DNA from: Halorussus halophilus
GTDB taxonomy: Archaea; Halobacteriota; Halobacteria; Halobacteriales; Haladaptataceae
DNA length: 64,000 nucleotides
Reading direction: 5' to 3'
Assembly: GCF_008831545.1 (NCBI RefSeq)
Contig: NZ_CP044523.1
Coordinates: forward strand, 2,666,001 to 2,730,000
Shown here: positions 1 through 64,000 of the stretch, piece after piece
Layout of the letters: the number at the start of each line of letters is the position of its first letter
Numbering within the stretch: position 1 is the stretch's first letter
Notes under the pieces: generated by a model
The model's database searches: none
Told to the model about the DNA's origin: nothing
Seen by the model: the letters and a program-made list of their open reading frames with translations, nothing else
Position numbers and translations under genes: made by a program

Positions 1-489
1 CAGGACGCCTACCACGAGACGCACATCGACCCACCCGAGGGCGCGGAAGTGCCGCTTCCGGCACACGTCAGTCGGGCGCTCGCCAGCAGGGGCGTCACCG
101 CGCCCGGCAACGCGCCCCGGCGCGCAGTCGTCTCGGCATTCGACCCTGAAGTCGAGACGCGCGAGGGAGCAGTCGAAGCCGTCGAAGCCGCGAGCGAACG
201 GGGTCCCGTCGCCGTCCTCTCGAACTGTCGCGTGCCTGAACTCGCTCGACGCGCACTGATTCGCTCCGAGGTGGACCGCGACGCCTTCGACGCAGTGGTG
301 ACGAGCGCGGCCTGCGGGTGGCGAGTACCCCACCCCAAGGCGTTCGAGAACTGCGCGGAGCAGTTGGGAGTCGCCCCAGACGAGCTTCGCTACGCGAATT
401 GCGACGGCGAGCGACCAGAAGCAATCGCCGACGCCTTCACTGACGACTCGCTCGCCGAAGTTCCCGCGTGGCTCGCCGCGCGTGACTGA
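1..489 (+). CDS. HAD-superfamily hydrolase, 3' part
   Basis: The reading frame is open from base 1, so the gene begins left of the window and only its last ~162 codons are present. The visible part fits the second half of a HAD phosphatase. It has a motif II-like Ser in VLSNC, a motif III-like Lys in PHPKAFENC, and a degenerate motif IV region (ANCDGE), where family members usually carry two aspartates. The nucleophile DxD of motif I would lie upstream, so catalysis cannot be judged. Members such as phosphoglycolate phosphatase remove phosphate from small metabolites in the cytoplasm; the substrate here is unknown. Codon use is GC-rich and typical of a haloarchaeal chromosome. Confidence 0.7.
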   Translation, partial: QDAYHETHIDPPEGAEVPLPAHVSRALASRGVTAPGNAPRRAVVSAFDPEVETREGAVEAVEAASERGPVAVLSNCRVPELARRALIRSEVDRDAFDAVVTSAACGWRVPHPKAFENCAEQLGVAPDELRYANCDGERPEAIADAFTDDSLAEVPAWLAARD

Positions 490-573
490 TTTCTCCCCCT
501 CAGCCCAATCGAAGGCGTAGATTTCTTCCTCCGACGAGCAGATTTTTAAGGCATCGCGCGCAACCCCGGCGTG

Positions 574-1347
574 ATGGTCGAGGCGTTCGCAGTCGCAAGC
601 GGAAAGGGCGGGACCGGAAAGACCACCACGACGGTCGCGCTCGGCATGGCACTGGCCCAAGAGTACGACGTGACCGTCGTGGACGCCGACACTGGCATGG
701 CGAACCTGCTCTTTCACACCGGTCTCGAATCGGCCGACACGACGCTCCACGACCTACTCGTGGCGGAGACCACCACCGCAGTCGAGGATGCCGTCTACGA
801 ACGATTCGGGATGAACGTCGTCCCCTGCGGCACGAGCCTCGCCGCCTTCGAAGACGCCGACCCCGACCGACTACGGGAGGTAGTCGCCGAACTCGCCGCC
901 GACACGGACGTCCTCCTACTCGACTCGCCCGCCGCACTCGGCTCGAAGAGCGCGATTCTCCCTATCGTCCTCGCCGATAGAGTCGTGGTCGTCCTCCAAC
1001 CGACGATTCCCGCACTCAGCGACGGCCTGAAAGTACAGGAGTACGCCACCTCCTACGGCACCGAGACCGCGGGCGTGCTGTTCAACAAGGTCCCCGATTC
1101 GGGAGTTCCAGAGAAGGTTGAGAAGCAAGCGGAACGCTATTTTGATGGACCAGTATTAGGAAGCATCCCGAATTCAGAGGAATTGGCTGGTGTAGAGAAT
1201 ACTGGAGAGCCGATTCTCTCACGAAAACCGAATACAGAGTTCAGCACTACCTTTCGAGATGTTGCTGCTCAACTCACACCAAGGGATAATACTCCAGAAG
1301 AAGTCGCTTCACAGGCTCGAAGTGCGATACGGCCTCAGCAGCCGTAA
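574..1347 (+). CDS. MinD/ParA-family ATPase
   Basis: A deviant Walker A motif (KGGTGKTTT, residues ~10-18), the VDADTGMANL switch region and LLLDSPAAL define a MinD/ParA P-loop ATPase. In haloarchaea such MinD homologues affect placement of archaella and chemosensory arrays rather than division. The ATG at 574 is preferred over the GTG one codon upstream. From about base 1095 to the stop the DNA becomes clearly more A+T-rich (for example FDGPVLGSIPNSEELAG) than the first two thirds, as if the 3' end were replaced by recombination. A TnpB gene follows within 50 bp. Confidence 0.85.
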   Translation: MVEAFAVASGKGGTGKTTTTVALGMALAQEYDVTVVDADTGMANLLFHTGLESADTTLHDLLVAETTTAVEDAVYERFGMNVVPCGTSLAAFEDADPDRLREVVAELAADTDVLLLDSPAALGSKSAILPIVLADRVVVVLQPTIPALSDGLKVQEYATSYGTETAGVLFNKVPDSGVPEKVEKQAERYFDGPVLGSIPNSEELAGVENTGEPILSRKPNTEFSTTFRDVAAQLTPRDNTPEEVASQARSAIRPQQP

Positions 1348-1391
1348 TCTGGTGCGTAGATATAAATACGAGAGTGGGACCAACCCATGGT

Positions 1392-2675
1392 GTGGCTGAG
1401 GAGTACCAGCGCCGGACTGCGATCACACGCCTTCAGGCATCCGAGGAGCAATCGAAGCTTCTTGAGCAAACAATTAGTGACTACACGAAAGCCTGCCAAC
1501 TCGCAGGTAACAAAGCGTGGCCCGACTGTACTTCGAAGCGGCGCGTCCAATCAGTAGCCTACGATTCTATTCGGGACACAACAGGCCTTGGAAGCCAACA
1601 CGCAATCCTCGCTAGCCATCAAGCGGCAACAGCTGTCGCTGCTTGCCAGAGTCGCTTAGAGAACGGGTATGCTGCCTCAAAGCCGTCGTTTACCGCGCCG
1701 ACAATCCGGTATGACTCGCGGACGATGACGTTATTTGAGGACGGAACAGTCTCACTATCGACGATTGAGTCTCGGATTCGGTGTTCGCTCGTCCTTCCGT
1801 CAGAAGCGGATGGATATCAGCACCGTTTTCTTGAGAGTGATTCGTGGGAACTCACAGAGAGTACTCTAACGCGCCGTGATGGCGGCTGGTTCTTGCATCT
1901 GGGATTTCGAGGTCCGCGAAAAGACACTGAGGATTCGACAGTCGAGAACGGAACGGTTCTTGGCGTTGATCTTGGTATCGAGAACCTCGCCGTGACAAGC
2001 ACTGGCCGATTCGGTTCCGGCGCAGAGCTAACCCACGTACGAGAACAATACGAGCAACGTCGAAGCAACCTCCAGAAGACCGGCACAAGGAGCGCTCACC
2101 GAACACTCTCAACAATGAGTCGTCGTGAACGCCGGTTTGCCAATGACACGCTTCACTGCACCTCAAACGAACTCGTCGAAGAAGCCCAATCACAGCAGTG
2201 TGGCATAATCGCGTTCGAGAATCTAGAGGGTATAACAGACCGACTGCCTGGTGCAACTACATTCCACACGTGGGCATTCCGTCGTCTCCGTGAATTTGTA
2301 GAGTATAAAGCTGAAGAAGTCGGGATTCGTGTAGTGACGGTGAACCCACGGAACACGAGCAAGCAGTGTTCTCAGGTGAGTTGTGAATCAGTGAGCGCAA
2401 AGAATCGGCCTGTGCAACATCGATTCGAGTGTACGGAGTGCGGATACGAAGTGCATGCCGACTATAACGCGGCGAAGAATATCGGTTTGCGCGCAGTCCG
2501 TGATGGCCACAAGTCGTCATCATGGACGGGTGTCAGTCAATGTGCCCTGAAGTCCGGAGCAATCGCACCGAGTGGAGAATATTTCCCCCACCATGGTGAC
2601 AAAGAACGACTCACGGACAAACCAAGCCAAGTAGATGGGTCTTCAGAAAGAGACTCAGACAGGCGTGGTAGTTGA
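1392..2675 (+). CDS. tnpB: TnpB-like RNA-guided nuclease of an IS200/IS605 (IS1341-type) element
   Basis: Contains the RuvC-like acidic residues in GVDLGIENLAV, IIAFENLEG and HADYNAAKNIG, and a zinc ribbon before the last one. The first knuckle is unusual: C-SQVS-C instead of CxxC; the second is CTECG. TnpB proteins are guided by an RNA from the element's right end and cut the donor site. No tnpA transposase is adjacent, so this is a lone-tnpB element. A TATA-like tatAAAT lies at ~1358. Start is GTG at 1392 (protein beginning AEEYQRRTAITRL) or the in-frame GTG at 1374. The right end may finish at a GGTTCAC around 2687, by analogy with the two other elements here; the left end was not resolved. 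Confidence 0.85.
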   Translation: MAEEYQRRTAITRLQASEEQSKLLEQTISDYTKACQLAGNKAWPDCTSKRRVQSVAYDSIRDTTGLGSQHAILASHQAATAVAACQSRLENGYAASKPSFTAPTIRYDSRTMTLFEDGTVSLSTIESRIRCSLVLPSEADGYQHRFLESDSWELTESTLTRRDGGWFLHLGFRGPRKDTEDSTVENGTVLGVDLGIENLAVTSTGRFGSGAELTHVREQYEQRRSNLQKTGTRSAHRTLSTMSRRERRFANDTLHCTSNELVEEAQSQQCGIIAFENLEGITDRLPGATTFHTWAFRRLREFVEYKAEEVGIRVVTVNPRNTSKQCSQVSCESVSAKNRPVQHRFECTECGYEVHADYNAAKNIGLRAVRDGHKSSSWTGVSQCALKSGAIAPSGEYFPHHGDKERLTDKPSQVDGSSERDSDRRGS

Positions 2676-2731
2676 TCAAGGTTCACGACGTACAGAAATT
2701 CGGTCCTATCTGTTCGGCTGGCCATGTTTGA

Positions 2732-2857
2732 GTGCTGCTATTTTTTCTAAAGGCGTTCTTGGAGGACACCGAGAAGATCGAGGCGATTCGGGAGCAAGCC
2801 CGCGAGGAAGCACAGGAACGGGCCGAGCAGTGGGGATTGGACGGTGAGTTGGAGTGA
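2732..2857 (+). pseudogene. C-terminal remnant of an unidentified gene
   Basis: This short frame has strongly haloarchaeal codon use and encodes an acidic helical tail (AFLEDTEKIEAIREQAREE, ending WGLDGELE then TGA). It has no start codon, and a stop lies at 2729. It sits just right of the TnpB element, so it is probably the 3' stub of a gene whose 5' part was lost or separated when the element arrived. The parent gene was not recognised, and nothing left of the element obviously joins to it. Confidence 0.4.
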
Positions 2858-2931
2858 GACTGGACGGCGAACTGGAGTAACTGCCACGTGCGGGCAAACA
2901 CTGATATCGTCGGAACCGAAACCAATCTGGT

Positions 2932-3171
2932 ATGTCCAAGTGGATTCGACTCGGCGGCTGGGTGTTGCTCGGCCTCGTACTGCTGTGGGTCGTCGCGAAA
3001 GTCGTCGCTATCGTCCTCGGCTTCGTCTCGTGGCTCGTCAGCACGCTCGTGACGCTGGTCGTCCTCGCACTACTGCTGTACTTGGCGTACCTCGCGTTCT
3101 CGAAGTTGACGGGCGGGAGCGGCGGGTCGGGGCGGTCGAAGTCCCGTGAGCGCGAGAAGATTTTCGAGTAA
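2932..3171 (+). CDS. Small two-helix membrane protein
   Basis: 79 residues. Residues ~8-55 are almost entirely hydrophobic and can form two membrane helices (LGLVLLWVVAKVVAIVLG and LVTLVVLALLLYLAYLAF). A Gly/Ser-rich linker and a basic, charged tail (KSREREKIFE) follow, probably cytoplasmic. GC-rich codon use and the clean ATG support a real gene. Small membrane proteins of this shape are common and uncharacterised in haloarchaea; no function is assigned. Confidence 0.7.
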   Translation: MSKWIRLGGWVLLGLVLLWVVAKVVAIVLGFVSWLVSTLVTLVVLALLLYLAYLAFSKLTGGSGGSGRSKSREREKIFE

Positions 3172-3216
3172 CGCGCCTGTGAAATCGAATTGCTGTTTTC
3201 GGGTCTTTCTGTGTTC

Positions 3217-4242
3217 CTACTGGTGAGGGTATACCATCTTCTTCAGTCCCTCACGTGCCTCCATCTGGTCGAATGCTTCTTCGAGGCCCTCTAAGGCGAA
3301 CTCGTCGGTGACGAGCGTCTCTACGTCGATGCGGCCGTTCCGGAGCAACGTCACAGCCCGTGCAAACGCGTCTGGTGTGAGCGAGTAGGTGCCGACGAGT
3401 TCGCGCTCCTCGAAGAACAAGTCGAACGGTGAGAGTTCGATGGTGGCGTCCTCCGGCGGCACGCCGAAGACGAGTGTTCGGCCGCCCGGTCCCGTGAGCG
3501 AGTGTACCTGTTCGATGACTGCCGGAATGCCGACCGCTTCGATGGCGACGTCTACCTCGCCGACGAGTTCGGGGACGACGGTCGTCGGGTCCTGCTCAGT
3601 CGGGTCGAGTACGTGGTCGGCACCCACTTCGAGCGCGACATCGCGGCGTTGTTCGACTGGTTCGGAGACGACGATGGTTCCGGCACCGCACGTCCTGAGT
3701 AGTTGGACGAGCAGTAGGCCAATCGTTCCCGCTCCGGCCACGACGACCGTCTCGCCGCTCGTCAAGTCGATTTGGTCGATGCCGTTGACACAGCACCCCA
3801 GCGGCTCGGCGAACGCCGCCGTTCGGTAGTCGAGGTCGCCGATGGCTTCGACGTTTCCGACGGGAACGCTCGCGTACTCGGCGAAGGCTCCGTCGATGAC
3901 GTGCGTGGCCGCGCCGCCGAGCGACGTGAGGTCCCGACAGAGGTTCTCTCGGCCGGACTTGCACGCCTTGCACTCGTTGCACGGGACTGACGGGTTGATC
4001 GCGACGCGGTCGCCCGCTTCGAAGTCGGTGACGTCGTCGCCGACTGCGACGACTTCGCCCGCGCTCTCGTGGCCCGGCACCATCGGGTAGTCCACGGTCA
4101 GTGACCCGGTGTACATGTGGAGGTCGGTCGCACAGACGCCACAGGCGTTTATTTGAACGAGCAGTTCGTCGGCGTCCGGTTCGGGTCGTCGCCGGTCGCC
4201 AATCTCCACCGTGTGGGCGTCGGTCAGTGTGGCGGTCCTCAT
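3217..4242 (-). CDS. Zinc-dependent alcohol dehydrogenase (MDR family)
   Basis: 341 residues, the usual size of medium-chain dehydrogenases. Catalytic zinc ligands are visible in CGVCATD (Cys37) and GHES (His58, Glu59). The structural zinc site is the C-x2-C-x2-C-x7-C cluster in CNECKACKSGRENLC, and the nucleotide-binding fold has GAGTIG. The GroES-like N-domain precedes the Rossmann domain. It probably oxidises a polyol or amino-alcohol (sorbitol or threonine dehydrogenase-like) with NAD(P)+ in the cytoplasm; substrate unknown. The start at 4242 (MRTATLTDAH) matches family N-termini better than the in-frame start 54 bp upstream. Confidence 0.85.
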   Translation of the reverse strand: MRTATLTDAHTVEIGDRRRPEPDADELLVQINACGVCATDLHMYTGSLTVDYPMVPGHESAGEVVAVGDDVTDFEAGDRVAINPSVPCNECKACKSGRENLCRDLTSLGGAATHVIDGAFAEYASVPVGNVEAIGDLDYRTAAFAEPLGCCVNGIDQIDLTSGETVVVAGAGTIGLLLVQLLRTCGAGTIVVSEPVEQRRDVALEVGADHVLDPTEQDPTTVVPELVGEVDVAIEAVGIPAVIEQVHSLTGPGGRTLVFGVPPEDATIELSPFDLFFEERELVGTYSLTPDAFARAVTLLRNGRIDVETLVTDEFALEGLEEAFDQMEAREGLKKMVYPHQ

Positions 4243-4372
4243 TCGTTCTCTACCGATGGAAGTCGTTCGAGGCGCTTGAAACGTTTGCTCGCGCACCCAG
4301 AAATGGTGCTTCGAAAAATACTGAGTCGTGGTACCGCGGACGAGCGCGGGACCGAGACGGACTCGATTCCGT

Positions 4373-5311
4373 TCAGTACGATCGCGAGACGACGTAGTCG
4401 CCGCCGTCGTCGTAGAGCGTCGCGGTGTCGCCGTCGTTGTTCCAGATTGGCGACTCGTAGTCGCCGTAGACGTGGGCGCTGCTGTCGCTTCCGGACCCGG
4501 TGTGGACGGTCACGGTCTCGCCGGAGTCGAGACTGAGACTGCTCGGGAACGCGAAGGAGTTCCACGCGTCGTCGTAGAGCGTGTAGCCACCGAGGTCCGC
4601 GCTACCAGTGTTGCGGTTCTGGACGACGACGAACTCGTCGTTCAGGTTCGAGGAATCGTAGCCCGCGGGGTCGGGGTTGAACTTCTCGATGGAGATGCCG
4701 CCGAGTTCACTACTGGGAGACGTGCAGGCCCAGACGCCGACGCCTGCGTTCTGCGCGTCGCTCTCCGCGCTGTAGAACGAGTCGCTCTGGCTGAACGTGC
4801 TGTCGTAGACGCGAGCGTGGCCGTTCTCGATGAGTTGGTAGTTGAAATTCTCGCCGTCGAGGTAGACGTACGCCAGCAGGCGACCGTAGTAGCCCCTGCG
4901 GTCGGCTTCCGAGTCGAACTTCAGGGTGACGCGCTCGCCGAGCAGCCGACTCTTTGCGACCGCGCTGGAGACCTCGCCTTCGTAGCCGAGGCAGGTCTCG
5001 CCGTCGCTCGTTGACGGGATGCCCTCGAACTCTCCGGGCGTGTTCTCGGTGTGGACTTCGGGCGTATCGACGCCGAGCAGTCGAACGGTGTCGGTGCTAC
5101 CGTTGTCGTACCGTACGTCGATTGTGTCGCCGTCGGTCACGTCGATGACGGTAACCTCGACGGACCCGCTGATTGACTGGGTGGAGAAGTCGGGCGATTG
5201 GGGCGAGTTGTCGATGGACTGAGTGCCGAGCGCACCGCTCGCGGGTACCGCGACGCTTGCGACGAGCAGTGCGACGATGAGGGTCGTGAGTGCGTTGGTA
5301 TGAAGTCTCAC
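4373..5311 (-). CDS. Secreted thermonuclease (SNase-like) with C-terminal lamin-tail domain
   Basis: An N-terminal Sec signal (TLIVALLVASVAVPASGA) is followed at residues ~50-185 by a staphylococcal-nuclease fold: VTVIDVTDGDTIDVRY, RLLGVDTPE and RRGYYGRLLAYVYLDG, carrying the expected Asp, Arg and Glu residues. Residues ~200-312 form a lamin-tail (LTD) beta-domain (ISIEKFNPDPAG, NDEFVVVQN, DLGGYTLYD, GETVTVHTG). SNase plus LTD is a known architecture for extracellular Ca-dependent nucleases of haloarchaea, which degrade environmental DNA for nutrients. Start is a GTG at 5311. An A+T-rich promoter region lies just upstream. Confidence 0.85.
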   Translation of the reverse strand: MRLHTNALTTLIVALLVASVAVPASGALGTQSIDNSPQSPDFSTQSISGSVEVTVIDVTDGDTIDVRYDNGSTDTVRLLGVDTPEVHTENTPGEFEGIPSTSDGETCLGYEGEVSSAVAKSRLLGERVTLKFDSEADRRGYYGRLLAYVYLDGENFNYQLIENGHARVYDSTFSQSDSFYSAESDAQNAGVGVWACTSPSSELGGISIEKFNPDPAGYDSSNLNDEFVVVQNRNTGSADLGGYTLYDDAWNSFAFPSSLSLDSGETVTVHTGSGSDSSAHVYGDYESPIWNNDGDTATLYDDGGDYVVSRSY

Positions 5312-5419
5312 ACACAGCTATGCCCGCGTGATTTTATTAAATTTTTCTACGAAATAAACTGTGCCGGATAGCAGGGTCGTGAACCGGACAGCACTGGTCA
5401 GACCAGACTGAACCGATTG

Positions 5420-6553
5420 TCACCGAAACCGCTCGACTGCGAACGGGTCGATGGGGAGGTCCGTCTCTCCCTCTAACGCAAGGTCGGCGAGAATCTCGCC
5501 GACGACGCTGGCGAACTTGAAGCCGTGACCGGAGAACCCGGCCCCGACGACGACGTTCTCGTGGTTCGGATGCGTGTCTAAGATGAAGTCTTCGTCGGGC
5601 GTGTTCGTGAACATGCAGGTCGAGAGGCGCATCGTCGGCCCACTCGCAGTCGGGAAGTACTCCGACGTGAACGTTCGGAGGAGGCGTTCGTCCTCGCGGT
5701 CCGGTTCCGTGTCGAGTTCCGCAGGGTTCCCAGTCTCCTCGCGGTGATGGAATCTGCCGAGTTTGAACCCCGGAACGTCGTACACCGGGAAGCCGTAGTA
5801 GTGGCCTTCCGGCACCTCACCGACGAACACGGGGAATCGCTCCGGGTCGAACTGCGGCGGTTGTTTCGGTTGGAGCCACCCGAGTACTTGCCGTTCAGGT
5901 TGCAGATAGTCCGCGAGCGTCGGCACCAACTGCCCCGTCCACGCGCCAGCGGTCACGACCAGTTTCTCCGCGCTGTAGTCGCCACGGTCAGTCGTGACGC
6001 GGACACCGCTCTCGTCGGCGTCCCACGCTTCGACTTGCTCGCGCGCTCGCACGGTTGCACCGTGGGCGTGGGCGTCCTCGACGTGTGCGACGATGCACTG
6101 CTCGGAGTGGAGAAATCCGCCGTCGACCTGATACACTGCTCGATAGTCGTCGGGCACGTCGTAGCCGGGGAATCGGTCGTTGAGTTCCTCCCCCGAAAGG
6201 ACCTCGTGGTCGATGTCGTGGAGTTCGGCCGAGCGCCGGGATCCTTCGAAGACGCCGCTCCCGCTCGGCCCGAAATCGACGGAGCCAACTTGGTGGAACA
6301 GCGGCCGGTCGTACCGCTCGTCGAGTTCCATCCAGCGGTCGAGCGCACGCCGGACTAACGGCACGTACGCTGGGTCTTCGTACTGTGGCAGGCGGATGAT
6401 GCGAGTGACGCCGTGGGAAGAGCCTCTGGCGTTGGGCACGTCGAATCGCTCGATGCCGAGTACGTCGAGTCCACGCCGGGCGAGTTCGGATACCGTCGCA
6501 CTCCCCATCCCGCCGACGCCGAGTACGATGACATCGTAGTCTTCAGTTGTCAT
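5420..6553 (-). CDS. solA: Sarcosine / N-methyl-L-tryptophan oxidase-like flavoenzyme
   Basis: 377 residues, full length for monomeric sarcosine oxidases. The FAD-binding GVGGMG is at residues ~12-17, with ERFDVPNARGSSHG following as in the MSOX/SolA family. The Cys in STCMFTNTPDEDF lies where the family attaches flavin covalently, and the C-terminal FAD loop GAGFSGHGFKF is intact. It should demethylate N-methylated amino acids to formaldehyde and H2O2 in the cytoplasm. The following minus-strand gene cluster is separate; the FAD monooxygenase gene ends 118 bp upstream on the same strand. Confidence 0.85.
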   Translation of the reverse strand: MTTEDYDVIVLGVGGMGSATVSELARRGLDVLGIERFDVPNARGSSHGVTRIIRLPQYEDPAYVPLVRRALDRWMELDERYDRPLFHQVGSVDFGPSGSGVFEGSRRSAELHDIDHEVLSGEELNDRFPGYDVPDDYRAVYQVDGGFLHSEQCIVAHVEDAHAHGATVRAREQVEAWDADESGVRVTTDRGDYSAEKLVVTAGAWTGQLVPTLADYLQPERQVLGWLQPKQPPQFDPERFPVFVGEVPEGHYYGFPVYDVPGFKLGRFHHREETGNPAELDTEPDREDERLLRTFTSEYFPTASGPTMRLSTCMFTNTPDEDFILDTHPNHENVVVGAGFSGHGFKFASVVGEILADLALEGETDLPIDPFAVERFR

Positions 6554-6670
6554 GGTCTGCGTCCTCGTTGGTCGTGAGTTCGGGCTTCGTGGTGAAAGTT
6601 CGGTCGCTCGCGCCAGACCACAGCGCTGACCGTCAACCGGACTGACGGTCGGCGACGCACCCGGTAGCTA

Positions 6671-7945
6671 TCAGTCCACGAAGCGCGACCGGGCCACCGA
6701 AACGGACTCGTCACCGAGCGCGAACGATTCGACGAAGCCCCGAAGTCGGCGCGAGTGTGGAGCCAACCAGCCGAACGCCGACGCTGACCCGCGGACGAGC
6801 CACGCCGGGACGTACCGACCGTAATCGAGCCAGAAACGGAGGTTCTGGGCGGCACGCCGCTGGAGCGCGATAACGCGCTCGACCGTCGGACGACGACGAA
6901 CTTCGAACTCGCGCAGTCGGTCGCCGGACAGTATCCCGTCACCCTCCGGGCCGTCACGCTCCGCGAGCGCATCCACGAGAATGCGATGAGCGACGACGGC
7001 GTCTTCGACGGCGAGCGGGTTGCCCTGCGCACCGATAGGGCTCGCAGTGTGGGCGGCGTCACCCAACAGTAGGAGACCGTCGCGAGTCCACGAGTTCGCG
7101 ACGCCCGGCGAGACGTCCAGCAACGTCGTGTCTCGAAAGCCGTCCAGATGAGCATCGACGGCCGCGGCCAGTTCCGGGTCGATGGCTGCGATTCGGCGAC
7201 AGAATGCACCGAAACCCGCTTCCCGAATACTGGGCCACTCGCCGTCCCGAACGATGTAGCCGACCTGAACGTCACCGCCGCCCAGTCCGAAGAAGACGAG
7301 GACGCCGTCGCGGTCGATTCGCCCCTGATTCCGGGCGTCGAGGGCACCCTGCGGGAGCTTGAACCACACAAGGTCGATGGGCGACTCGAACCAGCCGGGG
7401 TCGATGCCCGCACGCTCGCGGACGGTGGAGTACCGGCCGTCGGCACCCACGACGGCACGCGCATCGAAGGTGATGTCCTCGTCTACCTCGCGGTCGTGGG
7501 CCACCACTCCGCAGACTCCACCCGAGTCGTCGGTCCGAAGGTCGGTGACCGTCGTCGCAGGGTAGAACGCGAAGCCGTCGTACGCGCTGGCGCGCTCGAC
7601 CAGACACTCCAAGAGCGCGGGCTGTTCCATCATGAGCGCGTAGGGATAGTCGGTGTCGAGCAGGTCGAAATCGAGTACCGAGACCGCTCCGCCGTACAAC
7701 GAGAACGACCCGTCCGTGACCGTCTCGTGAGCGAGGTCAAGCACGTCTTCGAGGACGTCCATCTCCTCGAACAACCGAATGACGCCGGGATTCCAACCGA
7801 AACCCCGATACTCGCGCTCGAACGTAGCCGCTCGCTCGACGAGTGCAACCTCGACACCGCTCCGTGCGAGGAGATACGCGAGAACGGCACCACCGGGTCC
7901 ACAGCCAACGACGACGACCTCCGCGGATTCAGTTCGGTCGGACAT
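6671..7945 (-). CDS. FAD-dependent monooxygenase (PHBH-like)
   Basis: 424 residues. A dinucleotide-binding GCGPGGAVLAYLL occurs near the N-terminus, the DG motif in VVGADGRYSTVRER, and the GD motif in LLLGDAAHTASPIGAQG. This is the order seen in aromatic-ring hydroxylases and geranylgeranyl-reductase-like flavoproteins. Such enzymes insert one oxygen atom into an aromatic or polyketide substrate using NAD(P)H; the substrate cannot be read from sequence. The start at 7945 (MSDRTESAEV) is chosen because the upstream in-frame extension has no family resemblance. Confidence 0.85.
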   Translation of the reverse strand: MSDRTESAEVVVVGCGPGGAVLAYLLARSGVEVALVERAATFEREYRGFGWNPGVIRLFEEMDVLEDVLDLAHETVTDGSFSLYGGAVSVLDFDLLDTDYPYALMMEQPALLECLVERASAYDGFAFYPATTVTDLRTDDSGGVCGVVAHDREVDEDITFDARAVVGADGRYSTVRERAGIDPGWFESPIDLVWFKLPQGALDARNQGRIDRDGVLVFFGLGGGDVQVGYIVRDGEWPSIREAGFGAFCRRIAAIDPELAAAVDAHLDGFRDTTLLDVSPGVANSWTRDGLLLLGDAAHTASPIGAQGNPLAVEDAVVAHRILVDALAERDGPEGDGILSGDRLREFEVRRRPTVERVIALQRRAAQNLRFWLDYGRYVPAWLVRGSASAFGWLAPHSRRLRGFVESFALGDESVSVARSRFVD

Positions 7946-8037
7946 CCGTGTCCTTCTGGGTTCGATCGGCGGCACAATATCTCTTCGGCGGCAAGGGACG
8001 CGGTCGAGGTGAATAGCGTGGTGAGACAGGACGATTC

Positions 8038-8544
8038 CTACCGGCCGACCGGCCGAACGAGTATCGTCAGTTCTGTCGTCCCGCGCTCCGTCGTCACCCG
8101 AACGTAGAAGGCCACCGCGAGGACGTGCGTCTCGCCAGCGCGCTCCTGGACGACGACACCCTGTCGGACGATACACCCGCCAAAGTCTCGATTCGACCCG
8201 GACAGACAGTTGTCCTGTCGCCACGCCTGCGCCGCCGATTGGTTGTACGAGACGCGATACGCGGTTCCTGATTCGACGCGTGAAGAGCGCAACGAGTTCA
8301 CCCTCGGTTCTAGTTCCGACCGAACTTCTGACACCGCGAGGTCGCGGTCGGTCCACGCGTACTCCCCACGAGTCTCGACACTGGCTTCGTGGACCGCACG
8401 CTCCAGCACGCGCTCTGCGTTCCGGCCGGGCGACGTGTAGTCCTCGCTCGCAGTCACGTCGCCGTGGTAGCCCAGTTGCAGGTACGCGAACACGACCGGT
8501 GCGAGCGCGACGGCATCCGCAGTTTCGGCTCGGTCTAACGACAT
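8038..8544 (-). CDS. Conserved haloarchaeal protein, possibly linked to secretion/pilin-type loci
   Basis: 168 residues. No catalytic motif is visible. The C-terminal half (FGGCIVRQGVVVQERAGETH, then LAVAFYVRV) resembles haloarchaeal proteins often encoded beside type IV-pilus-like machinery, judged from memory of that family. Those relatives usually start with a membrane segment, while this one begins directly with MSLDRAETADAV and only a short hydrophobic stretch, so it may be N-terminally shortened. Two cysteines (QDNCLSGS, FGGC) could form a disulfide outside the cell. Its neighbours give no further hint. Confidence 0.55.
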   Translation of the reverse strand: MSLDRAETADAVALAPVVFAYLQLGYHGDVTASEDYTSPGRNAERVLERAVHEASVETRGEYAWTDRDLAVSEVRSELEPRVNSLRSSRVESGTAYRVSYNQSAAQAWRQDNCLSGSNRDFGGCIVRQGVVVQERAGETHVLAVAFYVRVTTERGTTELTILVRPVGR

Positions 8545-8957
8545 TTGTTAGCGTGGTTTGAGAAATGAGCGCGTTGTAGCGGTCGTGCCCATACGACTCG
8601 CTAACCTGTTCGGAGAGACGCTAGAAACTACTTCTCTTGAATGTTGGCAGCAGGAACGGACGGCGCACGCCATAATAGTCGTCACCGAATACAGTTCTAC
8701 GGAATTTGTTATTAGCGAAGTGCCAGTAACGATGTGCACCAAGAGCAATCTATCAACCGTTCTCCGTTCCCCCACCTAGTTTTTCGATTCGCTGTAGCGA
8801 AATATTCGCTTCGTCGATAGTCTCTCTAACATGAAGTTACGTATTATCACGGAGTGTTTGAGGCTTGGAAGATCACGAACAGTACGTCACTCATCGTGAA
8901 TACCTTGGGAATCCAGTAGATAACTAAGTAGACGAACAGTGCAGAGAAAACAGTTCG
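8545..8957. other. Intergenic region, no gene seen
   Basis: About 410 bp of lower GC content between a minus-strand and a plus-strand gene, so it must hold two divergent promoters. Short A+T-rich stretches occur (for example around 8775-8800 and 8930-8955). Weak frames here lack haloarchaeal codon bias. No repeat or RNA gene was recognised. Confidence 0.5.
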
Positions 8958-10703
8958 ATGTCAAACGACACGCCGACGAACGAACGGACAGAAGTAACCG
9001 AAACCGGAGCTCGCCAGCCGTATATTTCATTTCTCAATGAGCTAGTTTCGGCATTCAAGACTGTTGACGATGCCGAGCGAACCAACGAAGCTCAGGGAGT
9101 AACCAAGACCAGACGTGCGATATTGCAAGAAGTAGGGGCCACAGGTGCCCTTACGGTCGGTATCGGTTCCTATTCTGGACTTGCATCAGGTAGCTCGGGA
9201 GGACAACATCGGTCTTCTGAGCGGTCATCCGATGCTCTATGGAGGTCTAGGGGGCAAGAAGAACCACCGGACTGTGAAGCAATAAGAAGAGAGATATTAC
9301 AAGACCTCGCTTGGGCAAACGACCTCTTAGAAAATTGTCTCAAAGCACAAGTTGAAGCTCAGCAGAAGCAAGAGCAAGCCATCGAAGAGTTCTTCGAAAA
9401 TTTCCCTGAATTCGGTGTCCGACGTGATCCTGTAGAAGGCTACAGTGCCCCGGACTGCACAGGGCTCCAAGAACGCGTTGACGAGCTTGAAGCGGCCTAT
9501 AATCAACCGTGCGAGACACTCGACCAACCGGAAGACGGGGCGGGTCAATCACCCGGTGGAGGTGGTGGACAGGGCCAGCCCCAAACGCCGGAAGAGACGC
9601 CCGAATTACCTTGTGAAGTGGCACTGGATCTGTTCGGGCTCCTATTCGATAGCCTCGGAGAGTTAACGAACGGCTTTCGAGAAGGGTTAGACGGGGCGCG
9701 ACAAGTCCTCGGCGGACTCGTCCCAGTCTTTCGACTCGTCCCACCAGCGGGCGCAGCAATTTCGTCGTGGCTGGCCACGATAGACCAACTCGAAGAACTA
9801 ACCCTGGAAGTGGATGACATGGCAGAGCAAGCAGGAGAACAGGTGCAACGACTTGGAGACTGCGGGGCAGGCGCTGACGGAGAATCGGACAACGGACCAA
9901 CAACGACAAGCGCTCGAAACTCCTGGGATGCGGGTCGGAGCGAAATTCAGAGGGGTACTGAATCGAACAGTGGAGTGTCATCACGGCGTTTTCTGGCCGC
10001 ACAACCCACTCGAATCGAAATCGATTACGAATCGATTGACTACAACTACCGAGAGGTCGCAGCGTTCGACCCGTGGAACCTCCAATTCGACGACCCCGCG
10101 AACCAAATAGAGGCCACCGTTCAAGACCTCGCTGCGAACGCGCTGTACCTCGCATCGACACAATATAACATCGCACTGAGTCTTCGGCGATACGAGACTG
10201 TCACCCGACTTCGACAAGAATTCCAATCGATGGCATATGTCGACTCAGTGTTCGCCTGGTCACTGGCACAGATCGAAATAAAACAAATTCGGGCCATCGC
10301 TCGAAATGCAGCAGACGCTGCGAAACTAGTTAGCAATGTAATCGCGTTGCAGTCGCAGATAAACGCGATCCTACAGGAAGCAGATGTGGAAGATTCGGGG
10401 ATCGATAGTGAAGTCGCGACGGAGGAGTTCACCGAATGGTGGGCAACCGACGAGAATCAGGCGTACGTGAACGAAGTATTTAATCTCACTCCGAGGCAGT
10501 GGTCGGTGTTCGAATCGAGTGTCACTGACGCACTCGCCGATTCACCCTTCGGTGGCGACGACCAGACCATCCTCCTCGACGAGGAATGGGTGACTGCGAT
10601 GGAAGACTACCGTGGGTCGTTCGTCACGTTGGCGGAGACGTTCACTCAACTGCACGCAGAACTCAAGGACTACTGGGCACCCGTGGGACGACGAGGGGGA
10701 TGA
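8958..10703 (+). CDS. Tat-exported coiled-coil protein A1 (paralogue of the gene at 18886-20571)
   Basis: 581 residues. A twin-arginine signal (TRRAILQEVG then a hydrophobic AlaGly-rich run) starts unusually late, at residue ~51, behind a hydrophilic lead. Residues ~105-190 are Gln/Glu-rich and probably coiled coil, followed by a Gly/Pro-rich linker and a GLVPVFRLVPPAGAAISSW hydrophobic segment. The last ~230 residues match protein A2 over motifs such as F-x-PW-x-L-x-F, EA-x2-QD, a Met-x-YV and L-x-KQ-x2-AI. Even-numbered cysteines suggest disulfides outside the cell. The 3' end overlaps the convergent beta-helix gene N1 by 34 bp, a layout repeated in the second copy. Function unknown. Confidence 0.75.
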   Translation: MSNDTPTNERTEVTETGARQPYISFLNELVSAFKTVDDAERTNEAQGVTKTRRAILQEVGATGALTVGIGSYSGLASGSSGGQHRSSERSSDALWRSRGQEEPPDCEAIRREILQDLAWANDLLENCLKAQVEAQQKQEQAIEEFFENFPEFGVRRDPVEGYSAPDCTGLQERVDELEAAYNQPCETLDQPEDGAGQSPGGGGGQGQPQTPEETPELPCEVALDLFGLLFDSLGELTNGFREGLDGARQVLGGLVPVFRLVPPAGAAISSWLATIDQLEELTLEVDDMAEQAGEQVQRLGDCGAGADGESDNGPTTTSARNSWDAGRSEIQRGTESNSGVSSRRFLAAQPTRIEIDYESIDYNYREVAAFDPWNLQFDDPANQIEATVQDLAANALYLASTQYNIALSLRRYETVTRLRQEFQSMAYVDSVFAWSLAQIEIKQIRAIARNAADAAKLVSNVIALQSQINAILQEADVEDSGIDSEVATEEFTEWWATDENQAYVNEVFNLTPRQWSVFESSVTDALADSPFGGDDQTILLDEEWVTAMEDYRGSFVTLAETFTQLHAELKDYWAPVGRRGG

Positions 10704-12406
10704 GGGAAACGAGTCGACGTTCTTGGTTCTTCGCCGATTGGAGAACCAGCCTCCCTCACATTAAGCCACACTACGGGGATTTCGTTCGTTGTGCTCCCTC
10801 GATCGGTCGAATCAGATGTTTGTTCCGTGTGCGGGGTCGTCTGCACCGTCGTCGAAACGTTCAGGATTCTCCACTGGACTGATAGATTCGTGATGCGTGC
10901 GTCGGGACTTGTTTGGACGTAAGTCACTCGCGGGCCTATCCGACGCGGACTCCAGTCCGGTTCAATCTTCGAACGAGTCGTGTTGATATCGACGGCGACG
11001 TCTCGGCCGACGAACGAAACGTCGGCAGCGACGTCGACAAGCGTGAAGTTTTGTTCGGGCGACGAAGAGACGTTGAGTCGCTTAAGATGACTGATGGTGA
11101 GGTTCTGGACTGTGTTAGGAGAGGGGTTGTCAAACGAGAAGTACGACCATCCATTGGTATCGCGAACCATCGTATTCCTGAAGCTGTTGTCACCCGACCC
11201 TCTGACCGCAATTGCGGACGTGTAGTTCCCTTCGAACTCGAAGGCTCGAAGTGTAGTCGTATTCAGAATGACGTCGTTGACGAACTCGTTGTCGGTTGCT
11301 TGAGACGTGAGTGTGATTCCACTATGCACGTTGCCCCATAGATAGTTCCCGATGAACCGATTGTCGTCGGACCCATTGACGACGATACCTGCAGAGTAGT
11401 TTAGTTCAACAGTATACGTAGCTGTTCCCGACGTGTTGACGACGGTGTTGTCGATAACATTGTTCTCGTTGGCGTCCGATACGAGGGCGATTCCACTGTG
11501 CTCGTTGGCCATCGCGTCGTTTCCGCGAATCGTATTCTGACTGGAGTCCTGCATCAACAGAATCCCGTTGAGCCCGTTCTCGCTTGCTAGGTTTTCCGCT
11601 ACTGTGTTTCCGTTCGAATTGTCGGCAACGGTGATTCCAGAGAGGACGGAATTCGAAACTGTGTTTCTGGTGATAACGTTGCGGCTCGAATTCCGGAGGT
11701 AGATACCGTCGTATCGTTGCGTCCTGTTCACCGTGTTATTCGACACTGTCACGCCGGTCGAGTCGAGGAGCGCAATACCGTCGAGTTTGCTCTCGACAAT
11801 CGAGTTGACGGTTGCTGACCCTCCGTCGAGACCGTCCAGAACGATACCAACGCTATTGTTTGTCAGTTGATTCTCCGTCGCCCGAATCCCGGTCGTTCGA
11901 TAGAGACCGACTCCGGTCACCGTTTGCTCTGTCGTCACTCCGGTCACTAGACCATCGGACGTGCCAGCAACAGCGACACCGTACACCCAGTCAGTCGTAG
12001 TTACCGCGGTGACCGTAACGTTCGACGAACCTGTGACGAAAACGCCATGATATGCCCACCGATTCGTCGTCGGATTGGGAGTCGTTGCGGGAATCTCGCT
12101 ATCATTGAGATACTCCTCCGTGATGTTCTCGTCGCCAACGGTTCGATTTCGGAGGACGCTCCAGTTCCCATCGACGACGTGACCACCACCATCGAAGACG
12201 ACGTCGCTCGCTTCGATCCGAATGCACGTTTCTGCAGTACTGTTTACGATATCTCCAGTGAGGACGTACCGACCGGACTCGGTGATCGTGGTACAGGAGT
12301 CGATTTGTTGCGGAGAGGCGTCGGTGTTCTGTTCGACAACGCTGTTCGCACCGGTGGTCGAAGCCAGTAGTAGTCCGACAGTAACGAAAACGTACAGGAC
12401 TCGCAT
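10670..12406 (-). CDS. Secreted NosD-like right-handed beta-helix protein N1
   Basis: 578 residues: signal peptide (VLYVFVTVGLLLASTTGA), then a module DSCTTITESGRYVLTGDI with a second Cys in ETCIRIEASDVV, then parallel beta-helix repeats rich in Asn (SGITVADNSNGNTVAENLA, NGILLMQDSSQNTIRGNDA). This is the NosD/pectate-lyase-like fold, usually carbohydrate- or surface-binding. Many N-x-S/T sequons suggest N-glycosylation. No membrane anchor is obvious. It is a clear paralogue of the gene at 17237-18889 and is convergent with A1. The TAG at 10670 lies inside A1. Confidence 0.85.
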   Translation of the reverse strand: MRVLYVFVTVGLLLASTTGANSVVEQNTDASPQQIDSCTTITESGRYVLTGDIVNSTAETCIRIEASDVVFDGGGHVVDGNWSVLRNRTVGDENITEEYLNDSEIPATTPNPTTNRWAYHGVFVTGSSNVTVTAVTTTDWVYGVAVAGTSDGLVTGVTTEQTVTGVGLYRTTGIRATENQLTNNSVGIVLDGLDGGSATVNSIVESKLDGIALLDSTGVTVSNNTVNRTQRYDGIYLRNSSRNVITRNTVSNSVLSGITVADNSNGNTVAENLASENGLNGILLMQDSSQNTIRGNDAMANEHSGIALVSDANENNVIDNTVVNTSGTATYTVELNYSAGIVVNGSDDNRFIGNYLWGNVHSGITLTSQATDNEFVNDVILNTTTLRAFEFEGNYTSAIAVRGSGDNSFRNTMVRDTNGWSYFSFDNPSPNTVQNLTISHLKRLNVSSSPEQNFTLVDVAADVSFVGRDVAVDINTTRSKIEPDWSPRRIGPRVTYVQTSPDARITNLSVQWRILNVSTTVQTTPHTEQTSDSTDRGSTTNEIPVVWLNVREAGSPIGEEPRTSTRFPHPPRRPTGAQ

Positions 12407-12846
12407 GTCGAGTTTCGTCGACCTTCTCCATCTTTGTTATTCAGCGACGCCCGCACCGAAAGACACGCGCAATACAGAATTCGTTACAGTACGGAGTGAT
12501 TCGCGCTCCCGACAATCCCGAGTTGAACAATCCCAGAGGTCGCGGGAACGTGGTAGTCTTCGATTTACGAACAATCGGCTGGCGACCGTAGGTAGATTAT
12601 CGTCCGTCAGCGCCGCGTGGAATCGACACGTGTCTTTCGATTATCGAGTTGATTCGACCGTACGGAACCGCTCGAAATCGTCGCCGGGGTTCCCGAATGC
12701 GTCTGTCGCCCACGTCAGACCACCACCGTCGGCGGGCCACCATTGCACGGTATCGTGGACGTATCGCAATTCTCGAACGAAGCCCGGTTTAGGCGGTCCG
12801 GAAAGTCATATCGCGACGCACCTGTTTGCCAGCCCGCGATAAGGCT
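12407..12846. other. Divergent intergenic region
   Basis: About 440 bp between the divergent beta-helix gene N1 and the M23 peptidase gene. Open frames crossing it lack a proper start and codon bias. It should contain two promoters; short A+T-rich patches lie at ~12415-12440 and ~12540-12600. No repeats or RNA genes were recognised. Confidence 0.45.
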
Positions 12847-13965
12847 ATGAAAGACGGCGACGTCCAAGACTGTGGATGGACCATGAGGGATCGTAGCACG
12901 GGGCGAAAGACACAGGAATTCAGCAGACGAAAATTACTCAAGGCAGTGGGTGCCAGTAGTGGCCTCGCCGTCGGAACGGGGGTCACCAGCGCTCGGAGCA
13001 GGGGCTCAAGCGAAGCGGTAGCGGAAGCCGATACGCTGGCGCAGGACACGTGCCCGCCGGACCTGACGGGTCGATGGGAGACCGAAGACGGAAACGAGTG
13101 GACACTCGACCACATCGGATCGACTGTGTATGGATACACGATGGGTGACGCCGAATGTGACGGGGATAATGGTTGGGTTCCTACGGGCGATCAGGAGTCG
13201 CCCGACTTGGTAATGGAGGCAACGTTCACCGACGACACGCTCACGGGGACCCAAGAGATCTGTTACACGTCCACCGACGAGGACTGGCCCTGCTATGGGC
13301 AGGTCATCTGGGAAGACTTCGAATTGACGGTTTCAGAAGATGGTCACACGTTGAGCGGCTATTGGGTCGATAGCTGTAACGAGATAGAAGTCTCCGACTC
13401 GCTCACGCGGTGCGGCGGTGACAACCAGCACGACCCCTTAGACGATATGTCTACGCTCCAATCACCTGGGCCTTCAGGATGGCGCGGAGCGATCTTCGGC
13501 TGTTACCGGAGTGGTTGTAAGGTGAGACACAGAGGGTGGGATATTCACGCGCCCGTCGGCACACCGGTAAAGGCTGCAGTCAGTGGGCGAATCACTCATC
13601 GAACTCAGGAGAACAAGGAAACCGGCGAGAAAACAGGGTTCGGCGACTACATTGTCCTTCGAGACAGCGGGTCGAGAAACAGTTTCATATACGCACACCT
13701 CGGGACGCGTAAGCCGGAGGACTACTACTGTGCTGGCGAAGAGATCGGCACGGTAGGGATCAGCGGGAACGCGAACGCTGCCAGGCCGCATCTCCACATC
13801 GAAATCGGCTACAGGAGAACCCGTCTCGACCCCAACGAATTCTTTGAACTGCCGAGTCAAGTTGTCGAACAAGTCGGTTCAGCCCCCAAGTACATCCAAT
13901 TACCCGACCAGTGGAACTGCGTGCCGTGTGAGATGAATCAGGCCTTGCTGGACTTAGAATGTTGA
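12847..13965 (+). CDS. Tat-exported M23-family metallopeptidase (LytM-like)
   Basis: A Tat signal (SRRKLLKAVGASSGLAVG, residues ~26-43) is followed by a beta-rich middle domain (LTGRWETEDGNEWTLDHIG and on to ~residue 190) and a C-terminal M23 fold. The zinc motif HRGWDIHAPVG and the closing HLHIE are intact, with a GDYIVLRD-like strand between them. In bacteria M23 enzymes cut peptidoglycan cross-links. Haloarchaea lack murein, so a surface-protein or foreign-cell target is more likely. Four or more cysteine pairs suggest disulfides. Start 12847 or the ATG at 12883 are both possible. Confidence 0.85.
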   Translation: MKDGDVQDCGWTMRDRSTGRKTQEFSRRKLLKAVGASSGLAVGTGVTSARSRGSSEAVAEADTLAQDTCPPDLTGRWETEDGNEWTLDHIGSTVYGYTMGDAECDGDNGWVPTGDQESPDLVMEATFTDDTLTGTQEICYTSTDEDWPCYGQVIWEDFELTVSEDGHTLSGYWVDSCNEIEVSDSLTRCGGDNQHDPLDDMSTLQSPGPSGWRGAIFGCYRSGCKVRHRGWDIHAPVGTPVKAAVSGRITHRTQENKETGEKTGFGDYIVLRDSGSRNSFIYAHLGTRKPEDYYCAGEEIGTVGISGNANAARPHLHIEIGYRRTRLDPNEFFELPSQVVEQVGSAPKYIQLPDQWNCVPCEMNQALLDLEC

Positions 13966-14019
13966 CCGGCGACGGGATACCGAACTGTTCGAACGGTAGC
14001 AGAAGGCCGGAAAACGAGA

Positions 14020-15087
14020 TCACGGTTCCGGCCGCGCTCCGACAGGTACGTCGATCGACTCTTCTTCACCCGATCGAACGACGGTGAGGCGAACGGTTTC
14101 CCCCGGACTCGCTTGCAGCGTCAAGTACGTAAAGAGGTCGCGTTCAGTCTCGACCGGTTGGCCGCCGAACGCGACGATGACGTCGCCGCCGGTCGGGACG
14201 GAGACACCCCTGACGACCTGCCGACCGCTGCTTCCGCGGAGGGGTCCCGCAGCAGGCCCGTTTGTCGTCACGTCGGTAACGAGGACGCCTCTAGGTTCGA
14301 CGACCCCGTTCGCTTCCGCGACGATTGGATCGACCGTCACCACCTGAATGCCGAGGAACGGATGACGGTACTCACCCCTCTCTATCAGTGCCGGGACGAC
14401 GCGACGGGCGAGCGATGCAGAGATTGCGAAGTTGAGTGCTTCGGTGGGACCACGCGAGAGTACCCCCGCGACCTTGTGATTCATCGTGACGAGCGGCCCG
14501 CCGCTGTTGCCGGGGTTGGCCGCTGCGTCGGTCTGGATAGTATCGTGAATCGTGTAGCCTCCGGCATCGACCGAGCGGTCGACGCCGCTGACGAGACCGG
14601 CCGACACGGAATCTTCGAAGCCCAACGGATTCCCGACGAGAATCACCTCCTCGCCGACCGTCGGATCGTTCCGTCGCAAGGCGAGCGGAGTTGCGTAGTC
14701 TGGGTGGTCTGGTACCCGGAGCACTGCGAGGTCGCTAAGAATATCTGTCGCGACGATTTCGGGGGTTCGCCAGTCGTTGCCTCGGTATCTGACCTCGAAC
14801 GCCGTTCCATCCTCAACGACGTGTTGGTTCGTGAGGACGTGTGAGTCGTCGTAGACGAATCCCGACCCCGATGCGGTCGGCCCGTCGGCGTCGTACGTTC
14901 GCACCCCGGTCACAGAGTCGGCGACGGCTCGATAGATGGGAACGTACTCTTGATCAGAACCCCCTCCCTGCAGTGCTGCGTTCTCCCCGTTAGTTGCGAA
15001 CTCTGTCGATACGCCTCCGATACATCCTGCGATGCCTGCTCCGATTCCGACGCTGACTGCTTGCAGAAATCTTCGTCTGGATTTCAT
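14020..15087 (-). CDS. HtrA/DegP-like serine protease, Tat lipoprotein
   Basis: The N-terminus is a Tat signal with lipobox (KSRRRFLQAVSVGIGAGIAG then Cys22), so the enzyme is probably lipid-anchored outside the membrane. The S1C triad is visible: His in TNQHVVE, Asp in SDLAVLRV and Ser in GNSGGPLV. A PDZ domain follows (ESIDV end; GDVIVAFGGQPVETERDL). It should degrade or refold damaged exported proteins. The ATG at 15087 is chosen because it opens the RR motif directly. It lies 22 bp after the Ala-rich secreted protein gene on the same strand, so the two probably form an operon. Confidence 0.9.
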   Translation of the reverse strand: MKSRRRFLQAVSVGIGAGIAGCIGGVSTEFATNGENAALQGGGSDQEYVPIYRAVADSVTGVRTYDADGPTASGSGFVYDDSHVLTNQHVVEDGTAFEVRYRGNDWRTPEIVATDILSDLAVLRVPDHPDYATPLALRRNDPTVGEEVILVGNPLGFEDSVSAGLVSGVDRSVDAGGYTIHDTIQTDAAANPGNSGGPLVTMNHKVAGVLSRGPTEALNFAISASLARRVVPALIERGEYRHPFLGIQVVTVDPIVAEANGVVEPRGVLVTDVTTNGPAAGPLRGSSGRQVVRGVSVPTGGDVIVAFGGQPVETERDLFTYLTLQASPGETVRLTVVRSGEEESIDVPVGARPEP

Positions 15088-15109
15088 AAATAGTCGAGAG
15101 ACCGTGCGG

Positions 15110-16006
15110 TCAGGCAACCGTCCCGTTCGTCACCGATGGCGGTGCGGGATACTCGATGAGGCTGGTTCTCGTGAAGACGTACGCAATCCGTTCGGTTTCG
15201 TTCGCAGCCAACTGCGAGGCCGCTCCGGCGATCTCGATCGACGGGTCAGCTTCGTTCTCTCCCACCAGGTTCGTCGCTGCCCACGGAGTACGGTGAGTCA
15301 CGTACGAGATTTCGTCGAGGGACGCGTTGAGATTCAACAGCGAACTATCGACTGCGCCCGCAGCAGTGCCCCTCGCGGCTGCTTCGATTATCTCTGGACT
15401 TACTTCCGGGTTTTCGGTAGCACCCGTGACCGCGCCGTGGGCGGCACCTTCGGCCACCTGAAACGTTATTTCGACGATCGCTACCTGACTGGCGTTCTGC
15501 TGTTCGGTCGCCGCCGTCGTCAGGCCCGCCATCGCTCCCTGGACCGCCGCCCGAAGCTGTTCTTCAGTCGCACCGTACCCTAACGTACCGTATGCGACGC
15601 CATATGCCGCCTCTTCGAGGATGATTGGATTCGTCCCGGGATTCGCACCTGCGATAGCCGCTTCGAGGATCGTCTCCTGTTCCTGGGCACTGACCGAGAT
15701 TCCGCTTCGTTCGGTGGCATCGACTCCCGCTTGCACGCCCGTAGTAATCGCCTGGCGCTGCTCGGCCGAAAGCTCGGACGTCTCTCCATCTTGCGTCGTC
15801 TCTTCCTCTCCTTCCGTGGTCGTTTCGGCTTCCTGCGTCGTCTCCTCTTCTTGTGTAGTCGTTTCGGTCCCGTCTTGCTGACCAACCTCATTGGAGCTGG
15901 TCCCCATGGAATTCCCGTCGATAACGGCCGCGCCTGTGGTCATCGCAGCGACGCTGGTCGCGAGGCCGAGAACGACGAGGACGATGGCGAATTTTCGTGC
16001 TGTCAT
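15110..16006 (-). CDS. Secreted Ala/Gly-rich helical protein with acidic Thr/Glu linker
   Basis: A Sec signal (KFAIVLVVLGLATSVAAM) is followed by a low-complexity linker of repeated TTQEEE/TTEGEE units (residues ~50-75). Next is a domain with regularly spaced Ala-x3-Gly patterns (GVQAGVDAT, AAYGVAYGTLGYG, AAVQGAMAGL, GAAHGAVTGATE, AARGTAAGAV), which suggests glycine-zipper-like helices. No anchor is seen. It is likely cotranscribed with the HtrA gene 22 bp downstream and could be that protease's partner or substrate. The ATG at 16006 is preferred over the GTG at 16018. Family not recognised. Confidence 0.7.
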   Translation of the reverse strand: MTARKFAIVLVVLGLATSVAAMTTGAAVIDGNSMGTSSNEVGQQDGTETTTQEEETTQEAETTTEGEEETTQDGETSELSAEQRQAITTGVQAGVDATERSGISVSAQEQETILEAAIAGANPGTNPIILEEAAYGVAYGTLGYGATEEQLRAAVQGAMAGLTTAATEQQNASQVAIVEITFQVAEGAAHGAVTGATENPEVSPEIIEAAARGTAAGAVDSSLLNLNASLDEISYVTHRTPWAATNLVGENEADPSIEIAGAASQLAANETERIAYVFTRTSLIEYPAPPSVTNGTVA

Positions 16007-16338
16007 CGAATTCCCCACCCACTGGTCGACAGTTCACTCCTAATAACCGATTGACAGTTATGGTATCTGTGCGATATTAGTAAGTTTCGACGGTGGATAC
16101 AGAAGCCGTTACGGGTCGTGGAATGGCCGAAACACACTGTTTTCTATCATATCATCCCCGCAATAGCAGCCGGATTGTCCCAGCTTACCGAACTATCTGA
16201 GGGATATGTGAATTTCCACTGCTAAGCCGTCAATCGAGTGATGGTACTGTCACGTTCGAGTCGGCACCGCGAGGAGATACGCATCTCTTCGGAGACCCAT
16301 CGTGGAGAGGTGTGGTACGCCATTCGACAGTGCACTGG
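16007..16338. other. Intergenic region, no gene seen
   Basis: About 330 bp, lower GC than its flanks, between two minus-strand genes; it must hold the promoter of the Ala-rich protein gene near 16030-16080. Small frames are present but lack haloarchaeal codon bias. Confidence 0.4.
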
Positions 16339-17073
16339 TCATCGCGTTCCGGAAGAATAGGACCGAGTCGCGACCAGCGTGCCGAACAAGAGCAACAGTC
16401 CGAAGAAGTCAAGCGGCAACCGTCCCTCGTCTCCACTTCGATCAGCAAACGTCGTTATCGCACCCGCCGGCGTACTCGTTCCCCAATAGGCGCTCCGACG
16501 GTCGGTCATCGTTTCGTTCACGAAGTACGTAGTCGTGTATCCTGCCCCATCGACGACGGTTACATTCCCGCTCACGTCTACGTCCACAGCATTCCAGCCA
16601 CATCTCACGCTCACGACGAAGCCGTTCTCCTCGTTCTCGACCCTCGAAGGAGAACAGTACGTGTTAACCTCGACCAGTCGCCAGTCACTCTGGTTGTGCA
16701 GCGCGTTGTGCTGTCGAACCTCCTCGTATCTGGCGACGTACCGACCGACGTTCTCCATAGTCAACGGAACCGGCTTCGACGGTGGTTCCCTTGGATATAC
16801 TACTTCGGTGTCGTCTGCTCGTACTTGCATACACCTTCGAGAAGTCGTCGTGATGTTTCGAGTAGTCGTCGTGACGTTGGTTCTGAGTTCGTGTCGGTCG
16901 GTCGTCGTAATCGTCGTACACGAATCGGGGGCGACCCGATTCGAATGCGTGTCGGCCCGAACGGAGTGTGCGACCGCTGGTGAGACGGCGGCGATGAGGA
17001 CCCCGAAACTAACGAGCAAAACAAAAACGAACGCTCGTAGTCGCAGGGTTCGCAGTCTCGTGACAACCTGCAT
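16339..17073 (-). CDS. Exported protein with C-terminal membrane anchor
   Basis: A Sec signal (LRAFVFVLLVSFGVLIAAVS) precedes a module DSCTTITTTDRHELRTNV with a second Cys in RRCMQVRADDTEVV. That module is recognisably the same as the N-terminal module of the two NosD-like proteins nearby. The central domain (ENVGRYVARYEEVRQHNALH; VVSVRCGWNAV; YTTTYFVNETMTDR) belongs to a haloarchaeal exported family of unknown role. The C-terminus has one hydrophobic helix (LPLDFFGLLLLFGTLVAT) and a short basic tail, so the protein is anchored with its domain outside. It sits between the mirrored A/N pairs. Confidence 0.75.
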   Translation of the reverse strand: MQVVTRLRTLRLRAFVFVLLVSFGVLIAAVSPAVAHSVRADTHSNRVAPDSCTTITTTDRHELRTNVTTTTRNITTTSRRCMQVRADDTEVVYPREPPSKPVPLTMENVGRYVARYEEVRQHNALHNQSDWRLVEVNTYCSPSRVENEENGFVVSVRCGWNAVDVDVSGNVTVVDGAGYTTTYFVNETMTDRRSAYWGTSTPAGAITTFADRSGDEGRLPLDFFGLLLLFGTLVATRSYSSGTR

Positions 17074-17236
17074 GAGGATGGATTATTCGGCCAGTTTGCG
17101 CTTAGTTATTCGCCGCACTCCTGTCTGGTACGCGCGAGTAATTTATCGATGGAGGAAAAAGTCGTCTGAGGCAACCGAGGATGAGTGTATAGTCACGCGT
17201 CAATAACAAAGAGACTGCCCCCAGTCTGCCTACGGG

Positions 17237-18889
17237 ATGAGTGACCACACCGTACTGCTGGTTGTGAGCGTACTCATGAGTGGCCTCGTCGCACCGGGAC
17301 CCGTAAATCAAGAGACGGGCGGTTCCACCCCCGCCGAAATCGACTCTTGCACGACGATTACCGAATCGGGCCACTACGCGCTCACGGCCGATATTCTAAA
17401 CAGTACGGAAGCTACGTGCATTCGAATCGAGGCAGACGACGTCGTCTTAGATGGTGCCGGACACACCATCGACGGCAATTGGAGTGTTCTCCGCGAGAAC
17501 ACAGGAGTCGGAGACAGCCTCTTCGAAGCGTTTGCAAATGCGACGGAAATCGGGACTGCAAATGCGACCGTTTCACAGTGGGCGTACCACGGAGTATTCG
17601 TGTCGGAGTCTGAAAACGTTACAATCTCCGGATTGACGGTCAGAGATTGGGTTTACGGAATTGCGTTCTTCGACGTAACCGACGGCAATATACGGGGTGT
17701 AACGACCGAACAGACCGCGACGGGTGTCGGACTATTCCAATCAACCACAATCCGTACGGAAGCGGTGGAATCGACGAACAGTACGATAGGCGTCGTTCTC
17801 GACGACGTCTCGGTCAGCAGTGTCACGAACAGTGAAATAAATAACAGCGTTCTCGACGGAATGGAACTCTTCGAGACGACGGGGTCCAGTATCGTTGAAA
17901 ACACGATTCGGAATACGGGGCGATACGACGGCCTCTATCTCCGAAATTCGAGTCAGAATACCGTCCGAGACAACGATATCGGATCAAATACGCTGTCTGG
18001 AATTGCACTCGCAAGGGGGTCGAACAGCAACATAGTGGAGTCGAATTTAGTTGAACAGAACGGCCTCAACGGTATCCTCGTCCGTGATAACTCGGTTCTG
18101 AATACGGTGACGAACAACACCCTCGAAGCGAACGCTCACAGCGGAGTTTCAGTAGTCGATGGAGCGAACCAAAATATCGTCCAAGGTAACGTGATACGAA
18201 ACACGACCGGTGAAGACCCGTACACTGCTCAGGTGAACTACTCCGCGGGAATCGTAATAAACCAGTCCAGTCGAAACCAAGTGACCGAAAATTGGGTTCA
18301 AGGGAACGCGTACAGCGGTATCACGCTCACCAACGAGGCGAACGAGAACTTTCTCACGGGGAACACGATACTCAATACCACAGGGGTAGAAATCACCGTA
18401 CCCGAGACGTTTCGCACCGTCTCAGTAGACCATCCCGCGGCGATTTTCATCGACCGGAGTAGCGAGAACGTCATCCGAGAGACGTACGTTCGAGATTCCG
18501 AACTGTGGTCGTACTACTCGACAGCAGTAGCGTCACAGAACATCGTTCGGAACTTGACCGTCGCGTCTATCAGGCGGTATAACGTCTCGACTGACCCGAC
18601 CGAGGCTGCGGAGTTCTCGTTCGTCGAAGTTGCCACTGTCGTTTCGTTCACCGGTCGGAACGTCGCTCTCGACGCGAACGTTACCGAAGGGATAATCGAA
18701 CCCGACTGGGAACCGAGTCGGTCCGCTCCGAGAGTAAACGAAGTCGGAACCAGCGAGAACTCCACGCTCGAAAATATGAGCGTCCGATGGTATCTAAGAG
18801 CGGTGCCGACAGAACTCGTAGAAAATACGACTAACAGAAGAGTCCGAGCGACTACCACCACCACGACCGTAGAAGGGGAAACAACTTAG
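17237..18889 (+). CDS. Secreted NosD-like right-handed beta-helix protein N2
   Basis: 550 residues and a paralogue of N1 at 10670-12406. Signal (VLLVVSVLMSGLVAPGPV), module DSCTTITESGHYALTADI with Cys in ATCIRIEADDVVLDGAGH, then Asn-rich beta-helix repeats (SGIALARGSNSNIVESNLV, NGILVRDNSVLNTVTNNTL) and a beta-rich C-terminal part ending in a Thr-rich tail. Many N-glycosylation sequons. The fold suggests surface attachment or sugar binding; no catalytic residues can be named. Its TAG stop overlaps by 4 bp the stop of the convergent A2 gene, mirroring the A1/N1 arrangement. Confidence 0.85.
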   Translation: MSDHTVLLVVSVLMSGLVAPGPVNQETGGSTPAEIDSCTTITESGHYALTADILNSTEATCIRIEADDVVLDGAGHTIDGNWSVLRENTGVGDSLFEAFANATEIGTANATVSQWAYHGVFVSESENVTISGLTVRDWVYGIAFFDVTDGNIRGVTTEQTATGVGLFQSTTIRTEAVESTNSTIGVVLDDVSVSSVTNSEINNSVLDGMELFETTGSSIVENTIRNTGRYDGLYLRNSSQNTVRDNDIGSNTLSGIALARGSNSNIVESNLVEQNGLNGILVRDNSVLNTVTNNTLEANAHSGVSVVDGANQNIVQGNVIRNTTGEDPYTAQVNYSAGIVINQSSRNQVTENWVQGNAYSGITLTNEANENFLTGNTILNTTGVEITVPETFRTVSVDHPAAIFIDRSSENVIRETYVRDSELWSYYSTAVASQNIVRNLTVASIRRYNVSTDPTEAAEFSFVEVATVVSFTGRNVALDANVTEGIIEPDWEPSRSAPRVNEVGTSENSTLENMSVRWYLRAVPTELVENTTNRRVRATTTTTTVEGETT

Positions 18890-20571
18890 CCAGCTACGCG
18901 CGACGAACCGAGCCACAATTCTCGAAGGGTAGAACGGGACTCACGGAAGGAGTTGGCCACGGCTCGGTTCCCCGCGGCGAGGTCGCGCATGAGTGCTTCC
19001 CACTCGTCGTCCAAGTACTCCGTCGGAGTCGAATTTTCGATGTCGATGTCGTTGAGTGCTGCGACAGCGTCGTCCGTCCAACCGACGTACACATCCCATT
19101 GGAGCGGCGTCAACTGATACGTTCGGAGCAGTTCGTCTCGATACGGTTCGTCGCTCCACGACTCACGGATTCGCTGTTTTACTTCGTCAGGAGATAAATT
19201 CGAGAGGTCGTCACCGGCTTGCTCCCACGCGGCGTTCACCTCAGGTCGCATCTCGATGGCCTCCTCAAGTAGGGCTACGGACGCTTCGGCGTTGTAGATG
19301 ATCGCACTCATCTGTTTGAGTTCGGCCTCGACGAACGGAAGAATCTCGAAGCGTGGGACGTACTGCATGTTTTCGTACGTCACTCTGGTGTCGAAAGCAG
19401 TGGCGTACCTCGAATAACTTACCGCTAAATCGTAGTCTACGAACACTTGGTACAGACTGTTGCGGACGAAGTCTTGAAACACAGCTTCGGCATCGTTCGT
19501 CGGAGGCTCGAAATCGAGCTCCCACGGTTCGAAGGTTCGAGCTTCGTCGTACGCGTACGATTGAACATCAACTACGTCAACAGTCGGTTGGTCTTGAATT
19601 GCTGTAGTAGTCTCACTTTGTAGTGATAATCGCCTGATTGCTCGCTTGCCCGCGTCTATTTTCTGATTGTACTTCAAATCATCCTGCGGCTCGATCACCC
19701 TGTCCCCACTGAGACAAGCACGCTGTTGCTCTAATTGAGAAATCTGATTTCTCGTTCTTTTTATCATCTTTTCTAGTTCCTTCCGCTGTGCGTACTTGGC
19801 CTCTCGCGTATCCCAAGCGTTCTCCCAGCGACTACCGTTTGGCGGGCGCAGAACAATTCTAGCAGCACCCGCTCCGATAGAGAATCCCCCAATAGAGAGT
19901 TTATTCGTTTGTTCTATCTCTCGCGTAAGCGCATCGATTTCATAGTCTAAGTCTATCAGCTGTTCTTCTAATCGGTTCAATTCCCCGTACAGATGCCTGA
20001 GAGCGCGATTTATCTCTCGTCGAGATTTAACGTTTCTTGGAACGTCCTGACACTCCTCTAACAATCGAGCTAACAATCTCCGCTGTAATTCGTAAATCGC
20101 GTACTCGCCAGCGCAAGACGGCACGGCGAGATACCCACATTCTTCCGGGGTAAAACAATCGTGTCGAACTCCGAATTCCCCCACGAGGTTTTCCTGTAAC
20201 CGTCGGTTCTGTTCCTCTATGTCGGCCTTTCTCCGCATGCAATTGTCGTATTTTGCTTTCGCCTCCCGCAATTCCTTCAGTAACCGTTCCCGTTCCTCCC
20301 GACAACTGAGACTCTGGCGGTATTCTTCACAATCGACCGATTGTCGAAACCTGTTCGACGATTCACTGACGGACGACTCTAACGTATCCGAAGTTGCCGT
20401 AACGTCCCCACTGAGCAAAATCGCTCCTGAGAGTCCTGATTTTAACAAGACGGAGCGCCGAGTCAGTCGGTCTGCGGACTCGCTCGATTCACTTTCTCGA
20501 AACTTGTCGTCTCGACCCGTCGAATCCGGTCGAAACGATTCGTCCCCAGTTTTCGAGGCACCACCGGACAT
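18886..20571 (-). CDS. Tat-exported coiled-coil protein A2 (paralogue of A1)
   Basis: 561 residues. A twin-arginine motif (LTRRSVLLKSG, Arg38-Arg39) with a hydrophobic run opens the mature part. It is followed by long charged coiled coils (REERERLLKELREAKAKYDN; LNRLEEQLIDLDYEIDALTR) with scattered Cys. Residues ~330-561 align with A1: FEPWELDF, EAVFQDFVRNSLYQ, AELKQMSAI and a shared LTPLQWDVY/LTPRQWSVF motif. N-terminal halves differ more. Like A1 it is convergent with, and overlaps, a beta-helix gene. Function unknown; the paired layout suggests that A and N proteins act together at the surface. Confidence 0.75.
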   Translation of the reverse strand: MSGGASKTGDESFRPDSTGRDDKFRESESSESADRLTRRSVLLKSGLSGAILLSGDVTATSDTLESSVSESSNRFRQSVDCEEYRQSLSCREERERLLKELREAKAKYDNCMRRKADIEEQNRRLQENLVGEFGVRHDCFTPEECGYLAVPSCAGEYAIYELQRRLLARLLEECQDVPRNVKSRREINRALRHLYGELNRLEEQLIDLDYEIDALTREIEQTNKLSIGGFSIGAGAARIVLRPPNGSRWENAWDTREAKYAQRKELEKMIKRTRNQISQLEQQRACLSGDRVIEPQDDLKYNQKIDAGKRAIRRLSLQSETTTAIQDQPTVDVVDVQSYAYDEARTFEPWELDFEPPTNDAEAVFQDFVRNSLYQVFVDYDLAVSYSRYATAFDTRVTYENMQYVPRFEILPFVEAELKQMSAIIYNAEASVALLEEAIEMRPEVNAAWEQAGDDLSNLSPDEVKQRIRESWSDEPYRDELLRTYQLTPLQWDVYVGWTDDAVAALNDIDIENSTPTEYLDDEWEALMRDLAAGNRAVANSFRESRSTLRELWLGSSRVAG

Positions 20572-20848
20572 ACCACCAGAGTGCTTTGTACGATTACTTA
20601 GTTATCCACCCGCTTCCGAGAACATTTAGAAAATCGACAACACCTCCTCGGTTATTGAGCGACGAAATACCGGGTTTCTATCCATCCGATCACAATACGT
20701 AGATTATCGACCTAATTCTGCGGAGGCACGCAACGGTCAGTTTGTACCTCTCATGGACCTTGCGACCACGGTCATCTCCGCCGTACCGCGCTCGGTCAGC
20801 CAGCACGGTCGCGGGAGGGGTGGCGGAGGTTATCACAACGTAGTGGTT

Positions 20849-21337
20849 CTACGTACATGAGACCCGGTTAGATTCGATAAGAGATACTGGAAGGTCTTGT
20901 TTCGAAGATACGCTTATTCGGGTGTAATTCTGGCTGTCGGAGCGTCGTTGGAAATAGTTCACACTCACTTTCTCGTCCCAGAAATCAGGCGATGTGATAA
21001 TCACGTACTCTGGGACAGTATTATACCGTAGTGAGACGTTGTGTCGCGCCGAGTGTGAGTCAAGGTCACCAATTGTGACGCCACAGAGTTGTGTCCCATT
21101 GCTTGTATACAACTTAATTTTCACGTTTTTGAAAGTATCCTGCTCGGGTGCTCCTCCTCCGATAGCAATCCGACCATCCATCTGAAAGGTGCCATCCGAC
21201 GACGTAGGTACACCCATATAGGCGACCTCAACTTCTTCACCCGCCGGGTAGGTTGCACATCCTGTGACCAGAGTAATGAGTAGTAAGCCACAGACGGTAT
21301 GCTTGAAGAGTGGATGCATTTTAGTTCTATCATTCAA
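20849..21337 (-). CDS. Small lipoprotein (tandem copy 1)
   Basis: A lipobox (LLLITLVTGC) ends the signal peptide, so the protein is lipid-anchored outside the membrane. The ~130-residue mature domain is beta-rich, with FQMDGRIAIGGGAPE, VKIKLYTSNG, VTIGDLDSH and YVIITSPDFWDE. These are shared, in the same order, with the gene directly upstream (21340-21813), so the two are tandem duplicates and almost touch (2 bp). The start at 21337 favours translational coupling; the ATG at 21319 is also possible. Function unknown. Confidence 0.7.
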   Translation of the reverse strand: MNDRTKMHPLFKHTVCGLLLITLVTGCATYPAGEEVEVAYMGVPTSSDGTFQMDGRIAIGGGAPEQDTFKNVKIKLYTSNGTQLCGVTIGDLDSHSARHNVSLRYNTVPEYVIITSPDFWDEKVSVNYFQRRSDSQNYTRISVSSKQDLPVSLIESNRVSCT

Positions 21338-21339
21338 TA

Positions 21340-21813
21340 TTATGGTGGTTCGTCGGGGAATTTCTCGCTGGGACTGTGCCTCGAGTAGTCCTTGTAGCGA
21401 CTGCCATCACCGGGACGTTCGTACCCACTTACGTACACCTCCGTATTCGATTGCCAGAAATCGGGCGATTCGATGACGACGTAAGCGGGAATAGTGTCCA
21501 AAGTGAGATTGATTTGCTGTTTCTGTGGTGGTCCGTGCGTCGAAAGTTCTCCAATTCGGATACGTCGAATCACGTGTTTCTGTTCGTTATAGAGCACTAC
21601 AGACACGTTCTCGAGCGTCGTATCTGGGGCAGCACCGATTCCGACCGAAACGTTTCCATCCATGAGGAACTGGCCATTCTGGGTTTCAATATCGCCAGAA
21701 AAGTACACATCGTGATGGTTTGCGGATGTCACGCAACCGGTGAAAAAAGTGGCCAATATCAGCATAAGTACTGTCAAAGGACGAGATAATGGCAGTGATG
21801 GATTTTTGAGCAT
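21340..21813 (-). CDS. Small lipoprotein (tandem copy 2)
   Basis: Lipobox LILATFFTGC closes the signal peptide. The mature domain shares FLMDGNVSVGIGAAPDTTLE, VSVVLYNEQ, IRIGELSTHG and YVVIESPDFWQS with the following lipoprotein gene at 20849-21337. It is probably the first gene of a two-gene operon. The short C-terminal tail (SRHSPSEKFPDEPP) is hydrophilic. The lower GC of this pair compared with the surface-protein locus to the left suggests separate acquisition. Function unknown. Confidence 0.7.
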   Translation of the reverse strand: MLKNPSLPLSRPLTVLMLILATFFTGCVTSANHHDVYFSGDIETQNGQFLMDGNVSVGIGAAPDTTLENVSVVLYNEQKHVIRRIRIGELSTHGPPQKQQINLTLDTIPAYVVIESPDFWQSNTEVYVSGYERPGDGSRYKDYSRHSPSEKFPDEPP

Positions 21814-21968
21814 AGAATAGGTGGTTCCATTGCTGCAATCAGTGGTTGTTCAATAATCGACACCAGTGATACTATTAGTTATCTTTACTATCTATAATAA
21901 ATTTTGTCACTTTGTCCCTTACCTATCAACATTCAACTGACTTCTCCACCCATGAATCTGATTCTTTA

Positions 21969-22031
21969 GGCCTTGTTGAAATCCTCAATCAGCGACAGGT
22001 TTCAGCGGGAGTGCTGAATACAGCGCGCGAG
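21969..22031 (+). repeat. Solo left end of an IS5-type element (copy S1)
   Basis: Begins GGCCTTGTTGAAATCCTC, nearly the inverted repeat seen at the intact end of the IS5-type element at 28068-28085. It continues through TTTCAGC and GTGCTGAATACAGCG at the spacing where that element has its start-codon region. No transposase follows. It is almost duplicated at 23842, and each copy lies downstream of a HalOD1 gene. Confidence 0.55.
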
Positions 22032-22060
22032 TCGGTCACGAGGTGAGTCATACAAATCAC

Positions 22061-22209
22061 CTCTTTTTGAAATTTACAGACAGGGCAATGACGCCGAGAA
22101 TCGACTACTCGACGACGAGGGCGCTGTAACCGATATAGCCCGTGTGGAGATTGTAGGGGAACAGAACCTCGCGGTCGCCCAGGCTCGTCTGATTGGCGAC
22201 ATTAACTGA
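22061..22209 (+). pseudogene. C-terminal gene remnant
   Basis: An open plus-strand frame without start ends at TGA 22207. Its last ~40 codons read like a real protein (LLDDEGAVTDIARVEIVGEQ, then NLAVAQARLIGDIN). Codon use is haloarchaeal. It lies directly behind the solo IS end, which suggests that insertion or deletion removed the 5' part. Parent gene not recognised. Confidence 0.35.
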
Positions 22210-22277
22210 CGGGTAGCCCGACGACGAACTCCGACCCGACGAATCGTCTCTCGGTCGTTACCCGTAGTGAGGTACGG

Positions 22278-22517
22278 CTATTCTTCGAGGGTTACGTCGC
22301 CGTCTGCGGTGACAGTGACACTGTATCCGCAGTAGGTGAACGTCACTGTCCCGTCCGCTGGGTTCCCGCTGGCGAACAGAGAATCCAACGAGTCGGGGTC
22401 AATCACGTCGAGTAGCCTTTCGGGCAGTTCAGTGGGAGCAACGTCCATCCGTTTGGCAACAGCTTCAATCACGGCAGTACTCAATTTCTGTGACGATGTG
22501 GGTGACGACGGACTCAT
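22278..22517 (-). CDS. HalOD1 output-domain protein (module copy 1)
   Basis: 79 residues, the standard size of a stand-alone HalOD1 domain. Shows SPSSPTSS, a helical VIEAVAKRMDVAPTELPERL, the DPDSLDSLF motif and the closing strands GTVTFTYCGYSVTVTADG. HalOD1 domains are predicted output modules of haloarchaeal signalling; targets are unknown. The gene lies 61 bp downstream of a DUF7344-like winged-helix gene. That pair is repeated at 24183-24767 with high similarity, which shows duplication of a two-gene module. Confidence 0.85.
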   Translation of the reverse strand: MSPSSPTSSQKLSTAVIEAVAKRMDVAPTELPERLLDVIDPDSLDSLFASGNPADGTVTFTYCGYSVTVTADGDVTLEE

Positions 22518-22578
22518 GTGTAGATAGAGGTGCGACTGCGCTTGTAACGGTGACGAAGGCTATCGTCCGCTACGTTGC

Positions 22579-22869
22579 TCACTCCGGACTGTTGGACGCC
22601 AAAAATTCGAGTAGGGGGCGAATCTCATGGAACTGCGGCCCCTTGACGACTTCATTGGCGTCCTTGTCCCACGCGATGTAGCCGTAGTCTTCGAGTTTCG
22701 GTAGGTGGACGTGGTACATTTCGGTCTGCGCCCGTTGCGCGGCGTCGGTCAGTACCGACTCACCTGTGGATGATTCGACTCCCGCGTCCTGCGGATTCGA
22801 TGCGAGAAGGTTGAGCAAGAGTGTTCGTCGGCGTTCGTTTGCGAGTGCCGTGAAGGCGTTGTCGTTCAT
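22579..22869 (-). CDS. DUF7344-like winged-helix regulator (module copy 1)
   Basis: The start at 22869 gives a 96-residue protein beginning MNDNAFTALANERRRTLLLN, a classic haloarchaeal wHTH opening. VHLPKLEDYGYIAWD is the wing region, and the tail reads VVKGPQFHEIRPLLEFL. The longer upstream frame has no family support. Such proteins bind DNA as dimers. It pairs with the HalOD1 gene 61 bp downstream and is duplicated at 24474-24767, where most of these positions are identical. Confidence 0.8.
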   Translation of the reverse strand: MNDNAFTALANERRRTLLLNLLASNPQDAGVESSTGESVLTDAAQRAQTEMYHVHLPKLEDYGYIAWDKDANEVVKGPQFHEIRPLLEFLASNSPE

Positions 22870-23088
22870 GGTTGTGGTGAGAGGCCACCGAGAGGGGCCG
22901 TCGACTCCGATGGTTACATCTTTCGTTTTCTGATAGAACCACCACACGGATAACGATGTTGTGAACGCAGACCGACGAATTCGGTTTTCCACAGAGAGTG
23001 ATTGCCTGAACTGTGCCTTCTCAATTCCCGGGTGTGCCTTACGGAATGATTGGGCCATATTCTGTGCTTTCCCGAAATGAGTTTGCGT

Positions 23089-23613
23089 TCACTCTGTGGG
23101 GGACTCGTCGTCTTCGTCCGGGCCGTTTGCGTGCGCGCTCGTCTCGTCCGTCCCCTGTAAAAAGAAGTGGTTGAACGGTTGGACGTGCCGCCGCCTCATC
23201 ATCTCGGAACTCTCGATTTCGATGCCGATGTCGTGGATCGCGTCGGTGATTCGGGTAATGTCACTCGTGCTTGTCCCGACCACGTCGACGTGGACATTCC
23301 GTCGGCCAGTCAGCATTTCACGAACGTCAATTACGCCCTGAATCCCCCGAATCTGCTCCGAGTACTCTTTCAGTTCCTTTGGCGGCGCAGAGATTACGAA
23401 CGTGATTTGCAACGGCAGGTTGGCTTGTTCGTAATCTATCTCCGGGTGGTAGCCTTTGATGATACCGTCGTCTTCGAGTTGGTCGATTCGGTTGCGGACA
23501 GTACTGGCGGAGACACCTGCCGTGTCTGCGATTTCCTGTGCGGTCGTGTTCCGGGCGTCCCGCTGAAGCAGGTACAGGATACTCCGGTCAACGTCGTCCA
23601 AGTCACGTCCCAT
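23089..23613 (-). CDS. Lrp/AsnC-family transcription regulator
   Basis: 174 residues. The N-terminal HTH (LDDVDRSILYLLQRDARNTT; VSASTVRNRIDQLEDDGII) is followed by an AsnC/RAM-like ligand domain (LPLQITFVISAPPKELKEYS; GVIDVREMLTGRRNVHVDVV). The C-terminal tail is acidic. Family members sense amino acids or related metabolites and regulate nearby or distant genes; no ligand can be named. The gene sits between the two HalOD1/wHTH modules and breaks their tandem order. Confidence 0.85.
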   Translation of the reverse strand: MGRDLDDVDRSILYLLQRDARNTTAQEIADTAGVSASTVRNRIDQLEDDGIIKGYHPEIDYEQANLPLQITFVISAPPKELKEYSEQIRGIQGVIDVREMLTGRRNVHVDVVGTSTSDITRITDAIHDIGIEIESSEMMRRRHVQPFNHFFLQGTDETSAHANGPDEDDESPTE

Positions 23614-24182
23614 GTGAAGGGGTACAGTGTGAGTCTATTAACGTATTTTCCCGGTACTGGCTCAGTGCAGGCCTCCGACAGCGAAGAGAGATATACCAGT
23701 GGAGAGTTTCATGCGCACCAACGGTGTACACATCACGTTCAGAAACTTCAACGTGAATAAAACGTGGTCGCTGTGACCGACGTACCTCTATATTCAACAC
23801 GCAACATCTGTCAGGTCCAAATAATTTAAACAGATCCTCATGGCCTTGTTGAAATCTTCAAACGATGATAGGTTTCAGCACCCGCGCTGAATAGAGGAGG
23901 AAGCGTCGGTCACGTGACTTTCCGGCACTCGGTGTTACGTACAGAGGTGTACTCAGCAGGACTCAGTGATCGAAGTTCAACTTCACCGTTGGCCAACTGT
24001 TAGAATGGGCTTGTGACCCTCCCAGTTGTTTCAGACGACGGCGAGAATGAGATACCGAGATTGCCAGTGCGAAGACGTGGCTGCGTGACGAAGGCGAGAC
24101 GGACGACGGCATCGAGGGCGTGTGTGGCGTATGGGGCGGGTGTCCGTCTCGGGGGAGTGTCGTAGCGCCGGATGACCCGCTA
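23614..24182. other. Intergenic region with a solo IS end
   Basis: Around 570 bp. The first ~200 bp hold the AsnC promoter, with A+T-rich sequence near 23640 and 23815-23835. The solo IS5-type end S2 is at 23842. The rest up to the HalOD1 stop carries no frame with convincing codon bias; it is GC-rich near 24050-24180 and may be degraded coding sequence. Confidence 0.45.
23842..23900 (+). repeat. Solo left end of an IS5-type element (copy S2)
   Basis: Starts GGCCTTGTTGAAATCTTC and continues through ATAGGTTTCAGC and GCGCTGAATAGAG. It matches copy S1 at 21969 base for base over the terminal 15 bases and again over TAGGTTTCAGC-like and GCTGAATA blocks. No transposase is attached. Its place behind the second HalOD1/wHTH module parallels that of S1. 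Confidence 0.55.
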
Positions 24183-24422
24183 TTATTCGAGACTCACGTC
24201 GCCGTTTGCGGTGACAGTGACTGTGTAGTCGCAGTACGTGAACGTCACAGTGCCGTCTGTCGGGGTTTTGTTTGCGAACAACGAATCTAATGAGCCGGGG
24301 TCGACCACGTCGTATAGTTTCTCGGGCAATTCAGTGGGGTGAACATCCATCTTCGTGGCGACAGTCTCGATTACGGCGTGACTCCACGCATTGGCTGATG
24401 AAGTGGGTGATGACGGACTCAT
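24183..24422 (-). CDS. HalOD1 output-domain protein (module copy 2)
   Basis: 79 residues, with the same opening SPSSPTSS, helix VIETVATKMDVHPTELPEKL, motif DPGSLDSLF and closing strands GTVTFTYCDYTVTVTANG as the gene at 22278-22517. It follows a DUF7344-like gene by 51 bp. The paralogous pairs are close enough that they probably arose by a fairly recent segment duplication. Likely a signalling output or partner for the wHTH protein. Confidence 0.85.
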   Translation of the reverse strand: MSPSSPTSSANAWSHAVIETVATKMDVHPTELPEKLYDVVDPGSLDSLFANKTPTDGTVTFTYCDYTVTVTANGDVSLE

Positions 24423-24473
24423 GTATAGTATGGGTATGCGACTACGCGTACGAAAGCAATCACCTCTTCGTCG

Positions 24474-24767
24474 TCACTCCGCGTCGTCGGAGGCGATACA
24501 TTCGAGCAATGGCCGAATCTCGTCGAACTGCGGCCCTTTGACGATTTGATCTGTCTCTTCGTTCCACTCGATGTAGCCGTGGTCTTCGAGTTTTGGCAAG
24601 TGGATGTGAAACATTTCGATCTGCTCTCGTTGCTCGGCGTCGGTCAGCACTGAGTGTCCTGTAGGGGATTCAAACCCTGCGTCCTGCGGGTTCGATTCGA
24701 GGAGGGCGAGCAAGAGCGTACGGCGCTGTTCGTGCGCGAGTGCCTCGAAGTCGAGATCTGCATTCAT
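24474..24767 (-). CDS. DUF7344-like winged-helix regulator (module copy 2)
   Basis: 97 residues from the ATG at 24767: MNADLDFEALAHEQRRTLLL, then LESNPQDAGFESPTGHSVLT, the wing IHLPKLEDHGYIEWN and tail IVKGPQFDEIRPLLECI. It parallels the protein at 22579-22869 throughout. Three tandem 29-bp repeats begin 33 bp upstream of the start, which makes them candidate regulatory sequence for this gene. Confidence 0.8.
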   Translation of the reverse strand: MNADLDFEALAHEQRRTLLLALLESNPQDAGFESPTGHSVLTDAEQREQIEMFHIHLPKLEDHGYIEWNEETDQIVKGPQFDEIRPLLECIASDDAE

Positions 24768-24800
24768 TATAATCACACAAGGTACCAGGGGCAATCAGGC

Positions 24801-24887
24801 TGCCTTTTTCGCACACAAACCGTCCTTACTGCCTTTTTCGCACACAAACCGTCCTTACTGCCTTTTTCGCACACAAACCGTTTTTAC
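24801..24887. repeat. Three tandem 29-bp repeats
   Basis: The unit begins TGCCTTTTTCGCACACAAAC and is followed by CGTCCTTAC. It occurs at 24801, 24830 and 24859, identical except for CC to TT in the third copy. No spacers separate the units, so this is not a CRISPR. The array lies between the wHTH start (24767) and the HTH-10 stop (24892). Read on the minus strand, each unit contains an A-rich block; the spacing of about 2.8 helical turns would place copies on nearly one face. Confidence 0.9.
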
Positions 24888-24891
24888 GTAC

Positions 24892-25551
24892 TCACTCGGG
24901 GTTGACTGTGTGGCCCGAGAGCGCGTCCCCGAGGACTGCCTTGATCCCTCCACGGAGGCGGGAGCCGACGGCCTGCTGTGAGATGCCGAGTTCCTCGCCG
25001 AGGGCTTCCAACGTGACCTCGCGGGGAGACTCGAAGTACCCCCGGTCGTAGGCAAGCACCAGCGCCTCTAGCTGGGTGTCAGTGAGGATGACTTCGATCG
25101 CCGTCTCAACCGGGGTGAGTGCGGTTAGTGACGTCAGCGTGATCGGGATATCCAGCTCTCGACAGCGCCGTTGAAATTCTACGATGTCACGTCGCTCATC
25201 ACCGCGGACATCGAACGTCCACTGTTTGTTTGTACCGATAGCCTCGATCAGTGGAATCGATGTCTCTGCCAGTACGGTTAGCACGTCATCGTACTCCAGC
25301 GTCCATTCGACGCGTAACAGGTACTCGTCCTCGACAGAGTCGACGAGCCGGATCCCCTGCACGCCGGGGTGTTCAGTGAACGCGCTCTCGATGTCAGCGA
25401 CTTCGGTTCCCCGCACCCAGAAGTAGGGAATCACCACGTTCTGTGCGGGGACGAGTCGTTCCAGCGTGACAGTCACGTCCGGCAGTTGCTTGAACACTGT
25501 CCCCAGCGGGAACTGGTCTGACGGAACCGTGAACGTCGCTTCAGTAACCAT
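24892..25551 (-). CDS. Bacterio-opsin activator-type regulator (HTH-10)
   Basis: 219 residues from MVTEATFTVPSDQFPLGTVF. The N-terminal ~150 residues are the beta-rich sensor-like domain of BAT-type regulators (VTLERLVPAQNVVIPYFWV; LLRVEWTLEYDDVLTVLAET). The C-terminal HTH-10 domain is typical: LTDTQLEALVLAYDRGYFES, then LEALGEELGISQQAVGSRLR. Such proteins activate haloarchaeal promoters. In-frame sequence upstream of 25551 has no family likeness and was not included. Confidence 0.85.
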   Translation of the reverse strand: MVTEATFTVPSDQFPLGTVFKQLPDVTVTLERLVPAQNVVIPYFWVRGTEVADIESAFTEHPGVQGIRLVDSVEDEYLLRVEWTLEYDDVLTVLAETSIPLIEAIGTNKQWTFDVRGDERRDIVEFQRRCRELDIPITLTSLTALTPVETAIEVILTDTQLEALVLAYDRGYFESPREVTLEALGEELGISQQAVGSRLRGGIKAVLGDALSGHTVNPE

Positions 25552-26467
25552 TGTCTGTCCCATGGGCTTCCAGCTGTAAAGGCCTGCTACTGATTGGCAC
25601 GCGTTCTCGTCCACCGTTCGCGGACGCATCATCTCTCGGCCCCGTATTCGGTACATGGTCCACCCCGGCCCAACCAGTGGGTTCACCGATACGGGATCCG
25701 ACGTCGGTACCAGCACCCGTTCTATTCAGCAGTCCGCTCCTCGCAGAATCACAGACGCTCGTACTCATCGCGTGAAATTGCGAGGGCGCGTTCCACGTTG
25801 TGAACAACGCATTTGATGACGAGCTCACGGAACTGCTTCCACCAGCGTCGTGACCGGACGAAGGCACCGTACTTGCGTTTGAGCCGAGAGTTTACCGTCT
25901 CATTCTGACTACGCTGCCCGTAGAGATTGGCGTCGATCCGAGCGTTCCACGCCTTGTGGAGCGACGAAAACGTGCGGTGTGTAATGAGCGGACGAACATC
26001 CTGCTCGTGGGCAAGCGTTCGAATCTTCTGGTCGTCGTACCCTTTATCTCCGAGGAGAACAACTACTTCGTCGGTATTTCGCTTGATGAGCGACGGTGCG
26101 ATTTGCGAGTCGTGTTTCCGTGTCGTCGTCACGTGTACGTCGATAATCGCGTTCGCTCTCGTGTCTACGAGAAGCGTGACTTTCAACTGCTGAATCGTCA
26201 ATTTCGTTCGCTTCGTGTAGTGTGTTGAGGCATGACTGCGGTCGAACCCGGAGGCGTCGATCCCGACGATACCGTTGGTCGGGAGAAGCGTAACGGAGAG
26301 GTTGAGGAGAACCCGCCAGACAGCCATATTGAGCCGGTTGAACGCGTTACACAACGTCGAAGGAGAGGGGAGTTCTTCAAGATCGATGGCACGTCGAATC
26401 CGAGGCATCTCGATGAGTTCGTCGAGAAGCATCCGATACGTCGTGTTCTTCCGGACTTTGAGGCAGA

Positions 26468-27900
26468 GTGAACTACCCCGGCCTACTCAGCCGTGACGGC
26501 GGCTTCGTTGAGGCCGGGGCTTCCCTTCCTCTCGGTCGGGCTTCCTGCTTCAACGACGGCGCTTGCAGACACCGACTCCCGATGAGTCGCGTCCACAGCG
26601 GCACCGGTCTCCAGCAGGCGTTGTACTTCGGGCTGTCCCAGCCCTAGCTTCCGCAATCCGCGTTCCAGCACGTTGAGTGCGGCGTTCCAGTCACGCTCCA
26701 GTAGAAAGCCACAGGATGGGCAACTGTGTTCCCGCACCCAGAGCGGCTTGTCGGTCTTCACGCCGCACTCATGGCACTGTTTCGTCGTGTTCTCCGGGTC
26801 GACCTGTTTGACGTGACACCCGTGCAGGTCGGCTTTGTACTGCAAGAGCGTGATGAATTGCCGCCAGGCGGCATCCTGCTTGTTTCGGGCGTTCTGGCTA
26901 TCCTCGAGCAGCGGCTTCACGTCCAAATCCTCGACGAAGACGGCGTCGTACTCGGTAACCAGCCATGTCGTGAGCTTGTGCTGGAAGTCCAGGACTTTCC
27001 GCCGGATTCGGCGCTTGATGGACGCGACCCGGCGGCGTTGTTCCTCCCAGTTCTCGCTGCCCTGCTCGCGCCGCGACAGGGTTCGCTGCGCTTTCCGTAG
27101 GTGTCCGTACTCGGCTTCCACGTCCAGTTTCCCGACGGAGAGGCCGTCGCTCGTGTGAATGTAGTTGAGAATGCCGAGGTCGACGCCCACACACTCACCT
27201 GCTTCCAACTCGTCAATCGGCGGCTTCTCCGGCAGGTCGGCGTCGTCGACTTCGAGGGCGAAGGAGACGAACCACTCGCCGGTGTATTCGTGCTTGACCG
27301 TCACCTCTTTGATCACTGCTTCGTCGGGAATGTCGCGGTGGTAGCGGATCGGGATGTCGCCAATTTTCGTGAGCCACAACGTAGCCGTCTGGCCACTCGT
27401 GTTTTTGAGTTCGAAGCCAGACTGCGAATACGTCATACTGCGGTACTCTCGTGGCGGCTTCCATCGCAACTTCCCGACGTTGTACCCGGCGGCTTTCCGG
27501 TCAGAAAGGTTGCCGAGGTTGTCGTAGAACCGCGTGACGGTGCGTTGGAGGGCCTTCGAGTGAACCTCGCTGAACACTGGGAACCGGTCCTTCCACTCGG
27601 TCAACCGCTTATGGTGCTTGTACGCGCTGCCGATCGTGTCAGTGTCACTGGGCAGGTTCTCGTATTCGTAGCGGGTGTGGTTGTAGGCCTGACGATGGAT
27701 GTCGATGTGGCGGGTGAGTGCCGCCGCTACCTCCTCGTTCGGACGGGCGCGGAAGCGGTGCGTGTATTCCATCGCCGTGCCGTGATTAGGTGGTCGGTAG
27801 AAACATAATTGTTTGCACGAGGGACGGCGCTGTATCCCCTCCCTACTCGCTCACCGACGGTTCGCTCGTTGAGGAAGGGACCTTAGCGCCTACTTTTCAG
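26468..27900 (-). mobile_element. Lone-tnpB IS200/IS605-type element inserted in a transposase gene
   Basis: Boundaries are set by the interrupted IS5-type transposase, whose frame is restored exactly when 1433 bp are removed. On the minus strand the left flank ends CGTTTTAC and the element's right end is GGTAGTTCAC. That fits the IS605 rule of insertion 3' of a short fixed target with no target duplication. The element carries only tnpB. Confidence 0.8.
26483..27772 (-). CDS. tnpB: TnpB-like RNA-guided nuclease
   Basis: 429 residues. RuvC-like residues are present in GVDLGILNYIHTS, VFVEDLDVKPLL and RDWNAALNVLERG, and the zinc ribbon is intact (CHECG, CPSCG). The N-terminal domain starts MEYTHRFRARPNEE. 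This lineage differs from the other two TnpB proteins in the window: it has longer loops and a C-terminal extension past GLRKLGLGQPEVQRL. It is the only gene of the element at 26468-27900, and its guide RNA would be expected at the right end around 26468-26600. Confidence 0.9.
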   Translation of the reverse strand: MEYTHRFRARPNEEVAAALTRHIDIHRQAYNHTRYEYENLPSDTDTIGSAYKHHKRLTEWKDRFPVFSEVHSKALQRTVTRFYDNLGNLSDRKAAGYNVGKLRWKPPREYRSMTYSQSGFELKNTSGQTATLWLTKIGDIPIRYHRDIPDEAVIKEVTVKHEYTGEWFVSFALEVDDADLPEKPPIDELEAGECVGVDLGILNYIHTSDGLSVGKLDVEAEYGHLRKAQRTLSRREQGSENWEEQRRRVASIKRRIRRKVLDFQHKLTTWLVTEYDAVFVEDLDVKPLLEDSQNARNKQDAAWRQFITLLQYKADLHGCHVKQVDPENTTKQCHECGVKTDKPLWVREHSCPSCGFLLERDWNAALNVLERGLRKLGLGQPEVQRLLETGAAVDATHRESVSASAVVEAGSPTERKGSPGLNEAAVTAE

Positions 27901-28067
27901 GTAAAACGATGTGTTGGTGGAGTGTGTACCGTCGTTTCGAGAACTTCGAAGCGTATCGAGCGGTTGTTCGACGAGCAAAGTGATACGCCTGCTCAATGAA
28001 CCGGAGCAACCGAGACTTCGGGAGGGCCTGCATTCGGTCAAACTACTGCTCGGTCCTGTAACTCTCT

Positions 28068-28085
28068 GAGGATTTCAACAGAGCC
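28068..28085 (-). repeat. Terminal inverted repeat of the IS5-type element
   Basis: On the minus strand it reads GGCTCTGTTGAAATCCTC and lies 35 bp before the transposase start codon at 28033. It marks the outer edge of the element. The first bases also supply the stop codon of the lipoprotein gene at 28075-28482. Confidence 0.75.
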
Positions 28086-28482
28086 ATTCTTTATTATAGA
28101 CGCGCTTATCAAGATACGCATTCTCTTCGCAGGTAGATTCGTCTGCTTTGGGGATGATACTCGTTGGGAACTTAGAACACGAAAGTGTAATCTGGACTTC
28201 TGTTTGACCAGTCTCAACGGACATATTCCCTACGAACTTGCGACAAACAACGGTGTCGTCTTTCGAACGACCAACAATTGTGACGTTGTGGAAGCCACGT
28301 CCTGTATTATCTCGTGCCCTGACAGTGGTCTCCACAAGCCACTTTGCTCCTTTCTTGGTCACTTGGACATCTGTAAAGTCAATTGTGCGACTTTCGGGGA
28401 AGTCGCCTTGACATCCACTAAGCAGAACTATCGAAGACGACGTGCAGATTCGGAGCGTCTGTCGCCTTGATATTCTCTTCAT
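28075..28482 (-). CDS. Lipoprotein, 3' end replaced by IS sequence
   Basis: A lipobox (SSSIVLLSGC) ends the signal peptide; an RR-like KRISRRQTLRI also fits Tat export. The ~110-residue mature domain is beta-rich (IDFTDVQVTKKGAKWLVETT; FHNVTIVGRSKDDTVV). The last codons, KEWLC-stop, lie in the IS5-type terminal repeat, with the TGA coming from GGCTCTGTTGA. The native C-terminus is therefore missing and the protein may be a shortened, still translated product. It resembles in layout the lipoproteins at 20849-21813 but shares little sequence. Confidence 0.65.
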   Translation of the reverse strand: MKRISRRQTLRICTSSSIVLLSGCQGDFPESRTIDFTDVQVTKKGAKWLVETTVRARDNTGRGFHNVTIVGRSKDDTVVCRKFVGNMSVETGQTEVQITLSCSKFPTSIIPKADESTCEENAYLDKRVYNKEWLC

Positions 28483-28727
28483 TGGTAATTCCTATAGATA
28501 GAATATATTTGAGTTCTTATATTGGTTGGTGAGGCGGGAGAAAGGACGGTGACTCCAGCGGTGATGGCTCTCGACTGGAGGGAGAGCATAACTGCAGATC
28601 CTTCCTATGAGGGGACCATATGATATGTCGGGAGAAACCGAGAGAGGCATACAGAAGACAGAATTCGAGCTTCGTGCTTCTCGAAGTTTGGGGGACTCTG
28701 CGAACAGTTCGTCCGACTCATATTGAG

Positions 28728-29984
28728 TTAACTGACACCACTGACACCGACCCACTGGTACTTCCCGTTCCGGCCAGCTATCACAGTACAATAATCCGCT
28801 ACAGTAAGCCGATACAGATCCCCTTCAGCCCGTACGCTCTGAACGTGCTTCGTAGAGTTGAACCCATCCTTGGTCGTTCGAACATAGATCTGCCATACTC
28901 CCCGGCGCCGAGAATACCGTGGTTTGATTCCGAGTTCGAGACACAGCCGAAGTACGTCGTTTGCAAGCTGTGTGCTTGCGGTATAGTACGTCTGGCGGTC
29001 GTTCCCATCCCCGCAGAGTAGAACGTCGAGAAGCAGTCGTTGTTGGTCTTCGTGAAGATCCCAGACGAACTGTGGAAGCCGTTTGTTGTGACTGCCACGT
29101 CCACAGAGGGCTTCGAACAGGCGACCGAATACCTTCGAACTGAACCCCGAATAACTCTCGTTACTGTAGCTGAGTAGTCCCATGCGCTCCAGTAGGTCTC
29201 GGATAGACTGGCGATATCGGTCGTCGTTCTGTGCGAGTTTGACTTGTGCGGTGTCACTGCTCTTCGACCAGTGCACAGACCCCTCGGTGACGAACCAGCC
29301 GAGGAACTGGATGAAGTCATCCCCATCGAAGCGATAGGGTCGTCGATGATGGTTCGGGCCGTGGCGTATCGTCACGTCCTCTGCGATAGCTTCGATCTCG
29401 GTCTGGTACTGTTTGAACGTCTCCGCGTCGAAGTGATAGCCAGTGTGACCGTTGTTCCGAACTGGTTCGCAGCCGTCTGGGAGGGCTGCTCGTACCGTAT
29501 GTCCGTGCTCCTCGAAGGAGGCGGAAATCTCGTAGTCGTCTACGAAGTCTGTGATGTCCACCGTATCGAGACGACGACCGGGGCGTCGTCGCCAGTCGTT
29601 GATGAACTTGTAGTAGGCTCGTTCGTGGAGGCTGTCAGCCCGCTTGAATCGCACCTCAGTATTTGCTTTCGTACAGTAGGGGATACGATGGTCTGGTGCT
29701 ACTCGAAGGTCTGCGCGCTTCGTTTCGAGTGCGACGAGTTCGCCGTCGAATGGGACGCGCTCTATCTTCGTGACCAGCTTCAGTTTGATGAGTTTCGTTG
29801 TCGGGTCAAGCGCGTACACGAGTGTTCCAACGGTGAGGTCACCCACTCCGACTGGACCCTCCGCCGTGAAGATATTCGTATCTGCGCTGAATCCACCGTT
29901 CGAAAGGTTGAGAGCCTCAGGTCCTGATTCAGGGAAGGGAGGGTTCGTTCTAACTAACTCGACTTGTTCTGTGTTGGATTCCAT
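28728..29984 (-). CDS. Freestanding Hint / LAGLIDADG homing-endonuclease-like protein
   Basis: The N-terminal ~90 residues are intein-like: ADTNIFTAEGPVGVGDL (block A), and RVAPDHRIPY (block B-like). Then two LAGLIDADG-type helices appear, FIQFLGWFVTEGS and RLLLDVLLCGDGND. Last is a block F-like strand LYRLTVADYCTVIAGRNG. The residue preceding FSADT is Gly where inteins have Cys1, and there is no terminal His-Asn, so protein splicing looks lost. No extein flanks it. Proteins of this kind are presumed mobile endonucleases. The ATG at 29984 is preferred to the GTG at 29993. Confidence 0.75.
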   Translation of the reverse strand: MESNTEQVELVRTNPPFPESGPEALNLSNGGFSADTNIFTAEGPVGVGDLTVGTLVYALDPTTKLIKLKLVTKIERVPFDGELVALETKRADLRVAPDHRIPYCTKANTEVRFKRADSLHERAYYKFINDWRRRPGRRLDTVDITDFVDDYEISASFEEHGHTVRAALPDGCEPVRNNGHTGYHFDAETFKQYQTEIEAIAEDVTIRHGPNHHRRPYRFDGDDFIQFLGWFVTEGSVHWSKSSDTAQVKLAQNDDRYRQSIRDLLERMGLLSYSNESYSGFSSKVFGRLFEALCGRGSHNKRLPQFVWDLHEDQQRLLLDVLLCGDGNDRQTYYTASTQLANDVLRLCLELGIKPRYSRRRGVWQIYVRTTKDGFNSTKHVQSVRAEGDLYRLTVADYCTVIAGRNGKYQWVGVSGVS

Positions 29985-29985
29985 G

Positions 29986-30008
29986 CGGCCCACCCCTGGG
30001 TGGCCGCA
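29986..30008 (-). promoter_or_regulatory. Leader palindrome (possible family member g)
   Basis: On the minus strand a TATA-like TTTATATT (30009-30016) is followed by GCGGCC-ACCCAGGGG-TGGGCCGC and then directly by the ATG of the Hint/LAGLIDADG gene. The GGGGTG core and the T-rich block ahead of the stem resemble the leader hairpins at 46-57 kb, although the distance to the start codon is shorter. It could be a repressor site or 5' UTR hairpin. Confidence 0.45.
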
Positions 30009-30018
30009 ATATAAATGA

Positions 30019-30082
30019 GGTAGCTCTGTCGAGATGCTCTAACGATGACACTTTGTAGGCAGCGTGCTGAAAAGAGAGCGCG
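30019..30082 (+). repeat. Diverged solo IS5-type left end (copy S3)
   Basis: Starts with TAGCTCTGTCGAGATGCTC and has GTGCTGAAAAGAGAGCGCG about 50 bp on. This is the same order as copies S1, S2 and the true element end. It is the most diverged copy. It lies 35 bp upstream of the Hint/LAGLIDADG gene start, on the opposite strand. Confidence 0.35.
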
Positions 30083-30102
30083 TATCTTGCAGACGCTTTC
30101 GA

Positions 30103-30708
30103 TTACGCCTTCGCTTTATCGAATGCCCATAGTGCCATATCGATCTCCCGTGAGGAGAGTCCCCTTTCCGCAGCGAGTTCCCGAATGTGAGTTATATAAT
30201 ATTCATATGTCTCTGCTTTCGTGAGGTACGTCCGAAAGTGCTCCAAAAATTCGGCATATGTAGTGTATTCTTCAGGGGTTGCTATCTCGGGTTTCGCAGC
30301 TGCAAGCCCTCGAAATGCGCGATAGTCAATAATTGCGTGTTCGGTCGGGCGACCTACTGTAAGTACGGTTGAGGCAAGTGGAACCCCAACCCCCAAGAGT
30401 CGAGTTAAACTCTCAATTGCTTCGAGATCATCAGATGCCTGTAGGGCAACCCGGCTTCGTCGTTCTACCTCAGACGTTTCGTTCTGGGTTATATTTGAGT
30501 CGTTTCTCTTCCCCTGAAGCTTCCATTGGCTGATTTTCTGCAACTCAGTAACTGAGATTTCCTCGCGGGACTGAATCGCTGCTGATATTGAACCAAATAG
30601 CGGATCGGCGTCTTTCCTCCAACGGCCAGATTCATCTAAGTACTCAATCGGCTTGTCCTCCCACTGCTCCTCGAATTCGTTCACCCATTTTGGAAAATCG
30701 ATTCCCAT
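30103..30708 (-). CDS. Hypothetical protein with helix-hairpin-helix-like segment
   Basis: 201 residues. The segment LTRLLGVGVPLASTVLTVGR followed by TEHAIIDYRAFRGLA looks like the HhH plus aspartate of DNA-glycosylase folds (an LxGVGxxxAS turn and a following Asp). The C-terminal EIDMALWAFDKAK is also seen in uncharacterised relatives of that fold. No iron-sulfur cysteines are present. It may act on or bind DNA, but this is inference from motif shape. The start at 30708 (MGIDFPKWV) is preferred over one seven codons upstream. Low GC suggests horizontal origin. Confidence 0.55.
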   Translation of the reverse strand: MGIDFPKWVNEFEEQWEDKPIEYLDESGRWRKDADPLFGSISAAIQSREEISVTELQKISQWKLQGKRNDSNITQNETSEVERRSRVALQASDDLEAIESLTRLLGVGVPLASTVLTVGRPTEHAIIDYRAFRGLAAAKPEIATPEEYTTYAEFLEHFRTYLTKAETYEYYITHIRELAAERGLSSREIDMALWAFDKAKA

Positions 30709-30945
30709 GAGATACCCTACTATTCTCAATGACTAAGTAGCGGGGATGTACTGAGTACATCCACTGTATTGGTCAATTATCTGCTGACAGAGGTCGGACA
30801 GTCGGCGAATTCGTGGTTGGATACAAAACACGGATTCGGTAGGACACCCCTTTTGCGGAGTCAAGGAGAGTGTGAACTACAATTGGGGAGTTATCACCCA
30901 CAGGCGAAAACTATGTGTCAGTAACCAGTCGCCTAATCTACCGCT

Positions 30946-31329
30946 CTACTGACTCGTATCTTGGTCCGCTTCGTGGAGCAGAACGATAGCACAGCCGGTC
31001 AGCGCCACGTTCTTGCAGAAATTAATCTTATTGTTGTTCCGTTCGGCGCCTTCCATCTCCCAGAGGCTGTGGATGACGGGAGTGGTACTCAGGAAGAACA
31101 CTACCAGCGCACCCGCCGAGGCCCGGGGGTACCTCCAGGCTAGGATCCCAAGGTTCGCGACCAGCAACATCCCGGTAGCGAACGGGACCGCGACCTCGGG
31201 GATTGGAACGCCACTCTCCCGGGCAATCTCGACACGCTTCTCGTTGCTGCGGAAGCCGTCGACCGCCATATACAGCAGTGTTCCCGCGAAGAGGAACCGC
31301 CCGAGTCTAGACGGCGCCGCCCCGCTCAT
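30946..31329 (-). CDS. DoxX-like four-helix membrane protein
   Basis: 127 residues with four predicted membrane helices (FLFAGTLLYMAVDGF; VAVPFATGMLLVANLGILAW; AGALVVFFLSTTPVIHSL; VALTGCAIVLLHEAD), the layout of the DoxX/DoxD superfamily. NNKINFCKNVALTGC before the last helix is a common family feature. The start overlaps the stop of the BNR-repeat gene by 4 bp (31326-31329), so it is the second gene of that operon. Role in the catabolic cluster unknown; relatives associate with membrane redox steps. Confidence 0.75.
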   Translation of the reverse strand: MSGAAPSRLGRFLFAGTLLYMAVDGFRSNEKRVEIARESGVPIPEVAVPFATGMLLVANLGILAWRYPRASAGALVVFFLSTTPVIHSLWEMEGAERNNNKINFCKNVALTGCAIVLLHEADQDTSQ

Positions 31330-32372
31330 GGCTCCAGCGATTTAATGCGGCTGACGTTTGAGGCGACATGACCGACGGTCTCGTATTCGCCGTTGTCGGT
31401 TCGCTTGGCGACGCGTCCTTCCACGTCGTCACGGGTATCCGGAACGTCGAACAGGCCAGACCCACAGAGGACCTCTCCGTCGTGGATCGTCCAGGTCTCG
31501 ACGACCTCGTGGGGCTCGCCGGGGTAGGAAGCCCGCTCCCAGTCGCGGCCGAAGTTCGTCGACTCGAACAGCGCGCTCTCATGTTCGTCATTGACCCAGG
31601 CCGGTGGGGCCTCCTCGCCACCGGAAAAGATGACCGTCCCGTCGTGAATGAACACTCGGCGGATGTACGAGAAGTCGTTGCCGCGGTCGACCCTCTCCCA
31701 AGAGTCCCCACCGTCGACCGTTCGCCAGAGGCCTCCTTCCCCAACTGCGTGACCCATCCCGAGGTTTTCCAGGTTGTGGTCAAGGTACCCTGTCGTCGCC
31801 AACCAAACGTCCTCTGAGATAGGCAGAACCTGATGGATGTCGTCGACGATGGTGTCCCGACGGTCCGTCCAGGTCTGGCCACCGTCGTGACTGATATGGA
31901 TGCCACCTGCCTCGACGCCGGCGATCAGGTCATCCGGCCGTCCTGGGATCTGCTCCAAGGCTCTGAGCCGGGCGTAGTGAGGATCGATTGGAGACTCCCA
32001 GTGGCCACGGGAGGGCAGCTCACGGAAGCCCTTCAATTCGGCCCAGGTCTCGCCGTCGTCGACCGATCGGTAGATGTAGGGATCATTCGTCCCCGCGTAC
32101 CAAGCCTCCGGGGTCACGAGAATCGACCACACCTCGCTTTGACCGGCGTGCCAGAAGCGGTCGCCCAGCGGAACGCCCAGGTCAGTCCAGGACTTTCCGT
32201 CGGTCGACCGATAGGCACCCTCCGAGGACGCCACGAAGACGCCCTCAGCAGCGTCGAAGGTCTTCACCGCGGTCACCACGCCACAGTCCAGCACTTGCTC
32301 GGGTTCCCCCTTCTCGAAGGGAACCGAGTCGACATGGAATAGGCCGTCGTCGGTTCCGATGAGCAACGACAT
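31326..32372 (-). CDS. BNR/sialidase-like beta-propeller protein
   Basis: 348 residues from MSLLIGTDDGLFHVD. It has repeated S-x-D-x-G-x-x-W Asp-box units (RSTDGKSWTDL, RSVDDGETWAEL, ISHDGGQTWTDR, RTVDGGDSWERV, STNFGRDWERA), the mark of BNR/VPS10-type propellers. No signal peptide is present, so it acts in the cytoplasm, unlike most sialidases. It is divergent from the TatD-like gene and precedes the DoxX-like gene. It may be a lyase or hydrolase on the substrate of this cluster, or a scaffold. The shared GGTAAAAC promoter motif links it to the TetR regulator. Confidence 0.75.
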   Translation of the reverse strand: MSLLIGTDDGLFHVDSVPFEKGEPEQVLDCGVVTAVKTFDAAEGVFVASSEGAYRSTDGKSWTDLGVPLGDRFWHAGQSEVWSILVTPEAWYAGTNDPYIYRSVDDGETWAELKGFRELPSRGHWESPIDPHYARLRALEQIPGRPDDLIAGVEAGGIHISHDGGQTWTDRRDTIVDDIHQVLPISEDVWLATTGYLDHNLENLGMGHAVGEGGLWRTVDGGDSWERVDRGNDFSYIRRVFIHDGTVIFSGGEEAPPAWVNDEHESALFESTNFGRDWERASYPGEPHEVVETWTIHDGEVLCGSGLFDVPDTRDDVEGRVAKRTDNGEYETVGHVASNVSRIKSLEP

Positions 32373-32401
32373 ACGTGAGATGTGTTTTCGATACACAATA
32401 A

Positions 32402-32410
32402 GGTTTTACC
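32402..32410 (-). promoter_or_regulatory. Possible TetR-box upstream of the BNR gene
   Basis: On the minus strand this reads GGTAAAACC, 30 bp upstream of the BNR gene start. The same octamer GGTAAAAC appears in the operator next to the TetR gene (35866-35873). Similarity over 8 bp only, so it could be chance. Confidence 0.3.
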
Positions 32411-32501
32411 AAGCTGTAAACGATAAGTGGACGCCGGCCGAAGCGAGGGTTGACAGCGACGAGGCCGGAAACCTAGCCTATCCCGGAGCGCAGATGGACC
32501 C

Positions 32502-33509
32502 ATGGATCCGAACTCGACCTATCCAACCGCACGACCGACGGACGCATCGTATCTCCAAGAAGAGTCGGACCTACCGACTGACCTGCTGAACCTTCCTTGG
32601 ATCGACGGGCACAACCACGCTCAGACCCTCTCGTGGGACGACCGCGAGCGCTACGCCCTCTCCGGCTGTGCCGGGATGGTGATGGTAGCCTCGGGCTATC
32701 ACTGGACGCCCTACAAACCCGTCCAGGCCGCGGACGTGCGGTTCCTCTGGGACGATGCCATCAACCGCCGGGCGGCCATCGAGCGCAACCACTTCTTCCA
32801 GGCTCGCCTGGGACTAGGGGTCCATACCGGTGTCCGCATCGAGAACCCCGACGATCTGCTGGAGGCGATGCACGAGTACTTGGCCCTCGAAGAGGTCGTT
32901 GCCGTCGGCGAGACTGGCGTCACGCCGAGCCAGCACGTCGCCACCTGGGACTTGGGCGAACAGCGCGCTGTCGTCGGCGCACAGATGGAACTGGCTGCCG
33001 ACCACGATCTGCCGGTCATACTCCACACGCCAAACACCGGAACCGAGTCCAAGCGCGAGTACCGCGAAGACGTTGAGACACCGGGCTACGAGAAGAACTA
33101 CGGACTGGGAACTGACCCGGTCATCGACGCGGAGAACCCCGCGCTAGAAGCGGTGAAGATCGACATAGCCGAGGCTCGAGATGCGGGTCTGGCCGACGAG
33201 CAGGTGGTTGCCTCCCACGCGGACTCCAACAACACCAAATACCTGATGGAGGAGACCGACGCCTACCTGAGTTACACGATTGGCCACTCCTGGCTGGTCG
33301 GGGTCGACGCCGCGGACGTCGCCAACGCCATCGACGAGTATGGTCCCGAACGGATCATGGTCGACACCGACTGCGCGAACGTTCTGCGGACCGACCCCTA
33401 CGCCCTCAAGCGGGCCCTCCTCGAACTCTACCGGTACGGCATCGAACCTGACGCGATCCGCCAAGTAGTCTGGGAGAACCCGAAAACAGTCTACGGTTTC
33501 GACGGGTAG
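32502..33509 (+). CDS. TatD-like metal-dependent hydrolase
   Basis: 335 residues of amidohydrolase-like TIM barrel. Metal ligands are in order: DGHNHAQ, Glu in AVGETGV, His in VILHTPN, His in VASHADS and Asp in MVDTDCAN. TatD relatives are nucleases or small-molecule hydrolases. Here the catabolic neighbours (amidohydrolase, FAH-family enzyme) favour a metabolic hydrolase. It is convergent with the FAH-family gene (30 bp apart) and divergent from the BNR gene. Confidence 0.8.
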   Translation: MDPNSTYPTARPTDASYLQEESDLPTDLLNLPWIDGHNHAQTLSWDDRERYALSGCAGMVMVASGYHWTPYKPVQAADVRFLWDDAINRRAAIERNHFFQARLGLGVHTGVRIENPDDLLEAMHEYLALEEVVAVGETGVTPSQHVATWDLGEQRAVVGAQMELAADHDLPVILHTPNTGTESKREYREDVETPGYEKNYGLGTDPVIDAENPALEAVKIDIAEARDAGLADEQVVASHADSNNTKYLMEETDAYLSYTIGHSWLVGVDAADVANAIDEYGPERIMVDTDCANVLRTDPYALKRALLELYRYGIEPDAIRQVVWENPKTVYGFDG

Positions 33510-33538
33510 GCGGCCGGATTAGGACCGCCAACCGTGAA

Positions 33539-34426
33539 TCAGTCGAAGGCGCAGTCGTTCGTAATCTCACCCAACTCCTCGACGCCAATGGTGACCTCGT
33601 CGCCCTCCTCAAGCAGTACTGGCGGGTCGCGGTAGACGCCCACGCCCGGCGGTGTCCCGGTGAAGATGAGGTCACCGGGTTCTAGGGTGAACGCCTGGCT
33701 ACAGAACGATACCAGTTCGCCGATGTCAAAGATGAGGTGCTCCGTCGAGGAATCCTGGAGGCGCTCGCCGTTGACCTCCGCGTAGATGTCCAAGTCGTGT
33801 GGGTCTTCGACCTCGTCAATCGAGACCAGTTCGGGCCCGGTGGGGGCGAAGCCGTCTAAGCTCTTGCCGCGAACCCACTGGCCGTCGCCGTGCTGGAGGT
33901 CCCTGGCGGAGACATCGTTGCCGACCATGAAGCCAGCCACGTGGTCCATTGCTTCACTCTCCTCAACGCGTCGGGCCTGTTCCCCGACGACGGCGACTAA
34001 CTCTGCCTCGTAGTCAACCTTTTCAGTCAGGCTAGGGTCCCATTCGATGGTATCCTCAGGGCCGGCGACCGTTGTCGGGAACTTCGAGAACAAGACCGGA
34101 GTGTCCGGAATTTCGTTGTCACCTTCCTCAGCGTGGTCGCGGTAGTTCAGCCCGACACAGACCACCTTCCGTGGGTTCGTGACCGGAGCGTGACGAGAAA
34201 CGTCGCCGGCGTCGTAGATTCCTACGCCCGTCTCCTCGGCGTAGGCGACCGCGAGGTCGGCTTTCTCACGCCAGGCGTACGAGGCCAGGAGATCAGTCAT
34301 CGAGTCGGGGAGACCCAGGCCTGACGCTTGGCCGGCTTCGGGAAGGCTCACAATCGTGTCGTCGTCGGTCCGGACGCCCGTCCAGGGAGCTGAATCGTCT
34401 GTGGTAGTGTAGGTTCCAAGTCTCAT
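33539..34426 (-). CDS. Fumarylacetoacetate hydrolase-family enzyme
   Basis: 295 residues with the family core: VCVGLNYRDHAEE, VLFSKFPTTVAGP, the metal-binding Glu pair near KVDYEAELVAVVG, GNDVSARDLQ, and the closing GDLIFTGTPPGVG. FAH-type enzymes split or decarboxylate beta-diketone intermediates, often in aromatic or heterocycle catabolism, using Mg2+. It follows the amidohydrolase by 33 bp, which indicates an operon driven from the TetR-controlled promoter. Substrate unknown. Confidence 0.85.
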   Translation of the reverse strand: MRLGTYTTTDDSAPWTGVRTDDDTIVSLPEAGQASGLGLPDSMTDLLASYAWREKADLAVAYAEETGVGIYDAGDVSRHAPVTNPRKVVCVGLNYRDHAEEGDNEIPDTPVLFSKFPTTVAGPEDTIEWDPSLTEKVDYEAELVAVVGEQARRVEESEAMDHVAGFMVGNDVSARDLQHGDGQWVRGKSLDGFAPTGPELVSIDEVEDPHDLDIYAEVNGERLQDSSTEHLIFDIGELVSFCSQAFTLEPGDLIFTGTPPGVGVYRDPPVLLEEGDEVTIGVEELGEITNDCAFD

Positions 34427-34459
34427 ATTGTGGATGGAATTGAGGGTGGTTCAGGGACG

Positions 34460-35821
34460 CTACAGGTCGATGCCGGCTTCCTCGATGAGGCGCTCGCCGG
34501 ACTCGACGAACCGATCGAACTCCTCGTCGACGAGGTCGTTCAGCAGTTCACCGTCGCGGACGCGGAACTCGCCGTCGACCAGGACGGTGTCGATGTGGGA
34601 CTGGTCAGCCTGGAAGACCGCGGTCTGGACCGGCGAATGCGACGGCGCCGTCATGAAGTCGTTCGTGTCTATCATGACGATGTCGGCGCGCTTGCCAGGA
34701 GTGAGCGTCCCGATCTCGTCTTCCATACCCAGCGCCTTCGCGCCCTCGATCGTCGCCATCTCGAGAGTTTTCTGAGCACTGAGTTCGGTCTCCATGACCT
34801 CCTCGCCCGCCTCAAGTAGGTCCTGATTCTCCAGCATCCGGTGTACCTGCAGGCCGATGCGCATCTGGCTACCCATGTCGCCGGAGACGTTCGAACAGAC
34901 GTCGACGCCCCAGGCTACGCGGCCGCCAGCGTCGAGCACCTTCCCGGTGACGGGGATGCCGTGACCCATCTGCATCTCGACCTCGGGGGTCGACGAGAAG
35001 GTGGCGCCTTGGTCGACGGCGTGCTGGATATCCTCCTGAGAGAAGTGGTTCGCGTGGGCGATGTTCACGTCCGGGCCGAGCATATCCTCGATGGCCCCGA
35101 ATCCCTGGTAGTCTGGGTTGTACTCCGAGGAGGTCCACTGAGCGGCGCCCATGTGGATGGTGGCGATGACGCCCAGGTCACGCGCCAGTTCCAAGTCGCT
35201 GCGGGCGATTTCATCGGTGCAGAAATCCGGCCCTCGGAGCCCGATCGCTAGGCTGAGCAGGTCGTGGTTGCGGATCTCCTCGTTGTAGAGCTCACGGATG
35301 TTCTGCTCGGGGAGGCCGACGTCGCTGTCGTACCACCACTTCGGTGCGTCGTCGCCCGGCGGGCCGTAGGTGTACACCGCGCGCAGTCCAGCGTCCTTCA
35401 GCGCGTCGATGGCCCGTTCGCCGTGTTCGAGCGAGTTAGGGTACGACCAGTCCAGGGCCGTGGTCGTCCCAGTATAGAGCTTCTCCAGCGCACCGAAGAG
35501 GCCGCCGAGGTACATGTCTTCGGGCTGGTAGATGCCGGTGATATTGCCGAGCATGTGCTCAAAGTATTCACCCATGAGTGACCAGTCTCCAGCGATGCCC
35601 CTGACCTGAGTTTGTGCGAGATGAATGTGCGAGTCGACGAAGCCCGGGACCACCACGTGGTCGCTGGCGTCGACGACATCCGCGTCGCCCGCCGTGTCCG
35701 AGAGGTCCTGGCCGATGTCGACGATCTCGCCATCTTCGATGAGAATGTCCCCGTTTTCGAGATTCCCGACATCCTCGTCCAGAGAGACGATGTCTCCGTT
35801 CTGGATCATCTTCCTTGCCAT
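34460..35821 (-). CDS. Amidohydrolase of the chlorohydrolase/AtzA-TrzA type
   Basis: 453 residues. Metal ligands: HxH in VDSHIHLAQ, His in TIHMGAAQW, His in NIAHANHFS, Asp in WGVDVCSN. A small beta-domain wraps the ends (NGDIVSLDED; GKRADIVMIDTND). Such enzymes remove an amino or chloro group from heterocycles, or cleave amides. The ATG at 35821 is preferred to a GTG 6 bp upstream. It is divergent from the tetR gene across a 102-bp gap holding overlapping palindromes, and is probably the operon's first gene. Confidence 0.85.
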   Translation of the reverse strand: MARKMIQNGDIVSLDEDVGNLENGDILIEDGEIVDIGQDLSDTAGDADVVDASDHVVVPGFVDSHIHLAQTQVRGIAGDWSLMGEYFEHMLGNITGIYQPEDMYLGGLFGALEKLYTGTTTALDWSYPNSLEHGERAIDALKDAGLRAVYTYGPPGDDAPKWWYDSDVGLPEQNIRELYNEEIRNHDLLSLAIGLRGPDFCTDEIARSDLELARDLGVIATIHMGAAQWTSSEYNPDYQGFGAIEDMLGPDVNIAHANHFSQEDIQHAVDQGATFSSTPEVEMQMGHGIPVTGKVLDAGGRVAWGVDVCSNVSGDMGSQMRIGLQVHRMLENQDLLEAGEEVMETELSAQKTLEMATIEGAKALGMEDEIGTLTPGKRADIVMIDTNDFMTAPSHSPVQTAVFQADQSHIDTVLVDGEFRVRDGELLNDLVDEEFDRFVESGERLIEEAGIDL

Positions 35822-35847
35822 GTGCACTCACACCATTGTAACCAGTT

Positions 35848-35870
35848 GGTAAAAAATTACCGTGCGGTAA
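35848..35870. promoter_or_regulatory. Overlapping palindromes, likely TetR operator
   Basis: GGTAAAAAATTACC (35848-35861, arms GGTAA/TTACC) overlaps TTACCGTGCGGTAA (35857-35870, arms TTACCG/CGGTAA). Both are perfect inverted repeats sharing the TTACC block. They lie between the divergent amidohydrolase (27 bp away) and tetR (54 bp away) starts, so a bound TetR dimer could block both promoters. Confidence 0.65.
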
Positions 35871-35923
35871 AACGCCTGTTCGAGGAAAAAGCGATAAATG
35901 CCCTGCTCACGCGATTCTCCAGT

Positions 35924-36538
35924 ATGAGCAAATCGGGGACGGGAGACGTGCCGCCGGACACACGGGAGGAGATAATGGAGGCGACCTTCCGAGCCCTGAG
36001 CAAGCACGGCTACTCCAATCTGCGAATGCGCGATATCGGCGAAGAGATGGAGATGACCCGCCAGGTCATCCACTACCACTACGACGGCAAGTACGATCTG
36101 ATGTCGCACTTCCTCGAGTACATCATCGAGCAGTACGAGGGGAGCGTGGAGATCGACGGCGACGCCCCGCCCAGGGAGGAACTCGACGTCCGCATCCACC
36201 GGTGTCTATTCGGACCTGAGTTCGAAGATTTCAGCCACTGGGACCGCATGAAGGTCTACCACGAGCTATTCACCCACGCCCAGAACGACGAGCGTCATCG
36301 CGAAATCTTCAACGAACACTACGGCCGCATCCGGGGGAGTATTACAGAGGTCGTCGAGGACGGCATCGAACAGGGCGTCTTCCGCGACGTCGACGCCGAG
36401 CGGATGGGGCAGATGATCACCGACCTCATTCATGCCGCCCGTGGCCGCAAGCTTTCGCTTGACCAGGAGGATGCTCCCGAACAGACCTGGCGCTCCATCG
36501 ACGAGTTCATATTGGACTCCCTAGTCCGGGAGGAGTGA
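35924..36538 (+). CDS. TetR/AcrR-family regulator
   Basis: 204 residues from MSKSGTGDVPPDTREEIMEA. The N-terminal HTH is typical (TFRALSKHGYSNLRMRDIGE; TRQVIHYHYDGKYDLMSHFL), and the C-terminal half is a helical ligand domain (DRMKVYHELFTHAQNDERHR). It should repress the divergent amidohydrolase-FAH operon and itself until an effector binds. In-frame sequence upstream of 35924 overlaps the operator and is not coding. Confidence 0.9.
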   Translation: MSKSGTGDVPPDTREEIMEATFRALSKHGYSNLRMRDIGEEMEMTRQVIHYHYDGKYDLMSHFLEYIIEQYEGSVEIDGDAPPREELDVRIHRCLFGPEFEDFSHWDRMKVYHELFTHAQNDERHREIFNEHYGRIRGSITEVVEDGIEQGVFRDVDAERMGQMITDLIHAARGRKLSLDQEDAPEQTWRSIDEFILDSLVREE

Positions 36539-37167
36539 GATTTCCCTCGTCTGGCGTGACTGGAATGAAACCTTGTCTCGATAACCACGGAAATATTAAA
36601 GGAAATCTAATTAGCAGATCTGTATGAACACTGTACCGATGTCTTCGGGGGCATTATTCTGAATATAGAGGGTGTATTCAGCAGTCAGGAGTTCTATCCT
36701 TTCTCGTTGAGGTAAAACTCCTCGGGATAAAACACGTTAGCGGAACTCAGGTTAACATGAAGAGCATCTTCAAAAGGGTCTGTGTCGCTAAGACTGAAAC
36801 TCAGCAGATATTCGCCACCTCAATTCCCCGGAAGTTCCATCTCTTTTCGCCTGTCTCCAGAACCTGACGTTCGAATCTTTGTCCGTACCACCTCAAGGGG
36901 TTGTTTTCGTCTATTTACCCCTCGGTTTTATAGGTGAACCGATCTACTTCTTCCACTTTTCTGATAGCCTTCTCTCCAGAAGCGATCACTCTTTCCGACA
37001 TAACTCTATATATCAACAAGATGCAATTAAAGTAGGGTGAATCGCCGTTCCCGCTTAATAGACAGTTGGGGGATGCTCAACACCTGAACGAATTCACCCG
37101 ATATACTAACATCCCTTGTGGGTAACCACCCGCAACGTTGAATGGGCCACTCTGTGAAACTTGGGGC
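36539..37167. other. A+T-rich intergenic region
   Basis: About 630 bp, clearly lower in GC than the catabolic cluster to its left. No frame has haloarchaeal codon bias. Several T-rich tracts (36880-36990) and a TATA-like ctctatatatc (37005-37015) are present. A TATTCAGC string at ~36675 is like the inner part of the solo IS ends, but no terminal repeat accompanies it. Confidence 0.4.
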
Positions 37168-37455
37168 ATGACGACCGTCTGGGAGGTCGCGAGTGAAGCA
37201 GAAATGGGGGACCGCATCAAGTGGATTGGGGAGGATGCTGACGTTAAGAATCCAGAGGCTTCGACCGTTACCCGCATGCTCCGCGAAGATGGGATGATAA
37301 CCGTTGAGGCGGAGGGCCCCGGAGGAGTCGATGTTTGCTTTTGGGTGAAAGAAGATGGCACCTCGAAAGTCCTCCACCAAGGCGACGAGCAGGGCCCCGT
37401 GGATGCGGTGGAACTACTTGACAAGAATATCGGAACGAGACGTTTCTCAGACTAA
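37168..37455 (+). CDS. Small hypothetical protein
   Basis: 95 residues from MTTVWEVASEAEMGDRIKWI, no recognised family. Mixed alpha/beta pattern with VEAEGPGGVDVCFWVKEDG and VDAVELLDKN; acidic and soluble. A competing minus-strand frame has Ser/Pro-rich composition typical of a shadow. The gene stands alone between the catabolic cluster and the conjugation module, just left of a solo IS end. Confidence 0.5.
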   Translation: MTTVWEVASEAEMGDRIKWIGEDADVKNPEASTVTRMLREDGMITVEAEGPGGVDVCFWVKEDGTSKVLHQGDEQGPVDAVELLDKNIGTRRFSD

Positions 37456-37465
37456 TCGATACTGA

Positions 37466-37523
37466 TACGCACGCTGTATTCAGCCTACCAGTCTTGTCAC
37501 ACTCTAAGAGGTTCAACAGAGCC
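37466..37523 (-). repeat. Solo IS5-type left end (copy S4)
   Basis: On the minus strand it begins GGCTCTGTTGAACCTC, close to the true terminal repeat at 28068-28085. It ends at GGCTGAATACAGCGTGCG, which matches copy S1. It sits 50 bp from the stop of the VirB4-like gene and so marks the left edge of the conjugation region. Confidence 0.5.
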
Positions 37524-37572
37524 ACCGAGGTAGCGAGAAGCGGGACAGAATTTGGCAGTACGGAAGAAGGTG

Positions 37573-39504
37573 CTATCGAGTTGGGTCAACAAGTTGCAGT
37601 TCTGTTGGTAGTCCGGTCACTTTCACGGGGAAGTGTCCCTCATCCTCGACACAGACAAGCGCGTGGCTGTATCCACGTTCTCGCGTACCTGGTTTCGCCT
37701 GCCTGAGGAACGTTCCCTCGCGTTCGTTCAGTCCTAGTAGGTTCCGATGCTCCTCGGACAACCCCGGAAGTCGCTGGAGAATCTTGATCGAGGATTCTTT
37801 GGCGAGGACTTCGGCTTTCTCGTGAGCGAAGAAGTCCGCGATTTCCTGTGTGACGAGATGGACGCTCAGGTCATGATGGCGCGAGTGGCGGTACGCCCGG
37901 GCAAGCCAGTCAAGTGAGCCTTCGTTTTCGAGCAGATAGTGGGCTTCGTCGATAACCAATATCACGCGATTCTGCGTCTGCTTCGCACGCTCATACACTG
38001 CATCGAAGAGCAGTTGCATCATCAACGCGATGTCGTGGTCTGCTTCACCCTGCTGGAGGTCCAGGTAGGTGACCTTCGACTCCCTGAGAGTGACTTCTGA
38101 CTGCCCGGCGAGATTCGCAAACTCTCCATCACCCATGAACGGCCGCATCCCAATCCGCAGGTCAGCCGCACGCGTCTCCCACTTTTCGAGTTCCGTCGAA
38201 GTCGGCGTCGTCACCTCGTCTCCCGTCTCCAAAAACGGACGAGCATCCTCAGCCATCTCACCAAGCACAACGAAGACGTCTCGCACTGTGGGACTCTCCT
38301 CGCTGTGAGTTATTGGGTCACGAGTGATTCCGGCACGAGCATAGGTTTCCCTGACTGCGTGTCCGAGGACGGCTCGCGCGTTCGTATCCAAGCCGTCGCC
38401 CTGGGAGTCGAGATGTCCAAAATACGTCTCGAAGAACCCCATGACGCTTTCGAGACGCTGGCCGAACGGGTCGAGGTCCGGCGTTGCTTCGAGGACGGAC
38501 GCAGGTGTCTCTTCGATTTCGAGCGGGTTCAGTCGTCGCTGGCCACCAACAACGATACGGTCACCACCCAAGGTATCTGAGAGACCACGGAACCCATCCA
38601 GTGGGTCAAGCAGAATCAGACTCGTTTCAGGGTCGTTCGCAATTTCGCGCAGACTCAGGAGGTTCGCGGTAACTGATTTTCCGGACCCAATCTTTGCTGC
38701 GGCAAGGACATTATACCCATTTGGGCGCTTGAATCGGTCCACGACCACGGGAGCGTCTGTCGTCGCGTGAAACCCATACAAAACTCCGGTGTCTTCGAGT
38801 ACCGTGGTCGTCGAGAACGGAAACGAGGCGCCGAGTGCGCACCCGAGCATTGGCGTGCGAGCCTCCGGAATCGACTCTGAGATGGTGTCCTTTGCAATTG
38901 GGCTTCCACTGACCACGCCGTCCGCTTGGTTGTAATCAACTGGACGCGTCGTCAGTTGGCGTTTAGCGAGTTCCGTCTGGATGCGTTTCGATACTCGCTC
39001 GACGGTCTGTTTCGTCTCCCCACGAATCGTGATGTATGCAGTGACATCAAAGACTGTCTGAGAGTTATTCGTGAGTTGGCCAAGTAGCTCGCGGTGGTCA
39101 CGGAGACGCCGGTCAGTCAAATCGATGGACGGGTCACCATTCTTCTCCTTCCCTCGACGGACCGTTTCGAGGTCACGAATCGCATTCTCGAACTCACGGA
39201 TTCCCTGCTCTGTCGAACGGGGACTTGCATGCAGTGAGAGGTCTACGTCCGCACTGGGATGTGTCGTAATCGTCTCTAAGAGACCAGGGTCCGCAGCCTT
39301 CGGCCAATCAAGAACGAAGAGGGTGGTCGTCCAGCAGTCGCCCGTACGCATCGCGTCCGACTCCAAGTGGGTACTTGATGGCGCGACGAGTCGCGCGTGC
39401 TGGGTCGTCTCCTCGACGAGAGACTGTCCCGCTGTGTACTCACGCTCAGAACGACTCCCCATAGTACCACTGACGGCTGCCAGAATGGTTTGAAAGAGCG
39501 CCAT
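37573..39504 (-). CDS. virB4: VirB4-like type IV secretion ATPase
   Basis: 643 residues. Walker A is AAKIGSGKSVTAN and Walker B VILVIDEAHYLLENE. YRHSRHHDLSVHLVTQEI and KILQRLPGLSEEHRNLLGLN match the VirB4/TraC C-terminal domain. The N-terminal ~250 residues form the weakly conserved VirB4 front. The enzyme powers assembly of the conjugative channel at the inner face of the membrane. It ends a minus-strand operon of five genes with tight spacing (4 bp after the upstream gene). The start at 39504 gives the expected length. Confidence 0.85.
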   Translation of the reverse strand: MALFQTILAAVSGTMGSRSEREYTAGQSLVEETTQHARLVAPSSTHLESDAMRTGDCWTTTLFVLDWPKAADPGLLETITTHPSADVDLSLHASPRSTEQGIREFENAIRDLETVRRGKEKNGDPSIDLTDRRLRDHRELLGQLTNNSQTVFDVTAYITIRGETKQTVERVSKRIQTELAKRQLTTRPVDYNQADGVVSGSPIAKDTISESIPEARTPMLGCALGASFPFSTTTVLEDTGVLYGFHATTDAPVVVDRFKRPNGYNVLAAAKIGSGKSVTANLLSLREIANDPETSLILLDPLDGFRGLSDTLGGDRIVVGGQRRLNPLEIEETPASVLEATPDLDPFGQRLESVMGFFETYFGHLDSQGDGLDTNARAVLGHAVRETYARAGITRDPITHSEESPTVRDVFVVLGEMAEDARPFLETGDEVTTPTSTELEKWETRAADLRIGMRPFMGDGEFANLAGQSEVTLRESKVTYLDLQQGEADHDIALMMQLLFDAVYERAKQTQNRVILVIDEAHYLLENEGSLDWLARAYRHSRHHDLSVHLVTQEIADFFAHEKAEVLAKESSIKILQRLPGLSEEHRNLLGLNEREGTFLRQAKPGTRERGYSHALVCVEDEGHFPVKVTGLPTELQLVDPTR

Positions 39505-39508
39505 CAAC

Positions 39509-40564
39509 TCACACCTCCACCGTCGAATCGTCAGTGGTGACGAGTCGGGTGCGGAGGCGTTCACGTGCTCGCCCGGAGTCGTACTGGGTGCGGCGGCCAG
39601 TCCACGCTTCTTCCACCCAACTCGCTAGCGTGGCTGCGGTCACTGCTTCCGCAGTACACGACTCTAGGCCACGAATCGCGTCCTCGATGGTTCGCCGTCT
39701 CTCAGTGAGTAACTCGTGCTGGGCGCGTTCTATTTCCTCGTCAGTCAGACGCGTACTCTCCGCGCCAAGGAGACCGAGGAATGGCCCGATAACGGAGACG
39801 GTTTCGAGGCGGGCAAGCGCGCCACGTTCGGCGAGTTGCACCTCATGAATTCGGACGGGAATCAGAATCTGGTATTCACGGACGCTCGTCCCCCGCGTTC
39901 GGAACTCGTGAGGGAGGTCGCGCTGATATACCTTGATGAGTTCCTGGAGTACTTCGTTCTCTCGGACGTCCGGGTCATCCAAGCGTGTGTCGTAGCCTGC
40001 CAGTAAGTCGTCCGTTTCGACGCGGCGTGCTGTCGAGCGAATCTGGATGTCGAACTCAAGCGAGTTCAGTGCTTGACCAAGCGCGTCCGCTGCCGCCTGC
40101 CATTCTTCGTCTGTGGCAAGCGCCATGTTCGCGGGGTCAACTCGGACGCCACCAACGAGCGTGCCATCGTCACGTTCGACTGCATCGCTCTCCGCGTCGA
40201 ACCGAGCAATACCAGTGAGTACCTCCGTCTGTTCGTCTGGAATCTGGCCGACAATCGACCGCTGTTTCGGCGCTCGTTTGAACCGGAGGATTTGCGTGAC
40301 CCACTCTTGCGGGGTGAGGTGGGAAGGCGTGATGACGATGACAACGGCAGTCATAGCGAGTATTCCGAGTGCGCTCAGGATGCCTGCGAGGACTGCGAGG
40401 AGACCGCCGTCAGCGACACCTGCGAGCAGGCACGCGAACGCGAGTGCGACTGCGGGAATGAATGCCTTCAGGTCGCTGAGCGTGTAGTCGGTGTCTATAC
40501 CTGCGATTTCGTCGCCAGCGCCGAACTCATCGAGAACGCGCCGACGTGGATCAGTCTGAGTCAT
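39509..40564 (-). CDS. Two-helix membrane protein of the conjugation module
   Basis: 351 residues. Two adjacent membrane helices occur near residues 30-85 (AVALAFACLLAGVADGGLLA; LGILAMTAVVIVITPSH), then a long soluble domain (LNSLEFDIQIRSTARRVETD; RDLPHEFRTRGTSVREYQIL). Helices followed by a VirB4-front-like domain fit a PrgI/VirB3-type partner of the ATPase; haloarchaeal modules split this function from VirB4. Overlaps its upstream gene by 4 bp (ATGA). No catalytic motif. Confidence 0.6.
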   Translation of the reverse strand: MTQTDPRRRVLDEFGAGDEIAGIDTDYTLSDLKAFIPAVALAFACLLAGVADGGLLAVLAGILSALGILAMTAVVIVITPSHLTPQEWVTQILRFKRAPKQRSIVGQIPDEQTEVLTGIARFDAESDAVERDDGTLVGGVRVDPANMALATDEEWQAAADALGQALNSLEFDIQIRSTARRVETDDLLAGYDTRLDDPDVRENEVLQELIKVYQRDLPHEFRTRGTSVREYQILIPVRIHEVQLAERGALARLETVSVIGPFLGLLGAESTRLTDEEIERAQHELLTERRRTIEDAIRGLESCTAEAVTAATLASWVEEAWTGRRTQYDSGRARERLRTRLVTTDDSTVEV

Positions 40565-41721
40565 AAGTCTGAATCGTTTTCTTCTGGATATTCTGGGTCG
40601 TGCTGTTCGCGTGGTGGGTCGTCTCGGGGGGCGGATATCAGAGTTCGAGTGAAATACGGGAGGTAGGGTCGCCACCCGGTGTGGCGTTCGATAGTCCGTC
40701 GAAGGACGTAGCCAACGCCGACGAGAGGAACGAGGGCGAACCCAGTCTGGGTGAGAGCTTCGGGGAGGAATGTTCGACTGCTGAATGTCGTCGCGATCTC
40801 AACACTACCGAGTGCGAGCGCAAGTCGGGACACTCCCACCCATGGGGTTGGTCGAACCGCGAAGCCGCTCGCGTCCCGGTCTTCACGGAGCGCCGCGCGA
40901 AGGGCGACCGCGACTCCAATACTCCCTGTGAGCCAGAGGAGTGACGCACCAACCCGTGACCCGTCTCGAAGACCGACCGAGAGTGCAAACCAGTCAAGCG
41001 CGCCAATACTTGTGAGGATGCTGAACGCGACGAGGAGCTGCCAGCGCGGATACTTGTAGTCACGGTAGTTCGGGAGGTCGCGGCCACCACCGCGTCGTCG
41101 CTCGCGCTGCACGCCAAGCAAGTACTCACGCTCGCGCTCCGCGACGTGTAATGCATAGGCAGTTGCGAGAGCAGCGACGAGCAACCATGAACGAGTACGT
41201 AGATACGCGCCGGTGGTCCGGAGCGAGTTGCTGACGGTGAGAGTCCACTGAACGCCTGTCTCCACCGAGACGAAGAGCGTTCCAACGAGCGCAACGACGC
41301 TCAGGATAGCTGTGAGGACTACGACGAGTGCGGTTAGTCCGACTGTGAGACGCCGAACGAAGAGCGCGCGGCCAGCGAAGACGAAGAGCCGTGTCTTCTC
41401 GATACCAGTTTTGAGGAGTTTCCTCGCGTAGAGAGTGTTGACGCCCCGAGAAGCATTCCGAAGTCGCTTCGCAGTCTCAATCTTCCGAGCAACCTCTGTC
41501 TCAGGACGCCACTCCATACAGTCGAAACAGACAGTGACGTTATTCTCCACCATGGAGCTAGGTTCGGCTGTATCGAGAGGGTACATCGTATTCCCGACAT
41601 TCCCTCTTGGGAGGACAATAGACCCACAAATTTGGCAGTTGTAATTATCTCGTCGAGAAACGCGAGAGATTAGCTGTTCGTCCTGGTTCGATGAACGAAT
41701 ATTGCCCTCCTCCCCCGTCAT
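40561..41721 (-). CDS. Membrane protein with N-terminal HNH-like zinc motif
   Basis: 386 residues. The first ~75 residues have CQIC and CFDC pairs (YNCQICGSIVLP; TVCFDCMEWRP), like the zinc knuckles of HNH nucleases, but the central His was not identified. At least six hydrophobic segments follow (LTVGLTALVVVLTAILSVVA; LLVAFSILTSIGALDWFAL). The gene overlaps both neighbours by 4 bp, so it belongs to the same operon as the VirB4- and VirB6-like genes. Its role may be envelope assembly; the zinc domain could be purely structural. Confidence 0.55.
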   Translation of the reverse strand: MTGEEGNIRSSNQDEQLISRVSRRDNYNCQICGSIVLPRGNVGNTMYPLDTAEPSSMVENNVTVCFDCMEWRPETEVARKIETAKRLRNASRGVNTLYARKLLKTGIEKTRLFVFAGRALFVRRLTVGLTALVVVLTAILSVVALVGTLFVSVETGVQWTLTVSNSLRTTGAYLRTRSWLLVAALATAYALHVAEREREYLLGVQRERRRGGGRDLPNYRDYKYPRWQLLVAFSILTSIGALDWFALSVGLRDGSRVGASLLWLTGSIGVAVALRAALREDRDASGFAVRPTPWVGVSRLALALGSVEIATTFSSRTFLPEALTQTGFALVPLVGVGYVLRRTIERHTGWRPYLPYFTRTLISAPRDDPPREQHDPEYPEENDSDL

Positions 41722-43535
41722 GGGTCCCTCGTCCTCCCAATGTCCCGGACACTACTCTCGTGTTGCTCATCATATCGAGCAGCACGATATCTGCCATCTT
41801 GGACTATATTTCTGACATCGAATGATTTGCCCTTCTTATCGTCATAGAGGACTACTGCTTCTTCAGAACGTTTCTGAGCAATTCGATTAAATCCGCCTTC
41901 GTCAAGCAGCCATCCGGCACTTGAAGGCCCATCACTCAGAGACCTATATTCTCCTCCACTGTCGAAGTATCCGGCGTCGTACTTGCGCTGGTCCAACTTG
42001 GCTCGGTCTTCGACGCGCTCAAACTGCACGCCGTCAGGAATAGTCTTCGCGTACTCGTTTCGCGGTTGTCCACGAGAACTGCCGCTGGTAGAATTCTCAC
42101 TCGTTCCACCCCCTGCACCAGAGTCCGCAGTCTCTGGCATGCCTCTCTCTGACCCACTCCCGAGTGCTCCGACTGGTGTTTCGCCACTGAGTCCGCCTCC
42201 GAAGCCGCCGCTGTTGTTTCGCGTGAATGGTGAACCTTCGAGGGGGTCGACGCGGGCACCGGCGTTCGATGCGGCCGAGGACGAACTGCGTGCGAATCGG
42301 TTGGAGAGTCGGTCCCGTAGTCCTCCGGAGCGACTGGCGAGTTGTGAGCCGGTTGCGGCGCCGAGCGCGCCTGCTGTGAGCGCCGCAAGTGGCCGCAGGC
42401 GTCTGCTCCCGATATAGAGAAAGATCGGTGAGACGACGGCACAGAACCACATCGCGAGTACGAGGATGATGTACGCGAACGAGTCCACGCCCGCGAAACT
42501 GGAAAGACCAGTATCCAAGGAAGCGTGAATCGCGTTGATGACGGGATACCCGACACCGAGGATGACGGCTGCCGGGAACGGCACGAATACCGAGGGTGCG
42601 AACAGGCCGCGGAGTCGCCGTCCGATACTTGAGATGGGTCGGAAGAGCGAGAACGCGGGCAACGAAAGCGCGATGAACACAGGCATCGCGGGAATGAGTA
42701 CGAACACCGCGAGCCACGAGAGGCCGAAGACGAGCGCAACGACCAAGAATAGTACTCCGGAGGAGAACGCGAGCAGGATGGCTCCGAGTCCGGCAGCGAG
42801 CGCGCTATCGACGATAACTTCGAAGCTCGCAACGATTTCCTCCCCGGCGGGCGCGAACCAGACCGTCAACCCCGACGCGAGATGCAGCAGGAAGGCACAC
42901 CAAATCCACGACCCGAGGATACCGAAGAGCGCGAGCCAGCCCCTGAGTTCGAGTGATTTCGCTTGGCGTGCGGTGGCGATATGACCGGGGAGGAAGACGC
43001 TCGCTCGAAACCCAAGCATGAACAACGCCCAGAGCGCGAGTCCCGCCGGGAGGCCGAGAGTGAGCCAGAGGTCATAGACGGTATCCATGGGTGCGTTCGT
43101 CGGACGGTCCACGAACTCTGGGTCACCATCCGTGAGTGGGACGGGACGACTGACGAGGAACTCCACAGCCCACTCCGCAGTATCCTGTGCGAAGCGAAGG
43201 AAGCTTTCCGCGATGTCTTTGACCGCGCCGAGCATCCCATTACAGATGCTTTTACTGAACGGCCCGAGGTCAGCACACGTCCCCTCATAGGCTGGGTCAC
43301 CCGACTCATTCCCCCGCGGGGTCGTTGGCTCTCCCGATGCCTGAGACGCAGTCGTTGATTCGGGAGTTGTGGTCGTCTCACTCGTCGCGGTGGTCTGCTC
43401 GGTCGCGCTGGAGTCAGTGAGCCCGCCACCGATGGGTTCGATACGCGGCCCCTGTTGTTGGGCGAGCGCTGGCACTGTGAGTACTGCTGTGAGGACGAGG
43501 AGGACAACGATGGAACGGAGCCGGAGCGTGCACAT
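41718..43535 (-). CDS. VirB6/TrbL-like membrane channel protein
   Basis: 605 residues. A signal peptide (VVLLVLTAVLTVPALAQ) leads to a Thr/Ser-rich linker, a soluble segment with CADLGPFSKSICNGM, and at least six membrane helices (residues ~150-400). A long Ser/Gly-rich cytoplasmic tail ends in a charged domain. This is the architecture of VirB6/TrbL conjugative channels. It lies 6 bp after the pilin-like gene and overlaps the next gene by 4 bp. Confidence 0.65.
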   Translation of the reverse strand: MCTLRLRSIVVLLVLTAVLTVPALAQQQGPRIEPIGGGLTDSSATEQTTATSETTTTPESTTASQASGEPTTPRGNESGDPAYEGTCADLGPFSKSICNGMLGAVKDIAESFLRFAQDTAEWAVEFLVSRPVPLTDGDPEFVDRPTNAPMDTVYDLWLTLGLPAGLALWALFMLGFRASVFLPGHIATARQAKSLELRGWLALFGILGSWIWCAFLLHLASGLTVWFAPAGEEIVASFEVIVDSALAAGLGAILLAFSSGVLFLVVALVFGLSWLAVFVLIPAMPVFIALSLPAFSLFRPISSIGRRLRGLFAPSVFVPFPAAVILGVGYPVINAIHASLDTGLSSFAGVDSFAYIILVLAMWFCAVVSPIFLYIGSRRLRPLAALTAGALGAATGSQLASRSGGLRDRLSNRFARSSSSAASNAGARVDPLEGSPFTRNNSGGFGGGLSGETPVGALGSGSERGMPETADSGAGGGTSENSTSGSSRGQPRNEYAKTIPDGVQFERVEDRAKLDQRKYDAGYFDSGGEYRSLSDGPSSAGWLLDEGGFNRIAQKRSEEAVVLYDDKKGKSFDVRNIVQDGRYRAARYDEQHESSVRDIGRTRDP

Positions 43536-43541
43536 CCCAGT

Positions 43542-43988
43542 TTAGAAGAATGGGATGATGTTCACGCAGTCCGTCAGCCCAACGCCCGTTGATTGAATCA
43601 GTAGCTGGATGACGACCGCGAACAGCGGTGTCGTCACAGTACTGAAAGCTGCGCGATTCCGCCAATTCTTGATTCCCTCGACGGCATCCGGATTCTTGGG
43701 AAGGGCAGCGGCATTATGCAGGATGTACGCGAGGATCGCCGAGGAGATCATCAAAATTCCCACGAATAGGGGTGCTGCGAAGTTGATGGTGTCCGCGAGT
43801 GGTGTGCCACAGATATCTGAGCCGACTTGCTGTTGGGCAGCGACTGGCGTCGAGGCGAAAGCGGTCCCCGAGAGGAGGAGTGCTCCTGTTGTGAGTATTG
43901 GTCGTCTCTTCGGTATGAACGAGCGCGGCGAGCGCAGGGTCAGTTGAGAACAGTCCAGATCAGGTCGAAAGGGGGGAACGTGTTTCAT
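43542..43988 (-). CDS. VirB2/TrbC-like pilin candidate
   Basis: 148 residues with a leader ending TTGALLLSGTAFASTPVAAQ and two membrane helices (INFAAPLFVGILMISSAILA; FSTVTTPLFAVVIQLLIQST). The short loop (HNAAALPKNPDAVEGIKNW) between them is hydrophilic. This two-helix shape and position first in the T4SS-like operon match VirB2/TrbC pilins, though size and helix spacing alone are weak evidence. The ATG at 43988 may be upstream of the true start, as the leader is long. Confidence 0.55.
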   Translation of the reverse strand: MKHVPPFRPDLDCSQLTLRSPRSFIPKRRPILTTGALLLSGTAFASTPVAAQQQVGSDICGTPLADTINFAAPLFVGILMISSAILAYILHNAAALPKNPDAVEGIKNWRNRAAFSTVTTPLFAVVIQLLIQSTGVGLTDCVNIIPFF

Positions 43989-44781
43989 AGACCTCTCGTC
44001 CTTCGCAGGCTCGAAGTCGTTTCGACAGCGGGATTTCCGCTGTCATAGGCCGAACCGACGGGGGACAATCATCAATGGAACCTACGATATTTAAATATGT
44101 ATTGCGTTTCGCAGGTATATTTTGGAATCTGAAATGATATCATTACTCACGGAACGAGATAGCTGAGAAAGCGGCTCGTCTAATTTGAGATACAATTCGA
44201 TTCTCTCCCTTACGCGGAGTCCGGGACGTTCTGGAGAATCCTCGCTGCGGTGCGATTGATACGTCCTAATCGGTCTTGGAGAACATGCGTTTCGTCCTCG
44301 CGCCATGCTGCAATGTAGAACGATGCATTCTCCGCATCGAGACCGAGTGCGCGACTGACGACGTACGCAACACTTTCAGCCTCGACTTCACGGGCGGACT
44401 GGGCGTCGTCTTCTTCGACGTGTAGGAGGGCGTGGGCGTACTCGTGGACGAGCGAATGAGCAACCATCGCCCGATTCGACTGGTCTTTCACTGCGACTCT
44501 CGGGTACTCACCGCCTCCACGATACTCACAGACACCATCCGCTGACCCATACTCCCACTCAGTAGGCGAGAGGAGTTCAGCCTGTACTTCGAGTCCATCT
44601 GCGGCGTCGAGGAGCGCGGGAACCAACTGAGGAGCATCCCCATACACGTCCGTATCGAGCTCGGGGAGTGGTTCGCCCTCGGTCTGGCTTACGTCGAAGA
44701 CTGGAACCGGCCTAAAGCCGACGACGCCCTTCGACCACTGCTCTGGGGGTATCCCGTCTGAATCACAGTCTGAGTGTTCAC

Positions 44782-46189
44782 ATGACTGCAAGGAGGAAGC
44801 CCACGGCTGAAGCCGTGAGAGGAATCTGACAAAGGATGGAGTAAACCATGAACGGTAGCAGGCTGACTCCTCCACACCGGCCGTGATCTTAATAAAACAA
44901 CGGTTCGTATGTGAAGTTATAGATGGAGGTCAAACGAACCATTCCGGTCAAACTCTCGGTTCCCGAGGACCGAAAGAACGACCTCCATCAGACTATCGAC
45001 CAGTTCAACCACTCCTGCAACTATACCGTAGAGAACGGTCGTAACGAAGACGGCTATCTCATCCTCAACAAGTCGAAGATACACGACCGGGTGTACCACG
45101 ACCTGCGAGACGAGACAGACCTCCCCGCGAACCTCTGTGTTCGGGCGTACTCGAAAGCCGTCGAAGCGATGAAGTCCACCGTTGCAGACTGGAAGAACGG
45201 CAACAGCCGACCACTCCCACGATTCAACGAACCATCAGCAGTCTACGACAAACGAACGTTGACCATCAAGGACCGCTCGGCCACCCTTTCGACCATCAAC
45301 GGACGTGTCGCCGTGGACTACGTTCTCGGGGACTACCAGAAATCCTACCTCGATGATGACGACTACGAGAAACGGATGGGAACGCTTCACTACCGCGAAG
45401 CAGAGGATGCGTTCTACCTTCACATCGTCATCCAGAAAGAGGTCGAAGAACGCGACGGTGATACGGTTCTCGGTGTGGACTTGAACCTCAAGAACGTCGC
45501 CGTGACAAGCACGGGGTCGTTCTACGATGGTGGCGAACTACTGTGGGGCCAAAACCACTACTTCCGTGTGCGTCGAAGCCTTCAGCACAAAGGCACTCGC
45601 TCCGCCAAGCAGGTACTCCGGCGACTGTCGGGGCGAGAAAACCGCTTCGTGCTGAATCGCCTGCACACCATTTCTCGACGCATCGTGGAGGAAGCCGACG
45701 CCCACGACTGTACGTACATCGCGGTCGAACGCTTGACGCACATCCGCGAGCGGATGGACAACGGGAACGACCAAGTGAAACGCCAGATGCACACTTGGGC
45801 GTTCCGCGAACTCCAAGAGATGCTCGCGTACAAAGCCGCCGAGTACGGTATTCATGTTGAGAAGATACCGCCTGCGTTTACCTCCCAGACCTGCTCTCGG
45901 TGCGAGCATCAGTCAAGCACGAACCGTAATTCGGATGGGTGGTTCGAGTGTAACAACTGTGGGTACTCGGTTGACGGCGACTACAACGCGGCGAAGAACA
46001 TCGGCAAGAAGTTGCTATCTTTACCATCGGGCAAACGCCCCGATGGGTTGGGCGACGGTCATCTCGCCCTCAAGTCCGGGACGTTGAACGGGAACGGCGA
46101 TTACACCGCCTACGACATCTCGTCGGCAGACCGGAAGTCCACGGACAAGCCCACGACTTCAGTCGTGGAGCGGTGACAGCGTGATTGAC
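44782..46189 (+). mobile_element. Lone-tnpB IS200/IS605-type element in ardC
   Basis: Defined by the restored ardC frame: 1408 bp, left flank ending GTGTTCAC and right end GTGATTGAC. Subterminal hairpins are visible at both ends (CCACGGCTGAAGCCGTG near 44809; CCACGACTTCAGTCGTGG near 46151), as in IS605 elements. No target duplication. It carries only tnpB. Confidence 0.85.
44923..46176 (+). CDS. tnpB: TnpB-like RNA-guided nuclease
   Basis: 417 residues from MEVKRTIPVKLSVPEDRK. RuvC-like residues are intact: GVDLNLKNVAVTS, YIAVERLTHIRE, DGDYNAAKNIGKK. The zinc ribbon is canonical (CSRCEHQSS, CNNCG). It lies within the ardC gene. The right-end hairpin (46151-46168) overlaps the 3' end of tnpB, which is where a guide RNA is expected. 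Its lineage matches the first TnpB (1392-2675) more closely than the second. Confidence 0.92.
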   Translation: MEVKRTIPVKLSVPEDRKNDLHQTIDQFNHSCNYTVENGRNEDGYLILNKSKIHDRVYHDLRDETDLPANLCVRAYSKAVEAMKSTVADWKNGNSRPLPRFNEPSAVYDKRTLTIKDRSATLSTINGRVAVDYVLGDYQKSYLDDDDYEKRMGTLHYREAEDAFYLHIVIQKEVEERDGDTVLGVDLNLKNVAVTSTGSFYDGGELLWGQNHYFRVRRSLQHKGTRSAKQVLRRLSGRENRFVLNRLHTISRRIVEEADAHDCTYIAVERLTHIRERMDNGNDQVKRQMHTWAFRELQEMLAYKAAEYGIHVEKIPPAFTSQTCSRCEHQSSTNRNSDGWFECNNCGYSVDGDYNAAKNIGKKLLSLPSGKRPDGLGDGHLALKSGTLNGNGDYTAYDISSADRKSTDKPTTSVVER

Positions 46190-46563
46190 TGCGCTCACAT
46201 TCGGGGCATTGGCGGGCGATGATAGGTGCCCAGATCCAGATCGCGGATTCACCTGCTCGAACGTGGCGGTCGAACTCCGTCTGCCACGTCCGATAGCCCG
46301 CGACCCTTGACGCTTCCGGGCACTGTGCGTGGATGAGCAGGGAGTTTCGAACGGAGTAGTCGTGGAATCGGCTTTGGAAGTCAAGCCATTGTTTGAATTG
46401 GTCGCTGGCCGTTGCGTCCTCGACGCTATCCTGGAGGTCGGCGAGCCACGTTTCGACCGTGTGTTGCATCTCGTCTGCGCGCGTCTCTGAATCCGCGAAC
46501 GAAACGGGATTCTCGCGCTCGTCTGTGTTGTCTTCGGCCATTGAGTATCAGGCACTCTGGGGA

Positions 46564-46592
46564 GCGCCTCGCCCCATAGGGCGCGAGAAAAA
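46564..46592 (-). promoter_or_regulatory. Leader hairpin a, upstream of ardC
   Basis: Minus strand: TTTTTCTC then GCGCC-CTATGGGGCGA-GGCGC. The T-run ends 47 bp upstream of the ardC start at 46541. It is one of a family with consensus T5-C-TGCSCC, N4, GGGGTGC, RGGSGCA; this copy has GGGGCGA in place of GGGGTGC. Confidence 0.6.
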
Positions 46593-46681
46593 CAAGGCGA
46601 CGAGGCGCTGGTGGAATCCTCCATCGGTGATATATCTCAGCAAGCGTGCTGAATAGCAAGCCCGTATGGTCGTTGCCTCTA

Positions 46682-46727
46682 TGATGGCGTTCCCACCAGC
46701 AACCTTATTTTGATGGCCCTCCCACCA
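46682..46727 (+). promoter_or_regulatory. Paired 17-bp direct repeats flanking a TATA-like box
   Basis: TGATGGC-GT-TCCCACCA (46682-46698) and TGATGGC-CC-TCCCACCA (46711-46727) differ at two central bases. Between them lies the T-rich CTTATTTT, and the TumE-like start is 11 bp past the second. This fits an autoregulatory operator for the antitoxin encoded downstream. Confidence 0.65.
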
Positions 46728-46737
46728 TCATGTGTAG

Positions 46738-47037
46738 ATGGCACGCGACGACGGGAATGACGTAACGGTAATCCAAAACCGGCGGTTCGACTTCGGCGAG
46801 GAAATCATCAAGATACGAATCCTGAAAGTCCCGAAGTCCGAGAAATTCCCGGATGGAGTGAAGTCCGTACTTCACTACGGGAAGAAGGGAGCAGACGACC
46901 CGTACATTCGCTACGACAACCACCACGGACCCCACGAACGCCACGAAGGCGAGTACGTCGAAGAAATCGAATTTCCCGGCTACGAAGCACTCCTCCAACG
47001 CTTCCGACGGGAGATTCCAGTCGATATCGAACGCTGA
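46738..47037 (+). CDS. tumE: TumE-like toxin (DUF6516 family)
   Basis: 99 residues with the family layout: an N-terminal strand, then KVPKSEKFPDGVKSVLHYG, and a His/Glu-rich HHGPHERHEGEYVEEIEF before a C-terminal helix. TumE proteins are paired with an HTH antitoxin and described as toxins of type II systems; the activity here is not shown by sequence. The gene starts 33 bp before the antitoxin gene and is likely cotranscribed from a promoter flanked by two 17-bp repeats. Confidence 0.75.
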   Translation: MARDDGNDVTVIQNRRFDFGEEIIKIRILKVPKSEKFPDGVKSVLHYGKKGADDPYIRYDNHHGPHERHEGEYVEEIEFPGYEALLQRFRREIPVDIER

Positions 47038-47070
47038 ACGCACCTGCAGACCACACCCACGAACCCTACC

Positions 47071-47481
47071 ATGACCGAAAATACGCTCACAATTCGCGTC
47101 GAACCGGCAAGCCAGTTCTTCGACGACGTCGAAGAAGACTTTCGTCGACTCGACGAAGGCGACATTGACGACATAGAACAGAAGAACACACTCTCGGTCC
47201 CGGACGAAGAAGCGCTCGCCCGGGTCCTGAGTGCGAAGAACGTCGAACTACTGCGGACAATCTCGACGCGCGAGCCCTCAAGTGTCCGAGAACTCGCGCG
47301 GTTCGTTGACCGCGATATCAAGAACGTCTCATCGGCGCTGAGCGAACTCGAAGCGTTGGGCGTCGTGGAGTTCGAGCAGGACGGACGAGCGAAGCGGCCC
47401 GTCGTCTGGTATGGTGAGATCGACGTGAAACTCACGCTCGATGGTGACGACGATACGGACCCAGTTGAGGCAGCGGGATAA
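47071..47481 (+). CDS. HVO_A0114-type wHTH antitoxin / regulator
   Basis: 136 residues. The N-terminal part (LTIRVEPASQFFDDVEEDFR) binds partner or strand; the winged helix is VRELARFVDRDIKNVSSALS, followed by ELEALGVVEFEQDGRAKRPV. This is the usual companion of TumE-like genes in haloarchaea. It should neutralise the toxin and repress the operon via the repeats at 46682-46727. Confidence 0.8.
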   Translation: MTENTLTIRVEPASQFFDDVEEDFRRLDEGDIDDIEQKNTLSVPDEEALARVLSAKNVELLRTISTREPSSVRELARFVDRDIKNVSSALSELEALGVVEFEQDGRAKRPVVWYGEIDVKLTLDGDDDTDPVEAAG

Positions 47482-47654
47482 TCGAGAGTATCCGCGTTCG
47501 AATTGGGCAAGTAGTTTGAGAACTTGGAAACTCAAGGCTGTACGTTTCTTACCATGAGAATTGGGGGAACCAGCTTGCAAAATTCGGACCGCGTACTGCG
47601 CAGGTTATCTTCTATCAGATTATTAGATATTCAACAGAACAATATTTTTGGGTC

Positions 47655-48206
47655 TCAGTCAATTGCGTATGCGTCGCCGAACTCTGAGAAGTGCTTAACC
47701 AGCGTATCCATGGTCCCCTTGAAATCCCCAGCCGAACTGACGTGCCGGTAGAAGACGGTGTTGGAGTCATACGGATTTTTCGAGGTTTCAATGTCCCAGT
47801 CACGATTCCGAGTCTGTTCTGCCACCTCTTCATCGATAGCCGGGTCAGCATACTTAACCTTATACCCAACCGTCCGCAGTGCGCCATCGACATCTCTACG
47901 ACCGTACTCTGTCGGCGGCATCCAGTAGAGGTGGACATTCAGTCTTTGAGTTTTATCCTGTTCCGGAGCCCGTGGTCCCTTCATCAGATGGTTGATTCGA
48001 TGAGTCGCTATCCCGCTAGAGGAACTTCGATTGGATTTCGTACTAGTATCAGTACGTGATTCGAATAGGTCGGGGTGTTCGTCCACCATCCGTTGATTGA
48101 ACTCATGCAATGCCGCTTCGACTTCATCCTCGAACTGGTTAATCAGTCGGAGTGCCTTCAGGTACCTGTCGTTCTCAAGTCCTTTTGTGAGGAATTCATC
48201 CGTCAT
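47655..48206 (-). CDS. Hypothetical partner of the nuclease-like gene
   Basis: 183 residues, no recognised family. It opens with a helical segment (KALRLINQFEDEVEAALHEF) and then a domain RLNVHLYWMPPTEYGRRDVD that suggests a structured beta-fold. Its start overlaps the stop of the upstream nuclease-like gene by 4 bp, so both are made from one mRNA in fixed order. Tight coupling argues that the two proteins act together. Confidence 0.6.
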   Translation of the reverse strand: MTDEFLTKGLENDRYLKALRLINQFEDEVEAALHEFNQRMVDEHPDLFESRTDTSTKSNRSSSSGIATHRINHLMKGPRAPEQDKTQRLNVHLYWMPPTEYGRRDVDGALRTVGYKVKYADPAIDEEVAEQTRNRDWDIETSKNPYDSNTVFYRHVSSAGDFKGTMDTLVKHFSEFGDAYAID

Positions 48207-49279
48207 GGGTCTACCCTCTCGCGGAGATACGTTAGTTGTTCCTCAAGCGTATCTGTAATTCTGATTGGCTGAATCGTATCTACAACGTTTGTGGGGGCCG
48301 CTAATCGCTTTACAACGGATTGTGGCTGGAAGTTCATAATTCGTTGCTCAGCAACCGCACAAAATAGGTACGCGTTGGCCGCCCAATGGTCATCATCGAC
48401 CAGTCCCTGACGCAGGACCGAACGAATTGCCGCGGTCACGTCACGCCAGTATAGCACGTCGATGGGTCCGGGATCGGCCCACTCGATCTGAAGCTGTTCC
48501 TCATGCTTGCAACTGAGTGCAGGCTCAACAATAGCATCAAGGCGCTTCTTTTGTCTCTTCGGCAAGAGAAGCGTGTGCGCCCATCGTTGGTCGTCGTAAT
48601 GTTGTTCTACGAGCTTCGCCGTGTCAGCTGTCTTCCGATAGTTCTCATCACCTAGCTTCACCTCAATCGAGACCCCACGCTTGGCATAGAATAATAAGAG
48701 ATCTGGTCGGCGGATCGACCCATCGGGTTTCGAAAGCTGGTCTTCCCGAATGACCTCGTTCGGAGCCTCATCCGCCGGAAGGTCAAATAATTCCGTTCCG
48801 AGGGCTTTGGTTGGGCGTAGTAACTGTGCCAGCCACCGCGACCACTCCACCTCGCCATTCGGCTGAAGCGGCCCCCGCTTGCCCCAATTTCGGCTCAAGT
48901 CCGCAGTTAGCGGATCTGTGTCGAAGGGAGCGTCAGAGCGTTCCCACTCTTCGTTGGACTCTGCAAGCAGGCCGGAAATCGTTGCTGCCGTCTCGTTGCC
49001 AGTCTCAATGTACGTGTGCCACCATGAGTCAAGTTCCTCCCAGCAGTCAGTAAGCCGTTCCATGACGAACACTTGGGCCGAGGCGAAGTCTTGTGCGATA
49101 GGAGACGAGTCAGTCTGTACCTGCCACCACGGATCAAATTCGCCCCAGCAATCATGCAGTCGCTCATTGTCCAGGACATGCGCTGAGTTGAGGTTTTGAT
49201 TAATCGACTCAGACCGTGTGTATGTTGACCACCATGAGTCCAAGCACGTCCAGTCGCTCGGCTCTACGTCGGTGTTCAT
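48203..49279 (-). CDS. PD-(D/E)XK-like nuclease protein with N-terminal Cys-Trp repeats
   Basis: 358 residues. The N-terminal ~90 residues contain three copies of a ~34-residue unit: LDSWWSTYTRSE, CWGEFDPWWQVQTDSS and CWEELDSWWHTYIETG, each followed by a helix ending NERLHD or MERLTD. The middle has the nuclease core RRPDLLLFYAKRGVSIEVKL (Asp, then Glu-x-Lys), followed by a region with LPKRQKKRLD. It is cotranscribed with the gene at 47655-48206. The repeats and nuclease core suggest a sensor-effector, perhaps in defence; no known system was recognised. Confidence 0.65.
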   Translation of the reverse strand: MNTDVEPSDWTCLDSWWSTYTRSESINQNLNSAHVLDNERLHDCWGEFDPWWQVQTDSSPIAQDFASAQVFVMERLTDCWEELDSWWHTYIETGNETAATISGLLAESNEEWERSDAPFDTDPLTADLSRNWGKRGPLQPNGEVEWSRWLAQLLRPTKALGTELFDLPADEAPNEVIREDQLSKPDGSIRRPDLLLFYAKRGVSIEVKLGDENYRKTADTAKLVEQHYDDQRWAHTLLLPKRQKKRLDAIVEPALSCKHEEQLQIEWADPGPIDVLYWRDVTAAIRSVLRQGLVDDDHWAANAYLFCAVAEQRIMNFQPQSVVKRLAAPTNVVDTIQPIRITDTLEEQLTYLRERVDP

Positions 49280-49399
49280 GTCTCAGTCAAGTCAGAGCGA
49301 CTATAAAATTGCTGTGCGGACTAGCGTCCTCTCGTTGGAACTTAGGCCATATTAGCGTTACAATGGGTTGTCTAAACCCCTGTCTTGGCAAGACGCATG

Positions 49400-49852
49400 C
49401 TATACTTCAGGTAGGTCGCGCCGTCCACTCCGATAGCACTCCCAGCAGGGAAAGTCACTACCCGCGACGCAGTTACAGTCGTCAGGCCGTTCACTGTCGT
49501 CTTGTGGGGATGCAGTCTGTACGCCGCCGTCAGTGGCTAGTCGATGCGTTGCAGCTTCGAGAATGGGTGTTCGAATCGCAACCGCAAGTCGGTGCTTGCA
49601 GGCTCCCTCGTACTTCGCGTCAGCGGGGCATCCACACTGTTTGGGAATTCCATTGTGGACGGTGACGAGGTATTCGTGCGCGCTTGGGTTTGCGTGACTC
49701 GTGTTTCTAACCTCGACACCGTCTGTAGTGACCGTGAATTCGAAGGCTTCGTATTGGGCGCGTTTGGCGGTCCTCGTCGTGAACTCCAGCACGGAGAGAA
49801 CGTGTTCGGTTGGGTCTGAACTACTGTCTCCGGATTGTTTCCGTATCGACAT
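49400..49852 (-). CDS. SWIM zinc-finger protein
   Basis: 150 residues with a SWIM finger (CGCPADAKYEGACKH, that is C-x-C-x-n-C-x-H) preceded by YLVTVHNGIPKQ. The finger probably binds DNA or a protein partner. A Cys-rich tail (CNCVAGSDFPCWECY) may hold another metal. Such small SWIM proteins are common on haloarchaeal plasmids beside TFB genes, as here. A leader hairpin lies 25 bp upstream of the start. Confidence 0.8.
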   Translation of the reverse strand: MSIRKQSGDSSSDPTEHVLSVLEFTTRTAKRAQYEAFEFTVTTDGVEVRNTSHANPSAHEYLVTVHNGIPKQCGCPADAKYEGACKHRLAVAIRTPILEAATHRLATDGGVQTASPQDDSERPDDCNCVAGSDFPCWECYRSGRRDLPEV

Positions 49853-49876
49853 GGTATCTGCGAGGCACGATACTGG

Positions 49877-49905
49877 GTGCCCCGCACCCCGAAGGGGCAG
49901 ATAAA
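49877..49905 (-). promoter_or_regulatory. Leader hairpin b, upstream of SWIM gene
   Basis: Minus strand: TTTTATC then TGCCCC-TTCGGGGTGC-GGGGCA. The T-run begins 53 bp upstream of the start at 49852. The six-base stem is perfect and GGGGTGC lies in the loop side. Confidence 0.7.
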
Positions 49906-50035
49906 ATCCCCCGGAAAAGCAGGGTTCAGTGGTTGCTGATGCTGTAGAAGGTGCTTTGAGTGGGACTCGAAGGGCGGCCGCAATCGCGGTAGTCCTAGAA
50001 CGCTTCCGGCCGTGGCAGTCCAGTAGCAGGGAGAC

Positions 50036-51250
50036 TCATTCGATTGCCCTGAGCATATTGTCCGCACCGACCACGTACACCGTTCCATCAACGACTGCTG
50101 GTGAGGAACCGATGACCGCGTCCATGTCGTATTGCCATTGGACCGTCCCCGAACGAATGTCGAGCGCGTAGAGTGTTTGCCCACTCCCGACATAGGCAAC
50201 TCCGCTTGCGATTGCCGGTGCCGTTCGGACTCGCTCAGCCTTGTCGGGTTGAAATCTCCACACTACAGTACCCGTTTTGGCATCCAGGCCAAGGATGGTT
50301 CCTGCATCGGTCCCGACAATCACCCGCTCGCGGGTGACTGCTGGCGGCGTCCGGACCGGTTCTGATAGCTTTCTTCGCCAGCGCTCGGAGCCATCATCGG
50401 TGGCCACTGCCTGGACGACGCCGTACTCAGGGATGCCGCCATCGCTCCGCTCTTTCCGTATCGCATCTTTGATATCCGCTGGCACGTCGAACGTTGCGTA
50501 CCGCCGGTACGGTTGCTGACCACAAACATAACACGTACCGTCAACTACGGCCGGCGTCTCTGGCTTCGGGAGAATATTGCGCTCCCACTCCACGCGACCC
50601 GTTGCCGCGTCGATTGCCTGCAGCCGAGAGGCTACTTGCTCTGCGTACGGGAAATCATCGTCACCACTCTCAACGGACTCTCCGACCGTCTTGACACCTC
50701 CGGCGTACAGAGTGCCGTCGGACATCGCAGGCGTTCCATAGATCTCCGCCTCCGGATTGTGAGTCCATAGCGCTTCTTCCGAGCGAGCGTCGAAGGCCCC
50801 CAGTGCGAAGTCGACGGCCGAATAGACTGCACCGTCGGCGATGAAAGGAGACTTGTCGCTATGAATAGGTGGTTGGACGTCATACTCCCGAACGCGCTCG
50901 CCGGTCTTCGCGTCGTATCCTCGGGTCACTGGAGGGTCGTCAAGGACCGAAACGTAGACGATACCGTCAGCGACACACACCGAGCCCCGCGTCTCACCGA
51001 AAGGATCATCGGAAGCGGTCTCCATTGTGATCTCACCGGTGTGCCGGTTGACGCCGAGGACGTTCGGCTTTGAGTCCGTTGGATACATCGTTGCCACGTA
51101 GACACTGTCCCCGACGACAGCAGGCGTCCCTGGAACGCTGTAACCGACATCACACTGCCATCGACAGGTTGGCGAGCCATCGGGACCACTCGTGGGCGCG
51201 TGGCCTGAGTTCCCGAGATCAAATCTGTCCTTGTGCCAGTCGATGGTCAT
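50036..51250 (-). CDS. PQQ-like beta-propeller protein
   Basis: 404 residues from MTIDWHKDRFDLGNSG. It consists of repeated units of the type A-x-DGxxYxxG and GxxxW-x-F (VGDSVYVATMYP; DGTLYAGGVKTV; LDAKTGTVVWRFQ; LDIRSGTVQWQYD), typical of PQQ/quinoprotein-like or BamB-like propellers. No signal peptide, so it is probably cytoplasmic. Cys-containing TCRWQCDVG and TCYVCGQQ may bind metal. Role on this element is unclear; propellers usually scaffold protein complexes. Confidence 0.8.
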   Translation of the reverse strand: MTIDWHKDRFDLGNSGHAPTSGPDGSPTCRWQCDVGYSVPGTPAVVGDSVYVATMYPTDSKPNVLGVNRHTGEITMETASDDPFGETRGSVCVADGIVYVSVLDDPPVTRGYDAKTGERVREYDVQPPIHSDKSPFIADGAVYSAVDFALGAFDARSEEALWTHNPEAEIYGTPAMSDGTLYAGGVKTVGESVESGDDDFPYAEQVASRLQAIDAATGRVEWERNILPKPETPAVVDGTCYVCGQQPYRRYATFDVPADIKDAIRKERSDGGIPEYGVVQAVATDDGSERWRRKLSEPVRTPPAVTRERVIVGTDAGTILGLDAKTGTVVWRFQPDKAERVRTAPAIASGVAYVGSGQTLYALDIRSGTVQWQYDMDAVIGSSPAVVDGTVYVVGADNMLRAIE

Positions 51251-51446
51251 GGTAGCTCGTAGAAAACACGCATCGCACTTATATTCGAATACGCCAGTCA
51301 CAGATCTAACTGACCGGGAGTGAACGTGCTACTTCTACGAGTCTGTGTACCCCGGTGGACGGTCAGTGAACTACTATCGTACTAGGCTCCGTGATATCGA
51401 ACTACTGTGGGTGGCCGCTCAGTCTCCGAGTCTGAGCGACTCTGAA

Positions 51447-51752
51447 TTATGAGTCAAAACGACACCGTTCAGCGACACGGTCTCCTTCGAGCGTCCGCTG
51501 GTCGTCGTCCGTATCTACGAACAGGGTTGCTTGGTCGGTGGTCGCTCGCTCATGGGTTGCTGGTCGGTCGTCGATACCGAACGTCTCGGCTTCCGGTTCG
51601 TCAAGTCGCGGTTCGCGGTCGTGGTGGTCAACACTCGCCCCGAAGTCTTCGAGTGAGGTTTCGACGCTCTCGTCGCTCGTTTCCAAGTCGCCTTCAGGAG
51701 TGAACGTCGCTTGCCGCACTACTGTAATCGATGGTCGGTCTTTCTCGGTCAT
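51447..51752 (-). CDS. Small acidic protein downstream of TFB
   Basis: 101 residues from MTEKDRPSITVVRQATFTPE, strongly acidic, ending in RVAERCRFDS. No recognised domain. It starts 59 bp after the TFB stop but has its own leader hairpin, so it is probably expressed separately or coregulated. Acidic composition and bias to GC codons argue that it is real; the longer frame upstream overlaps TFB and is not coding. Confidence 0.55.
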   Translation of the reverse strand: MTEKDRPSITVVRQATFTPEGDLETSDESVETSLEDFGASVDHHDREPRLDEPEAETFGIDDRPATHERATTDQATLFVDTDDDQRTLEGDRVAERCRFDS

Positions 51753-51774
51753 GAGTCGTAGTGCAGGGACTAGT

Positions 51775-51805
51775 TGCGCCCTGCACCCCGTGAGGGCGCA
51801 CAAAC
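51775..51805 (-). promoter_or_regulatory. Leader hairpin c
   Basis: Minus strand: TTTG then TGCGCCC-TCACGGGGTGCA-GGGCGCA, with a seven-base perfect stem. It lies 23-53 bp upstream of the small acidic gene at 51752, between it and TFB. Confidence 0.7.
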
Positions 51806-51810
51806 AGCTG

Positions 51811-52758
51811 CTACGAGGATTCAACCTCTGCTTCAGCGAGACGCTTGTAGTGTCGTCTGAGGGTGACCGGAGTAACGCTCGTTGTCTCGGCGATCTCGAC
51901 TTGAGTGAGAGAGACACCAGTCTTTCGCGCGGCGAGATAGAGCGCGCCAGCCGCCACACCCGAAGGCTTCGACCCCATCGTGAGTCCATCCTGTGCTGCT
52001 TGTTCAACGAGTTCGCCTGCTCGCCGTCGTACTCTCGCGGGAACGTCGAGCGCAGACGCGAATCGGGGGATGAAGGCTTTCGGCCGAACGGGTCTCGTTG
52101 GGAGTTCGATTTCACGATTGAGGACATTATAGGACTGGCGTGCAGCACTGACGTCACAGCAGGCATCGCCGGCAAGTTCTGGAAGCGTCCACGGGAGGCC
52201 GAGACACCGTAACGCGGCATAGACACTGGCTGGGGCGAGCGCGTCGATGCTTCGACCACTGAAGAGGTCTTCACGCTGTGCCGCTCGGAGGATGGTGCAG
52301 GCCTGTTCTCGGATGGTTCCAGGCATCTCGAGTGCCGTGGTGAGTCGGCCGATCTCGCTGAAGCCACGACCCAGATTCTTGTTTGCTGTCGTCCCCCAGC
52401 GCGCGTTGCTGTGGTGGCGTCGTAGGCGAGTGAGTTGCCGTCGTTTCCTCACAGGGAGCGTGTTTCCGGCTGCGTCTTTCCGGTAGCCGATTTCGGTTGT
52501 GAGTCCGTAGTCGTGGAGCGTTGGACTCAGCGGCGCGCCTGTCCGGGGTTGTTTGTCGTCGTCTTCGTAGAATGGTGCTGGTCGGTGGTCGAGTCGGTAC
52601 TCCCTGATGAGTAAGCCACACTCCGTGCAGGCGGTTTCGCCGTCCCGTGTGCGGAGTCGGCCGTGGCATTCCTCACACGATCGCTCGCTGGTCAGTTCGG
52701 GTTCGTGGTCGTCTACGTCTTCGTCGAACGCGCGGTCGTATACTGGTTGGATAGCCAT
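51811..52758 (-). CDS. tfb: Transcription initiation factor B (TFB)
   Basis: 315 residues. The zinc ribbon (CEECHGRLRTRDGETACTEC) is followed by the B-finger region (GAPLSPTLHDYGLTTEIG) and two cyclin-like repeats (YAALRCLGLPWTLPELAGD; ALYLAARKTGVSLTQVEIAE). TFB recruits RNA polymerase to TATA boxes. Haloarchaea carry many TFBs, and plasmid copies often give alternative promoter use. This one is accessory in position and is preceded by a leader hairpin. Pairing with the SWIM gene and a small acidic protein is typical of such regions. Confidence 0.92.
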   Translation of the reverse strand: MAIQPVYDRAFDEDVDDHEPELTSERSCEECHGRLRTRDGETACTECGLLIREYRLDHRPAPFYEDDDKQPRTGAPLSPTLHDYGLTTEIGYRKDAAGNTLPVRKRRQLTRLRRHHSNARWGTTANKNLGRGFSEIGRLTTALEMPGTIREQACTILRAAQREDLFSGRSIDALAPASVYAALRCLGLPWTLPELAGDACCDVSAARQSYNVLNREIELPTRPVRPKAFIPRFASALDVPARVRRRAGELVEQAAQDGLTMGSKPSGVAAGALYLAARKTGVSLTQVEIAETTSVTPVTLRRHYKRLAEAEVESS

Positions 52759-52786
52759 TGCTGGTCAGTTCCTACGGGCAGGTGGT

Positions 52787-52815
52787 CTGCCCCGCACCCC
52801 TCTGGGGCAGAAAAA
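52787..52815 (-). promoter_or_regulatory. Leader hairpin d, upstream of TFB
   Basis: Minus strand: TTTTT then CTGCCCC-AGAGGGGTGC-GGGGCAG, with a seven-base perfect stem. The T-run is 53-57 bp upstream of the TFB start, the same spacing as in copies a to c. Confidence 0.75.
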
Positions 52816-53007
52816 CTCTCTTTGAGAAACTGGCGAAGATGATGACTGCTATCCGGTATTCGGATGGATAGCGGATTCGCTTGATGAACTGCCGCTCTGC
52901 AAAATACACTCAGAATTGGATTGTAACTTGGTAGTCGTCGCTTCAATTCTATATCTCTAAGAGAGAAATTTTATAAGTATAGTTATCATACCATCACGAT
53001 AATAATC

Positions 53008-53766
53008 ATGTCCGGCGGTTCTACAGTGCGCGGCGACCGGGAAGCCGACCCACCCGATGAATATGCAGATTTCCTCAGTGTCCTCCATGAGTTGAAGTCA
53101 ACAGGCTGTAACCTACTCGTCGTCGGTGACGTCACAGACTACCTCTACACGAAAGCGAGTTCACGGCTATTAGGAGACGCAGATATCACTCGCTACCGTC
53201 TCCTCGCAGTGACTGACGCAACTACCCAGAGTATCGCCGACCGCTTACCGGGCGCGAACGAAACACCTCGTCCACTACCTGAGACTACCCAAATCATCAA
53301 CCACGCTGGCGCACCACGTTCGGTCACCACCGCCACGAATGAGAGTACGCCCCGTAATTTAGCGGGAATCCCCGAAATCTCCGTGGCGGACCCCGAACTT
53401 AGAGGCCTTCAACGAACGCTGATCGAGCAAATGGACGAGTTCGCCGACCAAGCAGAGCCCAGTGGCTTGAACCCCACTGAGCTTCGCGTCGGAATCGATT
53501 CGCTCGATTCACTCTTCGAACAGCACGACGAAGACGTCGTCCTTCAGGCACTCGGCTGGATTGGTCAGGCAGTCACGAAGTACGATGGAATGGCGCACTA
53601 TATTCTTCGAGAAAATTACACTAGTGAGCGAGTTCAGGCCCTTGCCGGCGATATGGATGCGATCATTGAGATTCGCTCTGTTGATCCCGTCGAACACGAA
53701 CATGAAGCCGAGCAACGCTGGCACGTTCCAGAACGCGAGTTAACGACTGACTGGCATCCGCTCTGA
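53008..53766 (+). CDS. DUF7504-like haloarchaeal protein (RecA-like fold)
   Basis: 252 residues. It opens LKSTGCNLLVVGDVTDYLYT, where the relaxed P-loop position has GDVTDY instead of GKT, so ATP binding is doubtful. Then come RYRLLAVTDATTQSIADRLP, a Pro-rich linker, and GIDSLDSLFEQHDEDVVLQA, like the core of the DUF7504/DUF835 group. TATA-like TTTTATAAG is at ~52968. It is followed by the CHAT protease gene 108 bp downstream on the same strand. Its domain resembles KaiC/RecA-type signal proteins; role unknown. Confidence 0.7.
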   Translation: MSGGSTVRGDREADPPDEYADFLSVLHELKSTGCNLLVVGDVTDYLYTKASSRLLGDADITRYRLLAVTDATTQSIADRLPGANETPRPLPETTQIINHAGAPRSVTTATNESTPRNLAGIPEISVADPELRGLQRTLIEQMDEFADQAEPSGLNPTELRVGIDSLDSLFEQHDEDVVLQALGWIGQAVTKYDGMAHYILRENYTSERVQALAGDMDAIIEIRSVDPVEHEHEAEQRWHVPERELTTDWHPL

Positions 53767-53874
53767 GTTTCCGTGGAAGACTGGGGTCTCGTGTTGAATT
53801 ACTGGAATAGTTCCCCAAGGAGTTTTATCGAATGAGTGAGACAACTCGATAGAGATTCGGGGGTCGAACACGCA

Positions 53875-56037
53875 ATGAAACCTACCTTCACTTCACTCTC
53901 AAACACATCCGGTCTCGAAATAATCGACCCAATTGAGACCCGTCGGTTCGTTTTCCTCACAAGTGCCCCAGTCACCCCAGAGCCGGCGCCAACTGAGGGG
54001 TTTACATTTCCAGTCACAGGAGCCTGCCGGATAGAGACGGCGAGTCTTATACTCCCGAACGCAGTTGCACTCGACATTCGAAGACCAGACGGCACGAACA
54101 TCGCATCAATCAGCCCCCAAGCAAATCGAGAATTTGGTGCCGATGATTATCTAATAGAGTTACATGGACCATTGAAAATATATCTGCGTCTGAAGAGTGG
54201 AATACGGGTCGACACTACCAGTGATAGAATAGAGATACTATTTGATGAACTCACGTCTGTCAAGATTGGTGCGCGCTCCTACCACAGCTCTCCTGGCTCG
54301 ACAATTACCGTTCCTGACGATCCTGAAAAAGTGATGGCCGCTCTCTCGACGTTTGGCTCGACAATTAAAACCACGTCGCCAGAGCGTGCCTGGCCAACAT
54401 TACGAGGCCACCCACCACGCCTTGAGTTAGGTGACGAACTCCGTATCCCCGACCATATGGAACCTCCAGAAACGGGAGTTACAATTCAAATCCCTGCCGA
54501 GTACGACGCGATTTATCCGATTGCTCCCCTCGCGTACTACCTTGGGGCTGAAGTCGTCCCAGGCACCCCAGCAGTGGTGACAACTGATTCTGGGTTTGAC
54601 TATTCGCTTGGGGAACAGTCTAGGGTCTGTGCGGACCGAGTTGAACACCTTCTCAAACGGATGTTCGTCCTTGACTGTGTTATCAGGACTGAAGGTCACT
54701 ACCCCGTCCCACTTGCTGAGCGTGATATTGTCGAAGACCGAACCAACTTGGATATCCCGGCGCTGTACGATGCCTCGATTGTCCAACGTCTTGAGGCATA
54801 TGAAACAGTACCGGATGAAGTGGTTGAAGCACTCATGCCTATGTGGCATCGTACGACTTACACGCGACCGACTAGTGATGCAGTCGAGTTACTACCCTAC
54901 CTCGTAAACGACCTATCGTTGCTTAGAATCAAACAACGCGAACAGCAACCGGAACCGACGGAAGAAGAGCAAGAAGTTCAAGATGCACTTGATTCGTTCT
55001 TACGACGTGCGTCCTCTGATGCAGCCTTTGTTCGATCGACAGGAACACGGGAGGTGTACCGAGGAACAGGCAGCGACCAAGACAATGGTGGTAGTTCAAG
55101 CATTTCTACACGGGGGATACCGGGAGTTGGTGAATACATTTCGCTACCAGAGACCAACACACTAGAGAAGTCATGGATTGGGGAAGAAACACCGATTCAT
55201 GGGTCAAAATTACATCCGGCAGGGTTCGCTAATGAGACACCAGAAGTAACAGACGGGTTCATCGAAATCACGGTCGTCTGTAATGACACCGAGATGCGTG
55301 AAGAATGGGATGCCATTTCGGAGATTTACGGAAATCGCAAGGATATCCTAGTTGATGCCACCTGTGAATTCGAGGTTTCCACCGATGAATTACGTGATAT
55401 ACTCGCTCGTGACACCGATATCGTACACTACATCGGACACATCGACGGGTCCGGATTCAAGTGTCCAGATGGCATCCTTGACGCAACTACACTGTCGAAC
55501 GTCGGAGCAACAATTGTATTCTTGAATGGGTGTCGTTCACATAATCAAGGAGTTGCTGTATTGGAGGCTGGCGCAAATGCCACGGTCAGTAGTTTGGGCG
55601 ACGTTGGGAATACAGGAGCGATGGAGGTTGGTGAAACACTGGCTCGATTACTGTATCGTGGATTCAGTGTGGGGAGTGCGATGAGTATTGTAGAAGAATA
55701 TACCACGATAGGCCGAAATTATGTCGTGATTGGTGACCCAGGAGTCGCAATCGCACAATGTGAAAACGGATTACCACTCATATATTATATAAATAATAAT
55801 TCGGGGGAAGTGTATGAAGATGAGTATACTTTTGAACCGTATGTCTATCCCATTAGCATCACGAATATTGGGAGTATCTTTCAGTCATACCTCCCGGATC
55901 TCGACCAATATTACGTCGGAGTGGGAATCTGCGGAGAATCTAATGTTTCGAAGAACACGTTCCAAAGTATTCTTCCCGGAACGACAGTACCACTAATTGA
56001 AGACGGGAACTTGGTATGGAGTCACAACTGGCTATAG
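53875..56037 (+). CDS. CHAT-domain (caspase-like) protease
   Basis: 720 residues from MKPTFTSLSNTSGLEIIDPI. The N-terminal ~430 residues are a large uncharacterised haloarchaeal domain. The C-terminal ~250 are CHAT: the catalytic His in DIVHYIGHIDGSGF and the Cys in VFLNGCRSHNQG, with later SSLGDVGNTGAMEVGETLAR and NYVVIGDPGVAIAQ. CHAT proteases cut specific targets and drive immunity or cell death in bacteria. It is the likely effector of a two-gene unit with the DUF7504-like protein. The low GC of its second half suggests transfer. Confidence 0.75.
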   Translation: MKPTFTSLSNTSGLEIIDPIETRRFVFLTSAPVTPEPAPTEGFTFPVTGACRIETASLILPNAVALDIRRPDGTNIASISPQANREFGADDYLIELHGPLKIYLRLKSGIRVDTTSDRIEILFDELTSVKIGARSYHSSPGSTITVPDDPEKVMAALSTFGSTIKTTSPERAWPTLRGHPPRLELGDELRIPDHMEPPETGVTIQIPAEYDAIYPIAPLAYYLGAEVVPGTPAVVTTDSGFDYSLGEQSRVCADRVEHLLKRMFVLDCVIRTEGHYPVPLAERDIVEDRTNLDIPALYDASIVQRLEAYETVPDEVVEALMPMWHRTTYTRPTSDAVELLPYLVNDLSLLRIKQREQQPEPTEEEQEVQDALDSFLRRASSDAAFVRSTGTREVYRGTGSDQDNGGSSSISTRGIPGVGEYISLPETNTLEKSWIGEETPIHGSKLHPAGFANETPEVTDGFIEITVVCNDTEMREEWDAISEIYGNRKDILVDATCEFEVSTDELRDILARDTDIVHYIGHIDGSGFKCPDGILDATTLSNVGATIVFLNGCRSHNQGVAVLEAGANATVSSLGDVGNTGAMEVGETLARLLYRGFSVGSAMSIVEEYTTIGRNYVVIGDPGVAIAQCENGLPLIYYINNNSGEVYEDEYTFEPYVYPISITNIGSIFQSYLPDLDQYYVGVGICGESNVSKNTFQSILPGTTVPLIEDGNLVWSHNWL

Positions 56038-56347
56038 AAAGCCAACTTATGGCCCGTAAATCGCGTTTCCACCACTCGCGACAACACTTGTCTCTGAAAA
56101 TATTAGTACGAGAGCCCAAAAGACACCCATCATTTTAGGGTTCTCAGCGAGCCAGTCCACGAAATTGGATGCGTTCGACACCATATCTGTATTGGCAACG
56201 CCAACCACAGTGATTTTTACTAATTTTTTCCAATAGTAACAATCAAATAGGTTGAGTGTTCCGACGCCTCCTTCACCCTTATCTTGTAGAACGACACATT
56301 CTCTCTGGAACGATATATTCCGTCACAACACCGTTTGATAAAACGTG
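56038..56347. other. A+T-rich intergenic region
   Basis: About 310 bp between the CHAT gene and the convergent gene at 56348. No coding frame with proper codon bias, no repeat seen. A T-rich run (56215-56235) may terminate the CHAT transcript. Confidence 0.4.
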
Positions 56348-56830
56348 TTAGTAATGCACGTCCGCAGGCACTATCCACGGCGTTTCGAGACGCTCAACAA
56401 CATTTTCTAAGTGGACTGCATCACGGATCCCATCTCCGACCTCCGTATACATGCGAACGGACGACCCACGGTACGCGCCCAGCGCATAACATGCATAGCG
56501 GACGAGGTCCGTATCCTGCATGATTTCTTCGTCATCGTGGTCTGCGAGCCCGTCTTTGATCTTCTCGAGGTTGCGTTCGAACTCTCGCTCCGTCGCCGTC
56601 CACGCCTCCTCAAGCAGTTCTTTGCCTGCTGGTGAGTCAAGTTTCGCGGCGGTTGGCAGGTCACCCCAACGGGCTTTTCCGGCTACTGTGGTCCCTTCTT
56701 GGTCGAAAGTCACGTAGTAGTCGAACGGCGCATACCCAGTCCCGACAAGATGCGTGAACGCGGATTTTCCGGCTGCAAGGGCTTCGTCTTCGGTCGATGC
56801 GTCTACGAGCGCATAGATTACGAGATGCAT
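56348..56830 (-). CDS. Haloarchaeal plasmid-type hypothetical protein
   Basis: 160 residues from MHLVIYALVDASTEDEALAA. The mixed alpha/beta fold opens with HLVIYALVDAST and AFTHLVGTGYAPFDYYVTF, and an acidic middle follows (EIMQDTDLVRYACYALGAYR). It is known to me only as a conserved protein on haloarchaeal plasmids; no function can be named. A hairpin at 56891-56915 lies upstream. Confidence 0.6.
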   Translation of the reverse strand: MHLVIYALVDASTEDEALAAGKSAFTHLVGTGYAPFDYYVTFDQEGTTVAGKARWGDLPTAAKLDSPAGKELLEEAWTATEREFERNLEKIKDGLADHDDEEIMQDTDLVRYACYALGAYRGSSVRMYTEVGDGIRDAVHLENVVERLETPWIVPADVHY

Positions 56831-56890
56831 GGTAGTTGTCCCACCGACGCAGTACTCTCACAGTCACAGCTCTGTCTCTCTACTCCGACT

Positions 56891-56915
56891 CGCGCCAGCA
56901 CTGCTTGCTGGCGCG
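56891..56915 (-). promoter_or_regulatory. Variant leader hairpin f
   Basis: Minus strand: TTTATAA then CGCGCCAGCA-AGCAG-TGCTGGCGCG, a ten-base perfect stem. It is similar to the leader family in having a T-rich block ahead of the stem, but has no GGGGTGC and stands farther (about 60 bp) from the start at 56830. Confidence 0.5.
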
Positions 56916-56956
56916 TTATAAACAAACCCTCCGATGAAACGCTAACTCGAAGCATC

Positions 56957-57106
56957 TCAACTGAGATTGTACTCGACAACGTCTTTCGGCCCACAGTACG
57001 GACAACTCGATTCAGGGGTGTCGAGCGTCGTGCCACACCGACGGCACTCATACACAGTTGTCTGCTGGCGAGCGAGGTTGCTTAGGAATCGAGGAAGAAA
57101 CGACAT
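56957..57106 (-). CDS. Small zinc-ribbon protein
   Basis: 49 residues: MSFLPRFLSNLARQQTTVYE, then CRRCG and CPYCG, a rubredoxin/zinc-ribbon knuckle pair of the CPxCG type. It ends VVEYNLS before TGA. It starts 5 bp after the gene at 57112-57309, so both are probably one operon. Such mini-proteins of haloarchaea often aid regulation; function unknown. Confidence 0.65.
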   Translation of the reverse strand: MSFLPRFLSNLARQQTTVYECRRCGTTLDTPESSCPYCGPKDVVEYNLS

Positions 57107-57111
57107 CGAGA

Positions 57112-57309
57112 TTAATGACCTCCATCGAGGTCATTCTGTCTTAGTGAGTGGGTTCGTGGGATGTATCCGGTTCGTTCGATTTGGGCGGCTTGTGTTTGTA
57201 GGAGCGCGACGAGCGCGAGTTCTGGGACACCAGCCTCCGCGTAGGTACTGAGCCAGTCTTGTAGGTCGTCGTCTGCGGCTTCAATCTGGGATTGGATTCG
57301 AGTAGTCAC
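57112..57309 (-). CDS. Small helical hypothetical protein
   Basis: 65 residues from a GTG start: IQSQIEAADDDLQDWLSTYA, then EAGVPELALVALLQTQAAQI. Helical and acidic, no family recognised. Its leader hairpin (57346-57369) lies upstream and a zinc-ribbon gene follows 5 bp later. Gene status rests on codon bias and operon position. Confidence 0.5.
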   Translation of the reverse strand: MTTRIQSQIEAADDDLQDWLSTYAEAGVPELALVALLQTQAAQIERTGYIPRTHSLRQNDLDGGH

Positions 57310-57345
57310 GAATGGTCACTCTCTTGCAGACGCGAGCTAATCGAG

Positions 57346-57375
57346 TGCGCCTGCACCCCTGCAGGCGCAGAAAAA
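57346..57375 (-). promoter_or_regulatory. Leader hairpin e
   Basis: Minus strand: TTTTTC then TGCGCC-TGCAGGGGTGCA-GGCGCA, with a perfect six-base stem. It lies 37-66 bp upstream of the start at 57309, slightly farther than copies a to d, perhaps because the true start differs. Confidence 0.7.
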
Positions 57376-57768
57376 CAGCCCTGCTCAAAGGTAGGAGAGA
57401 TGGGATATACGTCCTGTACCCATCGGAAGCGGTGAAGATCCTATTTTGGTATCCTTCTGAGGGTGAGTAGCTGAACGCAGCGGTCGTGCTGAGCGTCCAA
57501 CTGACGTTCGTTTCTGGAGCAGTTCGTCTAATTTGTCGGACATATAATGGGATAAATACTAGTTACTACTGAAGAAAACCCAATTCATTCACTTGAGTGT
57601 AGGGTAGCAGGCAAATTCAAACGAGCTAGCTTCGGTTCGTATGGCAACCCACTCATTACGACAGCTTGTATTCTGTGTACGCGGTATATCACGTCGCTAC
57701 ACCGCATTCAGAGCAGTTAACTCCACCTCGAATAGACACACCGATGTATGCGGCCACGAGTTCCAGGT
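57376..57768. other. Divergent intergenic region
   Basis: About 390 bp between hairpin e and the wHTH gene. Contains a TATA-like block (57545-57560) and no frame with convincing bias; a 94-codon frame from 57641 lacks family signs. Confidence 0.4.
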
Positions 57769-58056
57769 ATGTCCGAAGTTGACGATGCAATTCTTGAGTT
57801 CCTCCATGCACTCGGAAGGCCTGGTGGAGCGCAAGTCGCATTACCACCGCGACCCATCTGGTATCATCTCGTCAACGAACTCGAAACGCTCGATAAAAGC
57901 CCAGCCACATTTTCACGCCGATTGAAGCAACTCACAGAGCGAGGACTCCTTGAGATGCGGGACGAAAACGCAGCGTACTATCGAATTAGCGAAACTGGAC
58001 TTGCTTATCTTGACGGTGAGATTACCGCAGAACAACTTCTGTTATCTGAAGAGTGA
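57769..58056 (+). CDS. PhiH1 repressor-like winged-helix protein
   Basis: 95 residues from MSEVDDAILEFLHALGRPGG. The winged helix is clear: PPRPIWYHLVNELETLDKSP, then ATFSRRLKQLTERGLLEMRD and YYRISETGLAYLDGEI. This matches haloarchaeal phage PhiH1-type repressors, which are common on mobile elements. It may control neighbouring genes. No partner gene is close on the same strand. Confidence 0.75.
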   Translation: MSEVDDAILEFLHALGRPGGAQVALPPRPIWYHLVNELETLDKSPATFSRRLKQLTERGLLEMRDENAAYYRISETGLAYLDGEITAEQLLLSEE

Positions 58057-58240
58057 CTGCCTAAGATAGAGTTCGTGATTTTGAGTGGATATTCAAAATT
58101 TCACTATTGGGGCGTTGTGGAGTTTCGTAGCTAACCGGAAGCGACGATAGAATCTTTGAGCTTCTGGAAGAGAGCGGCCTCAATCTGAGCAAGAAAGTTC
58201 TCAAAGAAACTTTGACCTTGGAGCCGAGGATATATCGAAT

Positions 58241-59128
58241 CTAATATTCGGCTAAGCTCGTCTGCGGGCTGATTTCCTGCGCAATTTTCTCGACAAACTC
58301 CGGCCCCTCCATTCTGTCTTGGAGTGCCTGAGCAGTCTGGGCCGAAACCCGCCACTTACCCTCCGCATCGGCAACATTTTCGATGTACCCCTGAAGTTCC
58401 TTCCGTTTCAGGTACTGAAGTAGATGCTCCGTTTCCGTGATGAAGCGGTCCTGCTTCTCGTCGCTAATGTGGTTCCAGTGAAAGTGAACCTCTTCCAGAA
58501 CTTCCTCAATGTCGGTTGTGTCCTTCACCAATGCGGCCCGTAGTAGTGCTTGAATTACTGTGGAGACGAATTGCTCACTGTCTTCTTGCTGATCCACGTC
58601 GAAGGGATAATATTCGGTTGGGAGTGCTTCGTCGGGGTCCATATTGATTGGGAAAGCCGATGCAAGGGTTGTTGAATCGAACTCGATAGAGTTCTTGATT
58701 AAAACACCGCTACTTGGGGAGTGTTTGAACTGAACAAAGGTCGTGTCTGTGTTCACTAATAATTTCCGCGTAGAGAGATCTGAGAGCGACGAGTAGCACG
58801 TTTCTAACTTGAAAATAGACGAATCGACGAGAGAATCCAGGCTCGAATTCTGCAGAAGTGTGTCGGAGTTTCCTTCGAGAAGCTGGTATCGTCGGAGTTG
58901 GTCTTCATCCAGCGTTTTCGACTTGCACTCCGCAACTATCGAGTGGTTGTTAGGGCCAGAAGTCAGCACTACGTCCGGGTGAACTATGTCGTCAGCAACC
59001 TCCATTTCGGATTCGATAAGGTCACACTCGTATTCGTACCGTGCCAGTGAATGAGAGAATCCTCTCCGGTCTTTTGCGAGGGAAACCCAACCGTTTATTT
59101 GAACGGTGTGCGGCGACACACTATACAT
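58241..59128 (-). CDS. PD-(D/E)XK-like nuclease protein (operon gene 2)
   Basis: 295 residues from MYSVSPHTVQINGWVSLAKD. The nuclease core VHPDVVLTSGPNNHSIVAEC, followed by KSK, holds Asp and Glu-x-Lys. The rest is helical with a C-terminal domain (LEEVHFHWNHISDEKQDRFI). Start overlaps the upstream gene by 8 bp. It probably cleaves nucleic acid in a two-gene system with the protein at 59121-60218; the layout resembles the nuclease operon at 47655-49279 in style, though not in sequence. Confidence 0.6.
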   Translation of the reverse strand: MYSVSPHTVQINGWVSLAKDRRGFSHSLARYEYECDLIESEMEVADDIVHPDVVLTSGPNNHSIVAECKSKTLDEDQLRRYQLLEGNSDTLLQNSSLDSLVDSSIFKLETCYSSLSDLSTRKLLVNTDTTFVQFKHSPSSGVLIKNSIEFDSTTLASAFPINMDPDEALPTEYYPFDVDQQEDSEQFVSTVIQALLRAALVKDTTDIEEVLEEVHFHWNHISDEKQDRFITETEHLLQYLKRKELQGYIENVADAEGKWRVSAQTAQALQDRMEGPEFVEKIAQEISPQTSLAEY

Positions 59129-60218
59129 TCTCAATGTCCATCGTCGCCGCAGGGTCATAATGCTGTTGAAGATTAGTAAATAATCGGAGAGCTGTGTTCC
59201 CACAGGCACCCTCGTAGAGGTAGACTCGTATCCAAGTCGGGCCGACCTCCAGCGTAATCTTATCGCCGTTGTGGAGATCGACTCCTTTCATCTTATAATA
59301 CTCATCCTTGAGCTTCGTCGTCGTCCCCATCAGACGGAACGGCTTACCTCCGCTCACGACGTGCGAAATAAACTCTTCAATATCGTCGATCTGGTTCTCC
59401 AAGTCAATCCGTAAGTGGCTACCGTTGACACGAGTACCGTGGTCTACCTCGTCGTAGGAAAGAAGATGATTTTCCTCGATGAGGTTTATCAATTCCCGGT
59501 ATCGGTCTTTGACCTTTTCGACGGTGTCTAAATGAAGCTCAATGTCTGAGCCTCCACGAGCGGTGAAAGCACCATCACTCGTAATTCGCTCTGTAATGTA
59601 CTCATCCCCCTTTTCACGGCGGATTTTGATGCGAGATAGAGAGAGGATTTTTTCAATATCGGTGTTCTGTTTGAACATCGAATAGATTTGTTGTGTATCG
59701 TCTCCGTTCAGGTTGAGCCGGAAGTCACCGATGCCAACCTGTTCATTCACGTACTCTGGTGGAAAAGCATCATCACCGAGTTTCTTTAGTCCAGCCCCTT
59801 TGAACTGGCCCCAGCCAATTACTTCACGCTGAGTATCGTTTGGAATCCAGGGGTGGTCAAGCCCATTTCCGTCAGTAGTAGTTAGCTTCTCAAATGTTCG
59901 CCGGGCAAATTGAGAACCAGAGAGGGTGTAAAGAGACCAAAAACGGTTATCGCTCGAATCGAGATAATACTGCCCCTCCTCTCCACGATATTTGATTTCT
60001 AAAACGTGGAGTTCATCCCCAATCTGACGCACATCCTTAACCTCGTCTGTCTGCTCCAAAAATTCGCTAACTTCGATATTCGATTCGATGATGTAGGTTT
60101 TGACCATTTTCTGGTCATCATCGAGTTTTTGCTCTTCAGCGAGGTTCTTCTGAGTACCCACTAACCGAGCCTGAAAAAACTCTAACATTCCCCTTCGGCT
60201 GTTTATTTCTGCAGACAT
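59121..60218 (-). CDS. Large hypothetical protein (operon gene 1)
   Basis: 365 residues, no recognised family. Predominantly mixed alpha/beta: VSEFLEQTDEVKDVRQIGDE, DDTQQIYSMFKQNTDIEKIL and a final GVDLHNGDKITLEVGPTWIR. No catalytic motif was found. It overlaps the nuclease-like gene by 8 bp. The low GC content indicates horizontal gain. It could be a sensor or specificity subunit for its nuclease-like partner. Confidence 0.55.
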   Translation of the reverse strand: MSAEINSRRGMLEFFQARLVGTQKNLAEEQKLDDDQKMVKTYIIESNIEVSEFLEQTDEVKDVRQIGDELHVLEIKYRGEEGQYYLDSSDNRFWSLYTLSGSQFARRTFEKLTTTDGNGLDHPWIPNDTQREVIGWGQFKGAGLKKLGDDAFPPEYVNEQVGIGDFRLNLNGDDTQQIYSMFKQNTDIEKILSLSRIKIRREKGDEYITERITSDGAFTARGGSDIELHLDTVEKVKDRYRELINLIEENHLLSYDEVDHGTRVNGSHLRIDLENQIDDIEEFISHVVSGGKPFRLMGTTTKLKDEYYKMKGVDLHNGDKITLEVGPTWIRVYLYEGACGNTALRLFTNLQQHYDPAATMDIENV

Positions 60219-60314
60219 TGTTCCACCATAATTTCTTGACTTCTTCTGCGTACTATCCTAACTAAAGGTTTATGTAAACAAGTTTTCGCCATAGAGCAAA
60301 TTCCTCGCTCTACT

Positions 60315-60611
60315 CTAACGGGATGTCCCTACTTCGTACTTCGGCCCAACGAAAGATTGCGCAAACCACTGTTCAGAACCCACTACGACCAATACCTTAT
60401 ACCACGTCCCACCTCGCCTCTGCCCGAGGTCGTTCCGCTCAGGCCGACTGATACCCGATTCCCAGTGAATCTGCATCTCCTCACGGGAAAGCGACGCAGG
60501 AATTCGGTACACAATCCAGCCCTCCACGCTCGCGCCCTGTTGGACCATTCCCGAAGAAACGAACGTACTGCCGGAGATTGACCCGCAGAACTCCTCCAGT
60601 TCTTTGTCGTC
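60315..60611 (-). pseudogene. Truncated DUF4352-like fragment
   Basis: The minus-strand frame reads DDDKELEEFCGSISGSTFVS, then GASVEGWIVYRIPASLSREE and MQIHWESGI. It resembles the C-terminal part of exported DUF4352-type proteins (the GWIVYRIP motif). A stop directly precedes it, so the signal peptide and first half are missing. Likely a remnant. Confidence 0.5.
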
Positions 60612-60662
60612 GTCATATTTTTATAATCAGAGAATCGCTCCACAAGATAGCAAGTGGCTCAA

Positions 60663-61709
60663 ATGAATGAATTGTTAGACGAAATGATGGAAGAAGCCTT
60701 ACCGGACAACTTAGATACTGGTCCACATACCTGCGCCGTCTGTGGGACAAGCATTTACCGAGGAGATGGTGAGAAGATGACCATATCTATGGTACTCCCA
60801 TCTCAGACCGCATCTCTGATGGAAAATGGAGATGAAGTTACGTTCTCGGAAGAAACGGAATCTCTTCAAATTCAACTCTGTGAAAATCACTGGTCCGCGA
60901 TGAAAGAATGGGTCGGAGATCCGAATGCAGTTTCCCTCTCCTCGTTTGATGCAACTCAGGTAAAGCCTGTTTCGCACTCAGGTGTGGTTCAAGAAACCAA
61001 ATGGGATCAGGATCGTCTCCGTAGTGCCCAATCGATAGTATCTGGGGAAATTGAATCCTATTCTGAGAAAGAGGTTCATCGTCTGCGAGAAAAACTGCAA
61101 GCAACTCTGTTGTTAGCTGCAGTCTACCGATATGATATCGATTACGGCCCCACTCAAAGGGCAAAAGAGAATCTGAGAACCCTACTTCATAAACAAGGTT
61201 ATAATGTATCTCGATTGTATGACGACTGTATTGATATTAAAGTTGAACTCGAATCAGATTGTACGGTAGTCGGGACCGTCTACTCTACCCAAGTTGATAG
61301 CAAATCCCACCAGCGGAAGCCGCTATCAAAGTGGGAATCTGAACCAGAACGCTCTGTTTCGGATACCGTCTATCTCCGCCTAAGTAGGAGAAGTTTCCAC
61401 GAATCAGCATACAAGAAATACTCAGATTGTACTTACGTGGGGTTCTATTGGCTTCAAGACCGAGAAAAGTGGCTGTGGTATCCAATTCCGGAAGGCATAA
61501 GCACAGAATTTGGTAGTGATGATCGGTTACTTCTCCCTATTGAAGGACCAACGGGAGAATCACCTGCACTCGGATTGAATGCGTTGTCCAGTGAAACCAT
61601 TGCTATCGAAGAGTATGAACAACGTCTAAAAGAAAATTGGGCAGAAATCGAGAAAGAGCGACCAATGAGTGAGCGCGCAACAGATTGGCTCCGTCGCTAC
61701 TTCCAATAG
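60663..61709 (+). CDS. Hypothetical protein with N-terminal zinc motif
   Basis: 348 residues from MNELLDEMMEEALPDNLDTG. The first ~75 residues carry TCAVCGTSIYRGDG and LCENHW, a C-x2-C...C-x2-H zinc site. The rest is helical then beta-rich (YVGFYWLQDREKWLWYP). No known family. TATA-like TTTTTATAA lies at ~60618. It stands between the nuclease operon and the type IIG gene, so a defence role is possible but not shown. Confidence 0.55.
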   Translation: MNELLDEMMEEALPDNLDTGPHTCAVCGTSIYRGDGEKMTISMVLPSQTASLMENGDEVTFSEETESLQIQLCENHWSAMKEWVGDPNAVSLSSFDATQVKPVSHSGVVQETKWDQDRLRSAQSIVSGEIESYSEKEVHRLREKLQATLLLAAVYRYDIDYGPTQRAKENLRTLLHKQGYNVSRLYDDCIDIKVELESDCTVVGTVYSTQVDSKSHQRKPLSKWESEPERSVSDTVYLRLSRRSFHESAYKKYSDCTYVGFYWLQDREKWLWYPIPEGISTEFGSDDRLLLPIEGPTGESPALGLNALSSETIAIEEYEQRLKENWAEIEKERPMSERATDWLRRYFQ

Positions 61710-61893
61710 GAGACCAGTAGATTACGGAATACTGTCGTTGTATCTCGGAAGCCCACTATTCCTCTACGCGCTTCTGTGTCCTCGTCGTAATGGCCGACAT
61801 TTCCGTATATTCTCCAATTTGAAGTCATACGACTCGTTCATCTCCATCCCATACATTCATACATGTTGACTTCGCCCATCAGAACAACCAGCG

Positions 61894-64000
61894 ATGAGCC
61901 AAGCGACCCTTTCCCCGGATCCGTACCTCAACTCAAATCTCTTCTCCGGGTACTACCTTGATGAGCGTGTTGACGACCTCGATTACTGGGACTGCGATGA
62001 GGAAGCTCAAGAAGCATTCAACAAACTGCAGGTGCTCTGGGAAACAGAGGGCGACCTCGTAGCGGGACACAACGAGGACGAACTGATAGACTCTTGGATA
62101 GACGAGGTTCTCGATGTTCTCGGTTTCGGCACCCTCTCAGAAACATCATTACCGAACAGTGGCGGGTACACCGACCGCCTACTTTTCGAATCGGAAGAGG
62201 GGCGGCGAGACGCCGCACTGAGAAAGGAAGATGGAGATCTCGAAGCGACGTTCAACCTCTCCTCGGCAGTTCTCGAAGCGAAGCAATGGGACTACGACTT
62301 TTCCAAGCGGTTCAGCGAGCAACGGTCCTATCGAGACGCTTCTCACCAAATCAAATACTATCTCGAACACACCCCCGAACGGCTTCAGTGGGGTATTCTC
62401 ACCGACGGTAAGAAGTGGCGTCTCTACGGCACCAAAGATTACGCTACGGAGACGTACTACGAGATTGATCTGCCGGAGATCCTCGAATCTGGAGACTTGG
62501 ACGCGTTCAAATACTTCTACGTGTTCTTCCGCCCGGAAGCGTTCAGAGAAACCTCCGGTACCTCGTTCCTCGATACCGTTTGGAACGAGAGTGAGACAGC
62601 TGCTCAAGAACTCGGCGAAGACCTACAGGATAACGTTTTCACCGCACTTCGAATCCTCGGCGAGGGATTCGTCGAGACGAACGACCTCGATATCGACCCG
62701 GCCGACGAGAAGGCACGAGCAGAACTGAAAGAACAGTCGCTGGTTCTCCTCTACCGGCTGATGTTCGTGTTGTATGCCGAATCACGGCATCTAATACACC
62801 CTGATGATCCTACTGCAGAGGACGATTATCAAGCCAATTTCAGTCTCGACCAACTTCGGCAAGACATCCACGGCGATATCCAAGCCGGAGACTCGTTCGA
62901 AGACTACAGCGAGCACTCCACGTCCATGTGGAGCCGCCTTCAGGACCTGTTCCGACTCGTAGATACCGGCGAGGAATCGCTTGGCATTCCACCGTACAAT
63001 GGCGGACTGTTCGACGACGATAGTCACGGTTTCCTTGCAGATAACCAAGTGTCGAACCGATACATCTCGGAGGTCATCTACCGTCTCGGTACAACCCAGA
63101 GCGAAGACGGATCTTTCGTACTTGCCGACTACGCCGACCTCGACACGCGGCATCTCGGAACGATTTACGAGGGACTGCTGGAACACGAGTTCCGTATCGC
63201 ACCCGAGCAGTACGCTGCAGTTTCTGACGACGGTGGACAGGTATGGAAACCTGCGACAGAGGTTAGCGTTGCAGACGCCGTCGAAACCGTCGAAACGGGA
63301 GAACTGTACGTCGTCAACGACGACGGAGAGCGAAAGGCTACAGGAGCATACTACACGCCGGACTACGTTGTTGCTTACATCGTCGAGGAGACGATAGACC
63401 CACTCATTTCGGACATCGATGACGATCTTCGAGAAGACGGACTTGAACCGAGCGACCGAGAATACTTTGCTCAGTTCTGGCAGCGGATTCTAAATCTGAA
63501 GGTGCTTGATCCGGCGATGGGGAGCGGTCACTTCCTCACGAAGGCGACGGGCTATCTCACCGAGCGAGTCATGGAAGTAGTGCGCGAACAGGAGATTCAA
63601 TCGTACGACGAGCAGGACCTCCGACGAGAGATCGCCAAGGAATGCATCTATGGCGTGGACCTCAACGGAATGGCCGTCGAGTTGGCTAAGCTCTCTATGT
63701 GGCTCGAAACTCTGGCAACCGACCAGCCACTTGCGTTCCTTGACCATCATTTGAAGGCTGGAAATTCGTTAGTAGGCTCGAATATTATGGAAGTATTGGC
63801 AGATGATACCGTAGAGAACGGTGGACAGCTTACTCTTCTTCAGGCATTTGCTCGTGTTCGTCAACGTACCTTAGAGCATGTGATGGACCTAATGAAAGAC
63901 CTTCTCTCCATAGATAATGAATCACTGGAAGAAATCAAATCAATGGAGGAGATCTATGCTGAGATTCGTGCAGATCCATTATATCAACGGTTATTTGAAT
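61894..64000 (+). CDS. Type IIG-like restriction-modification protein (Eco57I family), 5' part
   Basis: Open to the window end: 702 codons and still no stop. The N-terminal domain shows a nuclease-like core (LEATFNLSSAVLEAKQWDYD with an Asp and an E-x-K). The methyltransferase follows: motif X-like KATGAYYTPDYVVAYIVEE and motif I VLDPAMGSGHFLTKA, then CIYGVDLNGMAVELAKLSMW. Motif IV (NPPY) would lie outside. A single chain that cuts and methylates is typical of type IIG; a BREX PglX-like methylase is the alternative. Start ATG at 61894. Confidence 0.8.
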   Translation, partial: MSQATLSPDPYLNSNLFSGYYLDERVDDLDYWDCDEEAQEAFNKLQVLWETEGDLVAGHNEDELIDSWIDEVLDVLGFGTLSETSLPNSGGYTDRLLFESEEGRRDAALRKEDGDLEATFNLSSAVLEAKQWDYDFSKRFSEQRSYRDASHQIKYYLEHTPERLQWGILTDGKKWRLYGTKDYATETYYEIDLPEILESGDLDAFKYFYVFFRPEAFRETSGTSFLDTVWNESETAAQELGEDLQDNVFTALRILGEGFVETNDLDIDPADEKARAELKEQSLVLLYRLMFVLYAESRHLIHPDDPTAEDDYQANFSLDQLRQDIHGDIQAGDSFEDYSEHSTSMWSRLQDLFRLVDTGEESLGIPPYNGGLFDDDSHGFLADNQVSNRYISEVIYRLGTTQSEDGSFVLADYADLDTRHLGTIYEGLLEHEFRIAPEQYAAVSDDGGQVWKPATEVSVADAVETVETGELYVVNDDGERKATGAYYTPDYVVAYIVEETIDPLISDIDDDLREDGLEPSDREYFAQFWQRILNLKVLDPAMGSGHFLTKATGYLTERVMEVVREQEIQSYDEQDLRREIAKECIYGVDLNGMAVELAKLSMWLETLATDQPLAFLDHHLKAGNSLVGSNIMEVLADDTVENGGQLTLLQAFARVRQRTLEHVMDLMKDLLSIDNESLEEIKSMEEIYAEIRADPLYQRLFE

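Follow-up and report, generated by a model that had tools for sequence, protein, structure and literature searches.

Two genes for exported proteins, a predicted helical protein (A) and a right-handed beta-helix protein (N), occur twice as a tail-to-tail pair in the 64 kb window, the whole 64,000-nucleotide stretch of DNA analysed here, and the junction recurs on a plasmid of a second genus. As the pair was found in only one other genome and all its genes have a promoter-like motif in common, the two proteins are likely to act together at the cell surface. The best explanation, held tentatively and at slightly less than an even chance, is a co-regulated and co-inherited exported module at the cell surface, with N as its glycan-facing part and A as its scaffold. 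The preliminary description had proposed a functional unit, maybe a surface adhesin with its partner, protected by the enclosed proteases. The unit draws support from co-distribution, from the second-genus junction and from a common promoter-like motif, and an adhesin with a partner is a possible identity for it, whereas the protease part is not supported.

Gene pairs in the window and in Haladaptatus

The mirrored layout A1>-<N1 ... N2>-<A2, as first described, agrees exactly with the positions of the open reading frames (Table 1), with tail-to-tail overlaps of 34 bp between A1 and N1 (10670-10703) and 4 bp between N2 and A2 (18886-18889). A1 and A2 align over 553 columns, nearly their full length, with 27% identity (E 4e-37), and the last ~230 residues, already singled out in that description, are the best-matching part of the alignment. 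N1 and N2 share 47% identity over 524 columns (E 3e-153); the signal, the SCTTIT module and the repeats are shared as claimed, but the likeness is not limited to these, almost the whole protein being common to both. These identities indicate a duplication that is real and old. A1 and A2 are the only A genes of the genome, and the N family is represented by about ten SCTTIT/beta-helix genes. Next to A2, two adjacent, similar-looking lipoprotein-type genes with a lipobox (...TGC), at 20849-21337 and 21340-21813 on the minus strand, appear to be a tandem duplicate. The start of the protein encoded at 28728-29993 on the minus strand looks Hint/intein-like (GGFSADTNIFTAEG...).

Table 1. Genes of the two pairs, P5 and promoter-like motif sites in the window
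Feature	Coordinates	Strand	Description
A1	8958..10703	+	581 aa; Tat-exported (putative) cysteine-bearing helical protein; family-specific C-terminal domain, last ~230 aa
N1	10670..12406	-	578 aa; Sec-type signal peptide; SCTTIT...TCIRI two-cysteine cap; right-handed beta-helix; family-specific C-terminal domain
N2	17237..18889	+	550 aa; N1 paralogue, 47% identical; predicted beta-helix residues ~33-380
A2	18886..20571	-	561 aa; A1 paralogue, 27% identical; all-helical low-confidence model
P5	16339..17073	-	244 aa; signal peptide; SCTTIT two-cysteine module; C-terminal hydrophobic anchor; divergent from N2
Promoter-like motif GATAACTAAG	8919..8928	+	29 nt before A1 start
Promoter-like motif AATAACAAAG	12432..12441	-	25 nt before N1 start
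Promoter-like motif AATAACTAAG	17101..17110	-	27 nt before P5 start
Promoter-like motif AATAACAAAG	17202..17211	+	25 nt before N2 start
Promoter-like motif GATAACTAAG	20597..20606	-	25 nt before A2 start

For both C-terminal domains, that of A and that of N, strong matches (E below 1e-50) are confined to the same 2 of the 392 genomes of the order. The only other carrier of A in the family is plasmid unnamed3 of Haladaptatus pallidirubidus (NZ_CP085304), which was also reached through the plasmid-collection search. Two motif-based scans covered 84,980 species genomes, a type of scan from which the genome of origin may be excluded; one returned nothing and the other matched the H. pallidirubidus plasmid only.

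Gene order on this plasmid is A-fragment> <N <A. The fragment corresponds to the final ~110 residues of an A gene and contains one internal TAG, with sequence resembling a transposase remnant on its left. Its frame stops at 13828-13830 and the N gene (HpN) at 13796 of the H. pallidirubidus stretch, producing a 35 bp tail-to-tail overlap, while the intact A gene (HpA) lies ~195 bp upstream of HpN on the same strand. All three N proteins of the subfamily adjoin an A gene or fragment tail to tail, overlapping it by 4-35 bp. The plasmid layout indicates that A and N stay linked in different genera and that the tail-to-tail junction recurs, with convergence not being obligatory. Since the intact A gene is co-directional with N, the convergent layout is itself probably not the functional point, and the best explanation treats the overlap as compact packing with no mechanism behind it. 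The preliminary description had held that homologues rarely adjacent elsewhere would refute the pairing; adjacency was observed in both of the independent genomes available, as two pairs in the genome of origin and once on the H. pallidirubidus plasmid, and the idea survived on the strength of one other genome. An attractive derivation of the plasmid layout is loss of the middle of an ancestral mirrored layout, in which deletion from after N1 through N2 yields A> <N <A; in the N tree, however, N1 and N2 group together (90/87), and the A tree lacks resolution (44/0).

Both genera have related helix-turn-helix regulators, 39% identical, in the vicinity of the A-N locus (window 24892-25716, minus strand; L022 18344-18976 and 19096-19806). 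This regulator family is common in haloarchaea, so the proximity may be due to chance. In H. pallidirubidus, a related NosD gene sits in a cluster of glycosyltransferase, deacetylase and glycoside hydrolase genes. At another locus (L091), a SCTTI-type beta-helix gene with the exact motif (8829-10238, plus strand) converges on a gene for a different Tat-signal protein (10271-11122, minus strand) at a distance of 32 bp, possibly an unrelated parallel of the A-N layout.

The occurrence of the module in two genomes only means that its co-inheritance could reflect one linked transfer. In the main rival reading, A and N would be independent exported proteins of an accessory surface-gene island, having a promoter type in common and not binding each other, their adjacency being one ancient arrangement followed by duplication. 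This reading is somewhat unlikely, as each N of the subfamily retains its neighbouring A and both members were kept through the old duplication, after which the A copies are 27% and the N copies 47% identical. It accords with the absence of the block from the other 17 searched genomes of the genus, with flanking genes that have no conserved neighbourhood there, with a GC content below that of the genes to the left, with the location of the H. pallidirubidus copy on a plasmid beside a transposase-like remnant, and with a motif that is not exclusive to the pair. A conserved insertion site within the genus was rejected, the flanking genes not being syntenic.

A shared promoter-like motif

Comparison of the regions upstream of window genes exposed the ten-base motif RATAACWAAG, which matches the 64 kb window exactly at 5 places where shuffles give 0.15; the shuffle figure exaggerates the significance, because the pattern was drawn from those same five sites. 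All five lie 25-29 nt ahead of the starts of A1, N1, P5, N2 and A2, and none of the other window genes tested comes under two mismatches to the motif. Independent checks are provided by the second genus and by a genome-wide reversed control. In H. pallidirubidus the motif is exact before HpA and carries two mismatches before HpN, ~23-27 nt from the starts. Genome-wide, RATAACWAAG has 28 sites, compared with 6 for the reversed pattern, and these sites often stand ~25 nt ahead of start codons. On these counts the motif would be a small promoter class and no private operator; an exclusive A-N operator was rejected in view of the 23 other genomic sites. Its position fits a putative role as core promoter of a nearly leaderless transcript.

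Several of the further sites stand before genes of envelope or glycan type, encoding two FemAB-type GNATs, a third GNAT, an arylsulfotransferase and a DUF1616 protein. Genes for a Tat solute-binding protein and for another SCTTIT-type beta-helix protein bear the motif as well. The motif also precedes genes of no obvious surface role, namely two DUF7344 regulators and a DUF378 gene, and its association with glycan genes comes from visual inspection. Similar genes in Haladaptatus retain the motif (L184 versus L175, and L194 versus L167).

Among the genes enclosed by the two pairs, P5 has the SCTTIT two-cysteine module and no beta-helix, and on its motif it would belong to the A-N unit. Neither the M23 peptidase gene nor the genes of the HtrA-like lipoprotein and of P8 have the motif in front of them. 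Full-length relatives of the M23 gene are missing from all 27 other genomes of the family, and the 40 kb of Haladaptatus plasmid sequence that was read matches none of these genes. Lacking both the motif and second-locus relatives, the enclosed proteases fall outside the conserved part. The suggestion that they protect the unit was accordingly abandoned, neither M23 nor HtrA carrying the motif, relatives of M23 being missing at full length from the family, and neither being represented in the stretches of Haladaptatus that were compared.

The N and A proteins

N is a NosD/beta-helix protein by Pfam (E down to 5e-47). Against PF05048 and PF13229, N1 scores 160 and 104 bits and N2 101 and 91 bits, well above the cut-offs of 25.9 and 23.6. 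The AlphaFold model of N2 is a confident right-handed beta-helix over residues ~33-380 with an unreliable C-terminus, and its fold matches comprise alginate epimerases, DFA-IIIase, polysaccharide lyases, phage tailspikes and NosD. N1, N2 and HpN each contain exactly two cysteines, both in the N-terminal module, a constancy in all three proteins that suggests a disulfide-capped start. The three form one clade (support 100/99) with its own C-terminal domain of ~120 residues, for which full-length matches occur only next to A. The fold of N is thus a known one, and its proteins make up a separate clade within it.

The best solved relative of N by sequence is the alginate C5 epimerase AlgG (E 3e-12). 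Together with the fold matches to epimerases, DFA-IIIase and lyases, and with the NosD gene inside the H. pallidirubidus polysaccharide cluster, this match raises the alternative that N is an active epimerase- or lyase-type enzyme acting on an acidic surface polysaccharide, with A as a secreted co-factor or substrate-presenting protein. Catalysis by N is doubtful because the DPHD catalytic motif of AlgG is missing, the aligned N profile reading Gi-e-l-l-D against GIDPHD in AlgG, and N scores 29 and 33 bits with the AlgG equivalog NF038177, whose cut-off is 700. An enzymatic N is accordingly considered improbable.

The A proteins A1, A2 and HpA conserve a twin-arginine signal, TRR[SA].L, by which they qualify as putative Tat substrates. 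Among the weak off-target matches of the A profile in the order, most of those read are Tat signal peptides of unrelated haloarchaeal proteins, which supports the Tat export signal ascribed to A at the outset; the generic TIGR01409 Tat model gave no report for A. Searches of Pfam, NCBIfam, PHROG and PDB gave no family match above coiled-coil noise, which leaves A unclassified with respect to these libraries. The A2 model consists of helices throughout and has low confidence (mean pLDDT 56.5), and no solved or viral structure is significantly similar to this low-confidence model. A2 contains a hydrophobic stretch flanked by long helices, A1 has a similar one, and in HpA it is weak.

Long helices around a hydrophobic stretch in A2, and the similar stretch in A1, recall a secreted pore-forming or antagonistic helical toxin, for which N would serve as carrier, receptor-binding or protective partner. 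Fold comparison of the low-confidence A model lists alpha-pore-forming toxins alongside coiled coils, but the toxin matches are weak and non-significant, with E >1 and probability ~0.2 or less for toxins of the XaxA/ClyA type, and the same lists contain spectrins and chemoreceptors. In NCBIfam, A matches a xenorhabdolysin subunit weakly (E 0.007), scoring 15.7 bits where the cut-off is 125. With the weak stretch in HpA and no immunity-like cytoplasmic gene in the unit, a toxin role is very improbable. Viral or phage origin was rejected, there being no A relatives in viral contigs or phage records, no N relatives in viral contigs and only coiled-coil noise in PHROG. A defence system was likewise rejected, the comparison of A with LmuB yielding only coiled-coil noise and HtrA only generic trypsin matches.

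Proposed surface module and comparison with known systems

In the favoured explanation, a co-regulated and co-inherited A-N module, N would be secreted unfolded via Sec and would fold outside the cell into a disulfide-capped right-handed beta-helix, binding or, less likely, modifying the cell's own surface polysaccharide or exopolysaccharide. A would leave the cell already folded, via Tat, as a helical rod stabilised by disulfides. Through its conserved C-terminal domain it would probably contact the C-terminal domain specific to the N family; in this extracellular assembly A would serve as spacer or scaffold, with N facing the glycan. The two diverged copies and the anchored P5 would be switched on together from RATAACWAAG promoters. 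The proposed polysaccharide link draws on the fold of N, on the other motif-bearing genes and on the NosD gene in the H. pallidirubidus glycosyltransferase cluster; searches of the literature on haloarchaeal NosD, Halorussus beta-helix proteins, exopolysaccharide clusters and DUF7344 brought up nothing relevant. A stronger form of the proposal, which we regard as unlikely, is a new two-protein haloarchaeal extracellular apparatus. Its helical scaffold would travel by Tat and its glycan-facing beta-helix protein by the separate Sec route, and the two would assemble outside the cell through dedicated C-terminal domains. Their genes would belong to a small envelope regulon united by a core-promoter element, and each cell would keep two specialised versions.

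If true, the proposal would give one clade of the abundant and unexplained haloarchaeal secreted proteins of SCTTIT/NosD type its first partner, would bring a Tat substrate and a Sec substrate together in a single complex outside the cell and would point to a small RATAACWAAG regulon. If A and N do not interact, the pair would still be a cleanly delimited accessory surface module, though an ordinary one.

The promoter consensus given for haloarchaea is TTWT/CGAAA (PMC4983044), which differs in sequence from RATAACWAAG. NosD of the NosDFY copper system (PDB 7o0y, 7osf) resembles N by beta-helix fold match, but N adjoins no nosF or nosY transporter genes and is encoded with no ABC transporter; the NosF and NosY genes that accompany a NosD copper-maturation protein were found neither among the immediate window neighbours, by reading of the open reading frames, nor among the annotated genes of the H. 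pallidirubidus locus. AlgG/AlgE and the polysaccharide lyases resemble N in the right-handed beta-helix fold and in local sequence, whereas N is without DPHD, stays far under the equivalog cut-off and has a different C-terminal domain. Haloarchaeal Tat-exported coiled-coil hypothetical proteins are like A in the usual haloarchaeal form of the Tat signal, while the C-terminal domain of A is known from two genomes only. With haloarchaeal secreted NosD/Beta_helix proteins (PF05048, PF13229) that have the SCTTI module, N1 and N2 have in common the repeats, the signal peptide and the SCTTIT...TCIRI cap, while N1, N2 and HpN are set apart from these by a clade and a C-terminal domain of their own.
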